DNA from: Prinia subflava | Taxonomy: Eukaryota; Chordata; Aves; Passeriformes; Cisticolidae | Assembly: GCF_021018805.1 (NCBI RefSeq) | Contig: NC_086247.1 | Span: 137,123,602 to 137,187,601, forward strand | DNA length: 64,000 bases | Reading direction: 5' to 3' | Shown here: one piece after another, positions 1 to 64,000 of the stretch | Layout: each line of letters starts with the position of its first letter | How positions within the stretch are numbered: the stretch's first letter is position 1 | Made by a program: the position numbers and the translations under genes | Notes under the pieces: model-generated | Seen by the model: only the letters and a program-made list of their open reading frames with translations | Told to the model about the DNA's origin: nothing | The model's database searches: none

Positions 1-3000
1 CAGTGGCATCTTGATGTGCTTATGCCTGGATGGCTTTCATCTTTGGTGCACATTCTGCTTTTTTCTCCCTAGACAACAATTTCTGACATTTCAGCTGAAG
101 TGGAAACTTGATAGAGGGAAGAGATCTTGTGCAGATGGAGCAGCTGCTTTTACATGCTGTGCTGGTGGGGGATACCTGAGAGTTCACTCAGCATATACAC
201 ATTCTGTGCAGTGCATTTAACACCCTTTCTTCATGCTGTCCCAGGGTGAGAACCTAGTTTCTTGTGATTTCTCAGGAAGTTCATTGTAGTCTTCAGGTGT
301 GCAAGGTTAAAGACATTGCCGATATTGTTTTCAAAACTGTTATTTTTAGTGGAATTCCCATTTCCTTTATTTTCATGTCCCTTCCCATCTTTCTGTGTAG
401 ATAAGATGTGCCTTTAAGGATGCTGTCCTTTCTTAACTCCCACATAAATAATTTAAGAGTGCCATATTGGCAGGATTAATGAGTGGAGGGGCTGTTAGCC
501 TGCAGCAACAGTTGAGTCTCAGGGAGGATGCACTGACTGCTGGAGTCCCCAAAGACAGCAGGCATTGGTAGGCAGGGCTGCAGTGTTTGCAGGGTATTGT
601 GTGTGTTCACTTCCCAAGGCCAAAGGTTTCACATGAGTATGTATTTGCATTCTAATACACAGTTTAGAACCATCAAGTGTGCTTGTGAATAGAAAAATAA
701 ACTACAGATACTCTAGGCCTAATGAATACTGAAGTGTGAAGAAAATAAAGATCTGGATATGAAATACGTTCATTGATTTCAGTTCAGCCTCATAAAAAAG
801 AGCTAATGAGAACAGCAGGGTGGTAGAAAGCAAAAAAAAAATTAGTGCTCTAGATAGAGTCTGCTCCTAATGGATAAGGTAGGTCATAAAGATAACTTTT
901 CATCAATACTCAGGAGTAGCTCTAAGGATTCAAAAGCTACAATCTTCTCTGTATAACTTTATATTAAACCAATGCTTATCTCTACAAAGTTGAATTGCAC
1001 AACACCTTAGGGGACCCATCTGGAAAACATTCATGGTTTTTTAAGGCGTGCACTGCCTTTAAAGTGACGTGAATCAGCCATGGATTGTGACACATTTACT
1101 CCACTTTGACATTGAAACTGATTCCTGGCCTTTGTTTTCTTAATCTTAATGCTTTGCTGCATATGACCTTGCAGACTGTGAATCATTGTTACCTTCTGTT
1201 CCACCAGCTCTCCACAAAACTCTGCAACACAGAGTCCCAAAGTTCAAATTAATTGAGCTGGTAGTGCACTTTCAATGTAGGGTGCTGGCCAAGGATGTAG
1301 CTGTCACCAAAGAAAAAGCTGCAGTGGCCTTGAAGGCCTATGTTCATTGAATTCTATTACACTATGATTTCACTTTAAAAATAAATGATGAAAAATTAAG
1401 TAATTGAATTCTTGAATTCCAGCAAATATTTTCCAACAATGACAACTATAACATCATAGAAAAGTTTTTCTGAGGTTGTTTCAGAATCATCTGTTAAACT
1501 GAGCAAACTGCTAATTTTTTTGCTTGTTTGTCACTCTGATTCCTGCTGAGTCTTGTATTTACAGCCCTTATAGGGTATTTGAGTAGTCCGAATGGTCTGT
1601 CACGTGATAATAAGCTCACCCCACTGATTCTTTGATGCATTTTAATGTAACTTTAGGACAGTTGCATTTATCTGAAGTTTCATTTGGGTTCCTGAATGGG
1701 CATTTACAGATTTGCTGGGAAGAGACTGACTTCCTATCATGTCAGCAGAATAAAGGCGACATTATTTATTTATCCTGCTATTTGTCTCGGAGTTGTATGC
1801 TGCTGTGAACCTTCCTTGTACAATCAATAGCAATAGCAAAGTCCCTGGTGGCTTGCATGAGGTCTTTGGCATGCCTCCCTCTCCAAGAGAAGACTTCTGG
1901 CTGAAGCAGACTTTCTTTTTGTTTTAAGGGTCTAATAGTAAGACCCCATTTTAATGTTGAAAAACAGTTTAACTAAGGAGAAGCTGTTATGAAGACGAGA
2001 AAATATAGGGTTTTAGAAGTTTTACTCAGAGAGAAGAGAGAATAACATAAATTAAGAAAAAGGAAAAGAAAATACTGGGAAAAAAATGTAGCATGAGAAC
2101 TTTCAAATAGAAAAAAAACTGTATTGGAAACCTTATTTTAGGAAATGTCTTGGATTTTTTACTGTGTATTTGTATCTGCAAAACTTTTAGTTAATGGTAG
2201 AATGTTCAGAGCAACTTGGTGCTGATTTTAATATTTTGGTTGTTTGGTGGGTTTTGGCTATATCATGTGGTACAAGCTGAACATAGGTCACTCAGACTAA
2301 AACATATTCCTGTTCTTCATTCTTTTCTTCATTTCTTTGGGTAAAAGTTGAAGGTTTTCAGGGGCAGGCTCATGCTGTCAGCTTCTCATTAGGACTTTGT
2401 GCTATGCAGTCACATTGCTTTTTGCCTTCCTTGTCCCAGCCATGCCTCCCTGTCTGGAATAAAATCATGACATTTTTCTCTGACATCTTCTCATCAACTT
2501 CAATAACCAGCAGAAAAGAAACCTTGATCTCCTCCTGCTTCCCTCTAGGACATCCCAGCTACAGCTTTCATAGTTACTGTAGCAACCTGCTTGTTACCAA
2601 ACGTCATTTTGGGCTCTGGAGCTCACTGTGCCTCCGGCTATGTCTCAGCCTTGCTGAGCTCCTTCTGAGCTCCCTTTTATGACATATTTTCTGCCAGTCT
2701 GCAGCCCTGAGTTTATTGTCTCAGCTTGGTGTCTTGTGTCTTGACTGTGCGATGTCCTTTCAGCTGTCTGTGGCAGGGGCAGTCACGGCCTCCTGCTGTC
2801 TGCTCAGAATGATGCTGCACATGATTTCCTGCTCTGCCACTTTCTGTTCTCCTCGTTGCATCTCCCTCTTGACATCATACATGAGCAGTACATCTGTGTT
2901 TCATTCAACTCCCACATGAGCTTTTTTCTGACTCCTAATGCCATTTCTTTGATGCAGAAGTGTCAACACCAGCCTCATCTTTCCTCATACTTTCCTCATA

Positions 3001-5596
3001 CTTGGTAGAGGCTTTTTGGGAGCACCCCCTGCTCTCCATATCATGTCTTCAGGTTCAAGTGCTGACAAAGTATGTGACTTAGAGTGAGATACTGATAGGC
3101 CGGGTCCTCTAATTGCTAGTTCTGAAATGTGATACTGCCTTCTTTTTCCACTTTTTGTCTCATCTGCCTTTATCCATATGCTGCCCCTTGTCTTAAACTC
3201 TTAACTTTGTGCAGATGGCACAGCCATTTTCACTTTTTCCTTGTGCAGGGTCTGCACTAACTTGAGGCTTCCCTGGGGCTGGGGTTTCATCAATACATTG
3301 GTAGGAAGAATAATTAAGTTGTGCATAGCAGTATTTGCTTCCACAAATGTGCTTTTATGTCCAGTGAAACATACATTCCATGATCTAACCTTAATGAGAG
3401 ATTATTTAGCTTAAAGAATTCTGAAGAGCTGAAAAATCTCACCATTTTTGGGATTAGGATTTCTCAGATGCAGTCATAAGGTGTTAATTAGGAGTGGTTT
3501 AGCACTTGGCTCTTGTAAAAGTGAATAAAATAAACTGAAGTTGGATTTTAAACCTTCAGAATCATGAGGTTTTGACTGATCTGAAATTAATATAATGATT
3601 TTCATCTCTAGTTAATTTGCCTTCTAAGTCATGAAAATAAGGAGACTTTTTTACCTCAACCAGATTTATTCCAATGCTTCTCACTTAATTTTCTGTTTGT
3701 TTTTTTTTTTTCTGAGATGTTACGAATCTTGAACTTTGAGTCAGGTTGTTTTTTTTACCCTTTCACCATAAACTATTTATTTCTGTGTGATTGAAATAAA
3801 ATTTATACAAACAATTTTAGTGATCTGTGGTTTATCTTCTGTAATAGGTGAGGCCATGTTGAATAAGAAAGCTGAAATTTAGTTCAGATGTACTGAAGCT
3901 GTTTGTAAATTAAACAGAGGAACATACAAACAGAGGAACTCCTGCTCCTGAAATTTGGTTTCCTGTTTCATCAGATTTTTTGTATATTCAATTTAATCTC
4001 TTGGTGATTAGGCAACTATCAATATTAGAGTGCATTTTATTCTTGAAAGTAATGTCTTTCGATCTTCATTTAATTTCTGTGTTAATTGTATGCATAACCT
4101 AGTGAAGCAGACACTTTAAGTGATCTAAATTTTTGATGATTGTCATTGTACATATTAATCTTTTAAATTGACCATAAAGCTGTGAATAGACTGAAATTGA
4201 ACTTGTGTGTTCACCTCTTTCAACTCCAGCATTGCTCTGTAAGCCACACTTCTTTTAGGACAGGATGCAGAATTGCGTAGATAGAGTTTGCAGAGAATGG
4301 TCCCTACCAGAACACAAGTGAGAAGAAAATCATGGGATAATTTATTGTTATGGAAGAAGAGCTGGAAATGCTGAAGTTCTTTGCCCCAGCAGGTTGTCCT
4401 ATGATCATGCTGCCCAGAAGCAAGCTTGATAGAAAAGACTGATCAGGATGTGAAAGACTTGTTTAGAAAAGAATGTCCACATGGGAGTTAAAAGGACTTT
4501 AGATGTTTTAGATAATTTGTCTTCTCTGTATAAAGCCCATTTCAGTTGCTTTGTTGGCCATTCTGGTATATAGAGATTCATTGTACACAATAGGAAAAAA
4601 ATATTCTTTAGTGGTTTGAGTATTGCTCAGTCATGAGAGACACGAGCTCACTGACCTCTGCCAGTGTCTTGTATGATGTTGGAGCCACTCATAGAAGGGA
4701 GGGCATGATAAAAAGCATTATCCCACCTCTCAGGATCTGCTTCTTGTTGGCCTTTTCCCATATCTGCCTCAAACCAAGCTTCTTGCTAAACAAAGGTTTA
4801 TTTGTCATCGTCATCGTCTGGTGCTCACAGCCTGGGCTGTACCTCACACATATCAGCAAAGCACCCCTGCTTTTGCAGTGGGCAATTCTTTGAGTCATTA
4901 ACCCTCAACATTTCAGTTTCCCACAAGTGTTGATGTTTTGTCTCTAAGGCACAGTTGCACTGTACATAAACCATCAAACTTATTGGAACACACTTTGTAT
5001 TAGGAAAAATAATTGATTTTTTAAAAGGTTTTAAGAAAACCATGTTGGTTTTCTTAACCAACATATGGTCAGGAAATGGCATACTATTTTACAATCCTGA
5101 CAAGTTAATGAATCAAAGTCTTGGTACAAATATTTCAGGAAAAGTAAATGCAGTTCAGTCTAAGGGCACACTCTATATTCAGTAAAATTGTAGATTATTC
5201 ATGCTTATTATGGAAGCCAAGTCATTAATATTAATTAAGCAAAAATAGTCTAGGGACTTCTTGAAATTTAAGCAATGCAGAACAAATTCTGCGGTTAAAT
5301 TCATGTCTGTAATTCCCATGATCCCTAAGTCTTGACACTTGAGAGCAAATTTAGTAGCTTCAAATCATATCCAGGTAATGTCTGTTGAATAGTATTTAAT
5401 GTAGGAAACTTTTTTTTAATTGAATTTTGTAAAACAACCATTGTAATGGGCCTGTGATTTAAAGAGTGTGGAGCATGCAAGTATGACAGCTTAATAAACA
5501 TCAATGTGGAAGTGTTGTACTGACAAACGTGAAGGTATCTTTATGGAAATGACACAGAGAATTTTCTAATATTTTGTGTTGATTTTTGTCTTCTAG
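1..5596 (+). other. Intron sequence upstream of the first recognised GPR158 exon
   Basis: This is AT-rich, non-coding sequence ending in a pyrimidine-rich tract and the acceptor ttctag at 5591-5596. I found no exon, RNA gene or clear transposon in it. Short open frames, for example around 2404-2919 and 4633-5082, have no recognisable domains and no flanking splice signals that I trust. There are short T and A runs near 3700 and 830. It is interpreted as the 3' part of the preceding GPR158 intron because the exon that follows starts in the middle of the receptor. Confidence 0.6.
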
Positions 5597-5665
5597 AGTA
5601 TCAGGGCTTCAGGGCTGGTGCTGTTGGAAACCATTCTTTTTGGATCACTTCTTCTGTACTTCCCA
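5597..5665 (+). CDS. GPR158: GPR158 internal exon (transmembrane helix 2), partial gene
   Basis: This 69-bp exon encodes 23 residues, starting SIRASG and ending LLLYFP, with the hydrophobic core LVLLETILFG. It is flanked by a consensus acceptor (ttctag, 5591-5596) and donor (gtaagt from 5666), and it is phase 0 at both ends. The peptide matches transmembrane helix 2 of GPR158, a class C orphan receptor that in vertebrates partners RGS7-Gbeta5 at neuronal membranes and binds glycine. The next exon at 34321 continues the helix in the same frame, as expected for the family. The paralogue GPR179 is the main alternative, but residues in both exons fit GPR158 better from memory. Only a small part of the gene lies in this window. 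Confidence 0.85.
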
Positions 5666-8600
5666 GTAAGTCAAACTATAACTTTTTTTAAAAGTTATAC
5701 CCTTGACAACATTTTAAAACATTGCATGAATGACTCTGGTAAAAATATAAATGTAAAAACTATTTATTAATTATTAGTTTAATCTGATTACAAAATATGC
5801 TGTGTTCTGTAAATATTCTTAAAAACAGTCAAATGTTTTACTATATTTGTAATAATTCTCTATTTTCAATTTGGTAAAAGTTGCCAATGGTTTAGTTGGA
5901 AGTTTTGGGGTGTTCTGGGTCAAGATGAGATTTTGCTTTGAAAGACAATACCTCTCTAATCTATAGTATGGGGAGAAAAAAGCAAGGTATGTAAAAAAAA
6001 AGACACCAATTATACCAAATATTTCTTTGGAGTGTAGTATAAAGGAGATTAATTATTTCAGTGCATTACTGGCATGTATTTTGATATTTCTGAAAGGGTG
6101 TGGTATCTGCAATACTATGTCTTTGGGAAAATTAGATGGCATTACCCTTAATCTGTGAGTGAAAAATTAGTAATTTCACAGTCATGTGAGAAATATATCA
6201 CAAAACTTACAGAAATATGTGTCCATTCTCTTTTCAAAAGTCCCAGAAAAAGTGAGTTTGTTAATTACGACATAAACCCAAAACAATGACTGGATAAAGC
6301 AAGACATCAAAGTGTATGTTGAACAAAGCTGATAGAAAGCATGCACGTGGGGAGACAATCAAAGATAGAGTTGTGGACTATTTTAAAATATGTTTATGTT
6401 CTCTTTCCTTCAGTAGTCAGAATTTTCTGTGCTTTTACAGACCATCGTGTAGTTACTGAAGGATAACAAATAGCTGGATAACAAAACTCTTCAGTACCTG
6501 CAGAACAAGAAGGAAATAAACTGAAGTAGAATGTGTGAAGAATACTATAAATAAAGACAAACCTTGGTGGAATTTTTATACATTATTTTTTGAATAGTGT
6601 GAACCTTTCCAGTTCTAAAGAAAAAACGTGTGCATTTCTAGGATAGTTTTATGTATTTTTTCATCTTTCACTTTGCAGAAGTCAGGGAAATGAAAGTTCT
6701 TGGTTTTTTCACTTTGGACAAAAGTTTTTTACAACTTGCAATAAATACTTCTCCCATGGGTTTTCAGAGCTTCTTTCATATATCTTTTCAATGAACAGAA
6801 CAGAAAACCCGTGTGCGGCTTCCTCAGCTGGTGCTGTGGAGCATTTACAGAAATTCACAGCTTAAGGCATTATGCAAGGATTTCCTCTCCATGGTTGTCT
6901 CCTCTTTGCTTTCTCAGAGAGCCCTGGGGTCAGGCAGTGGCTTCCCCAGGCAGAACCAGTCAGTGCCTGTGCAGCCCCAGCTCCAAAGCCTGAGAAGCCT
7001 TCACACTCTGATATCAGAGTGGTGTCTGCCATCTGCCCGCCTGTCACCCATTCCTCAGTTCATTTCCCAGTTCTTGTCCTGGTCCTCCATTTGTTGTGTG
7101 TCACAAAGGATGAACATTCTTTGGTGGCTGTCTGTCTTCAGGGTTCGGGTGCTCAGCACCTGGGGCACTCAGACACACTGTGGAGGAAGATTTCTCTCAG
7201 CAGGTGACTTGAAGGGCCACACTGTTGGATGCAAGAGCTGGTGACCATCCACAGCCTACAAATGTAGAGGGACAAGAAAGGAAGTGGTTCTGGGAGGGAG
7301 CAGTTCAATAACCCAAGTGTGCCTCAGCTCTTTACTGACATTTAAGGCCATTTTTTTTTTTTCACTGACATTAAGGTTGTTAAATATACAGCAAGTGCAA
7401 AATGACTGTTTGATGTATTATGGGGAAAAAAAAATTCTGGAAGTTCCTGATCAGCTCATGTCCCAGATGGGATGTAGATACTTGACCAGAGTTTATCTTT
7501 CTCTGCACATCTCCAGCTCCTGCTATATAAAACTGTCTGCTGAGAACACATTCTATTAGAAATGAATAAGCAAAGTGTATGACTTGACTTCTTTCTTCTA
7601 CCAGTTTTATGTTCCCACACTCTCTGCTGGGGCACTCTTCTTTAGTATACAGGGAATTACTAATCAGGCTGTTACTCCTACAGACTTTGGAAAAAAAAGA
7701 GAGCAATTTTATAATTTTTATTTTGAGGGTTTTAGGGGAGGGATGTAGCAAATGTGGTAGTGAGAGGTCCTTTGCATTTTCAGACAGAGAAACTAGTCCT
7801 GATTTCACCAACCAGAAAAATATGGTTTCATAAAATCAAAGATCAGAAAGATCACTTTCCAATATCCCTCTCCCTCAATTCACTGCAAGAAAGTTTTCAT
7901 CAGTTTCTGATTCAGGGCAAGAAGTGAAACAGAAATGTGTGAAAGCTATAAAGCATAGTCTTTTTAAGAAAGAAAAGCTGCAAGGTGTGAATTATGAGGG
8001 TAGAGTCCTTGGAATGTGGACTCTTGATGTTTTGGTGTACACAGACAGAATCTGAATGTGCTCACCAGCTTATTGTCTGGGAAAGGAGCACAAAGCAGAG
8101 CAGGATGACACAAGAAAGAAAACCTAAGCTTTAAACAGAGTCTTGTTTGCACCAGCTGACATTCACACTCATATTCATTCATAGTAGGGTGTAGAGCCCA
8201 TATTATCAATATGTGTGTTGGTCATAAGTCATGTACCTGCGAAGCAGATTTTGTTTTTCCTGGGTCATATTTATTTACCCCATTCATATTATCTGGTGTT
8301 TTTATTTGCTTCTGAGAAGAACTGGAAATATTTTGTGACCTAGAGATGTGGTTAAAGATGTAGTAATATATGCCCAGAGGTCACTATTTCAGCTATTTGA
8401 TCTGGTCCTCATTTTATGCTAGAGGAGTACATTAGAACTCTGACACTATTTAATATAGATCTCACATCTTATACACCCAAATTAGGCCGTGTTCTCCACA
8501 GGTAGTGTGAAATGTGAGTTAACCTCTGGAATGGAGTTCATAAGCACCACTGCAGGAGGGTGTTGTCTTTCAACATAAGGCTGTTTTTTGATATCATTGT

Positions 8601-9871
8601 TTCTTCTTCTATTGTGATTTGGAATGTAAAACTAAAAAGCTTTACTTTCACACTCAACCAAGTGTGGAATTACGCAGCTTGGCTTAGTGCATGTAACAAT
8701 GTAAAGATATTAAGGAATGACATTTCAGTTCTAAATAACCGAAATCTCTATTCATTTGAGGATTCAGTGCAAAATTACATTCTTACTTATAAAACAAAAT
8801 CCCCTTAGATTTTCTCAACACTGCTTTAAGTCTTTGGCATCTTTGTTCTCTGCTCTTCTACACTTCCCTAATTATTTCTTTTTCTAGATCTGTTTACTCA
8901 GTCATTCTGAGAGCCTTCAGCATACAAATTTCACTGTGTCTAGAAGGGGTTTATTGCATCTCTGACTTTCCCTACCCTCCAATTAAATGGAAACCAAAAC
9001 CTACTTTGTTACATTGCTGAATTTCTTTCACTAATTGTTGTTGTTTTTATGCCTACATGCGGTAATCTATTCATAGTGTAACATCATTAATTGAAAAATA
9101 ATATCACCAGTCAGCTGCTTTTAGTGAGAAAAACAGCTGTTACAATGCCCTTCTAACCAAATGGGAAGTGCAAATGATGGTCTCCACCTAAACTTATTAT
9201 TCAAGTTCTGCTATACTCATAACAACATTGATCTTTCCTGAATTATAAGCAGGCAGATGAGCTTTGTCTATTACAAATGCACAGATTTTACTAAGAAGTT
9301 GCTGGGCAGCTCACATTTCTGAAGCTCTCATTTCTTATATTTCCTGTAGTCTCATGGTAACATCTCTAATTTGCCTTTAGTTAGCCTTTCCAATTATCAA
9401 TGGATCTCCTCCAAACGGGCACTAGGCTTTCTAATTGATTTTGTTTATATTTCTTTGTTAGGTTTTGAACAGAAAGTCAAAACCCAACCATCTTATGGAT
9501 GAGTGCCTTAATTTCAGTACTTGGCATCTGAGGGGAGGAATCTCATTACTTTCCTTGTCCAGAAATACTACCTGTTTTGAAACCTTTAGACCTTTCTTAA
9601 TTCCCTGTATTGCTGCTGCTTGGAACATGCTACCACAAGTTTAAAGACTCTTTGCTTGCTACAAAGACCTTCAAATAAAGTGAGCAGGAGCACAATGTTT
9701 AAATACAGTAGCCTGTTAATTGCATTAGGGGTCAGACCTCGGGTGATTTTAGACATCTGTAATGGGCACAAGTTGAAAAATAGGAGATGCTGATAGGATA
9801 TCAAGAAACTTTTTTTTTAACTGTGAGGATTGTCAATTACCAAAACTCTTTGTCCAGAGTTTATGAAATAT

Positions 9872-9995
9872 CCATCTGAGGAGGTGTCAGGACTTGACTG
9901 GGCCCAGATCTGAGCAATCGGACCTAGTTTTGGGCAGGGGGCTGGACTAGATGACGTCCAAAGCTCTCTTGCAAACGAAATTCTGTGAGTCTGTG
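9872..9995 (+). mobile_element. CR1 LINE 3'-end fragment, sense
   Basis: The stretch has the usual CR1 3'-terminal wording: a ggctggactagatgacgtcc segment followed by ccaaagctctcttgcaaacg and a tail of ttctgtgagtctgtg. CR1 copies in birds are typically 5'-truncated like this one. It is diverged, so it is an old insertion. The left edge is approximate. Confidence 0.75.
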
Positions 9996-12151
9996 TTTCT
10001 TATGTATGCATCCATAGCTGAGACAGTCACCCTATGCTCACCAAATCCTGAAGAAGAACTGGGCCTTTTAGGACATGTTTTAGACTTGGAACTTGAAGAT
10101 GAGGTGAATCATGGCCAGCACTCCATGGACTATAAATAGAGTCTGAGGTTCTTGCCTCAAATGGTGATGAATTCCACCCTAGGCATCTAGGATTACCTGA
10201 TATATTAAATAGTTCCCATAGTGCTAGTCTACATAAACTGAAACTCCAAAATACATGCAACAGATTGCATGATATAATGGCATGATATAATTTCTACAGT
10301 CAGTGATTAAAGTTGAGTATGATGATGAAAGACCAAAGGAATAATTTCTTCTTCCATGTTCTTGATATAGCAGATAAGAAGTGCTATATTTAAATTCCAG
10401 CAAGTGGAAGTTGTTAGACAGTGAGGCTGAATCTTGTAGCAATGAGGTCAGCTAGATCATAAGATGGACTAGCTTTGGAGGCTGCAGAGTACCTTTTTAA
10501 AAAATAATGATTTTTTTATTTCACTCTTCTCTTCCTTTGGTTAAAAAAACCCAAGTTCATTACAGCTTTACCCTGTTTTTTCAAACTGCAAATTATAACA
10601 AGGCAATATTCAGTTTAGAGAAATGGAGCTGTGGGGTGGGGGACATTGACTTCCATTGCTCATGAAATAGTTCAGTAGCAAATCCTGGAATAAACTTTGT
10701 CCTCAGTCATCTTGTTGCATGTGTTAGGTGTTAAGATCTGTTTCTGGGGCTGTCTTTCTCCCTCCTTGACACTCAAGCTAAAATCACCTTCCCTTTTGTG
10801 CCACGAGAAGTAATAGAAAGTGGGGAGTCGTGGAGCTTAGATATGGATATGGGTTTTTTTCCCCTCACGTGATCTGTGTGTGCGTTAGCATGGAAGAGGT
10901 GAGCTGTGAAGTTTGGGATCACGAGACTGTGGTAGGTCCATTAGTGATAACAGTCCTGAGCAAAGCAAGGTCATTGCAAAGCTCTGGTTTTGACACTAAT
11001 GAATGTGAAAATAGAACACTGCAAAATGCTCTTATACATTTGTCCCTCAAATAAGGGATGTGTTACAAAAGTACAGTCATTGTTTATTCCAAGCACACTG
11101 ATGTGCACTGAGGCCTACTGAAAAATTTGCTTTTTCCAACACATTTAGCACTGCAAGTCTGCTCTGATACCCCAGATGTTTCAGGCTGATTCTTTCTCAG
11201 GATATAACTGTATTGCCTTTACTCACAAAATAGTGTTAAAAGCTTTCAGAATGAACAGTCATCATTTTATTCTTGTTCAGGTAAAGAACACGTCTGTCTT
11301 TGGTGTTCATGTCACTGAAGTCCAAGGACACAGTGTAAATATCTGCTCTAAAATAATTACTACAGATTTCTGTTGTACTCTAGGAAAGGGTTTTTCCATT
11401 TATTTGGATCACAGTGGATTAGATATCCAGCCAACGCAGAAGGCAGATTTTAAATACCATGTGCAAGGATTTTATATGTACATTGTATGCTTGGGCATAG
11501 AGGTGAGGGATCCAGGCAGAAGATGATGCAGTAGTCTCTCTTGGTCAATGTCCTTGTCAGATGAACATACTTTCTGGAGTTAACATGCAACCAATATGGG
11601 GTTTTTTGACAGTCAGCTTACTTTAAATGCAAAAACCAGAAGTCAGCTGGTGTAGCTTCTTTGTAGCATTATAGGGTACAAAGTACAGGAAACCTCATAG
11701 GTACTGGAAAGACTTGTGTCCTTGCCCTGAACCATGCTAAGAAAAGTGTTTATGACTGTTTTTACTGTTAGGAAGCAAGCACTGAATATTTTCTACTTTT
11801 TGAATACGTTTATTTAAAATGTCAGAAAAAATAAGATACATGTGATAGTTCTTCCTGGTTCTGTTCACTAATCTACATAGCTATCCTAAAAAATTCTGGC
11901 AGCTACTGTCTGGGAGATAACTAGAGGCTGTTGTATATGTGATTGTCCACATTAATAACTATGATTGGCCAGAGCTCCATCCTGTTCCTGATCTTAGTTA
12001 CATATTGGCATCTCTGTATATATGACAAAAGTTTAGCTCAGCAGAGCTATGACCTCATAAATTCTAAGAGTTTTTTCGCGTGGAATTTGGCGAGGAGTAT
12101 TTGTGTGTGTTCTCTGCATTTGTGTATGACTGTGTGCTGTGTTCCCAGTTT

Positions 12152-12306
12152 ACCTTAAGCTGGAAGGGACCTCAGGAGGCCTCTACTCCAACTTCCTGCA
12201 CAAAGGACAGTCAGCTGTAAGACTTTATACAAGACAAGATTACCAAGGGCTTTGTCCAATAGGTCTTAAAAACCTGCAGGGATGGAGCTACCCAATCAGG
12301 CAGTGT
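12152..12306 (-). mobile_element. CR1 LINE fragment, antisense
   Basis: The + strand reads ctggaagggacctcaggagg, then tccaact, then an aacctgcagggatggagc segment. This is the reverse complement of a CR1 3' region. It is short, diverged and without coding capacity. The boundaries are approximate. Confidence 0.7.
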
Positions 12307-15300
12307 GCAGGCATGCAGTGAAGTCACATGGTTGTAGATTTTTTGGATAGTGATAAAATATGGTATGTTGCTGGAACATATTGTGGAAGGCTGAAGATAG
12401 GTCAGTGAAGGAAAAGGTACTGATTTTACTCGTTTATTCTTTCACATCTTGGACTCCCATGGTCGTCCTTGTGGCTTTACTTTTGATACCATGATAAAAC
12501 TCCATCTTCCCCTTCCATGGATTTGAAGGTGCAGTAGGTATTGTAGGAGGGCACTGCTATTTTTGCTACTCTCAAAGCTTTTTTTAAGTTCAAAGGGCAC
12601 ATTTGTCAGAGTCTGGGTTCACTGAATTGCCAAGTGTATGTGTGAAGGGCTTGAGAGTAGGAGAGGAAAGGACGGCAGCCAGTGACCTGAGCCAACTGCC
12701 ACGTTGGGGTTTTGTTGACCTTTTTATTTTAAATTAATACCTTGCACTGCCAGCTTGCAGGCATTTATGTGGTGCAGTCTTGCCAGCCCTTCATTCAGAG
12801 AAATTAATCTTGTAGTGAGGGGAGCAGAGCAAGATCTTGTGGTCTTTCCTCTTTACTCATAATTCCACTGAAGTAACTTGCATGAATAAACTTACATATA
12901 TAGGAATTTGTAGATAAAACTCTACATTAATATATTCTTTTCAAAGAAGTAATGTAAAACCAGACTACAGTCCCGCAAAACAGTGCACGATTTTTAGCCA
13001 GGGGATTTAAAATTTTTTTGATACATCTTGAGCAGCAACATGTGCACAAGTTAAAAATGAGTTACATTTGAAAAGTAAAAGTGTGGGGAACTCTTTTCTG
13101 ATCATAAAAATCTTTGAAACACAAAAATTATCAGAGGGTAAAATGTGGGTGCGTTCAAATGGAGGAAAATAGTTCTGGGACATATCCATAGTATGTTCCT
13201 TACTAAAGCCTGGAACCATGCTCTAATAATCCATCCTCATTGCTCTGCTCGCTAAAGCTGAACTGTTTGGTGCTTGGAAAGCACCAGAGCCGGAGACCAC
13301 AGCAAGACCACTTCCATGCCAAAGGATTACAGAAGAACACCTGATTGAAAAAAATTAATCTGTGAAAGCTTTCATTTGGCCGTTTCTGCTGAATTAGTGT
13401 TAGAAAACAGGAAGAAAGTATTTTATATAACTCTTTTATGTTTAGTCTTTTATATATCTTTTATATAATTCTTGTTTGGTATCAGTGCAAATAAGCTAGA
13501 AAGGACTGGAATAATTTTCTTAGCCAAACGTTTTGATGACCACATTGATCACTTGGCAAGTGAACAGAGTCAATAGCAAGATGCTTAGAATATGTTTGAA
13601 TTTTACTCTAGTGACTTAAATTGATGAAAAAATTGACACATGAAAAAAAGACACTCTCATGTATTAGTTCAAAGTATGTGATAGAACATTTACAGGAAAT
13701 ATATTGAAAGACAGAATATTACATTTTATTAAATTGTAAAAATAAAGAGGCAAGAGGTTTTGATAGTATAGATGAGCCAGGACTGAACTGTGCCAGAAAG
13801 GAAAACATTAAAAATTTTAGTTACCACATACATATTCTCAGTAGGGCATAGCCCTTGCATCAGTGATTTACCTTCTCTCCTTATTTAGCACCTGAGAGTG
13901 TGCATGTTAGTGGAAGATAAATATCAGTCATTCTTTTTCACTTTTCCAGGTGTCTTTCAGTGAAAGTTGGGGGCATGTTCCTTTCTTTTCCAGCAATTGC
14001 CTTTTGTCTTTGTTTATTCAAGCTTTCATACATAAGACCCTAGGAACAGCACCAATAGTCAAGTGAAAGGCCTGTAGGTTGTCTTTAATCTTACTGAATC
14101 TAGCAACTAGATTCAGCTGTTGCCTGCTTTGTGGTTGTTGTGATCTGCATCAACAAGAATTTGAAGCAAAATGAAAGCAGAAGCATTGTTCATGCTTAAG
14201 GAAGACTTGAGTTAGACAAGCTGATACTACCGTGCTGTTTCTGATACAAAACTGGGTGCAGTTGTAAACCAATGCTGCCAGGGGGAAACTGGCAATATTA
14301 TAACTCCCCATGCCTTGGGATATGAGGTTGAGATAAGATGTTGACCATTATAATATGTACAGGTGAGTGATAAAACATGATATCCTACCCCTCATCTTCT
14401 GTGTCACTTGACAGACTACTCTGTATCAACACAGAGGAAAAGGAAAAAGAGTCTCCATCTCAAAGCTTGTTCCCTGTGAATAATACAGGAGCTGAATTAT
14501 GGTTTGTTTCCTCCTTTGGTTTTTCTTCTCAGTCTCTCTTCTTTTATGTATGAATGCATTAGGTGTTTCCTAACTCCTAACCATCTACTCAGATTTTAAG
14601 TGTTGCACCATGAAGGGTGACTAATGGTCAATGATTAGGAAAGATAAGAAATTCAATGCATTAGAATGGAGAAAGAGAAGAGTTGATGTTTTTGGAAGAG
14701 ATCCTTAAAAAAGGAGACTCCATCACAGATGAGGCTGCCCATAGTCTCTACAATCTGAGAACTGAGAGGATGCAGGCAATGGTATCTTTATGGTTTTTAA
14801 TATTAACTGCTAGAACTTAAGCAGTTTGCAAGCAAAAGTATATGACAACTAGTAAAATCTTTGCACTGGAAAAATTTTACAAAATTATAATATTGATAAT
14901 GCAAAGATTTTATTACTGTGTAGCACTTCTAAACTCTGAGATTAGAGATCTGTGGAATTTTAATCAGTGCTTTTAACCCAAGACCACATATCATCTGATG
15001 TAAAATAGGAAATTAGCTTTTTGCTTGTAGAGAGGAACTGGAAAAAGTAATATAAACACTTATGAGAGTAGAGTCAAGTTTACAATATAACATATAAGTT
15101 GCAATATGAAATTATCAAAACACACCAGCAAATACCCGTGTACAAGCTATTCTGTATTTCTGCTAGTATTGATAATAGTAGAGTCGTCTGACAAAAATAT
15201 GAAAATTTTAGTTTGCCAGGGTTTAAAAAACAGAGTTAGAGATCAGCAGGTCAAAAATTTGCCATGTAATAGCCAGATGGATTTCTGAAAATGAGACATT

Positions 15301-18300
15301 CAAACAACTTGTGCCTGGGTCTAAATGTACATCACATTCGTTAGGGGGAGATGAAATTTCTGTTCTCATAAGTGACAACAGTACTGCAGATGCAACAAAA
15401 GACGTTCATTAGAGCAAGCAGTTATCTTCATAAAAAGCAGCTTTTTCCTATGTGATACAAACTTTCTCATTTCTTGGATATAACTCTGCTTATTAGAATC
15501 ACATACAAAAAGCGCTGATTTCAGCAAACAGTGTTTTATACAGACTGTTTAATTTCTAGATTTTCTGCCTTTGTGGAACTGAGCACAAATCTGCAAATAT
15601 ATGCAGGTTTTGAGGAAGCTATTAGGAAATCATGTTCTTCATAACCAATATACAATATCCATGTGCTGATCTCTCTGAAATCTGAATCCAGAGTAAATTT
15701 CTTGTAGTGGCGTGCAGTAACTTCTGCACATTTTTGATGGGGGAAAAAAAAAGGCAGCAAAGAGCGATATGTCAATTTGATCAAAGCTCTTATCAGATGG
15801 ATGGCAGGATTTCCAAGGTAAAAAAATTTAAAGATGTTCCAAGGTAATAGATATGGATAAAATACCTACAGAAAATAAAATGATGAGGTGAATCTTTCAT
15901 TGCACAAAAGGTTGTAAGTGGAAGAAAACAGCATTTTATACAGTTCTCTTACATATAATTCCATCGTAATCTATCAAAATTAAATTATTTCAGTCATTTA
16001 CAATTTTCACTACTATTTGTGGTTAATATTTCAAACAAACCAGGATGCCAGAGCCATATTGCATATGGTTTAATCAGTAAAAGCAATGTAAAGAGAAAAG
16101 AATGATAGTGAGAAAATAGAATAGAGAATTTTCCCCCGAGACTTAAAACACAGCAAAAAGTCGAATATAGAAACTGGAAAATTAATCCAAAATTGAGCAA
16201 CCAAACAGTATAGAAATGAAAACAAAACACAAGTGACATCTTGTACCTTAATACAGTCAGGACTCCTATTGTCACAATTACATGTTATAGAAGATATTTA
16301 TAAAACCGCAGATTGTACATTCAGTGCTTGTATTTGCTTGCATACAGTTACTTCTCACTACTCCTTGCAAGCTTTCTTCTCCTTTCCTAAAACACCACTT
16401 ACATAATTGTAGAAGATAAATCTTTTATTCTTTCCTTTTGCTTCCTCTGTATTGATGTGTGGTTTCTCATCTCATATTTAAATTATGAACCCTTTGGTAC
16501 AGGGATGCTTGGCATTGCTGTGCCGTGCACAGCAGGGTCCTGATCAATGAGTAAGAATCACATTACAAATGACTCTTACTAATAATAACAACAGTGAAAC
16601 TGTTTAAAAATATTTTATTAAAAGTGTGAGCAAGGACACAGTTAATGATGAATTTCTCATATCTTCAGAGGACTGGTAGCATGCAACTGTTTCTATACTT
16701 CTAGAGACTATAGGTGCTCTATGAGAATTATCTGAGACTATTTCAGTTATACTTGAAAAGATTAAGCTATAAAAATACTAATATAAAAAAAAGGCCTGAT
16801 ACTGGTTCCATGTGAAACTGCTCTACTAATTTCTGTGGAGCTGCATCCAGCTTGTTTGAGAAGACATGCATTAGATGATAAACAAAGCAGTTGGAGATAG
16901 TAGAAGAAAATTCATTGTGCTCAGTAAAAAGCATTAGTCTGCAGGATTTAAGGTAACTGAGGGAACAGTGAAAAGCTGGCAATGTGAAGGACAGCAGCAA
17001 GAAGAGGTCCCATTTCTCCTCAAATGAATATTCCTGTCCTCTTCTGAATAGACACGGTTGAATCTGTGCCTTTTCAGGGGCCTGGCCTGAGCTCATAAGG
17101 CACAGACTGTGCCAGTGAAAGCATTCAAGCGTTCCTTGTAAGCCGGAGCAGCTCTGTTGGCATGGGTTGAAACCAGGGCAGCTTCAGATCCCTGAGCTGC
17201 CTCACGGGGGGCATGGCTTTACACAGAAGGGACTTTGGACTCTCTCCAGCCAACCCGGGATTTAAAACTGCTTTTCCATGGTCTGAGTAGGGTTACTCAG
17301 TCCCTTGGTTTGATCAGCCAACCTGGATCCTGCACATTGCCAGCTGAAGAGGGCTCACAAGGGAGATGTTACATTGTTTGGCATCGACATGAGTTGGAAG
17401 GGTTCGGATACACACCAGATTAGACAAGCTTTTTGTGACTTACAGCAGCAAATAGTCTTGAAGCTAGTCCTTTAGATGCCTTAGACCCCTTGGCAAGTAA
17501 TGATTACTGGGTTCCTTGTCTCGATTTCTCTTATATATTGTAGGCAGTAGAGGGTCCTTGCTTTGTATGTCCCGTGTGAGATTTACTCAAGGCTGGTGAG
17601 AAAGGCAGTGAGCCAAAAAGCAGGTGAAAGTAACTAACTAACTTCTAACTCAGCATATTCTGTGGTTCTGTGATTCTGTGACATTTAGGAAGAAAGGTAA
17701 AGGAAGTTATGTTGGCATAAGGAAGTCCTTTTCACTTTTCCTTCAAGCTTTTTATCTTGTTCAGACTTTTTTCTTCCTTTTAAATTTTGGAATTTTCTAT
17801 AGAAAAGAATTTGTTCTGAATAACCACAGTTTTTGAAGCATGGACCTATGATTTAACCTTCAGATCTCTTCTTCTATGTCAATCCAAGTATAAGAGTCAA
17901 AAACCCTGTATTTATTCTAGCAGTATCTTCTTGAATGTATAAATCCTGCTTAATTTGTTAACAACCTAATCCCCAGCACATACTGGCATGCCATATACAG
18001 AGCAAGTTCTTAATGTTCAAGTCTTTCTTTTAAATTCTTAATCTGGCATCACCAGAATGCTGAACCTTTGAAATGTGGGGGTTTTAAAAAATCTGACAGA
18101 GTTTGCTGGCCCATGGAGTCAGCTTATCCTTTTTTCTGTCTTTTTTGATGGCATTGCCTTGAAATCTGTAGAGAACTGATCTATAAAAGTCTGTGTAGTG
18201 GGTTATTTAGTCAGCTATTTATATCTATATTTATTAAACTCGTATCGGCTTTCTAAGCCTTGAGGCATTTTTACATCCTTGAAATAATCAAAATAAGTTA

Positions 18301-21300
18301 CTGCCATAGTAGCAGGCACTCTCTGTTCAAGTAATCACCAATTGTTGCTACAAGAAGGCAAAATGCTGTCATAACAAGTATTTTAAAACCCTAAGGAACA
18401 TGTTTATTAACCATTAATTCAACCTAAGAGTCTGTTAGAATATCATATGCTCAGTTGTTTGAAGACCCAGGAATTTTGAAAGAGTACTGAATCAGAAACA
18501 TACTCTAAATGCTTACTGTGTAAGTCTTAAGCAAGATTAATAAATTAATTATTGCCAACAATAAGGTATCTGCCAATTTCAGATGTCACCAAGAATACAT
18601 TTTTAAAAAATTTCTCTTTTAGCTGCTCTTCATGTAACTTTTCTGGAACCAAAACAAATTCCAATTTACTAGATTTGCAGGACAAGAAACTTGATCTGTT
18701 TTGATCCTGAGCTGAGATGTCTTTATATGAGCTGTAATTACTGCTGTTGGTTGTGAGATTAACAAATAATAAGGAGTACTTCTTTTCTGGGGCAGGATAT
18801 CTTGTCTGTTTAGGGTAAGGGACATCAGTGCTTACTACATCTGAAAAGGAAACTTCTAGTATATTATATTTTTCACAAGTGTCTATGAACTGGGTTAACC
18901 TGATAACACCAAAAGTCTTCCATATCAAATGATGCAGTTGTGCAAGGCACTCATTTCTGATTTGACTCTCCAGTGTTTATAGCAGACATCAGATGTGATC
19001 AAGAACTTGTAGACGTGAAATTGATAGATAACTAATTATATTTGATACCATAATTAGAATGTGTTACTGTTAATAGTTATAATAATAATACTGGATCAGA
19101 TTAAACAAAGACATTGACAGAATGAATTCTTGAGAAGACAGTAAAGGGGAGAAGAATTCTCTGTTACTCTCAATGAATGCAAGAAAAAGTTTGGAACCTT
19201 GATCTAGCTTCAAGTAATGTTTAGTCTTAAATCATTAAGAAATAGGTTAGATAACAGGAAAAAGTTGAAAGCATTCAGAGAGAAAGAGAGAAAATTGGAT
19301 AGAGCACAGAGAAGTTCCTGTTGCTAAACACTGAGTGCTCTATTGGTCTAGAGAGCACAGTAGACATTATTGAGATTTTGAGTTGCGTTATCTAAGCAAG
19401 TTCAAAGAAATGGGTTTTTTTACCCTCCATGTGTATCTTTCCTAAAGTAGATGAAATTTTGTGGCATGATACACTGAATCTGCTAGCTTTATTTCCTCAG
19501 ACTGTTTAAAGTAGTGCATTTTTCTCAGACGTGTCACAAGCAATCCCATCAAAATCTGCCTGAATGGATTTGTTTTAAATCATAAATACTTGTGTTATAT
19601 ATAGTAAATGTTCAAGAACCTTGAAGAAAAAGAAGGTCATGGCCTTCTGAGTACTCACAGCTCCTCAACTAAATATGAGTCTTGAAATGTTTGTTTTGGG
19701 CAGTCTCACATACGAGGTCTCACTACTTGGTTGGTTTATATCATTGCTATCTCTCTGTCTGTCTTAGCAGCCTGACATCTCTTCTAAAAAATTGTGGTGT
19801 TTCTTCCTGGCCCTCTGCCAGTTATTTTGGTTTCTCTTTGCCATCTCATTCTTAGTTCTGGCGACAACTGTTGTTTTTGCTCTTAAATATTTTGCCCTTC
19901 TGCTTTATGCTGTTTTTATTGTACAGTTAATAAAAGCATCTTGGGAGAGTGCAGAAGGAAGTTCATATAAATAAGTAATTGCAGTTAAATGCAGAGGACT
20001 GCCTAGCAACAAAATGGAGTGGAATATGTCTCTCCTGCTAGAAGGTGGGCCTTTTCTTTGATAAATCAGTGAAATGTTTGGAGGACTCCCCCTGTGCTCA
20101 GGAAGGAGTAGAACATTTGAAGAAAGCCTCCTTCTGCTGTTTTGTTATCTGTTAATGAATGCATTTTGTGGACCATGCAAGTGAGCTGTGCCAGGAATGC
20201 AAATAAGAAATCTTCTCTGGGAAGGCTGTTATTTCTAATGTCTTATTTTTGCAGCTGCAGCAACAGGGGGGAAACCAGCAGGTACTGGTTATAGGTATTT
20301 TGGTTGGTGTTTCTCAAAGGAGGAGAAAAAAAGATGATTGAATAGTTTAGCCATTAGTGGGGACCATGTTTCCTCATACACCTTCAATTTTTATCATGGC
20401 AAGTCTTTTAAGCACTCAGCTGACCATTGGGTGAGCATTTCAATCATAGACTGCAGTGCTCAATTTTGGTGCCTTTGGTCAGGTGAGGTTCTCTTTACAT
20501 GAGAGGGCTGTGTGCTCAGCCAGGGACACAGACACCAGCACGCCTGCTTTGCTTGCTTAGGCAGCTGGATGTCCTGGGGAGAGAAGGCCTTGTGCATATC
20601 ATCTGCATAGTGTTTCTGCATGGGAGAACACCTTCCTTCACCAGAGCTGCAGGCTTGAACTCTTCCTTCAAGTATTCTATGCGATCTTCACTCTTCCTAA
20701 GTATAGGGGGTAAAAAACCCAGCCTGTAGACAGCATTTTATTTAGTATCCCTCTTGTTGATGTTTTTTTCTGGACCTGACACTTGGGTCTTGTTCCCCTC
20801 TCTGGCCCAGAAAATACAAACTTGTACCACCTTGAGGAAAGTTTTACTGATTTGTCTCTAGGATGCCATAGCATGGGAGGTGTTCAGCCTGTTGTGCTGA
20901 TACTGTTCCATTTCACATTGCTCCTTTGAGCAGTAGTATGTGGGTACAAGCACAAGCATTAATCCAACTACAGAGCAGCAGGAAAGGTGTAGTACCCGTT
21001 GGTTAGATTACATATTGGTTAAAATGGAATGATCTGGCTTTATAACTGCTTCAGGGAATTATTAAGTTATTTTTAGGTATGAGCAGAAAGTAGCATATGG
21101 GCCTCAACTCTTGTCACTGAAAAAACGTGGCTTGAATTTGGTCGTTTTCCAGGTTAAATCATTCACTGTCAAGAGCTTTCCTCAGAAACATTCAAATTGT
21201 TGCACTGCAGACTGGTGTGTTGTTTTGTCTAATCCCACTAAATTTTCAAAATAATAAAAAATTGCTCCTCTGAGGTTTATTCCTTATTCACAATAAATTT

Positions 21301-22694
21301 CTTTATAGTTAATGTACATGTTTGAAATAACTGGCAGTTGCAATCTCATTAAAAAAAACCCTAAGTTGCATAGGGGGCATAGTACAGCAAAACAAACTGC
21401 AAGTCCTAGGGTTGTTCTGAGTGTCTGAGTTCTTTAGGACCTGAAAAGACTTCATATCATGTGATGAAAATGGTTCAAGTCTTTAATGATAACTGAAAAA
21501 GTCATTAAATATCAAAGATATGCTTGTCTAATGCAACCTTACATCTCAAATGTTTTTGTGGTGTCTCTCTCTTTTTGAAAAAGAAATTGCTTACATCAAA
21601 CAATTAAGAATTCATCAATAAGTGCATTTGGTAATGCAGTTTTCTGGAAAAGCTGAATGTATGTTAAGGCTAGAAAATGCAATATGAAAATGCAATATTT
21701 GGAAGATGAGATATGCCTGTTATTCCTTAGGGATTTTACTGTTGCTGATTGTTCAGGTCATGAGCAGCTGTACAGATGGTTGAGGTGTCATGCAAATTTG
21801 TGTCCAAGAGGAGGAGAATTTCCTACCCTTAGTTTCTCCCAGTCCTTAATTTCACATTGTGCAACCTGATTCCTCTCTTTCCTGCATCATTGTACTTCAG
21901 ACTTATAATCAACTGTACAGTGACCTGCACAGACTCTTTAAAAGTTTTTCAAGTCTACACTCAACTTCCTGAAAATCTGCTTCAAGATTCATCTCTCCTA
22001 CTTTCCACTTCCATACAGTCTTTCCAAGGGGGGATTTCTGCTCTGAGTTGTTCTGTTTAGTTGGTTGCCACCTACACGTGTTGAAGCTTTTGAAGACTGC
22101 TCTTTCAGAGTCAAGTAGGTTGTTCTCAAACTCTTAAAGAAACATTCTTCTGAGGTCTGTAATGAAAAGTTCTTCTCAGGCCCCTCTCAGTCCATCCAGC
22201 TCTGGTGCTAACACATTGCTTGAGATTGCTCCATGACAGCTTGTGTGCTTAATCTTGAGATCACTGCTTTCCATTTTAGGACTGTTTAATTTTTCTTCTC
22301 TAATGGAAATGTCAGCTGTCCATTAAGAACCTGGCCCTCAATGTGCTAATGTTTCTGTTACTTTGTATACCATTGTCTGTGTTTGTTCATTTTTCAAGAG
22401 TTGCCTTAAAATCCGTGAAACTTAACTTTTGTTCTAGGTTAATTTCATTCCAAATCAGTTCAATGTTCTAAAGTTCTTTGCATCCCTTGAGACTCAGCTT
22501 AAAATAGCAATAAATATTAAATTAGGCTAAATAGTTCTGAAGGTTTTTCCATCTCATTCTCTTCTCTAGTATATCAGAGTTGATGGATGGGCTTTACATG
22601 GTCTGACAGGTTACTAGCTGCTGCCTGCACTTGAGAAAGAGGGAGTACTGAAAACTCTGAGTAAAACTTTGGAGTGGCTATTTGCATGCAGGGA

Positions 22695-22723
22695 TTTTAT
22701 TATTATTATTATTATTATTATTT
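22695..22723. repeat. (ATT)n microsatellite
   Basis: About nine uninterrupted TTA/ATT units lie inside the GPR158 intron. It is likely length-polymorphic. No function is suggested by the context. Confidence 0.9.
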
Positions 22724-25700
22724 AAAGGAAATTTAACTCTGAATATCACATTTAACTATAGGCTGTGGAGGGAAGTAGGCACCTCTGTAGTACTTAGGTG
22801 CCTTTAGAAAGTGCTTTGCTCTCTGCTGCAGTGCTCCCCACTGAATACAGAGGGAGCTTGGGCTGACTGTCTTGGAATTTGATGATGAATTGTCTTCCCT
22901 GGCTCAGGTGTGTAGATGTCTGCTCCAGATTCCTAGTCCCAGTAGAAATAGCTGCATTATAATATCAAACCACCCCAGTTGAATGTGGTGGGGAGAGTGA
23001 ATGCAGAGAATAAGAGTTTCTCATGTGCTGTGTGAAGGAGTTTTATGGCTCATGGAGATGGCCTGTGAATCGTTCTGCAATAAAAAGTGTATTTCAAGGC
23101 TGCTTAGGATTGCAGGAGACTGCAAGATTTGTGTTGCTTTTCATAAGTTTCTGCTTTTCATAAAGCAGAAAACATTGGCACAGATACACTCAAATTATGC
23201 TGCTATTTTGGAATCAATGTGCTTTAGAATCAATGTGTGTGAAAAGTAACTAACTTTTGAAAGAGAATCATGATTTTACAGGCAAAATAGAAATCACAAC
23301 AAATGCACCAAATCTATTTCTGCATTTAAGTGTGTATATATATATTCAAATAGTTATACAAGCATGATTAATTATATGCTGTTCTTTAAAAATCACCTGG
23401 GTGGCATATGTGACTGAAAGAAAATGACAGAACAGCCTGATCATCTTGAATATAGAAATTTATTTTGCAAAATTTGTTTTAATTTCTCTGGTATAATAAT
23501 TTTCCAATATCTTCTCAACAGCATATAAATATTTTTCATGCATAGATTTCTACTAAACATTTTTTTCCTTTTGACTTGACCAAAAAAGTATGAGCACTCT
23601 GGCCCTCTTAGCCAAGCAAACTGTCCTAACAATTATTTTGGAAGGTAAAAATATTCATATTCATGTGATTTAAGAACTATAAGAAATTCTTCCTACTAGG
23701 AAGAAAAAAAGTGTTTCATTCCTATTTGCATAGTTTCTACTGTAGAGTGAATTTTGAGTTTACAGATGTGGCTAGCTTCTTCTGGACTTCATTAATTACT
23801 CATAATGAATTAATTATGTTAATAACATCATTTGCTTGATATGATTAGTGTAGATCGAAGATTAATGCAGATCATGCCAGCAGAGTATGTCACTCATTTT
23901 TGCAATTCATCCAATTACCGGTAGCTTCAGTTCACCTAAAGCAGATTTGTCAGGCAGACATCCAGTCTTCCTTAGGGAGCATGAGGAGATGGAGTGTTCC
24001 CAGCACCTCTTCTGGAGGCTGCTCACGCCGTGGGCTCTGGCTTGTGCCCACTGCTGCTGTTGCTACAGGTGCACAAGCTGAAAAGGAAAAGTCGATAGTT
24101 CCAGCAGAGATGTCTGCAGTAAACTAATCAGCACCGGCTGGATTGAGATGTCCGGCTGGTATTTTGTAGAGAGAGTTTTTCTAAATTGCTGCTTGTCAGA
24201 ATAAATACCAACAAAAATTGTCCTGAGGAGGACAGCAGACAGTTTTGTCCTGCTCTTTGCTGTGGTTTAGCAGGGTATTTCAAAGTCCTGGTCTGTCCCC
24301 ATTATCTTTTCCAAATAACCATCTTAATAGTTGATGTGAATAAAATTCCTACCTTGACTCATGAACCTGCCAACATGTAGTTCAGAGAGAGGATGTACAG
24401 CAAGAGGGAGGTTATTTCTGAAGAACCTGAACCATCAGATAGCTTTTTTCCTCACAGAGTTTGTGTTAAATATTTCTCTGGTTTTGTTAGGTTAAGACAA
24501 GGAGATAAGTATCTTTGGAGCTCTAAATACTGCATGTTTTCTTTTCCCCAGGCAGGAATCACTATTTGGAAACACTCAAATACCACCCCCCCACACACAC
24601 CTTTCACTGTATATTTGTAGGGATTTCAGCTATAGTGTAACAAGATCAAAAAGTCTCTATGAGTCTCTTTTATGACCTGTGTCTTGCTTTAAGTATACTT
24701 GACAAATTGCTCTGAATAATTTAATCCATTATGTCTTGATTTAGCTGCAGCTCTTGCAAGATTTATTTTAATATAGACTACTTTACATTATGTTTTTAGA
24801 AGATTCCTTTTTCCGAAAATCATAGATGTAGTCTTAAAATTAATTGTTGGATTGTCCTTGGTTTTAATAAAATAATGAAAATACATATCCTTATATCTAT
24901 TATTAAAATGTGTCAGTGGTTTGGCAAATGGCTGAAGAGATGTCAGGGTTTTTTCATTAGATATGGTTGAGTTTGTTACAATGTTTCTCTTTCTGCTTCT
25001 GTGATTATAAAAAAAGAGGATAGTAATGCACCCAATAAATAAGTTTAGGGGTTTTTTTCACATATGAAGTAGGTAAACTAGGACATTCAGTTGACTGTTG
25101 TGATTTACCCAAGTGGCATGTCACATGGCAGAAAATGTATCTGAACAGATGAAAGAAGCAATTGGATTATAAAAGTTAACTGGTGAAAGAAGCAAATATT
25201 TTAGAAGATATTTTGACTTTGCAGCTTCCTTTGATTTTCCACTTTTAAATTTTGCATCAGCATGAACAATTTTTGGTGTGCCTATACATTGTTGAGATAA
25301 AACGTCCTGATGAAATCATTTCTATTAATTTTGAATTATGTGTTTTGAATGTAATGCAAACTATGAAAATAGAAGCTTTGAATGATTAAGGAGCTCAGCT
25401 TCTCCTCTGTATTTCACTTGTGCTTCTTTTCTCAGCCTTAGTGTGCATGAAGCTGGAGCCTTGAATGCCCTGTCTGCTCATCTCTGCTTTTAGTGTTGCT
25501 GCTGGCAGATCACATCTAATAACCTTCACTCAAAACCTGACCATTTGCTTCATCAGGAAACCCACATTTTCATCTATCTTTCAGTATTTAAGTGGAAAGT
25601 AATTGAAGACCTTTTTGCATAAGTTTAAAAAATATCAAAAGAAAGGGTGCAGAGCATCAGTGCTATATACACTGCTTTTAACACTGTTTTTGAAGACAGG

Positions 25701-28700
25701 AAGACAGATATTTTTTAAAATATTTGGGTAGTTGCTTTCAGTGAAGTCAACAGCTCATGACTCCTTTACTAGCCCCTAAGTAGATCTTTAAAATCAGATC
25801 AATTACTGTGCATTAATTTTGTGCTTTCAGGCTGTGGTTGGTCACCTATGTGGGTCAGGAAAAGCGTTTTTCTCTGTACACAGTTAGCTAGGTAGATTCT
25901 GGTAGACTTTTAATTTTCAAACACAACAATTTTTATTGTTTTTAAAGAATCTTGTTTAAACACATCTTAAACTTTCTGAGGCAGTGTCTTGATTTCAGTA
26001 GAAACTTCAGACATCCAGCCAAGTCCACATCTGGCTAGTTCAAGTGTCTGAATTGCTGAGATGAGCCAACCCTCCAGTCCTCGAGGACTGACTTCTGAGG
26101 TGTTCAGGCCACTTTTAGGGTAACTGTATTAAAGACTGTGAGGGTGTCAGGAGGGAGCCAACATATGTGTGAGGAATAGACATCTACCAAAGACAGAGAA
26201 ATAGCTGGCACATCAAAGCAGATGGGTAAGGTCAATTGGGCCAACCAAGCTCATTACTTTTTGGACCCCCTGAAAAGTATTTATTTGCTTCTTTTGCTTC
26301 ATGGTATTGGTGAGTTAGAAATACACTTGAGTGAGAATAGGGAAAGCACAGTGTGCAATTCAGACTTTCTTTTCTCTTCTGCCTTACATGGGACATGATT
26401 AAAACTAATAGGTTTTTTTCAGCCTGGATTTTTCAGTGTTAGGTAATTTGTTTATTGTGCTACACTTAGGCATGGTCTCAATGGAACTTCTGAGCCTCAG
26501 ACCTTCTCCCTGTGTTGTACTGCTTCTGCAGAAGCATCCAATAACCAGCAGTGGTCAAGAAGACACCTTTCGTGGACAAACATTTGCCCCTAAGGACTTT
26601 CCACCTCCAGCACCTCAGTGCCTGTAGCCTCTTAGACTGGGAAACATCATACTTCCTGAATGATCATGTTTTACCTGTTTAGCATCACCATTCCCTGGGC
26701 CAGTACCATTGAAATCTCTCCTTGTATTTGAGAAGTTTGCAGCTGAAGTTAAATAGTTTATTCTATTACACTGAAAAGCTAAGCATGATCTCTATGTTTG
26801 GAAATAGCTGCAGAGAACATACCTGATAATCCAATGTTTCAAGGTGATTTCTGTTTCTACTCAGTTCCTCAGAGGGTTCCCACAACAGCCTGGGGTAAAG
26901 ATCTAGTCCTTTTGGTAATACTTGTTTTTATGCCTTGTTTTTCCCCAAAGAGGGTGTAGACCTGGTGTGCTGTCTTTCTTTGTATCTCTTTTCTCTTGTT
27001 GTTGAGAATTGATACTTGGAGTACTCTTTAATCCTTAGCTCAGCCAGGCCATCAGCCAGTTGTTGTCTCTCATAAGCTAATGAACTGTTTTGTGACCAAG
27101 TTTTATCCTTTATTAGGAAAGTCCTGGATTTCTCTTCTCTACTGTGTGGGCCTTGTTGGGCATAAAAATTCATTTGTTGTGATCAAATTTGTCTACAAAG
27201 GGTAAACATGTCTCTTTTTAATTGTGGATTACATTACACTGGATTACATTAATTTTTCATTACTTGATTTTAGAATACTATTCATTAGGCCAAAGGAAAT
27301 AGGAACAGTGAAGCTGGACCATTAGTAAGACTTAAGCAAAGGCTAGAATTTATGGTGAATTGCTGCGGTGTGTTTTACCGCAGTAAATAAATGCATTTTC
27401 AGGCCATGTGTTCAAGTCACTTATAAATAAATATTTCCAGAGCTGGTAGAATCTGTGGCATATCACTTTTTCTCTTTAAATTGGAGGAAATATATGACAG
27501 CTTCATGAAAATCTCATGGATGTTTATATTCCTCAAAATAACCTATTCAGGATGTCTTGTCAATAAATACTTGAAATCTCCCTTATGAACAGAGGAAGGA
27601 AAAAAAAGAGGGAAAATAATTGAAGATATATCCACAAAAAACATTCTAATTATGCATTCTTTTGTCAAACCAGAAAGATCTTGAAAGTTCTGCTTGCTTA
27701 ATCTCCAGTTAAATCTCTCAGGGGGCTAAATGACCCCACTATGAAATATGTATTCCATATAGAACTTTAGAGATCTGTTGTTACTGCCTGATGAAGATAA
27801 ATCCATAATGTAATAAAACCTAGTGATGGCAAAGCATTCTCATGAATGAAATTCGAGAAGTCTGCCCATTTATTTTACACTGGTGCTGCTTATTTTACAC
27901 TGGTTATGTGCTTATACTGGATTATGGTCTTCCAAAAGATTTTACGGGCAAGACATGTCTTTGCTGAAACACAGTCAGAGGTTTAATGTGTATTAATAGA
28001 AATTATAAGATAGGCAATGAAAGAAGCACCAATATCTACAGTTGAAAATATAGGGGGAGGGAAAAGAGGATTTCAGTAGACTGAATTTCTAGCTGCACTT
28101 TGTGTGGGTGATGAAGAAAAATTTGTCTTCTTCTATGAAGAAACTCAGAAGATCTTACTTAAATGGCTGCAAGGATTTTGCTTGTGACATACATCTTATC
28201 TGAAATGCATTGCTCCCAGCAGCAGAGTGCTTCCAATGCTGTGTACTGGGAGGTTGATTCAGTTCCAGTTCAGAGGCAAGAATAAAACCTACTGAGTAGT
28301 TGCTGTAGTATTGTGCAGCAAATGTGTGCTTTACAGAGGCATTTGAGCTAATGAGCTGATGCAGCTCTGCTTTAAAATTGTGATATTTCCAAGGGTAGCA
28401 GGGTTTGATGGTACTGTGTGCTCACAGGCCTATTATAGTAAGATATAATGTCTTAAAAAGCACATGTGGTTTAAAAAATGGGATGGAAATGGAGGGAAGT
28501 GTTCTTATGTAATTAGCCTAAGTATATATTCAGCTGTTATCATACCTCTAAAATGTTGTGTGTGGCTGCCCTGGAAATATTTGTGGATAGTAGAGGGCTG
28601 GATAAGGAGCTGTGCCTTTGCTAATATTGAAGCAGATGATGTGAGCTGTGACTCATGTTTCGAGCAGTGGTATGTGGTGCCCATAGTGTGCACAGGCTCA

Positions 28701-29444
28701 TGAATGCCTTCATTCATCCCATCTGTTAGGATGGCACTGTGCCCACATAGGAGGGGATTGGTCCCTTTCCTAGGAAGCGTGGTGCCAGACTGTTGTGAGT
28801 TTGGATGGCAGGCTTATCTAACATCGCAAACACCATCTCTGCTGCAGGAAATCCCTTCAGTGTTAGGGCTGAGGCGTTAATAGGTGACTTGGTGTACCCT
28901 GGAGGGTGTTTGACGTGTTGAACAAAACAACTGAAACACAGCAGAAGGAGGAAGGCTGCCCATCCCTCAGCACAGCAGGATACTGAGAGGAAGTATCTGA
29001 TGGCTTGTTGCATAGCAGAATTGCCTAGAGACAGCTCTAGACAGCTGTTGCAGTCAGGCTAGGGCAGATGGTGTTGGGCAGTGGAACAGATCAGATGGAT
29101 CTCTTCACAGTATCTCCTAGATGCTCGTTAATGGAATTAGCCCAAAAGACATTATCTTGAAAGGCTGCCTCATGTCCTGCCTTGAACTGTGCAGAGTATT
29201 GCAGAATATTCTGAAGTTCAATTAAAAAGTAAATAGTTTTCCTGTAAAGTTCTGTGGGTTAGGTGAGCACAATTTTAAGATGAATTTGGTTATTTGCAAA
29301 TGTGAAAAAAAATATTACTTTTGCATCACTTTTGTCTACCGTGGGTGACTTGCACCTCAGATCCATCAACAGATGATGCTGATGCTAAAATTCTAAGCTC
29401 TGAATTTAATTTCCATCTATATAACATGCATAACATTCCTGTCC

Positions 29445-29508
29445 ACAGCACTAGGAACTAGATGATCTTTAAAGGTCCATTCCAACCTAAACCTTAGCAT
29501 GATTTTAC
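29445..29508 (+). mobile_element. CR1 LINE 3'-end remnant, sense
   Basis: The segment actagatgatctttaaaggtc, allowing for small changes, is followed by ccattccaacctaaacc and a degenerate tail. This matches the last tens of bases of a CR1 element. Only about 60 bp is recognisable. Confidence 0.6.
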
Positions 29509-31346
29509 AACCAAGGACAAAAATAAGAGAAGTTCAAAATTTTTGAACACTTTGGAGCTTTTGGAGTTAAAGTCCTGCTCAGAATCTTTTGTGTTTAGTT
29601 TTAGGATTTTTAACACTGGCAATACATGTATTTTTTTAAGCTCTTGGGCTTCTGATCTTTTGAGACATTATAGAATTGCCCATTTCCTCTCAACATGAGG
29701 TATAGCAATTTGATGATTGTAGAGGAAAATGAGTTTTTGATCAACTCATGTGACTTCTATGGCTAAAGAATAGAAGTAAAAAGTACTTGTCTTAAATACA
29801 TTACAAAATTGTTACAGCTGGCTATGAAGTGCTTGGCTTAGTCCTCCTAATGCCGATTATTAATTGACATACAGTGAAGCAAATTCCCTAAAATAAATGC
29901 TGTAGTGTCTTTCTAGTCAATGGAGATGTGTACCTGAAGCCTTTAGGCCAAGCTCCTGTTCAAGTAGCTGAAGCTGAGCTTTTTCAAGGTACTTGTTTTT
30001 AACCCTGGGCTATCTGTGGAACTTGCATTAGTAGGCTCCATTTACTAGATCCCCTAAAACATTGCAGGAAGAAATTAAATATTTGATTTAGGCAGACTGA
30101 ATCCCAGTCAGTTTTGGGGAAGTGCACAGTATTAAGGTATTTTTGCCTGGATCTGGTGCCAAGATGAAGGGCAGAATTAACCATCTTTTAATGTGCACAG
30201 TAAAGTTAATCTGGAAGACAAAGGAGCATTTTGCGATGCAGTTTTGCTCACTATTAACATTATGGGGCTGTAATAAGGTGGTAAGGTGGATTTTTTTTTT
30301 TTAGGAATCATTCTAAATGCTGTTTATCTTTTAAGAAGTAAAGGCAATGAGCCTATAAAACTCATTAATTCCCTTTTTTTTTATGTGGACAAACTCAGTT
30401 ATGTTTTTGAATGTTCAATTGTTCAGTGTTAGTTCTCTTTGCACTTTTACTTTCCTAGCTGTTCCGATAAGGAAAATTTGCTGTAATGTGTGAGGTGCTT
30501 TTATTGACTTCAGCTGTTTTCTTTGGAGTGTGTGTGTCTGTTCATCATGTCAGATGAATAGCTGAGCTGGCTGATTGCTGTGTCAGCTTAGGCTAAGTCC
30601 CTCGTCCGTGTCCATAATCCTCCAGCTCTAAACACACTTGACAGTTAGCTGGTGACCTTAGGAAGTCTTTTCATCTCTGACTCCACAAGTGCTAGCGTGA
30701 CTACTGGAACAATGTTTTGGCAAGGACAGTAATAGCTTAAACCACATTTTGTTTAAAAGCAAACATCTAAACGCATTTGTCCAAAAGACAAAGACGAGTC
30801 ACAGTTCATGAAGTCTCACGCACAACTGCAGTAACTGGGACATGAACAGCCATTGTTTGACTTATCTTCTTCTGGTTTCCAAATAATTTTCCCCAGATCT
30901 TTTGATTTAAGTAGCAGAAATTGATGTCTTGTATTTAAGTGGATGCCAGGAGCAGGCAAAACTGATGATAGCACATTTCTTTATGTATAGTAAAGATGTC
31001 TTGTTCCATCCATCAGCAAAACCCCCCAGCATTTTTAAGACAATCATGGTCTAATGCATCATAAATGCAAAAAGAGAAAACAAAACATTGTCAGATTTTT
31101 GGTGGGCAGGGTAGTCTTTTAGAACTGAGGGATTCCCTTGTTCTGCTGAGAGCAGCCTGGATATGTGGGTGAATCTGGTGCTCATCCTACACTCCTGACT
31201 TGGAGCTCAGCAACCTTTTGCTGCACATTTGTTGTAAATTGAAGAAGACTTAGCTCTGTGGATAACAGAATGGGGGTTTTGATAAGGTAGAAGAGGCTGA
31301 TACAAAACAAACCCAATACTTCTCTGTGTTATGTTCCTCTTCTTCT

Positions 31347-31431
31347 GTTTGATTTTTTTGTTTGGCGTTTGTTTGGCTGGTTTTGTGTGTTGTGGTTTTG
31401 TTTTGGTTTTTTGTTTCTTGTTTGTTTTTTG
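31347..31431. repeat. G/T-rich low-complexity stretch
   Basis: The + strand is almost entirely T and G in runs such as tttgtttgg and ggttttgttttgg. Open frames across it, such as a lysine/threonine/glutamine-rich one on the - strand at 31250-31523, are products of the biased composition and not genes. Confidence 0.8.
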
Positions 31432-32644
31432 CTAGGGAGAGTGAAGGATGGAGTGCAGCAGTCATACTTTGGACCAGATTCTTTGCAAGAATTGTACTCC
31501 TCTTGGATTAAAAAATGGAGCAAGTCTTCCAGGGCAGTGTTTCTGTAGCCCCTTTGCTCCAGTCCATTAAAGATTGTTCCTTTAAAAATTCTGTTTAAAA
31601 ATTGTGCCTTTAAAATTCATGGTGCTTATAAGAGATGTAATTCTGACAAGAGCTTAGAGAGGGCAGTTACCTGAACATCCTGGTGAGCCCTGATGGGGAT
31701 GGGAATGACATGTTCTTAGAATAGCCTTTTGCAATGCCTAAGAAGAAAACAAAATGTACATATAGCAATTCTGGCTCTTCAAAGCCTGGGTCCATGGCAG
31801 ACCACGTGCAAGAAGAGGTAGAAATGGACACTGGCCCCTGTGAAAGCACTGTTACGATTCTCCATCGTATAAACAGTGGAAGGTCCAAAAGAGACACAAA
31901 CTCGGATGAAGTCTCACTTCTGCAGTATCCTTCACCACTCGGTGAAGGAGTAGTTAAAATGTGTCTATTTCAAGCAGGAAAATGAGAACAGTTTTCTCCA
32001 AGAGAGCCTTGCCTCTGCAGCCCTCCTGGTGAGCTGCCACGCCAGCTCACGCCAGGCTGCGTTTGAAGTGGTGGTTTCTTGGTTGATATCTAGCCAAATG
32101 CCTCAGCTGCTCATACAAATGATTCAATGCAAATCAATGAGATTTTCTAGACACAAGCAGTTAATGTTTCAACAAGCAGTGGCAGATGAAATTGCTGTGT
32201 CAGATTGCATGGCAAAGAGAGCTGTTGCCCTTGTTCAGAAAATTCTGTGCCTGGAGAGTTTTCAGACCTTCCCATTTCAATTATCTGAAAAATTCTGCTT
32301 TCAAATCAGCTTTGAAATGTTCAGAGTCTCTGTATGCCAGTCTTTTTTTGACATTGTTTTTCTTGTTTGAAAGAATCAAAGATGAAACAGTGTTTTCTAC
32401 CCTCTGGCAAACCTCAGGAGACAAGTTACTGCTACAGACTTTGCTCAGGTTCTGCAACTGTCCTAATGTATATTACTCTATATTAGAATAAGAGGTCATT
32501 GCTGCCATTCAGGTCTTTCTGAGAAATTTTTTGCTGGATGCTCTGTTTGCCCAAGTATGGTCATGCATATGTGGTTGGTTTTCCAGCTGATTTTCCAAGG
32601 AGAAAAGCTGCTGCCTTTCCTACATGCACAGTTTGTCAGAATCC

Positions 32645-32886
32645 CAGAAAATGTCTACATTGAAGCATGCCAAATCAGGAAAAAGTTCTTAACCCAAAGG
32701 ATGGTTGGGCAGTGGAACAGGCTCCCCAGGCAGTGTTCACAGCACCAGCCTGACAGAGTTCAAGAAGCTTTGGGACAATACTCTCAGGCACATGGTGTGA
32801 CTCTTGGGGTGTCCTTTGCAGAGCCAGTAGTTTGACTTGGTGATCCTTTTGGGTCCCTTCCAACTCAGTACATCCTGTGATTCTGT
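32645..32886 (+). mobile_element. CR1 LINE 3' fragment, sense
   Basis: The sequence includes gggcagtggaacaggctccc, a caccaggcctgacag-like segment, ttgggtcccttccaactcag and a final tgtgattctgtg tail. This is the order expected at the 3' end of CR1. It carries no intact frame. The + open frame at 32557-32835 simply runs through it. Confidence 0.8.
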
Positions 32887-34320
32887 GTCAGTCCAATAAC
32901 AGTGAAAAAAAGCAGATTAAATTTTGCAGCACAGTTTGATTCAGAAAATCATATTTTTTAAAAAATAGTTTGATTCTTCTCTATAAAAAAGCATTCCAGT
33001 GAAACACAGCAGCTTCCATCTCCCTCAGCCCACATCTGCCATTTTTGCCCCCCTCTTCTAAAGAAGGCTATGGCACCCAAAGGATGCAATCCTGGGCTTT
33101 TGGCCAATATCCTGAACTTGAATTCCCACATAGAAGAGCATTTACTTAGGAAAATAATATGTGGCAGCCAGTAGGCACAATACTACTGCTGCTGCCAGAA
33201 TGTACTGACTGTAAATGAAGCTATGACAGATGGCCTGAAGTGTTTCAGTGCTTGCTTTCTCTAGACCAGGATTACCTAATTAATTTGTGCTGTGTTGTGT
33301 TGGGTTGTTTCACCAGGTTCTGGTGAGACACATTGAATGCATGGGATCTAGGTTTGCTGGACCAGGCAGGGTCTACAGATGGGGTAGGGGCAGTTTTCCA
33401 ACAAATCCCTGGGACACCAGGTTCCTGGTGGGACCAGATGAGTGGGAAGGAATATGGGAACAACCCTCAGGACACCAGGGACAATATCTGCTGGAATGAG
33501 AAGAAATGGAGTCTTGATTCCATTGTGGCTGAGTTCACTGAGCAACCCTGTTTTAGAAAATAATATTTTACTTGGTAGTGAAGCTCCTATATGCACTGTA
33601 CGTACAGAGCTAGCTTTCTTTTACTGCTTATGGAGTGTTATCCTTGTGCATGGTCCTTGGTAGAGAGGGCAAAAGACTGGTAGGACAGTTTTTTATTGTG
33701 ATTAGAGAAATGCATAGGTGAAAAAAAGGTTATTTTCCTTGAGAAAGTGGTGATGCACAGCAAGATTTGATATAGCTTAGGTGAAATATATGGGGAAGAA
33801 AGAGTTAAATGTGTCATAAATATTTCATATTTTGGGTAGAAAGAGACTAGTGAAATAATGTTTAGTTTGGCAGAGAAAAATGAGCAGCTATCATTTAGCT
33901 AGGTTTATTAGGAGTGACTTTGAAATGTAACCTAGTAAATACATCCTATCAAACCAGAATTAAACCAGCTGCACAGGACTTGAATAGCTCAAGGAAAAAG
34001 TCCTTGTCTGTTCTATCCTCCTCTCTGGGTACATGTTTTCACTCAGTTAAGAAAAGTCAGTGGAACTGCATTTAAAAGTGTTGTCACTTCACAGTCTGTC
34101 ACAGGGCTTTTGCCAGCTCCCTTCAAAAAGGAGTTGGTGCCTAGAACTGTGCCAGCTGGTTGATCTGATCATCCCAACGCTTTACTAGAAAATCTAAATA
34201 TACAGCAGTACGAGCTGAAGTGTGTCTGCTGTCCTGTTTTGCAACTATTCTGCATTTGAATGAAGAACTACTTTCTCATGAAAGCAGTACTGAAGCTCTC
34301 TCTATCTTTCTGTTCTATAG

Positions 34321-34430
34321 GTTGTCATTTTGTATTTTGAGCCAAGTATATTTCGCTGTGTTCTCCTAAGATGGGTTCGTCTTCTGGGCTTTGCTACTGT
34401 TTATGGAACTGTGACACTCAAGCTGCACAG
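34321..34430 (+). CDS. GPR158: GPR158 internal exon (end of TM2, first extracellular loop, TM3), partial gene
   Basis: This 110-bp exon encodes 36 complete codons plus two bases. It starts VVILYFEPS, passes through FRC, and ends in GTVTLKLH and a split arginine codon (AG/gtattt). The acceptor is tgttctatag and the donor gtattt. It continues the helix of the exon at 5597 in phase 0. The cysteine after FR corresponds to the conserved class C GPCR cysteine at the top of helix 3 that pairs with extracellular loop 2. GPR158 is a neuronal class C receptor that scaffolds RGS7 and lacks the usual Venus-flytrap domain. The following exon, which should open in phase 2 with the start of intracellular loop 2, is not in the window. 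Confidence 0.9.
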
Positions 34431-35889
34431 GTATTTCACATTAATTTCCATCTCTGTGGGAGTATGTGCAATCTGTGGGGGTACTTAGATGGAAGGGCTG
34501 CAAATATCATCATAAACAAGTGCCGTTTCTGATTCTGAACCCACTGTGTATTTCTCCTCAATTTTCCTGCTCAAATTACATGCTACTAATCTGAGTTGAG
34601 AGCTATGAATGCTGAAAGGATTTGATAAAAGTATGTATACCTTAACTGTTAAATTGTGCAAGAACCCCTTTCACAGGAGGTAAATGTGTTTTCCTTGAAT
34701 ATAAAAAATACAGAAATATTCCTAGAGTGTTCAAAAGTTCCCTTGTGAAGCGTTCACAAGTAGAGAGATGTTTTTGAAGTGTTTAGACATAGCAATGGTG
34801 GGTGAAGCAATAGCCTATGGTGTATGTACTTACTGTGTTTCCTTATTGCTCTTATTTCAAGGGTTGTTTTCTTCAGGCAATCACAGCAGACAAGCTACAC
34901 ACTCACAAGCATCAGTACCTGCCAGCAAAAATATGAGGCAAATTCTGGGTTCCATGGGATTGGCAGTGCATTCACACATGACTCAGAGATTTAAGATTTA
35001 GAGGCCCAACTTCAATTCTCTTTCCTACACTTCCCTTAAAAATTGAAGCCTTTTCTGGGTATGCTGGATAAAATCCTAATACTTTTCCCTCTTTAAACTT
35101 TAATGAAAAAAATTAATGATAAATTCTGTAAGCATTTTTCTTCAAGCAAAGAGATAAGCAGTATATTGCTACTTGAGCATATTGGATAAAGTACACTCAC
35201 TCATCTTTTTATCTTAGTTTCATTACTGTGTTGGCATGTTAGAGGAGGTTTGATATTATGCTCATAAACTGAATGAGAACTAAAAATATCTTGTGTTGCA
35301 TGATGCATTATCAACTTGTCACATTTTAGGTGGAAACTCCTGTTTTCCCATTAAAACAGACTCCTTCTTGCAGCTCCCTTTAATTTGTGTCCCTGGTTAC
35401 AAGTGTACACTTAGGCTAATAAACTGTAATTGTAAAATTCTGTGTCTGGCCACATCTTTGCATTAAAATTGACCAAGAAAATCCCACACCCCCATAATAC
35501 TTTCTGGGATGAACAATTTCTGATGCAAAAAGTGAAACAAGTAGAGCAGTAGAGAAGAGATAGCTGGTGACTTTGCTTGGATGCCTTGTTATCTACAGCT
35601 CAGATAGATAAAAAGTCTAAGACCGTGGGTGGCTCATGTTGTCACTGCAGTTCTGCTATCCTAACAGGTTCTTTATATGATTGTATATGGTGTGATGAAG
35701 CAGCTACCTTGACAGGACATCTTCTTCCATTCACATTAAGTGAGGATAGGCTGCAAAATTGGGCAGGAAATCTGCTTTGCTCATTCAGCTGTTCGGTGTT
35801 ACTTGGCACCTGTGCTGACAGGGTCAGCAAACAAGAAGAAATTGAATAAGAAACCCAGAATGCAGTACATCCTCATCCTTGATCAAAGC

Positions 35890-36452
35890 AATGAAGGATA
35901 GCAGCAGACTGGATTGTATCAACAGGACAGTAGCCTGAAGGCTGAGGGAAGTGATTATTCTCCTTTACTCAGCCCATATCTGCAATGATGTGTCCAGATG
36001 TCAGTGAACTTAGATGAGCTCAGTGAAAAGCCATCAAAAGGGTTGGGGCTTGGAGCACTGGTCCTGCAAGAGAGGTTGGGATAGCAGGACTTGTTCAGCA
36101 TGATGAAAATACAGCATTGGAGGGACCTAACATGAGCTATCCAACAACTTCAGGGAGGTGAAGCTGTGTTCTTTACAGCAGTGTGTAGTGGGAGAACAAA
36201 AGACATTGACAAATTGAAATAGGAGATTTCAACTTTATACAATATGAATGAATATTGGGGTCAATGTTATACGAGGAAAGCATTTTCAGTGTCAGGGTGG
36301 TTAGCAGTGGAGCTGGTTGCTCATGAGGTTATGAATTTCCATATTTGGAGGTTTTCAAGACCCAGCTGGATAAAGCCCTGAGCAACCTGGTCTGGATTCA
36401 CTGTTAATCCTGCTCTGAGTGTTGGCTGGCCTTCTGAATAATTCTGTATTTC
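35890..36452 (+). mobile_element. CR1 LINE fragment, sense, ~560 bp
   Basis: The sequence follows the C-terminal reverse-transcriptase ORF and 3' region of CR1. It has an agcagactggattgtatcaa-like start, a ttactcagcccatatctgca-like segment, the tggaggttttcaagacccag segment, and a truncated end near aataattctgt. It has many changes and stops, so it is dead. Confidence 0.75.
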
Positions 36453-38104
36453 TTTGTGTAACACAAGGAGGGGAAAAAACCTATTTAGTGTGTTAATCTA
36501 GATTTACTTTCTCTAGGAATCTATCTTTTGTTTTCCACACAGATATCCTGACCATTCCTTTCCTACATTTGTGATAATGTGGTCATTTTTGGTACTGAAT
36601 ATCTCAGTCCCAGAGTGTGCCTTGCAAAAGACCGAGTCAAGTTAGATATATATTTTATTATACACATTAATACAAATTATGCTGTTAGCAACAATGTGAT
36701 GTTAATAGAAATTTGGTAGAAATTTTTGGCAGATCCAATTCAATCCACAGGTCTTAAAAGGCTGAGGAATGGCTTACTGCAGACTTCACAAATACTCCTG
36801 ACAAGCACTGCTTCCCTCCTGCAGCTAGGCTGTGTCCTGCAGGGGGCAAGAACCAATTGCCAGCAGAGAACATGTGATTTTTCTGAGTTAAATGGGAAAA
36901 CCAATATTGTGTAAAGATAGCTATTAATGATAATGAGAAAGTCTAATGCTCTAGTTTTCAACAAATGAGGTCTTTCAGTAGCATTGGAGCGTGAAGGTTA
37001 ACCAAAGCCAGGCAGAAGTCACTGGACACACCTAGGGTTTTTGTAGTTTTTTTCAATTTTCCTGTAGTTCCTCGCTTCCTAAGGAGGTCTCAGAGGTTTT
37101 GTTAGGGTCAAGCACCAAGGGGAAATCAGAAAAGAAGTTAAAAGCAGATGCTTAAGGAAGACTAAAAGAACAGGGAAGTCATGTACTGATTCATTCTTTG
37201 AACACCTGTCACAGTCAATTTTTACAGTGCCTCATCCTTAATTGCCTCTTTCTTATTCACTGTGCATTTTTAAAATAAGGAGCTGATGTTTATGGGGGTG
37301 GAAGGATGGGGGCATGGAAACGAGTTTAATTTAAGAAATCTAGATGAAGAGCTATGAACATAAAATACAATACTTTCCTTAACAATGGATTTTTCAAAAT
37401 AATTCTCTCAAGAAATAATGATGTTTCAAATTTAACCTTTTGGGTTTAAAGAAGCTGCTGATGTTGCACCTTTCAGTATATTAGTGGAACTGAAGACTCT
37501 CTTTGTCCCTTTTCAAGACCTGTATTTTATGAGCAGGTTATCTCATTATTTTTAATATTGTGTGACCATCTGTCACCTTCGTGTCAGGATTAATTTAGAA
37601 TCCTTAATTCTAAAGTATAAGAATGAAATGAGGTAACGTACATACAGACAAATGTATGCCCTTGTGTGCATATGCATAAGATAGTTTTCAGATATTTTAG
37701 GAAAAGGACACCCAGGCATGGGGTCTCTAGTTTATGGGAATCTCCATTTCTTACATTAGTAAGAGAACAGAGGAGAGTGGTAAAGTGAGGAGAATGAGAA
37801 GGTATGGGGAAGGTGATGTTTCAGGTATGAGAAACATGACAATGACATAATCCACACTTTTTTTGTGAGCAGTGATGGTGGGATGGAAGTGTTAGTGGGA
37901 GAACAAGATGTTAACACCATGATGCAATTCTGCATTTCAGCTAAATGCTGTGCTAAGATTATATTGCTGTGCTTTGCCATCTGGTACAGTTGGAGTAAGT
38001 AGTGGACCTTCCTACAGGTTTTGGAGGTGGTAAAGGAAGGAGAAGAAAAACAGTGTAGGTGGTGTGTGGGTGTTTAGAGGCATGTTTTAGTGGGGGACAT
38101 GGAT

Positions 38105-38200
38105 TAGTGGCTCATTTGGCAGTGTTAGATTTATTGTTGGACTTGATGATCTTAAGGGCCTTTTCCACCGTAAACAATTCAGTCTGTGCTTCTCTGAGTT
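38105..38200 (+). mobile_element. CR1-like 3' end remnant, sense
   Basis: The core is gttggacttgatgatcttaa followed by gggccttttccacc and a degenerate attc/tgtg tail. This is the common 3'-terminal phrase of CR1 copies. It is short and diverged. Confidence 0.55.
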
Positions 38201-38282
38201 GTGGTTCCATGTCTTATTGAAAAGGAGACTCATGCTAGCAGACAACCCAAAGATGATGTCAGCTTGCTTCTTGAAGCATCAG

Positions 38283-38700
38283 TGCTGAGGACATGGTATC
38301 CTGTTCCAGCCAGGACAGGGTTAAAGTTACCATCATCCAGGAGGGGCACAGCCAGGACCCTGGGGTTGATGGATATCACCCCACACCGTGTGCAGGGGGG
38401 GCTCAGGGTGGAGGGTGGGTGGCACGTGGGGACCACTGGCGTGTGAATGGTTTACCTAACTCATACAGTCTGGTTTTAGTAGTTTCTTACTGTTTCTTTC
38501 CTTATTTCATTGCTGTTTTGCTAAATTGTTCTCATCCTGCCATCTTTGCCTTTTTGTGCTTTCAGTTCTTCTCTTCATCCTGCCCCAGGGGAAGCTGGGA
38601 GGACGTGGGCAAGCAGTATGTGGTCTGGGGTTTTACAATGGGAACACTAAATTTGGGAATACCATTCCTAACCACAACACATGGCATATATGACCTCCCC
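38283..38700. mobile_element. Probable degenerate avian LTR fragment (ERV class III-like)
   Basis: The segment starting ctgttccagccaggacaggg and the GC-rich block after it (38330-38440) lead into a T-rich stretch around 38470-38560. It then ends near accacaacaca. This order resembles an old LTR of the kind common in songbird genomes. There is no clear pair, duplication or internal sequence, so the family and orientation are uncertain. The 136-aa + frame at 38293-38703 runs through it and has no domain that I recognise. Confidence 0.35.
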
Positions 38701-41286
38701 TAGCTCAGCTAGGGCTGGGAAAGAGGATACAGATGATCTTGTCTAAAAGTGTCTGATGGGAATGTGGTGCAGAAAGGGGCAGAAGGTACCTTGGCAGTTG
38801 GAGCCTGTAGGGCTGGATTATTGCATGGCCAATATTTCACAGGTCATAAGACCAACAGGTGACAGTTCCATAGTGCTGACACACCACCACCCAGTGGTTC
38901 CATGAAATGGGACACTAGTGATAAAGCACTGCAGAGAGAGGTTTTGTCTTGGGGGAGTGGTTACTGTGTAACTCCGCTTCAGCTGGCAAGAAAAGTGAGA
39001 TGAGCATCGGCTGCAGTGGTGAACCACCCTGGTTTTTTGAAATTAGTCAGGCCGTCATGGTTATGTTGGTTGAGCACTTTAAAAAAGTGGAGGATTTACT
39101 TCCTATTGAATTATCCTTTTTTCTTGTGGAAGGTGAGAGTGAAATACCTTTGGACAGACGCACTCACTGTTGGATTTTGCTGCTGGATGTGGTCCACAGT
39201 GATTTCAGTAGTCATTATCTCACATGAAACAAAAGGAGGAAAAACTGTTTTCAAGGCAGATGTTACTGTTGCAGAAATACATCGTCCAGAGTGCTGGTCT
39301 GATACTGCCTTGTTGAATTGTTTGGGTTTTTTACTGCTTTAACTTCACTGACAGGACTTCAGTCTGTTTGCAATACAGGAAAAGGAGTGGTTTGGTCAAG
39401 CTGAAGAGATTTTTACACTGTAGGGGCTTTCTATAACTATTCCAACCATCTGCCCGTCTCTTCCTTAGAAGCGGAATGTTTTAGCACCTGAGATTGTAGG
39501 AACTGAGTCCTACAAAGCTTTGTGAAAAACAGTTTTGGGGCAGAAAACAGAGCTTATGTGTGCTCCCACAGAGTAAGGGCTGAAACACGCAGCACCAGCA
39601 GGTCCTTCTTTGCCTGGTCTGCCTTGGATGGTCAGTGGGCACACGGTGCTGGTGGCTTACAAACTGTGCCTCAGGCCTGGCTGCTGGAGAAAAAGGCAGA
39701 GAAACGAGGATTTTAGGGGCTGGGTACAGAGTGAAAGGCTGGGGGATGTAGGTTAGGGAGGGAAGAAGCTGGGCTTGCTGAAAAATGTCTGCACATACAG
39801 TAGGAGTTCATAAGGAATGAAGTTTCACTAATTAGACCAGTCATGGAAAGATCTGTTTTCCTGTTAGCATGCCTTAACCTAATTAATTAATTTCATGAGT
39901 ATAATTCATGCCTCATGTCTGCTGCAACTTTGCTACTCTGTTTACTTTTTTTAATGGTATACAACAGAACAGTAAACTCCATATAGCATTCTTGCATGAT
40001 GCACATTCAAGATTAAATTGTTATTGTTACAGTTCTTCTAGATTAAATGAGTCACATTCTGTTGCACTGTGGCTTTTTTTCTCAGTAAAACCTACATTAT
40101 TAAAATCCTGTTTAGCTCTTTTGTATCCCTGCCATTCTCAAGCAATAACTAGCCTTAACCACACAGCGTAATGGTTCTGTTGCATATTTCTGAATAAAAT
40201 ATCTACTTTCTTATGTATAAACTACCAAAATGTAGCACAGCTGTTAAAAAGCAGTGCAGAATTAATCTTGATGGAGCATCATGTAGAAGTAGGACTAATT
40301 CTTAAAGCAAAAAAATCAGCAGCATATAATGTATTTAAGATTAATAGGGCACTGAGATCCTGGAAAATATTCTCGTCCATATTCCTATTAATATTTAATT
40401 TATATAAATTGTTGTAGATACAGCTGTACAGTTCCATGGGCTGGTGTTTTAATCACCTTAATGTAGCAAACATTCTGCTTTATCATAGTAAACTAAGTTT
40501 GGCTAGGAAAGGTCAAAGAGAAGATAAAGAAATTATCTGGTGTTTTAATATTCAATTACACTGTTATCACAATTAGAAAAAGAACCAGCAGTGGGTAGGA
40601 AGGCACTTTGTAATGATCCATAGGTATCACAAGACCTCTCAGATGTCTTTTGATGGCATGTAAGAGCACCCTGGCAGATATTGTGAGAAAGGACTGGGTT
40701 TGCACACCAGGTGAACATAATAGCAGAAGGCTTTCAGAGCTGGAACTGGAACCTATCCTTTCCAAGGATATCCAAGTCCAGGACTTCCCTCAGATAGCAA
40801 AACTTTGTGCTGTGAGGCAATACCTTCCAGGTAGGTGTGCATTTGTGCATGCATTTACAATACCAGTAATAACAGCTCTACAGACTGGTTTTTCTCATGT
40901 GGGAAGGATGGAATTGGTCAGTGGAACAAGGTGTCTCTGCTGGGTGGGATTACAGCATAAAAGGGAAACCAGGCATGACACAGCAAAACTTGAGTTATAG
41001 CTATTTGTGGAGGAGCGTGATGAGGGAGGGAGGAATGTGACTGATCACAGTGGAAGCAGAGATTTGCAGATCACATACACTGATTGTCAGTGAAGAATCA
41101 TGACTGGAGAGGAAGCTTCTGGTGGGCTACTGTGAAGAATGAGGAGTAAGCCTGATACTATTTAGCATTTTCAGTCGCAATGAACAACCAAGAACAAAAT
41201 TATTACTCACAAAATTTGTGGATAACAAAGCTTAGAGAAATAGTAAATTCTGTTTCAGAAGGTCTAGTAATGAAAAGTATTCTTTA

Positions 41287-42290
41287 CTAGAATCATAGAA
41301 TATCTTGTGTTGGAAAAGATGCATAAGATTTATCAAAGTCCAACTCCTACCCTGCACAGGACAGCACCAGGAATGCCACCATGAGCCTATGAGCCTGACA
41401 GCATTGCCCAAACTTGGTGCCATGGCCTGAGGAGCCTGTTCCATTGACCAATCACCCTCTGGGTGAAGAAAGTTTTCCTAATATCCAATCTAAACCTCCC
41501 TGACACAAACCCAGGCTGTTCCCTTGTGTCCTGCCTCTGGTTACCACAGAGAAGAGATCAGTGCCTGCCCCTCTTCTTCGCCTCACAGGGAAGTTGTAAC
41601 TGCAGTGAGGTCTCTGCTCAGTCTCAGACCCGTGAGCCAGTTCTTCACCCATCCCATGATGTGTTTATCCACTGTGAGCTGGACATCTTGTGCAGAAGGA
41701 CTCTGTGAGAGACAGCGTTGAAATCTTTGCTGAAGTCCAGAAAGATTATATCAACTGGCTTTCTTTGATCAGCTAGGTGAGATACCTTGTCATAAAAGGA
41801 AATTGAGTTTGACAAGCAGGATTTTCCCCTCATGGAGTCATGTTGGCTGTGACCACGACTGTGTTGTCCTTTAGGTGTCTTTCAATAACGCCCAGAATAA
41901 TCTTCTCCTGAATTCTGCCAGTCATTGAAGAGACACTAAAAGGCCAGTAGTTTCTAGGGTCATCCTTTTTGGGACATTGGGACAACATTAGCTGTCTTCC
42001 AATCAACAGGGACCTCCCCAGATTCCCAAGACTGTTCAAAAAGCATTACAATAGGCCTTGGAATGAACTATCCAGCACTTTGAGTGTTCTTGGATGAATC
42101 CCATCAGATAGACTTGGAAGGATCCAGCTGGAGCAGCAGATCCTGTAGTAGTTGAGGGTCAACTGGGAGTTTTTTATTCTCACAGCCACGGTTCTCCAGC
42201 TCAGGGCACTGGAACCTCTTAGCCCATCATCAGTGTTGCAGACAGAAGCAATGAAAGCACCAAACATCTCTACCATGTCCATGTTGTTAT
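41287..42290 (-). mobile_element. CR1 LINE copy, antisense, with decayed reverse-transcriptase ORF
   Basis: The copy begins at its 3' end with aatcatagaatatc (41290), typical for an antisense CR1. The - strand at 41645-41833 still encodes the phrases GKSCLSN and DIIFLDFSKDFNAVSHRVLL, with a motif (FLDFSKDFNAVSH) of the CR1 RT palm. The - strand at 41830-42039 encodes NLGRSLLIG and DPRNYWPFSVSSMTGRIQEK, the RT fingers. The frames are broken, and the part between the 3' end and the RT is shorter than expected, so there are internal deletions. It is not mobile. Confidence 0.85.
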
Positions 42291-45200
42291 TTTCTTAGTC
42301 AAAGAGATGCATTTGAGTGCAGCCAAAAGGCAAATTATAACTAGGGACTATTTAAGGACTAAAAGTTACAGAGAGTAGGAGGTTAATCAGTAGGGAATTG
42401 ACAGGAGATAATGTCTCGGAAACTCATATGAGTGCAGTATGTCCTATTCTTGAGATGCATTTTTAAAGAAAGGATACAATAGGTGGTTGTGGTTCAGAAA
42501 GTGTTTGAGGACTGGGAAAATGCTTGATACTGTGGAAGCTAATCTAGTTTTTAGATCCACAAGAAGACTGAGAGATGACTCCTTCTGTGGTGTGTAAGCA
42601 AGCAGGGAGAGGAAAAGTAGTCACAAAAGACTCTTTATTCTATTGGACTGAGGTTTAATAAGATCTGGCAGCTGGAAGCCAGAAACAGAGAAATTCAAAT
42701 GAGCAATCTGGCATACATTTTTCTCAGAAGGGTGCTTAGCTATTAAAAAATCCAAATAGATTGGAGGAGCAATGAGAATTTTTTGTGCTGCTTTCAGTTC
42801 AAGACTGATTCCTCTTTTGGAAGATTTTGTACTTTGGTACTACTACAAATTGCAGAAGTTTCAATAGAAAAATGTAATGGCCTGTGTTGCACAACTGATC
42901 AAGCTCTATAATTTAGTGGTTAGACCAATATTTGGGCTTTATTTTACAAACGTGCAATAAAAATTATATTTAAACATTCCTTCTAGTATAGATCTATTAA
43001 GATATTAAGTATATTTATAGACTGAAATGACATATAGTGGTACTATTTGTTGGAGTGTACCAGCTGCTTTGACATTCGTTATTCCTGATCACTTACTCTA
43101 ATGTAGATCTCAAGTACTGTGGAAACCAGTCCCCGGACCAAATATTCTTACATATTAGTTGCTCTTTTCTGGATTTCTATGAAGGCAAAAAATTGCCATT
43201 ATGTTTTTGAAGAATTAAGTGTCTGATCAGTGGTAACCAGCCACTGGTGTTGCTCTGCTGTAACATACACAGGGGTAAAGCTCATCCAGCATTGTACCGC
43301 TCTGCACATTGGTGAGTTATCCTCACAGATGCTTTTCTGAAAGAGGAAGGAGATGTTCTAAGAATTTTACATGCAATATATTGGATCCATGAACTGGGCT
43401 GGAAAGACCAAGATAATACTGACTTGACTGCTTGAAGCTTGGGAATACATACACAGTAGGTCCTGTAGAAAGTTTCAGTATTAATTCAGTTGTAAGTATT
43501 AAGTTATTCGTTTTAGAAATAATCTGTAACATTTTCACTTAATATTCACTACCAAAGAAAATTGTATTAAAAATTAAAACTGTTTTTCTGCTCTGAAGTA
43601 TTACAGCACAGGACAAGTTTTGTATGTTCTTGAGCCCTACCTCCTTTGTGTGCACACTGTGAGCCTCTGTTCATACTTGCATTTACTGTATATGGTTCAG
43701 GCTGGAGCCTGTTTCTGGTAAATCTAAAAATCCTAGCTGTTAATAATCGGTGTAAAATTTTGAGTGCCTATTTGCAATGTGTGCTTTGGGTTAGCTGGGA
43801 GTTCTAAAGCTGAGCTCCATTGCTCAGGGGTCTCTGAGTCTCCTCCCAGCCCTCAGCAGTGCTGCGCTCCAGCGGTCCAGAGCAGCACAGCTGTCCTGGA
43901 GGAGCCGTGTTCTGCTCCTGGCCTCTGCTACAGCAGCAGCTGTTCTTCTTCTGAGATCTGGAGCAAAAAAGCCCTTCTCCCCCTTGCTGGCATATTGTGG
44001 AGATGCCACCTGTTCCTCCCAGGTGTGCCTAGGGAGGAACATTGAGTGCAGGGCTACTGGTGGGGAGGCTCTTGCTCATGGCAGGCTGAGCCTCAAGCAC
44101 TGGCTTGCACAGAGTTGTTGAGAAGTGACAGCCACTCCTGTGACCACAAATCTTACTAAGCTTTTTGTTTCTCCTTCTCTGTCTTTTTATACAAACATTA
44201 AGCCTCTCTAACTGGTATCAGTCCTCACCAGTGCATGTATTCTTATTTTCACCATTCTATTCTAAAAAATGTCAGGCATTGGCATCCAGGGATTCACTGG
44301 TTCTACCTTGTTGCTGTATGTGGATCAAAGGCTTTGTCACAGATGTTTTTCAGCATTTCTTTGGTGTTATTTTCAACTGTTCACTTGTCAATAATGCAAA
44401 TAGGCATTACATGTCTGAAATCATACTTCAGTTCAAACTACATAAATTCATAGCCTCTAAACAAAGAGGAATGTCAGAAGGTACTGTGATGATTTCACCA
44501 GGGCTAGTGACAAGAAAGTTGATATGTATAAGCATGTATTCTACCATTGTCTTACTGAATCAAGGCTAAAAATCTATGAACTGTTTATTCCAGATGTTGC
44601 AATCAAATTTGTGAGCACATTTTTGCAGATCTTCTGTTCTTCTCCTTGACTTGCTTCTAGTTTTTGCATGTGACAAACTTTTAGAACCTTTTTCATGCTA
44701 CTATTTTGTAAAGATATGTATTAAAACTTAATATTTAAAATTATTTTTCTTAAACCATGTATTTTGTAGCTTCCCTATGGTTTCCTTCAGTCTGTAAATG
44801 ACCATCATGTATTCCTGAGCTATTTCTATAACACCTTAGAAATCATTCTCTTGTTGGCTTTGAATGAAACTCCATACAGTGCTCAGAGGCTTGAAACTGA
44901 TGGAAGAGCTGGAATTACACTGTCCCAGCCATCTCTTAGTAAAAGCCTTAATTGCTTTATGCAGGATCTTGCCTCAGCAATAAGTCTGCCTTCTATCTTA
45001 GACTGGACAAGCTTTTTTTTTCTTTTAAATCGGATTAACATAATCCAGCTCTGGACTTCGCTCCTCTGCACTTTTTCAAATGCTTTGGAGAATGTGGCTG
45101 CAATGACAAAATCTCAGTTCTAATTTTCTATTCAATTTGCAAATGATACTTTGCTAGTTGAGCAAAAGGCCTGTGGGATCCCTGGAGGGGGATTGTCGAA

Positions 45201-46056
45201 CTTGGGCTAAAGTAGCAATCGATGGCTTCTGGTGAGTGTCAGCTGCCATTGGCCTGTGAGGAGCAAAAGCCCATTTGTGTTGATTGGTAAACCATGACAC
45301 TGCTGTACCCAGGAAAAAAGAGGCATTGACTGGTTTGTCATGTGTGAATGTATGAAAATGTAGGGGTTTGCAAGAACATACATGAAGTAATGTTCAGTTT
45401 TGTCTCTGGCTCAGTCTCTTGTAATGAAATTTTGTCAGTGAGTATCCCCAGAAATACTGGCTGGTGCTCAGTTTGTTTGGTTCCTAAGATGTTGCCTTAT
45501 GTCTGAAAGCCCAATCAACAAACTGTTTTTTGCATTCTTTATTGGGATTTGCACTCACGTGTGCTGCACAGCTGCACCATCAGGACCACAGATGTGAGCA
45601 AACACAAAATCCGTGTTGACCATTCTGTGTGTTTTCATGCTCTTTTTAATTTGGGTAGCAAACATGGTGGTGATGCCCACTGCTTATTTATACTTGTCTC
45701 TGAACTTTGTTTCTGTGCTTGCTGTTTCTCTCATGTGGCATTCTGGTATTTGTTTATCTTTGCTCAGATCTTTTAAGTCTCATCAGAGTTTCTCTGGATC
45801 TTGGACAACTATTAAACTGTCCTGGAGTTCTTCCTGAATAGTTTTTGTGCTAACAAATGGCTTTGTGTTTCTGGCTAAAACTTTCAGTATGCCAAAGGTA
45901 AACTGTCTTTCTCAAAGGAGAATGTGAGTATGTACCATGCGTAGAAGCATGGGGCAGGACTACCGAAGCAAATGCTATTACTTGATTTTTTTCCACAAGA
46001 TACAACGTCATGTGGATATCTAAAAGCTGTAGAAACCTGCAGCAATGTGCCAAACA

Positions 46057-46306
46057 CAGAATCATAGAATCATTTTTGTTGAAAAATACCTGTAAGATCA
46101 TTGAGACCAACCATAAACTTGACACTGACAGGCTCACCACTGAACTATGTTCCTGCATGCCACACTTACACATCTTTTAAATACCTCCAGGGTTGGTGAC
46201 TCAACCGCTTCCCTGGGCAGCCTGTTCCAATGCCTGACAATTTTTTCCAGAAAGAAATTTTTCCTGATATTCAATCTAAACCTCCCTTGGCACAATTTGA
46301 GGCCAA
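46057..46306 (-). mobile_element. CR1 LINE 3' fragment, antisense
   Basis: The + strand reads acagaatcatagaatcat, then taaatacctccagggttggt, gcagcctgttccaatgcctg and aatctaaacctcccttggca. This is the reverse complement of a CR1 3' region. It is truncated after about 250 bp. It is diverged and carries no functional frame. Confidence 0.85.
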
Positions 46307-46870
46307 ACTGAAAAAAACCCTAACTTTTAATAAATAACTGAGGTGTGCATCTCACTAACACAGGGATGGTGCTTCTAGTCCTGATACTTGTGTGCTTTTT
46401 TGCTAGTGCAGCATTTCTGTGCCATACCCATAATGTCTCTTGAAGGTGAGACTATGCACAGTTACCTTAGCATTGGCCTAGTCCATGTCCTCCAGGTTTT
46501 CCCTGGTTAGGGCACCCAAATATTTCTTTCAAATTTGAATTTGTATTTAGCCTTACAGAGGCAGAGTTGTATATTTAGCTGTTTTTATTTCCCTTCTGAA
46601 GAACCAGAACTACCTACTTCCTTGCTTGTTTGTTGAAGCACCAAGTAACTCTCTCCATTTAAGCTGTTGCCCTGTGGCAAGCAGCATAAATCACCATAAA
46701 ACTGTAGATCATTTGAACTCTTATGAATGTGCTGTGTTCTGCCAGGATGTTCTTCAGTTGTTTGTTCCTTGCCTCTCCAAAGCTGAATAAGACCGAGAAT
46801 GAGGCATGCTATTATCCTGTTATTTCATACATGTTTTTGTTGGTAAAAGCTATAAAATGAGTCATTTCCA

Positions 46871-46913
46871 ATTATCTATTATCTATATGTATATGTATTA
46901 TATATATGTATAT
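46871..46913. repeat. AT-rich tetranucleotide/dinucleotide repeat
   Basis: Units of tatc, tatg and ta run together in this stretch (for example tatatatgtatat). It is simple-sequence DNA in the intron. Confidence 0.7.
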
Positions 46914-49821
46914 TTAACTTGCCAACTTACAGGATGTTTGATCGCTCATTAACTCTGAAACTACACTTATTTTACATTAGCTGTGCATTTACTTTGAGCA
47001 CTAGTCATTATTTCAGCTGCCATTTTGACTCATGAGCCCTAGATCACCCTAAGCTTAATCTTACGATATTTGTGGGTTCATTCAGAACTTCTGTGGAGCC
47101 AACAGCATTGCTGGTTTAGTCCTGTGCAGAGTGTAAGGCAAGGCAGGCTTGCATCACTCTTCAGTCTTTCATCAAACAGGCATAGCTCTAGGTAAGGCAT
47201 CTTTTTCTTGAAAGACTGTGACTGGTGTTTGAATATTGATGTCTTGTCTAGCACCATCAGATGCAGTACAGTGTTTATTGTAGATGTTTTCACATGCCTT
47301 TTTGCCCCACAGATCTTCTGATCCCAAGTTCTGTTTGGGTAATTTAATTGCTAGACAAATTCTAGTGGCTGTTTGAGGGGCTAATTCTGGGATCCCAGTA
47401 ATTCCTTTCTGAGTTTTTTCAATTGGATGTCAGTCACAACCAGGTCTGTTGCTCAGTTTCTCCACCTCAAATGACAAGACCATAGGTATGTTACAAACTC
47501 TCTTGTTCCCTCCTTCTTTGGGCTGTCTGTTTGAAATACCCCTCCTATGAAGTCCTGCACTGTGGAATGTCAGTGCAGGAGTTCCAGAGCTCGCTGCCAC
47601 TGTCTGTGCCTGCTGCCCATGTCTCAGTGCTCCTGGCTCCATGTGCGCAGCTTGCCTGGGTTTAATTCCAGGCACTGTGAAGAACTTAACCTGCTGCTTG
47701 AGCTGAGAAAGGTGGATCAACCACTGATAACTGAGAGTTGTCTGTGTTCCATTTGTTTTCCTTCTGTAGTGTTCAGAAATCGTGCAGGGCCAGTCTGCTT
47801 TGCCCAGTGGGCACAATCCAGTTGTGTGGCAAGGAGGGGCACAGCCACCAGCTGCAGTAGCTCTGTGCCACACCTCCTAAAGATGTAGATCCCCTCAGCT
47901 GACTAGCACCTTCTGGAACAGTCACAGAGCGGCCAGAATGTCCTGTCTGTGACATCTGCAGTCCAGCCAGAGTGCACTGGCCTTCTGAACCAAAACCAAA
48001 CAAAAACTCAACACAAAGCCCTTGAGACTTCAGCTGTGAGGCTTTTTTTGTAAGAAAAAAGGTGATCTTTATAAATCAAGTGAGTGAACTTGGTTTTCTG
48101 CACCTTTTTACCAGAAGCATAGTGGCTGTAGTAAAGCCACTGACAAAGGTCATTCTGCAAACCCGAACAATACTACTTATCCCAAGTCCCAGAAGGGTTT
48201 CCTGGGTGGGCTCAGCATTTTCTGGAATAAACACGACTGTCAAGAACAGCAAAACTGAGTACCCTGAAAGATGCTGGAGATCAAAACCAGTGAGCCAGGT
48301 TTTGTAGCTGTCTCCTCAGAATGCAGCGAGCATTGAAGCTTAGCTGCTCCCTGGGCTTGCAGCCCCAGCAGGCTCGGCTGTATGGAGAGCTGGCAGCACG
48401 CCCTGCCCTGGGCAGCCTCGGGTCTGTCATCAGGCATCCTTACCATGAAAAGTTAGATTCATCCAATGTCATTTGCAAGACTTATCAGATAGAATACAGA
48501 AACCAAATGATGTATCAAGACTGTCTTCAGTGAAAACAAAGTGTGTGTGCTATTTTGTCTCCATGCTCAGTTAGACCAGGCTTATTTGTTTTATTTTCAT
48601 CTTCATGGCACATGAAACACCACATTTAAGCTGTTTGTTATATTCCAGAGTCCATATCTGGGTTTTGTGTAATTAGCTCCTGTTGCATGGATGTCACCAA
48701 ATCTGAATTGGAGTCAATGTCTGACTATTAATTAAAAAGGAGTCTTAGTAATTCTCCCTTTTTTCACCCTGTTTTCTTCCTTGGGTTATTTGTTGTTAAG
48801 CAAGGTCATTGCCACTGCATTTCTTAGCACTATTTGATGTCTCTCTAATTGCAGTATTTCTTTTTAAACAACTACTCTCTAAAAAACAGCATGGCTATCA
48901 ACACTTCTAATGTGTGTATGTGACCACAAAGGAAAGATGGGACTCTGCCCTTAGTTTATCTTTGCAGATATTATGGAGCTTCAAGCTTATTGCATTTTAC
49001 TCCCATTCTGTTCAGTCCATGTTGCTGGCAATAGGGTCTCATTTCTCTGTGTAGGTAGATTGCCTGTGTCTGTATTTTTAACATCTTTTACATTTGATTT
49101 CAGTGAGAATACAGGAGAGTTTTATCTATCTCATAGCAATCAACTGTTGCTCTTTTGTCCTGAAAATTGTGGCATTTAGATTAGCTCTCCTGTGTCTCAT
49201 TAAATGGGAACATTATTCTTGTTTTACTTGACAACTAAACCTTCAACGGCAATTTAAATTATAATTTCTTTCATTATTTTATGGTGAAAACAGGAAACAA
49301 CAGTTTGTGGAATTCAGTGTGTCAGATGATGCTATTTCTTCCTCTGTGAGACAAAACACTGAAGATAAGAGTTAGTATTTCTGGCAGCTGGCTTTTTTAA
49401 CTTGAGTATTTTATTGCAGAATTACAACAAGAACGTTTCATTTATTTACTGAAGTTGTATGTTGCAGTGATGTATATAACAATGCAGAGGAGTCTGAGTA
49501 ATTGCACTGCCCTCTTCTTTAGAATGGATGACAGTACTAGTTAGTAATAAAGTTGAAAAATAAAAGTTAAAATGTGTACTTTAGTGGGCCCCTGAGAGCA
49601 TAATTTGTGATACCTTTTAGAATATTCAGTCAAATCTCAGAAGATCATAGAGCAAGTTAAACAAAAGATCTTCTATTCCTAACTGAGCTTTTAATATTAA
49701 TACGGTTCTAAAGCATATTAAATCTTAAGATTTAACATCTGATTTAAAAGCTTGTTACAGAAAGCATACCAAGAAAATATAATATCTTCCATCTATACAT
49801 CTATATATCAACTGCACAAAG

Positions 49822-49847
49822 ATTACAGAGTCACAGAAAAGCTGGGG
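49822..49847 (-). mobile_element. CR1 LINE 3' tip, left part of the copy split by the provirus
   Basis: The + strand acagagtcacagaaaagctggg is the antisense 3' tip of a CR1. Its continuation, ttgggaaggacttctggaga, lies at 59329 on the far side of the provirus. Removing the provirus and one copy of the 6-bp duplication would give an uninterrupted CR1. The CR1 is therefore older than the retrovirus. Confidence 0.8.
49842..49847. repeat. Target-site duplication, left copy (ctgggg)
   Basis: These six bases directly abut the TG end of the LTR at 49848 and are repeated exactly at 59323-59328. A 6-bp duplication is what alpha- and betaretroviral integrases leave; gammaretroviruses leave 4 bp. It shows that the two LTRs belong to one integration and have not recombined with another locus. 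Confidence 0.93.
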
Positions 49848-50685
49848 TGTCGCGGTGCCGCTACTAAGCCCCTTGGCTTCACCCCGAGCCAGCCCAGGCA
49901 CCGGAGCAAGCGGAATCCGAGCTGCCCCTCAGCGGAACGAAGGGGTCAGCCCTGTGGGTTCTTGTCCCTGGGAGAGGCCGGAACGGCAGTAGGATAACTG
50001 AAGCGACGCGCTAAGAGCGAGAAAGGAGGATCCAGCCAGCCAGACAGAGGAACCACAACTTTAATCCAACATAGCACTGTCCAGACCGAAGTGGAACCAG
50101 GCTGAACTGGAACTGGATACCGAACAAAGAAATGCACCAGCTTATATGCTTTCGGGGTAGGGGAGGAGAAATGGGAGTCCCTCTTTGCGGCAACCAATGG
50201 AACCTTGACACTTGGGAGATAAGGGGAAGGGTTGCAAGCCTTGAACCAATTAGGGGATAGGGGAGGGATAACACAGTGGCGGGAAGAGGGGAAAAGGTAA
50301 CATGTGACCAAGGGGAACTTATGAATTTCAATTAAGGGGGGGGTGTACAGAACATACAGCATTGTACAGAACATACAATATAGGACCCACCAGCCTTTCA
50401 TCTTTTCCACATATCTAAATCCTTCCTACTTGGTAAACCACCCATATATCTTTCAACTTCTCTCTGCCTCAAAACCCTCTTTCCTATATCCTTCTTTCAG
50501 CACCCTCTCCTTCTTCCTTAAGTCTCTCTCTTTAAATCCTCTCCCTCGTCTGTCCTTCTTTTCCTTGTCACAGTCCTTCACAGCACCTGCTTGTTTCTGC
50601 TTACACTGTCCCAACTTTCTTTGTGGAGTCCAACTGAGGTTTAACATACTGAAATGGGGAAAGTCCAACCATCCACACCACCACA
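49848..50685 (-). repeat. 3' LTR of the provirus (838 bp)
   Basis: This is the same 838 bp as the LTR at 58485-59322. On the - strand it starts TGTGGTGGTG after the polypurine tract and ends GGTGCCGCGACA. The TATA-like ATATAAG lies at 50141-50147 and an ATTAAA polyadenylation signal at 50060-50065, followed by a GT-rich stretch (GTTGTGG). This suggests a U3 of about 570 bp, an R of roughly 60-75 bp and a U5 of roughly 190 bp. Inverted CCAAT motifs occur near 50193 and 50235. A 19-bp tandem repeat lies at 50344-50380. Confidence 0.95.
50344..50380 (-). promoter_or_regulatory. Tandem 19-bp repeat in U3 with two TGTTCT half-sites
   Basis: The + strand tgtacagaacatacagcat is followed at once by a second tgtacagaacataca. 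On the - strand this gives two TGTTCT hexamers (50349-50354 and 50368-50373), about 200 bp upstream of the TATA-like box. TGTTCT is the half-site bound by glucocorticoid, progesterone and androgen receptors, and mouse mammary tumour virus uses clustered half-sites of this kind. Neither unit forms a full palindromic element, so hormone response is only a possibility. The same repeat is in the 5' LTR at 58981-59017. Confidence 0.45.
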
Positions 50686-50702
50686 TCTCCCCCTTTTCTT
50701 TT
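50686..50702 (-). promoter_or_regulatory. Polypurine tract (plus-strand primer site)
   Basis: On the - strand this reads AAAAGAAAAGGGGGAGA, 17 purines directly abutting the TG start of the 3' LTR. This is the RNase H-resistant primer for plus-strand DNA synthesis. Its intact state and exact position fit a functional element. Confidence 0.93.
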
Positions 50703-50721
50703 ATTTTTGACCCTGTGAGTT

Positions 50722-52230
50722 CTATCTCAGATATCCGAATTGAGGGGGGTCCACCAGGTGTTCAGAACGTGGGTATGATTCTGCAAACCACTGCTGTTGA
50801 GTAGGCCATTGTTCTCGAGGAAAGCTGCGCACTTCTTCCACGATGATTTCAAGCTGTTCAGCCTGCTCGTCCTCATCAACGAAGCTTTCCTCCTCCTTGA
50901 ACACTTCTGGGCCTACTTCAACGGCTACTCGGTGGACTTCAGCTTTGAGTGGTGATGTGGAGGAAGAAATCAAATTCTGCAACATCTTTTTCATTAGTCC
51001 AAGGCTGGCAATAGCAACAAAAAGCACAAAAACAATTAACAGAACAGTTTTAAGAATCGATCCCGTCCAACCCGAGATCCCCCATCCCTTGAACAAATTA
51101 CTGAGCCAGTCCCCGTATTCTTGCTTGATGTCTCCTATCATGTTTTCCATTTGTTTGAGTGCCTCGCGAGTCCCCTTGGCCCTAGATGTCAAATTAAAGC
51201 AGCAGAGCCCCTCAAACTCCTCACACGAGTGACCGTGGAGGAGCAGGAGGTAATCGATGGCTGCACGATTCTGGAGGGTTGCCTGCCTCGTAATTTCCTC
51301 ATCTTTCAGGAGGTTTGATAGGGCCCTAGAAGTCAAACGGGATTGCTTAGCTACCCAACATTCCAAATGGCCTAATTCTCCGAGGGTCTTAGCAATGGCG
51401 ACCCACGGCGCAAATACTGTGATTGCGATGCCTTTAGATCTGCTCCAATGGATAATTTCCTCATCGCAATCGTCTGCCAATTTTTTGAGAGAGTAGTCTT
51501 CTCTCTTCTTTCTAGAGTGTGCCAATAGATGTGCACCATTTGTAGAATTTTGTGTAACCCAATCCAAAATTTGTGATTTGTTGGGTGAAAACAATCCGAG
51601 GGTCCCAAAGGTGCACGGGCCTCCGGAGAGGTGAGAGGGGATACCTGCCCATGCGTGGTCTCCGCAAATCAAGAATGTTCCCCTAGGAAGCTGGCGGGGA
51701 TGGGCAAAGACTTGGGCTGATTTTTGGGGAGGGATTGGAGGATAACTAAAGGACACAGCGTTACACCAATGAGTATTAAAATGGGCTTTGGAGGAGACAA
51801 AATGACGGTGGTGACGCTGGACGTGGTCGTTGCGGATATGAAAACAAGATTCGGCTCTGGCGGAACCTAGAAGCTCCAGCTCCTGAGGCTCGTTTTCTAA
51901 CTTTGGAAGACTTTTAATATAATTGTACCACGCGACGATGTAATGGGCATGCTTTAGGTTATGCTCCATTTTAGCAGCTTCTTGTCTAAGTTTTTGAGCA
52001 TAACCTAGAAGCATCTTGGGCATCTCACGATCTTTAAATGGGATCCCCACGAGGCAGGATGCCATGGGATTCGCGGCACTCGCTTGGTTGAGACATATGT
52101 GGTCTTGGCCCAGTGATTTGGCCAAGACAGTCCAGACGTTCTGTTGTGGCTGGGGGACGAGCCACGCCTGGGCGATGGTCAGGAGACTGGCGAAGAGGAC
52201 GGCTGAACTGATGGCAGTCTTGGCGCTCAT
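50722..52230 (-). CDS. env: Retroviral envelope glycoprotein, 502 aa, intact
   Basis: Env mediates receptor binding and membrane fusion. It has a signal peptide (1-22), a short surface subunit ending at the furin-type RKKR (240-243), and a transmembrane subunit of 259 residues. The latter has an internal fusion loop between C255 and C291, the conserved LQNRAAIDYLL helix region (319-329), and C336-X6-C343-C344, which in related viruses binds SU covalently. A membrane anchor (about 390-414) and an 86-residue acidic cytoplasmic tail follow. The loop and CX6CC place it with alpharetrovirus-type Env. SU is only about 221 residues, with six cysteines and two N-glycosylation sequons (N217, N228); TM has one (N346). 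The start is chosen because a stop lies five codons upstream and the ATG has A at -3. No breaks were seen. Confidence 0.95.
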   Translation of the reverse strand: MSAKTAISSAVLFASLLTIAQAWLVPQPQQNVWTVLAKSLGQDHICLNQASAANPMASCLVGIPFKDREMPKMLLGYAQKLRQEAAKMEHNLKHAHYIVAWYNYIKSLPKLENEPQELELLGSARAESCFHIRNDHVQRHHRHFVSSKAHFNTHWCNAVSFSYPPIPPQKSAQVFAHPRQLPRGTFLICGDHAWAGIPSHLSGGPCTFGTLGLFSPNKSQILDWVTQNSTNGAHLLAHSRKKREDYSLKKLADDCDEEIIHWSRSKGIAITVFAPWVAIAKTLGELGHLECWVAKQSRLTSRALSNLLKDEEITRQATLQNRAAIDYLLLLHGHSCEEFEGLCCFNLTSRAKGTREALKQMENMIGDIKQEYGDWLSNLFKGWGISGWTGSILKTVLLIVFVLFVAIASLGLMKKMLQNLISSSTSPLKAEVHRVAVEVGPEVFKEEESFVDEDEQAEQLEIIVEEVRSFPREQWPTQQQWFAESYPRSEHLVDPPQFGYLR

Positions 52231-52265
52231 GGTTGGACGGATCTAAACAGAAACTCAGAAAAACA
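52228..52265 (-). promoter_or_regulatory. env splice acceptor overlapping the pol stop
   Basis: On the - strand a pyrimidine-rich run TTTGTTTTTCTGAG then TTTCTGTTTAG ends in AG at 52244-52243, 12 nt before the env ATG (52230). The pol stop codon TGA (52257-52255) lies inside this tract. With the leader donor at 58220 it would remove a 5,978-nt intron. This is inferred from sequence only. Confidence 0.7.
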
Positions 52266-55200
52266 AATCGTTACAAAGTGGGAAATCACAGAAAAAGGGG
52301 TCCTCCCAGCCTTCTGACTGCTCCTCCTCTTCCTCTGAGTCACTGGACTCACGCCTTCTGCGGCGGAGAGCCGCGGAGGCGACTTGAGGCTTTTCGTTTT
52401 CTCGGACTTTTGTTTTTCTTTCGATATAAGGCTTTACCCATCTGGAGGGTATCCACTTCGGCCCGGCATCAGTGGAGACGCAGGCGTACCCGCGCCCCCA
52501 CGTCAAAAGCGTCAGTGGACCCTCCACTTTCCCTGTTTCGGGAAACCTTACGGTCACCGGCGGATGCTGCTCACTCAGGTCCCAGTCGCGGTTGCTATTG
52601 AAATGCCGCACAACGGGCGGATCTGGTTTTTCATAAGAACAATTTAGGAAATTTAACACATAAAGTGCCCTTGCCAATCTGATTGATGGAGTTTCAACCT
52701 TCAGGACTGGTCTTTGCTGTTGAAGGACCCGTTTGACGTTCTGATGAGTCCTTTCAACAATGGCCTGACCCGTGGGGGAGTGAGGGATGCCTGTTTTATG
52801 CTCAACTCCCCATTGCTGCAGGAAATCTGCAAGCTCCCTGGAAGTATACGCAGGGCCATTATCTGTTTTAATTTCCTTGGGGATGCCCATGAAAGAGAAG
52901 GCCTGAATGAGGTGTCGGATGACGTGGGAGGCCTTCTCCCCTGCGTGTGCGGAGGCATAGACTACACCCGAGAAGGTATCAACGGACACATGCACGTACC
53001 GGAGCCTCCCGAACGCCGCCACATGGGTGACGTCGGTCTGCCAGATTTCACAACTTCCCAGCCCTCTAGGATTGACTCCGGCGTGCATGGTCGGCACGGA
53101 GTGGGATTGACACGATGGACACGAAGCCACAATCGCCCTGGCCTGTTGCCGGGTGATACGAAATCGGCGGACCAGGGCTGGTGCATTCTGATGGAACAAA
53201 GCATGGCTGAGCTGTGCCTGTTGAAATATGTCAGGCAGTGGGGTCTTTGTCACAGGAGCAGCGAGAGCATCTGCTCTCCTGTTGCCCTCTGCAACAAACC
53301 CTGGCAAATCGGTGTGCGACCTTGTGTGCATCACGTAGAAGGGGTGCTCTCGGTGGGACACAAGCTTTATAAGTTTCGAGAGCTGCGCATAAAGCGCGTC
53401 GTTGGAAACCTGCTGTAATACTGCCTGATCAGCTCTGGACACTACCCCTGTAACATAGGCAGAGTCGGTAACTATGTTTAGCGGTCCGGGAAATCTCTCT
53501 AATGCCCTGACGACTGCGGCCAACTCAGCGACTTGAGGCGAACCCTCAACGATTTCAACATCACTGTCCCACTGCTGAGTTTCGGGATCCTCCCAGGTCA
53601 TCACTGACCTGTGAGAAGCCCCGGACGCGTCTGTAAAAACGGTCAAGGCCTGGAGTGGTTTTACACTTCGGACACTCCTCAATGCCAATTCAAAATTTCC
53701 ATCCAGATTGAACAATTTGTGGGCCGGCCGATGAATTGAAATTTGGCCCGTAAAAGAGTCCAGAGCGAATTGTAGAGCTTCATTATTTTGAAGCAGAGTT
53801 TCCAACATGGGTTTGGTGATCTGGCCCGAGGATAATTTGATGGGGAGATGGATGCACTCAAAGTCACAACCGGCCAACTCGCAAAGGCGCGTACGTGCCT
53901 TGCGGATCAGCTCAGCCATGATTTCTTGTGGCCTCGTAAGTCTCTTGGGCCGGTGGTGGCTAAGAAAGACCCACTCTATGATCAGCAGTGGATCTCTCCC
54001 CCCGTGGCCCTTGGTGTCATGCTGTGTGGTGTTCGAATCCCACTGAAAAATGACCCCAAAAAGATGCGGGAGCTTACCCAGCACCACGAACCGAAAGGGT
54101 AAGCCGGGGTCACATCTGTGCGCCTGGCGTGATGACAACGCCTGTTGTACCTTCTCCAGTGCTTTCCTTGCCTCCGCGGTGAGCGCCCTGGGAGAGCTAA
54201 GCTCATCTCCCCCCTTCAATAAATCGAAGAGGGGTGCTAGATCCTCCGTGGAGAGACCCAGCCAGGGCCTCACCCAATTCAACTCTCCGCAGAGTCGATG
54301 GACATCCGCAAGGGTCCGGACTGATGTCCGGATAGCCAATTTTTGGGGAACAATGGTCCGCCGTCCGATTTCCAGCCCCAGGTATTTCCAGGGTGGCATC
54401 CGCTGAATCTTCTCTGCTTGCAGCTCAAACCCTGCAGCAACTAACAAATCTGTTACGCGTGTGAGGACTCTATCCAGTTCGCTTGTTGTTGGGGCGCAAA
54501 TGAGGATATCATCCATGTAATGGTGGATGATAACCTCCTCCGCGGCTGCGCGCACAGGACGCAGCAAGGAAGAGACGTACAGCTGGCACATCACCGGGGA
54601 GTTCTTCATACCTTGGGGAAGAGCCCTCCAGTGATACCTCTTCCTTGGGGCCGCTCGGTTGATGGTAGGCACCGAGAAGGCAAAACGCGGTGCGTCATCC
54701 GGATGTAAGGGAATTTGGAAGAAGCAATCCTTCAGATCAATAACTGCCAGATTCCAATTTCGGGGCAGCATGGCAGGGGATGGCATTCCTGGTTGGAGGG
54801 ATCCCATGTCCTCTATAACGTTATTAATTTGTCGAAGGTCGTGAAGGAGGCGCCAGCGCCTTCCGTCACTCTTTCGAATGACGAAGACGGGCGAGTTCCA
54901 GGGGGAATTCGTTTCCACGATATTACCCTTCTGTAACTGCTCCTCCACGAGCTCCTCGAGCGCCTTTAATTTCTCCTTGGATAGCGGCCACTGGTCAACC
55001 CACACTGGATTATCCGTTTTCCAATTCAGTTTGAGGATTTGGCGCTCCTCAGTGACCGCTAGGCAAAAAACCTGAGGGGGGTCTGGGATACTAATTGTGA
55101 CCCCCCATTGGAACATGAGCTCCCTACCAAGCAGGGGCCGTTCATATTTGCAAACGAAAGGGCGCGTATATGCCAATTGCCCTTTCGGCCCCGTGAATTT

Positions 55201-55920
55201 CACCATGCGCGCTGATCTCTTAGCCGATTGAAAACCCCCTACTCCGGAGATATTCGCCGGCGCGTCCTCCAAGGCCCAATGTGACGGCCACTCCCGGGTG
55301 GGAATGACCGTGACATCCGCTCCTGTGTCAAAAAGAAGACCTTTATTAACGGACTCATCCCCAATGGACATCGTACATTGTATTATAGGTTTTTCTTCTG
55401 TGATCCGATGCACTGCGTTGACTGAAAGTGGCCTTTCCTCAGGGTAAACCTGATACTGATCTGGCCTGGTGTGTGGAATTGCCTGGGCCACTATTTGTCC
55501 CTTTGGGTGGAAAGCTGGGGGATGAGTGGAACGCAGCCAGACATTGAGGAACCTGGGGTCACCCTTATAGGTCCCCGGGTATACCTCAATGTCTTGCGGA
55601 GTGTATTTACAGTCCCCAACAACAATGAACTTACCTTTCCTTTGAAACGGCCAGTCCAGAAGGTCTTCGCAATCCACGCGAACTGGGTACCAGCTGGTAT
55701 CTCTGAGGTGCGCACTGTGAGTGAGCCTCAACCTGTAAGGTTTACAAAATGGTGTTAACGTCAAGTCTGGGAAAGTTCCCTCCTGGGAAGGGTGAAGGAA
55801 ATGCCAGTCCGAGATAGTTGTCTTGGTCCAGTGACCCCCAAAGGCGTTGACTGCCTTCTCTTCTGCACTGCCCACCCTGTTGGGGTCATCATGCCGGGTG
55901 GGCCCGCACTCCCCCCCTAG
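52255..55920 (-). CDS. pol: Pro-Pol: dUTPase-like region, protease, reverse transcriptase, RNase H, integrase (reached by -1 frameshift)
   Basis: The frame opens at the gag slippery site (55920) and runs 1,221 codons; numbering here starts at the GTG at 55875. Residues ~40-135 look like a divergent dUTPase (VYPGTYKGD, then FHPKGQIVAQAIP) without a clear catalytic Asp in the third motif. The protease has DTGAD at 183-187. RT has D380, LPQG (419-422) and YMDD (453-456). RNase H has D749, E784, D804 and D869. Integrase has H891, H895, C919, C922 for zinc and D948, D1005, E1041 with the DX35E spacing, then an SH3-like end (~1119-1150). The protein ends in an unusual tail: five arginines (1171-1175) and an Ser/Glu run. 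All catalytic residues are present and no internal stop was seen. Unlike betaretroviruses, pro and pol share one frame, so only one frameshift is needed. Confidence 0.95.
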   Translation of the reverse strand, partial: LGGECGPTRHDDPNRVGSAEEKAVNAFGGHWTKTTISDWHFLHPSQEGTFPDLTLTPFCKPYRLRLTHSAHLRDTSWYPVRVDCEDLLDWPFQRKGKFIVVGDCKYTPQDIEVYPGTYKGDPRFLNVWLRSTHPPAFHPKGQIVAQAIPHTRPDQYQVYPEERPLSVNAVHRITEEKPIIQCTMSIGDESVNKGLLFDTGADVTVIPTREWPSHWALEDAPANISGVGGFQSAKRSARMVKFTGPKGQLAYTRPFVCKYERPLLGRELMFQWGVTISIPDPPQVFCLAVTEERQILKLNWKTDNPVWVDQWPLSKEKLKALEELVEEQLQKGNIVETNSPWNSPVFVIRKSDGRRWRLLHDLRQINNVIEDMGSLQPGMPSPAMLPRNWNLAVIDLKDCFFQIPLHPDDAPRFAFSVPTINRAAPRKRYHWRALPQGMKNSPVMCQLYVSSLLRPVRAAAEEVIIHHYMDDILICAPTTSELDRVLTRVTDLLVAAGFELQAEKIQRMPPWKYLGLEIGRRTIVPQKLAIRTSVRTLADVHRLCGELNWVRPWLGLSTEDLAPLFDLLKGGDELSSPRALTAEARKALEKVQQALSSRQAHRCDPGLPFRFVVLGKLPHLFGVIFQWDSNTTQHDTKGHGGRDPLLIIEWVFLSHHRPKRLTRPQEIMAELIRKARTRLCELAGCDFECIHLPIKLSSGQITKPMLETLLQNNEALQFALDSFTGQISIHRPAHKLFNLDGNFELALRSVRSVKPLQALTVFTDASGASHRSVMTWEDPETQQWDSDVEIVEGSPQVAELAAVVRALERFPGPLNIVTDSAYVTGVVSRADQAVLQQVSNDALYAQLSKLIKLVSHREHPFYVMHTRSHTDLPGFVAEGNRRADALAAPVTKTPLPDIFQQAQLSHALFHQNAPALVRRFRITRQQARAIVASCPSCQSHSVPTMHAGVNPRGLGSCEIWQTDVTHVAAFGRLRYVHVSVDTFSGVVYASAHAGEKASHVIRHLIQAFSFMGIPKEIKTDNGPAYTSRELADFLQQWGVEHKTGIPHSPTGQAIVERTHQNVKRVLQQQRPVLKVETPSIRLARALYVLNFLNCSYEKPDPPVVRHFNSNRDWDLSEQHPPVTVRFPETGKVEGPLTLLTWGRGYACVSTDAGPKWIPSRWVKPYIERKTKVRENEKPQVASAALRRRRRESSDSEEEEEQSEGWEDPFFCDFPLCNDLFF

Positions 55921-55926
55921 TTTTTT
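55870..55926 (-). promoter_or_regulatory. gag/pro-pol -1 ribosomal frameshift signal
   Basis: The heptamer A AAA AAC (55926-55920) is in the gag frame and is followed at once by the gag TAG (55919-55917). The pol frame is -1 relative to gag and open from this point. Downstream, GCCCACCC (55903-55896) can pair perfectly with GGGTGGGC (55877-55870). The loop CCCC (55885-55882) could pair with the G run at 55917-55911, giving a pseudoknot. A AAA AAC is the type used at the gag-pro site of mouse mammary tumour virus. The folding is my inference and was not computed. Confidence 0.85.
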
Positions 55927-57845
55927 GAATTGTGTCCGGAGTCCTCCTGCTGTGGCCGAGGCTTTGCCAGCAAGTTATGCGGGCATTGGCTCACAAAATG
56001 CCCTTTTTCATGGCAGAGGTAGCACTCGACCCGTGCTCTAGCTGGGTTCGACGCTGCCGGCTTGCGGGCCTGTGGGCGACGAGGAGTCGCATCTTCCGCA
56101 GCATGCACCTGCCGAGTTCCCTGCTTGCTTGCGGTGGTCATATGTTGAAGCAGGAAAGGGACCTTTTGCTGGCAAACTTGCAGCATCACCTGTAGAGTCC
56201 GTGGGGGTTCTGGAGGGAGACTTAAAATCGCTTGTTTGCATACATTATTAGCATTAGCAAAAACAATCTCCTCCAAAATTCTCTTACGGGCGAGCCCGTC
56301 CGTTACTTGTATTTCTAAAGCCCTAGTCATCTTGTCCACGAAATCTACAAATGATTCTGTGTCCCCTTGCCTAATCTGGGTGAACGGCGGCAGGGGTGCA
56401 CGAGGCTGCATCGTGAAAAAGGCTTTGCAGGCCAGGTCTTGCACCCTAGGCAAAACTGCTGGTGGAATGAGCAGTGCCTGAATTTGAGGGGACTCGAAGG
56501 AACCTTCTCCTCCCAGCAATTCAACAGTAAGGGGATTACCTCCCTCATCAATTGCTGGGAGTGGCAGGTGCGGCAGCTCTTCCCGCAGGGCTTGCCTAAA
56601 CGCAGCAAGCCATAATTCAAATTCAGCCGGTGTCATCAGGCAAGAAAATAATTGCTTTAAGTCTGCAGGAAGGGTTGTCGCAGCTGCTAGGTCTGCCTGA
56701 AGGAGGCCGCGGAAGTACGGGCTCTCTCTCCCAAATTCTTTGTGCGCCTTACATAAATCTCGAATTATAGTTTGTGAAAATGGCTGCCAATTCGGTTTAG
56801 GTTCGCCACCCCCGCGAGCCTTTCGGTAGGTGACAGGCGCAGCTGAGAGATGCACTTCCTGGTTTCCATCGCTGTTGTCTTCCGGTTCCCTACCGTGGGA
56901 ACCGGAAGAGGCAGCGTGGGAACTACCATTCCAAGATGGCCTCCTTCCGGGGTGGGGAGAAGTGCCTGGCTCCGCCCCTAGGGCGGGCCAGGGGGCAGGA
57001 GTGGGAGGAGTGTCAGCGTGGGAAAAGGGAGGGACCGAAGGCGGGGTTTGGGCGGCCACAAAGGGAGGAGACATCGGGTATGTGGGAGGAGCCATGGGTG
57101 GAGCAAGGGAGGGAACAGAGGGGGCGGGTGTGGGAGGGACCAAGGGGTAAAATGGGTTGGGCAGATAAAAGGGGTTGGGCGGGTATGAAGGGGTTGGGTC
57201 AAGGAAGGGATTGGATTTCGGGGGAGGGGGACGCGGGGGAGGGGTAGGAGAACGGCGCGAACGGGCGCCATCTTGTGTGTCGCAGGCGCCATCTTGTGGC
57301 TCCTGTGACGCAGCAAGATTAAATCTAACTTTTGGTCGATAACGTGGGGAGACAGGGGAAGGGCTGCGTCCCCGGGCCGCTTGTCCAGGGCGACCCGAGG
57401 ATTCCTCAGCAGTCCGGACAAGACTGCTGAGGCTGGGGGACCGGGAGTTCTGGCGAGAGCCTGGGCTGGCAGACCTAGGGTCTGCGGCTCTCCTCAGAAT
57501 TCCCTTCCGAGGAACACGGGGATTGGGAGAAGGGGAACGGGAAACTGGGGCGGGCGGTCGCGTTGGCTTTTCATGCAGGGGAGAGCTGTTAGCGATCGTT
57601 TTAAATTTGACAATCAAAAACATAAAATCTTGGGGACATTTATCCGAATTGGCCGCCTTTTTTTCGATCGCCTCCCAGTAACGGGGGTTCCTCACAAGCT
57701 CCTCAGACGTGTTACTGAACTGCACGGAAAGCCACCGCACCAGCCTTTTTAACGAACCGCGGGAGAACTGAACCTTGTTCTCCTCCAAAACTCTAACAAG
57801 AACATAATAAACTCCTTTCTGGGTGGTCGAAAGCGAGGCACCCAT
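55917..57845 (-). CDS. gag: Retroviral Gag polyprotein, 642 aa, intact
   Basis: Gag drives particle assembly. It begins MGASLS, an N-myristoylation signal (G2, S6), with a matrix-like region up to ~90. A long linker (~95-300) is first Arg/Ser-Pro rich, with RSPS or RSPT at 103, 135, 160 and 198, then strongly proline-rich. It contains PPTY (253-256), a match to the PPxY late-budding motif, and two PNPFY repeats. Capsid follows (~330-575), with the major homology region at 491-511 (RQGDTESFVDFVDKM). Nucleocapsid has a single CCHC knuckle, C608-X2-C611-X4-H616-X4-C621. One knuckle is fewer than the two usual in alpha- and betaretroviruses. The ATG at 57845 has G at -3 and +4. The stop is the TAG at the slippery site. 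No breaks were seen. Confidence 0.95.
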   Translation of the reverse strand: MGASLSTTQKGVYYVLVRVLEENKVQFSRGSLKRLVRWLSVQFSNTSEELVRNPRYWEAIEKKAANSDKCPQDFMFLIVKFKTIANSSPLHEKPTRPPAPVSRSPSPNPRVPRKGILRRAADPRSASPGSRQNSRSPSLSSLVRTAEESSGRPGQAARGRSPSPVSPRYRPKVRFNLAASQEPQDGACDTQDGARSRRSPTPPPRPPPPKSNPFLDPTPSYPPNPFYLPNPFYPLVPPTPAPSVPSLAPPMAPPTYPMSPPFVAAQTPPSVPPFSHADTPPTPAPWPALGAEPGTSPHPGRRPSWNGSSHAASSGSHGREPEDNSDGNQEVHLSAAPVTYRKARGGGEPKPNWQPFSQTIIRDLCKAHKEFGRESPYFRGLLQADLAAATTLPADLKQLFSCLMTPAEFELWLAAFRQALREELPHLPLPAIDEGGNPLTVELLGGEGSFESPQIQALLIPPAVLPRVQDLACKAFFTMQPRAPLPPFTQIRQGDTESFVDFVDKMTRALEIQVTDGLARKRILEEIVFANANNVCKQAILSLPPEPPRTLQVMLQVCQQKVPFLLQHMTTASKQGTRQVHAAEDATPRRPQARKPAASNPARARVECYLCHEKGHFVSQCPHNLLAKPRPQQEDSGHNSKN

Positions 57846-58460
57846 CTCGCCGGTGTTGAAAAACCACCCTCACCCAAGACCGGACCAACTAAATCTCAAA
57901 CAGAAAACCGTAACTGCCGCAACTTAAAAACCGGGCAACCCTGCACTCGCTAAAGCCACCGATCCTCCCGGCGCGCGGCACACGCAACGTCCCCAAAAAC
58001 CCGACTCTCCCCCAGCTCCGAGCCTCCCTCGAGAGCTGGCAGGAGCACTCGAACGAAACAAACCCGAACGAAAAGAACTGAAAACCGCCTGGGCACGACC
58101 AAACCGGGAGCGAGAACAAAAGCGTTAACCCCCCGGTCCTGCGCAGACTTCTCCTCGGAGCCCTCCCCCGTGGCTTGGAGAGGGGGTCCTGATCGCGTGC
58201 CCCCGACGGAGGGTACTTACCTGCGGTCTTGGGGAACCCTCAGCGCACAGAAGACTCCGCCGGGAGTGCTGCCGACGAAGCTGCCTCCTGGATCTGCGAG
58301 GAGCGCTCCTCCGAAGAGGCTGCTCGACTCGCAGCGGTGGGACTGCCCTGGATCTGAAACTCTTCGGTGCTCGCGCCTGGTGCAAGCACCGCCAATCCTC
58401 ACGGGGACCACAAAGAGGGAAGACAAGAGCCTCCACGGAAACTCAAGGCTTCTCCTCAGG
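57846..58460 (-). promoter_or_regulatory. Retroviral leader with splice donor (packaging region expected here)
   Basis: These 615 nt lie between the primer binding site and the gag ATG. A perfect donor, CAG/GTAAGT, sits with the exon end at 58221 and intron start at 58220. It is upstream of the gag ATG, so spliced env RNA would use its own ATG. The 374 nt between the donor and gag are specific to unspliced RNA and are where a packaging signal would be expected; none was identified by motif. Open frames across the leader, such as one at 58125-58436, start at non-ATG codons and are not supported. Confidence 0.75.
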
Positions 58461-58478
58461 GTCCCATCTGGGGTGCCA
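58461..58478 (-). promoter_or_regulatory. Primer binding site, apparently for tRNA-Arg(CCU)
   Basis: On the - strand TGGCACCCCAGATGGGAC lies six bases after the end of the 5' LTR. Its complement, read as a tRNA 3' end, is GTCCCATCTGGGGTG plus CCA. This fits, as I recall it, the 3' end of a vertebrate tRNA-Arg(CCU), and not tRNA-Trp (alpharetroviruses) or tRNA-Lys (most betaretroviruses). The tRNA assignment rests on memory. Confidence 0.75.
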
Positions 58479-58696
58479 GCCACCTGTCGCGGTGCCGCTA
58501 CTAAGCCCCTTGGCTTCACCCCGAGCCAGCCCAGGCACCGGAGCAAGCGGAATCCGAGCTGCCCCTCAGCGGAACGAAGGGGTCAGCCCTGTGGGTTCTT
58601 GTCCCTGGGAGAGGCCGGAACGGCAGTAGGATAACTGAAGCGACGCGCTAAGAGCGAGAAAGGAGGATCCAGCCAGCCAGACAGAGGAACCACAAC

Positions 58697-58702
58697 TTTA
58701 AT
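58697..58702 (-). terminator. ATTAAA polyadenylation signal in the 5' LTR copy
   Basis: On the - strand ATTAAAGTTGTGG gives the common variant signal ATTAAA followed by a GT-rich element. It lies about 75 nt downstream of the TATA-like box, so R would be short. The copy that acts in the 3' LTR is at 50060-50065. Confidence 0.65.
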
Positions 58703-58777
58703 CCAACATAGCACTGTCCAGACCGAAGTGGAACCAGGCTGAACTGGAACTGGATACCGAACAAAGAAATGCACCAG

Positions 58778-58784
58778 CTTATAT
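58778..58784 (-). promoter_or_regulatory. TATA-like box of the proviral promoter
   Basis: On the - strand GCATATAAGC sits between an upstream inverted CCAAT motif and a downstream ATTAAA signal, the expected U3/R arrangement. Transcription would start about 25-30 bp further along the - strand, near 58750. Confidence 0.7.
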
Positions 58785-59322
58785 GCTTTCGGGGTAGGGG
58801 AGGAGAAATGGGAGTCCCTCTTTGCGGCAACCAATGGAACCTTGACACTTGGGAGATAAGGGGAAGGGTTGCAAGCCTTGAACCAATTAGGGGATAGGGG
58901 AGGGATAACACAGTGGCGGGAAGAGGGGAAAAGGTAACATGTGACCAAGGGGAACTTATGAATTTCAATTAAGGGGGGGGTGTACAGAACATACAGCATT
59001 GTACAGAACATACAATATAGGACCCACCAGCCTTTCATCTTTTCCACATATCTAAATCCTTCCTACTTGGTAAACCACCCATATATCTTTCAACTTCTCT
59101 CTGCCTCAAAACCCTCTTTCCTATATCCTTCTTTCAGCACCCTCTCCTTCTTCCTTAAGTCTCTCTCTTTAAATCCTCTCCCTCGTCTGTCCTTCTTTTC
59201 CTTGTCACAGTCCTTCACAGCACCTGCTTGTTTCTGCTTACACTGTCCCAACTTTCTTTGTGGAGTCCAACTGAGGTTTAACATACTGAAATGGGGAAAG
59301 TCCAACCATCCACACCACCACA

Positions 59323-59328
59323 CTGGGG
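59323..59328. repeat. Target-site duplication, right copy (ctgggg)
   Basis: It is identical to 49842-49847 and directly abuts the CA end of the LTR at 59322. Confidence 0.93.
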
Positions 59329-60016
59329 TTGGGAAGGACTTCTGGAGATCATAGAGTCCAGCTCGCCTGCTCAGAGCAGGCTTGGCCGGATCAGAACGCT
59401 CTGAGCCATCTACAGTCAGGTTCTGAATTTCTGCAAGGTTTTTCTCATGTTTACATGGATTTTCCAGGATTTCAGTTTTCACCCATTTCCTGTTATGTGG
59501 ACATAGGGCACCACTCAGAAGAGTCTGGCTCAGTCATCTTTACTCCCTCCCGTGAGGTATTTATAAACATCAGTAACCTTTCTCCCTGAGCCTTCTCTTC
59601 TCCAGGCTGAACAGTCCCAGCCCTCAGCTTCTCCTCTTGTAAGGTGATCATGTCCTTCAGTCATCTCTGTGGCCCTTCACAGGGCTTATCTCCATGATGT
59701 CCACGTCTCTCTTGTACTGGGGAGCCTGGAGCTGGGCACAGCACTCCAGCTCTGGTCCCACCAACAGTGAGTGAAGCACAGGATCACCCCCTCAACTTGC
59801 TGAACATGCTCTGCCTGGTATGGTCCAGAGGGCTGGTGGCCTTCTTTGCCACAAGAGTACACTGCTGCTTATGGTCATTTTGATGTCCACCAATGTCCCC
59901 AGATTGTCCTCTTCAAAGCTCCTTTCCAGCCAGTTGACCCGTGGAATGTGCTGCTGCTTGGAATTGTTCTTGCCCAGCAAGTAGTTATCAAGACATGAGA
60001 CTTCAGTTATTTTCAC
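59323..60016 (-). mobile_element. CR1 LINE copy, right part of the copy split by the provirus
   Basis: The + strand runs as an antisense CR1. It has ttgggaaggacttctggaga, then ccttctcttctccaggctga, then gtggcccttcacagggc, and the reverse-transcriptase C-terminus. The - strand at 59792-60016 encodes NLGTLVDIKMTISS, a phrase of the CR1 RT end (LG-LVD). Its 3' tip lies at 49822-49847, on the other side of the retrovirus. The copy is diverged and inactive. Confidence 0.85.
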
Positions 60017-60354
60017 AAAATTTAAATTCAGACAGACATTCGGAAACCAGTTTCCAAGAAACTATAGCTTCCTCAGAAGTACTCATGATAAACCTAATTA
60101 ACATTTTTTTCTGATTGTCACACATGCTGAGAGTGAACATAGTTGATTGAGCATTTACCTGGCAATAGATCATGGAAGCTTATCAAAGAACTAATTTTCA
60201 TCACATATTGCTGGCACTCTATAATGATTCCAGACTAGCATGTTTTAAATCTCTTGTAACTGTATGTTTTATTTTATATGCCAAAACAGGAAGCTCTTTT
60301 GTACTGCTGTGTACTGTGCTGCTTGCACAAGTCAAGCTGAAGCTAATGGTTTAG

Positions 60355-60450
60355 TTGAGGTTAGGGTTGGGTTGGACTTGATGATCCTGGAGGTCTCTTC
60401 CATCCTAATGATTCTGTGTTTCTGTGATTCTGTGTTTCTGTGATTCTCTA
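60355..60450 (+). mobile_element. CR1-like 3' end with tandem tail, sense
   Basis: The core gttggacttgatgatcctgg, aggtctcttccatcc is followed by two copies of a 16-bp unit attctgtgtttctgtg (60411-60442) and a partial third. This matches a CR1 3' end with an expanded terminal repeat. Confidence 0.75.
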
Positions 60451-63400
60451 ATCACAGCACAGGGATCTACAGGGATGCATTTTATCAGGTGTCCATTTTA
60501 TACAACTGGGGCTTTTTGACTGCTGGATTTTCTAGTTATTTGTCTTGTTACTATGGTATTATAAAGTGGAGAAGTGCATTTTTCTCTTTCTTCTGTATTT
60601 GACTTTTTTCTGACCAGAATTTGTTTTCTGCTTTAGCTGAGAAACTGTTTTGCACATACTGATCTTCATTTTCTTACACAGGCATTTGTTTTTCCACCTT
60701 CTGAGAGGTGTTTGGCATAGTAAAGCACCTGAACAATTCTATTTTGGTCTGCTTACCTTTACTGTAGCAATTTTTTTCTGAATTTCTTAGTGAACGAAAC
60801 AAGTAAGTTGGGCAATTTGTCAGGGAATTCATGTGACTCTCAGCTTGCTCATGAACTAATGTCTGTTTGTCCTCTCTATCAATCTGTATTTAGAAGCAAA
60901 GACAGGAGTTGGAAGTAATGAAGGCCTGGAGCCTTTGTCATTGTTGCTATTGAGAGTGGAGAATGTAAAATAAGATGACTAGCAAAGCAAGGGGAGATCT
61001 GTAGTAGTACTGCAACCTCTAATAGCCATATCTTCACCCCTATATTGATAGATTAGGAGCATATTTTTATACAATGTTGTTCCTTCATGTTAAGTATCTC
61101 CTGAGAGCCTGGAACTTGCAGTGAAAGACATGAAGCTTCTGTGGAAACCTTTGCTATTTAACTTCGTGTTAGACTTTCTATTCTACAGAGGGTCACTGCT
61201 CCTCCATGCCAGTGACTGGCCTCTTGCTTTACCCTCTGTAGGAGATGCTTGACATAGTTTAATAACTCACACCCCAACTGTACAAGGTCCTCAGTAACCT
61301 GCTGTCATTGATCCAGCTAAAATCAGGGTCATATCAGAAAATTTCTCAATTTCTCTCTTCCAACCTTGGCTATTCTGTGAGTTAATCAACCAGAGATGTA
61401 ATAACTCCCCAGATGCCTGATGAGCTTTAATACCCTTGCCAGCATTTTCAGTCTATTTGGTGTAAGCTACTCCAGGTGCACATTTACGAAGGAATATTTT
61501 AATAATAACAATACTTTGCAGCATGGAAATTTTATTCAATGAAGTTAACATTGTTTATGGTTTCAATTTCTCTTGGTGTTGACACTGCTATATCTGGTGA
61601 CAGGTGGAGATGTCCCTGATTTTATCTGTTATAAAAGTGGTTTGAATCTTATCTTTTGCAGGCAAGCTGAAGAATAAACTTTCCTTTCAAATACACATGA
61701 AGGCCTTAGCCATGATACCTGCAAGCACAACCATGAGATAAAATTAATATTTATTCCACAAGTGGAAGGAGAACAAAACGCTGATAAAGAGCTTCTTTTG
61801 CAGTAGAGCTGATACAAAACACTGCTGCCTGTCAATCATATTATAAATTGTAAACATTTGTTTTATTAAAATGGGCACAAAACTAGCAACAAATATTATA
61901 ACTAAATAATGCTTACATTATGTGTTACGTATCTTTCTGTACCACATTTCATTATCTCCTGTCAACTTACCATCATATAATAAGGATGTTGGCAACCCAG
62001 CACCTCTTCTGAGCTCTGCCAAGTACAGCAGTCTGCATTGTGGATCTGAGAGAAGAACAGTGTCCAGTAGGTGTGATTATTACTCTTTCTCACACCTAAA
62101 GGAAGTAAAATAGTCAAGACAAGTTCTTTCTGCTACATCTGAGCTGTTTAATTATCTGGCATGGCAATGAAATTATTGAAGTGAGAGCACAGCTCATCAA
62201 AGACTGGGCCTTTCAGTGTATCCTCCTCCTCTGTCCTCATGGTTCAAAAGAAATGCATATTTATGATTATCAATGAAATGATAAGGTTAGGAGGATAATG
62301 TGTTTAAAACTGAACATTTAGATGGCTTCATTTGGGTATGTAAAGATGTACATGCTTCTGGTCATTCAAAATGGAAGAATTTAGCCAGATCACAGTAACT
62401 TCCAGCACTGAAACGCCTACAGAAGGAAAGTGAAAGGGCAAAAACACACTCAGGAAGATATAAGGGCATAAAAATGGTGGCTTGATGCAGTGTATAAAGA
62501 CAGGACAGGCTCCTGACCCTTCGACTGCTGATGTTTGCTTCCTGCATCTTTAATAATAAATTGCCCTTTTAAAGTAGTGTGTAAGAATGTCATTGCACAG
62601 CAGATAAGAAGTAAGTGCTTGCAAGTAAATCTGTGAGGAGACAGTTTAGTGCAGAAAGATTTTGTGTATGGTGCTTTAGTCAGTGCCTCACAGATACAGA
62701 TCTTTTCCTAGTCTCGTTCTTTACACTGAATTTTTTACAATGCAGTATACTTAAACCAGTTTATTTTGAAAAATACTTCTCTTGAGCATCCTCTGTAAAT
62801 GCAGCAGGACCCACAGTTAGTGGGTGACACCTTTGCACTGTGTGCAGCTGCTCCTGCAGGATCCTCCCCTGAAAAGACAGAGATAACTCAGAAAATCGGA
62901 TTGACGAGTCAATAAGCTGACTTGTTTTTTAATGGAAACACCTCAAAGCAATGAGATGCATCAGACCAGAAGCAGCAGTGCTTGTGCCTAATTCTTGATT
63001 CCTGTGCCATGCTCTTACAGGGTGGTCTTGATTTGATCTGGCGTCATGATTTTTGAAGTTACATCAAATTCTTCACAATCTTCTCTGTTTCTCTGGAATT
63101 TTGTTTCTAGCTTCCTGCATCTGTTCCAAGTCTCCTACTTTTGTCTGCTGCTGTCTTCCAGATCTGAGCTTGCTCAGCTGTCTGTAGATTGAAAGAGAAA
63201 TAGCACTCCGGTCAGAGAAGTCTACTGACCCCATTGTTTCTTAAACAGTTGTATCTTTAATGTCTTACAAATATAGATAATGCCAGATGTCACATGGAGT
63301 TTGAAGATCCACAAGAAAATCTCATCACCATAAGAAACTTTATAAAGGAAACAGAATTTGACTTCCAAGGAGAAATCAATTTTCCTGCTTTCTATCTCCT

Positions 63401-64000
63401 GCAAGTGGAATATTCAAAAAAATTGCTAGGTCACTGAAGCTTCTGCGATGACAAATCCAAACCCAGACTCTGTGGTTAGATCTTGTAGATCAATGTATTT
63501 GTTCCTTTAGAGCAGGGTTGGGAAGCTCCTCCTTGCTGGGGATGTGGAGACCCTGCAAACACCTGCGCTGGTCTGGGCATTCATGGGGTCCCAGGGATGT
63601 CAGCCATGAACTGTCAGCCTCAGTGGAAGGAAGAGCTGCATCTGCCCTGCAAGCTGCAGGATCTCAGATGCTGCTCCAGAAATTTCAGTAGCATAGTTGT
63701 ATGATATTATTAGAAGAACATTAATAGTTTTTAATTTTGTTAAAATAGCTTATAAGACAAAAGAGATCACATAGCAACACATTTCATTTTATTCTGCTTT
63801 AGTGTAGAAACTTGCTATGTAATTAGGACTAAAAATAAGTAAAGGATGAGATATTTTTAGTGCAAGCTTTTTATCTTGTTCAAATCCACAATATAGCACA
63901 CCCAAACTAACAGTTACAGTATCACATTAACCATTAGTGAAGTAGAATACAAAGGGTAAAACAATGTGGTGTCTGTCTGTGAACATGAAAACAAATAATT

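What the first reader, a model, noticed from the sequence alone, without database searches (positions are those of the whole stretch)
49848..59322. Structurally complete, very young endogenous retrovirus with intact gag, pro-pol and env
The two 838-bp LTRs show no difference by eye. The 6-bp duplication is perfect. All three long frames (642, 1,221 and 502 codons of product) are open, and every catalytic or structural motif checked is present. At songbird-like neutral rates even one LTR difference would correspond to only a few hundred thousand years. The locus may therefore be recent, polymorphic in the population, or still expressed.
Basis: partly seen in the sequence, partly recalled or inferred. 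Interest (0 to 1): 0.92.

Follow-up and report, generated by a model that had tools for sequence, protein, structure and literature searches.

The report
Retrovirus freshly invading a songbird genome
This stretch holds a complete retrovirus with identical ends, one of 72 near-identical copies in a songbird genome (tawny-flanked prinia), nearly all with open gag and env genes; they most likely entered by repeated recent infection of the germ line, which may still be going on.

Summary
[quoted passage not shown] But the locus is not alone. Of 70 core LTR pairs, 65 show no substitution (9 in 57,741 sites, about 16,000 generations at the zebra finch rate). Different copies nevertheless differ by 1.5% in the LTR, 99 times more than the two LTRs of one copy. 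Env and integrase differences between sampled copies are mostly silent (dN/dS 0.11 and 0.07). So the diversity arose before insertion, with a working envelope: repeated germ-line infection fits best. The virus joins a betaretrovirus-like gag-pol to an avian gamma-type (alpharetrovirus-like) envelope, an arrangement its songbird relatives share. It is a strong new case of a known kind, the 'invading' endogenous retrovirus (ERVi). Insertional polymorphism, expression and infectivity were not testable.

The parts
58485..59322 (-). 5' LTR (838 bp)
   Evidence: identical to the other LTR over 838 of 838; TATAA at LTR position 540 and ATTAAA at 621
49848..50685 (-). 3' LTR (838 bp)
59323..59328 (.). 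target-site duplication CTGGGG (+ strand), copy beside the 5' LTR
49842..49847 (.). target-site duplication CTGGGG (+ strand), copy beside the 3' LTR
58461..58478 (-). candidate primer-binding site, begins TGG six bases inside the 5' LTR
   Evidence: read; the primer tRNA was not identified: patterns for a matching tRNA 3' end gave no convincing match
55917..57845 (-). gag, 642 aa, class II capsid, one CCHC zinc knuckle found
   Evidence: 69 of 69 scored genomic copies open (capped list)
55920..55926 (-). slippery heptamer AAAAAAC directly before the gag stop, predicted -1 frameshift into pro-pol
   Evidence: phase fits X XXY YYZ
52255..55974 (-). pro-pol in one open frame: protease, RT, RNase H, integrase
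   Evidence: 38 of 38 scored genomic copies open (capped list)
55390..55926 (-). 179-aa stretch ahead of protease, where betaretroviruses carry dUTPase (recalled); domain not assigned
   Evidence: no Pfam hit up to E=10; the profile's only PDB hit up to E=1 is dUTPase 2d4l at E=0.46, not significant
50722..52230 (-). env, 502 aa, avian gamma-type: RKKR at 240-243, Cys 255 and 291, CX6CC at 336-344, predicted membrane span about 387-417
   Evidence: features as in PMC3758190
50686..50702 (-). polypurine tract directly before the 3' LTR
   Evidence: sequence read

Best explanation
This is a complete class II (betaretrovirus-like) provirus with an avian gamma-type envelope, one of 72 near-identical copies in a songbird genome, and the copies most likely arose by repeated recent germ-line infection by a replicating virus rather than by copying of one resident element. 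Shown: identical LTRs, target-site duplications at distinct sites, open genes, tiny LTR divergence within copies, about 99-fold larger divergence between copies, and mostly silent env and integrase differences in the copies sampled. Inferred: Gag is made from the full-length RNA, pro-pol by a -1 frameshift at AAAAAAC, and Env by a spliced RNA; Env is cut at RKKR and fuses through a cysteine-flanked internal fusion peptide; virus from one cell enters germ cells and integrates anew. Each new provirus starts with identical LTRs, because both come from one RNA, and carries the silent differences that its virus lineage gathered over many rounds of replication.
For: Junction pattern count (32 bases, up to 2 mismatches): 72 places, reversed control 0. 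Of these, 71 have an open env and 68 an open gag in the capped lists; 38 of the 38 scored pol genes are open. LTR pairs: 65 of 70 with no substitution, 9 differences in 57,741 sites; 58 of 70 with exact 6-bp duplications; the 59 exact duplications among all 73 pairs are all different; no near-identical flanks. Between copies: mean 12.3 substitutions (1.54%), only 2 of 2,415 pairs with none. Own mate nearest. 360 of 1,225 informative LTR site pairs show all four combinations, as recombination between virus genomes would give. env dN/dS 0.11 (0.075-0.152), 28 copies; integrase fragment 0.071, 28 copies. About 10 LTRs beyond the pairs, out of 154, against an average solo-LTR ratio of 97.6% in passerines (PMC11009239, passage). 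A related older env group (76-82% identity) has stops in 5 of 9 rows, so decay is visible where it exists.
Against: No population reads, RNA or virus sequence were available, so polymorphism, expression and infectivity are untested. 12 of 70 core pairs lack an exact 6-bp duplication: 10 of these share 4 or 5 bases, 2 share none. A few long-lived source proviruses that seeded all copies lately could also give divergent sources and young copies. Sequencing technology is not stated, so LTR homogenisation by the assembler is unlikely but not excluded. LTR differences are more uneven than a single age predicts.
Confidence: 0.78

Rival explanations
1. A few resident germ-line proviruses spread inside germ cells by retrotransposition, without an infectious phase; env is a passenger.
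For: All copies are loci with host flanks in the assembly; gag and pol, which this route needs, are open in all copies scored. Two copy pairs have 5' LTRs without a substitution between them, as parent and daughter would.
Against: env is open in 71 of 72 copies and its differences are mostly silent in the 28 compared, nearly as constrained as integrase. Only 2 of 2,415 LTR pairs lack differences, so few copies share a recent parent.
Confidence: 0.15
2. Long-lived source proviruses diverged over about 1.5 million generations in the germ line, and each seeded new copies only recently by infection or transposition.
For: Read at the host rate, 1.54% between copies equals about 1.5 million generations. 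Related older env groups exist in the same genome.
Against: Old sources should have diverged LTR pairs, but the most divergent of the 70 core pairs has 3 substitutions. Selection on env over that time would need continued use of env.
Confidence: 0.15
3. Artefact: the assembler or gene conversion made the two LTRs of each copy alike, hiding their true age.
For: LTRs are long, near-identical repeats and sequencing data were not seen.
Against: LTRs keep locus-specific differences and lengths (763 to 874 bp in the core set), and the own mate is never farther than another locus. Coding frames are open as a young age predicts. The 59 exact host-side duplications all differ.
Confidence: 0.04

Closest known systems
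Invading endogenous retroviruses (ERVi; Wang and Han 2023, PMC10435555, passages, abstract and outline seen)
   Same: Identical LTRs and intact gag, pro, pol, env, which are two of that study's three criteria.
   Different: Insertional polymorphism not tested here. That study lists 412 elements in 123 species; here one family gives at least 38 loci with three open frames in one assembly. 'Prinia' does not occur in the main text; its supplements were not seen.
Songbird class II (ERVK-like) elements with Avian_gp85 envelope (e.g. Hirundo P0166, Zosterops P0264)
   Same: Same gene set: class II pol with Avian_gp85 env; RT-region identity 76% (P0166, full query) and 78% (P0264, over 63% of the query).
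   Different: Their env is at most 51% identical among listed hits of other species that cover 80% or more of this env. Whether they are young or intact was not examined.
TgERV-F (Henzy et al. 2014, not held; known here from passages in PMC10536682 and PMC3758190)
   Same: Avian class II recombinant whose gag-pol has alpha and beta features and whose envelope comes from elsewhere.
   Different: TgERV-F carries a mammalian gamma-type env; here the fusion peptide is internal and flanked by cysteines, the avian gamma-type.
MMTV and HERV-K (betaretroviruses)
   Same: Closest solved integrases 7usf and 3jca, 264 and 255 bits (MMTV by recall), against 170 bits for 7jn3 (RSV by recall) and 136 for 1c0m (labelled RSV); closest capsid labelled endogenous retrovirus group K; top RT hit 7sr6, HERV-K by recall.
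   Different: pro and pol share one frame, no dUTPase was recognised, and env is not the beta type.
Koala retrovirus A (named in PMC10435555 as a credible ongoing invasion)
   Same: Would work alike: young, intact, multi-copy invasion of a wild host germ line.
   Different: KoRV is a gammaretrovirus in a marsupial (recalled) with demonstrated infection (recalled); here only sequence evidence exists.

Membership tests
Invading ERV (ERVi, PMC10435555) | LTRs identical | tested here: met
   838 of 838 in the window; 61 of 70 core pairs fully identical, indels counted
Invading ERV (ERVi, PMC10435555) | intact gag, pro, pol, env | tested here: met
   (window copy)
Invading ERV (ERVi, PMC10435555) | insertionally polymorphic in the host population | not testable with these tools
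   one assembly, no read data; the empty-site search found no second, empty allele elsewhere in the assembly
Avian gamma-type envelope (PMC3758190) | CX6CC in TM | tested here: met
   Cys 336, 343, 344
Avian gamma-type envelope (PMC3758190) | internal fusion peptide about nine residues from the cleavage site, flanked by a cysteine pair | tested here: met
   RKKR ends at 243; Cys 255 and 291, by position only; TM matches ASLV TM structures at E=6.5e-14
Avian gamma-type envelope (PMC3758190) | predicted N-glycan at the start of heptad repeat 1 | tested here: not met
   N-glycan motifs only at 217, 228 and 346; the paper gives this as a feature shared with filoviruses, not as the definition
Betaretrovirus | pol closest to betaretroviruses | tested here: met
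   integrase 264 bits to 7usf (MMTV by recall), 170 to 7jn3 (RSV by recall); by score only, no tree with reference viruses
Betaretrovirus | gag, pro and pol in three frames, dUTPase in pro (recalled) | tested here: not met
   protease and RT share one frame; dUTPase not recognised
Alpharetrovirus | protease in the gag frame (recalled) | tested here: not met
   RVP lies in the pol frame

The most novel reading that the evidence does not exclude
A replicating betaretrovirus-like virus with an alpharetrovirus-type envelope is colonising the germ line of a wild African songbird right now: most of the 72 loci are insertionally polymorphic, each bird carries its own set, and an infectious form circulates outside the germ line.
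Probability: 0.5. Interest if true: 0.82.

Novelty: new member of a known kind. Interest (0 to 1): 0.63.

Why it matters
Germ-line invasion by a retrovirus is rarely caught while it happens. Here one assembly holds dozens of young, dated copies with open genes, and an inner clock (LTR pairs) that separates host time from virus time. That makes it directly testable, by genotyping birds, how fast a genome is colonised and how it responds. It also fits the report that passerine genomes keep receiving ERVK insertions and turn them into solo LTRs (PMC11009239, passages): this family looks like the stage before that clearance.

Tried and rejected
Singleton provirus: rejected, 72 junctions. Segmental duplication: rejected, no near-identical flanks and all 59 exact duplications different. 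The idea that the primer is a tRNA-Arg (recalled similarity of the candidate primer site) was tested with patterns for the tRNA 3' end and not confirmed: no match twice; at three mismatches one match against 16 in the reversed control. Fold of the 179-aa stretch ahead of protease: model meaningless (mean pLDDT 35.5), no fold search made. The dUTPase idea stays open. Rfam and tRNA scans of the window found nothing. Link to the brood parasite of this host, the cuckoo finch Anomalospiza imberbis (host relation from an abstract in the listing): its one listed Gag protein (P0124) is only 36% identical; genomes of other birds could not be searched.

Selection effects: genome searches list only the best-scoring copies (env 85 of 2,699 candidates, gag 69 of 27,770, pol 38 of 6,089). 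A copy with a frameshift could fall below those lists. The junction pattern and LTR pattern counts do not depend on open frames. In one search, 3 of 76 copies lacked a detectable LTR in one of the two fetched stretches and were dropped. In one search, 3 further copies with more than 20 LTR substitutions from the window were left out of the core set of 70. In one search, 2 of 30 env loci were dropped because the start was not found. In one search, 1 of 30 was not located and 1 with a stop was dropped. The listing was cut at about 100 of 154, so the number of lone LTRs (about 10) is 154 minus those expected from copies seen with one or two LTRs. As a rough bound against the env ranking bias: even 2% protein difference for every copy, with the same dS, would give dN/dS of about 0.56 (arithmetic, not a call).
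Full report
What is there. On the minus strand of 49848-59322 lies a complete provirus: 5' LTR 58485-59322, a leader with a candidate primer-binding site, gag 55917-57845, pro-pol 52255-55974, env 50722-52230, a polypurine tract, and 3' LTR 49848-50685. The LTRs are identical over 838 of 838 bases and CTGGGG lies directly outside both. Joining the host flanks with one CTGGGG gives a sequence that matches 19 other places, each across the junction, at 74-89% identity, so the target was an interspersed repeat. That it is CR1 is recalled.

Genes. Gag has both capsid domains and one CCHC motif; its best solved relatives are labelled endogenous retrovirus group K, with Rous sarcoma virus capsids following. 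The slippery heptamer AAAAAAC stands in the right phase directly before the gag stop; the pro-pol frame overlaps there, so a single -1 shift would make the whole Gag-Pro-Pol (predicted). Protease, RT, RNase H and integrase share one frame. Integrase scores 264 bits to 7usf (MMTV by recall) and 170 to 7jn3 (RSV by recall). The 179 residues ahead of protease match no Pfam family. A 7-sequence profile of this stretch finds one solved protein up to E=1, a dUTPase chain (2d4l), at E=0.46, which is not significant.

Envelope. Env has a furin-like RKKR at 240-243, cysteines 255 and 291 on either side of the presumed internal fusion peptide, and CX6CC at 336-344; its TM matches ASLV TM structures (E=6.5e-14) and part of its SU matches Avian_gp85. 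These are the features that Henzy and Johnson give for the avian gamma-type TM, at that time found only in alpharetroviruses (PMC3758190, passages read). The predicted N-glycan that they mention at the start of heptad repeat 1 is not seen. The element thus joins a betaretrovirus-like gag-pol to an alpharetrovirus-like env. Songbird proteins with the same mix exist (P0166 in Hirundo, P0264 in Zosterops), so the mix itself is not new.

Host. Contigs holding these loci have the lengths of contigs that carry Prinia subflava proteins in the protein database (153,903,191, 113,950,090, 107,849,034 and 103,208,101 bases), and the best env match, 99% identical, is named Prinia subflava. I take the host to be this cisticolid songbird (taxonomy).

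Copy number. The U5-PBS junction pattern (32 bases, up to 2 mismatches) occurs 72 times in the assembly, its reversed control never. Of the 72, 71 lead to an env listed as open over its full length and 68 to a listed open gag. All 38 pol genes that the capped search scored are open, and all 38 lie in copies with open gag and env. An LTR word occurs 154 times, about 10 more than the copies need, so lone LTRs are few; for passerines an average solo-LTR ratio of 97.6% is reported (PMC11009239, passage). A more distant env group in the same genome (76-82% identity) has stops in 5 of 9 rows, so the search does show decay where it exists.

Age. I compared the two LTRs of 73 of 76 copies. In the core set of 70, 65 pairs have no substitution, 61 are identical also in indels, and 9 substitutions occur in 57,741 sites; 58 have an exact 6-bp duplication, 10 more share 4 or 5 bases, 2 share none. 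With 5.0e-9 mutations per base per generation (zebra finch, abstract of PMC12047795) the mean age is about 16,000 generations (95% interval 7,000 to 30,000). The window's own pair alone allows up to 358,000 generations. The differences are more uneven than one common age predicts, so insertions probably differ in age.

Two clocks. Different copies differ by 12.3 substitutions on average in the LTR (1.54%), 99 times the difference within copies. Only 2 of 2,415 pairs of copies lack a substitution. For 132 of 140 LTRs the own mate is strictly nearest, 8 are tied, none is nearer to another locus. So the differences were already present in the RNA that made each provirus: they arose in virus replication or in diverged source proviruses, not at the locus after insertion. 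Four-combination conflicts at 360 of 1,225 informative site pairs fit recombination between co-packaged genomes; repeated mutation at a site would add to this number.

Selection. Among 28 env copies dN/dS is 0.11 (bootstrap 0.075 to 0.152), SU 0.066 and TM 0.19; among 28 integrase fragments it is 0.071. Still, 72 of the 85 listed env rows are at 98-100% protein identity. If new copies arose inside germ cells without Env, env would drift. The sampled copies do not show that, so most replication rounds seem to have needed Env. This is inference.

What it works like. The picture is an exogenous or recently exogenous virus that infects germ cells again and again, as described for invading ERVs (Wang and Han 2023, PMC10435555, passages, abstract and outline). 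Two of their three criteria are met; insertional polymorphism needs population reads. A full-text search for papers holding both 'Prinia' and 'endogenous retrovirus' found none in the held library; that study's supplements were not seen.

Verdict. The locus is one sample from a young, large provirus family with mostly open genes. It is a new member of a known kind and a good system for watching germ-line colonisation in a wild bird.

Noticed in passing
window 50722-52230 and env loci L009-L038: The env of the window copy is one codon shorter than in the other 27 copies compared; both lengths are open.
   Followed up: partly
window 58461-58484 and 72 genomic junctions: The candidate primer-binding site begins six bases after the LTR end; 5 of 72 copies carry a two-base variant inside it and 1 a single-base variant, perhaps from a different primer tRNA. 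No matching tRNA gene was found.
   Followed up: partly
G000 env list: The same genome holds further, more diverged env groups (76-96% identity to this env, 13 of 85 rows), some open and some with stops: earlier or parallel waves.
   Followed up: no
LTR alignment: LTR length varies from 763 to 874 bp among the 70 core copies through several indel blocks, notably one of 64 columns absent in 17 to 19 copies.
   Followed up: no
G000 C2:37.89-37.90 Mb: The only copy of the 72 with no open env in the list, though its gag is open and two LTR words flank it.
   Followed up: no
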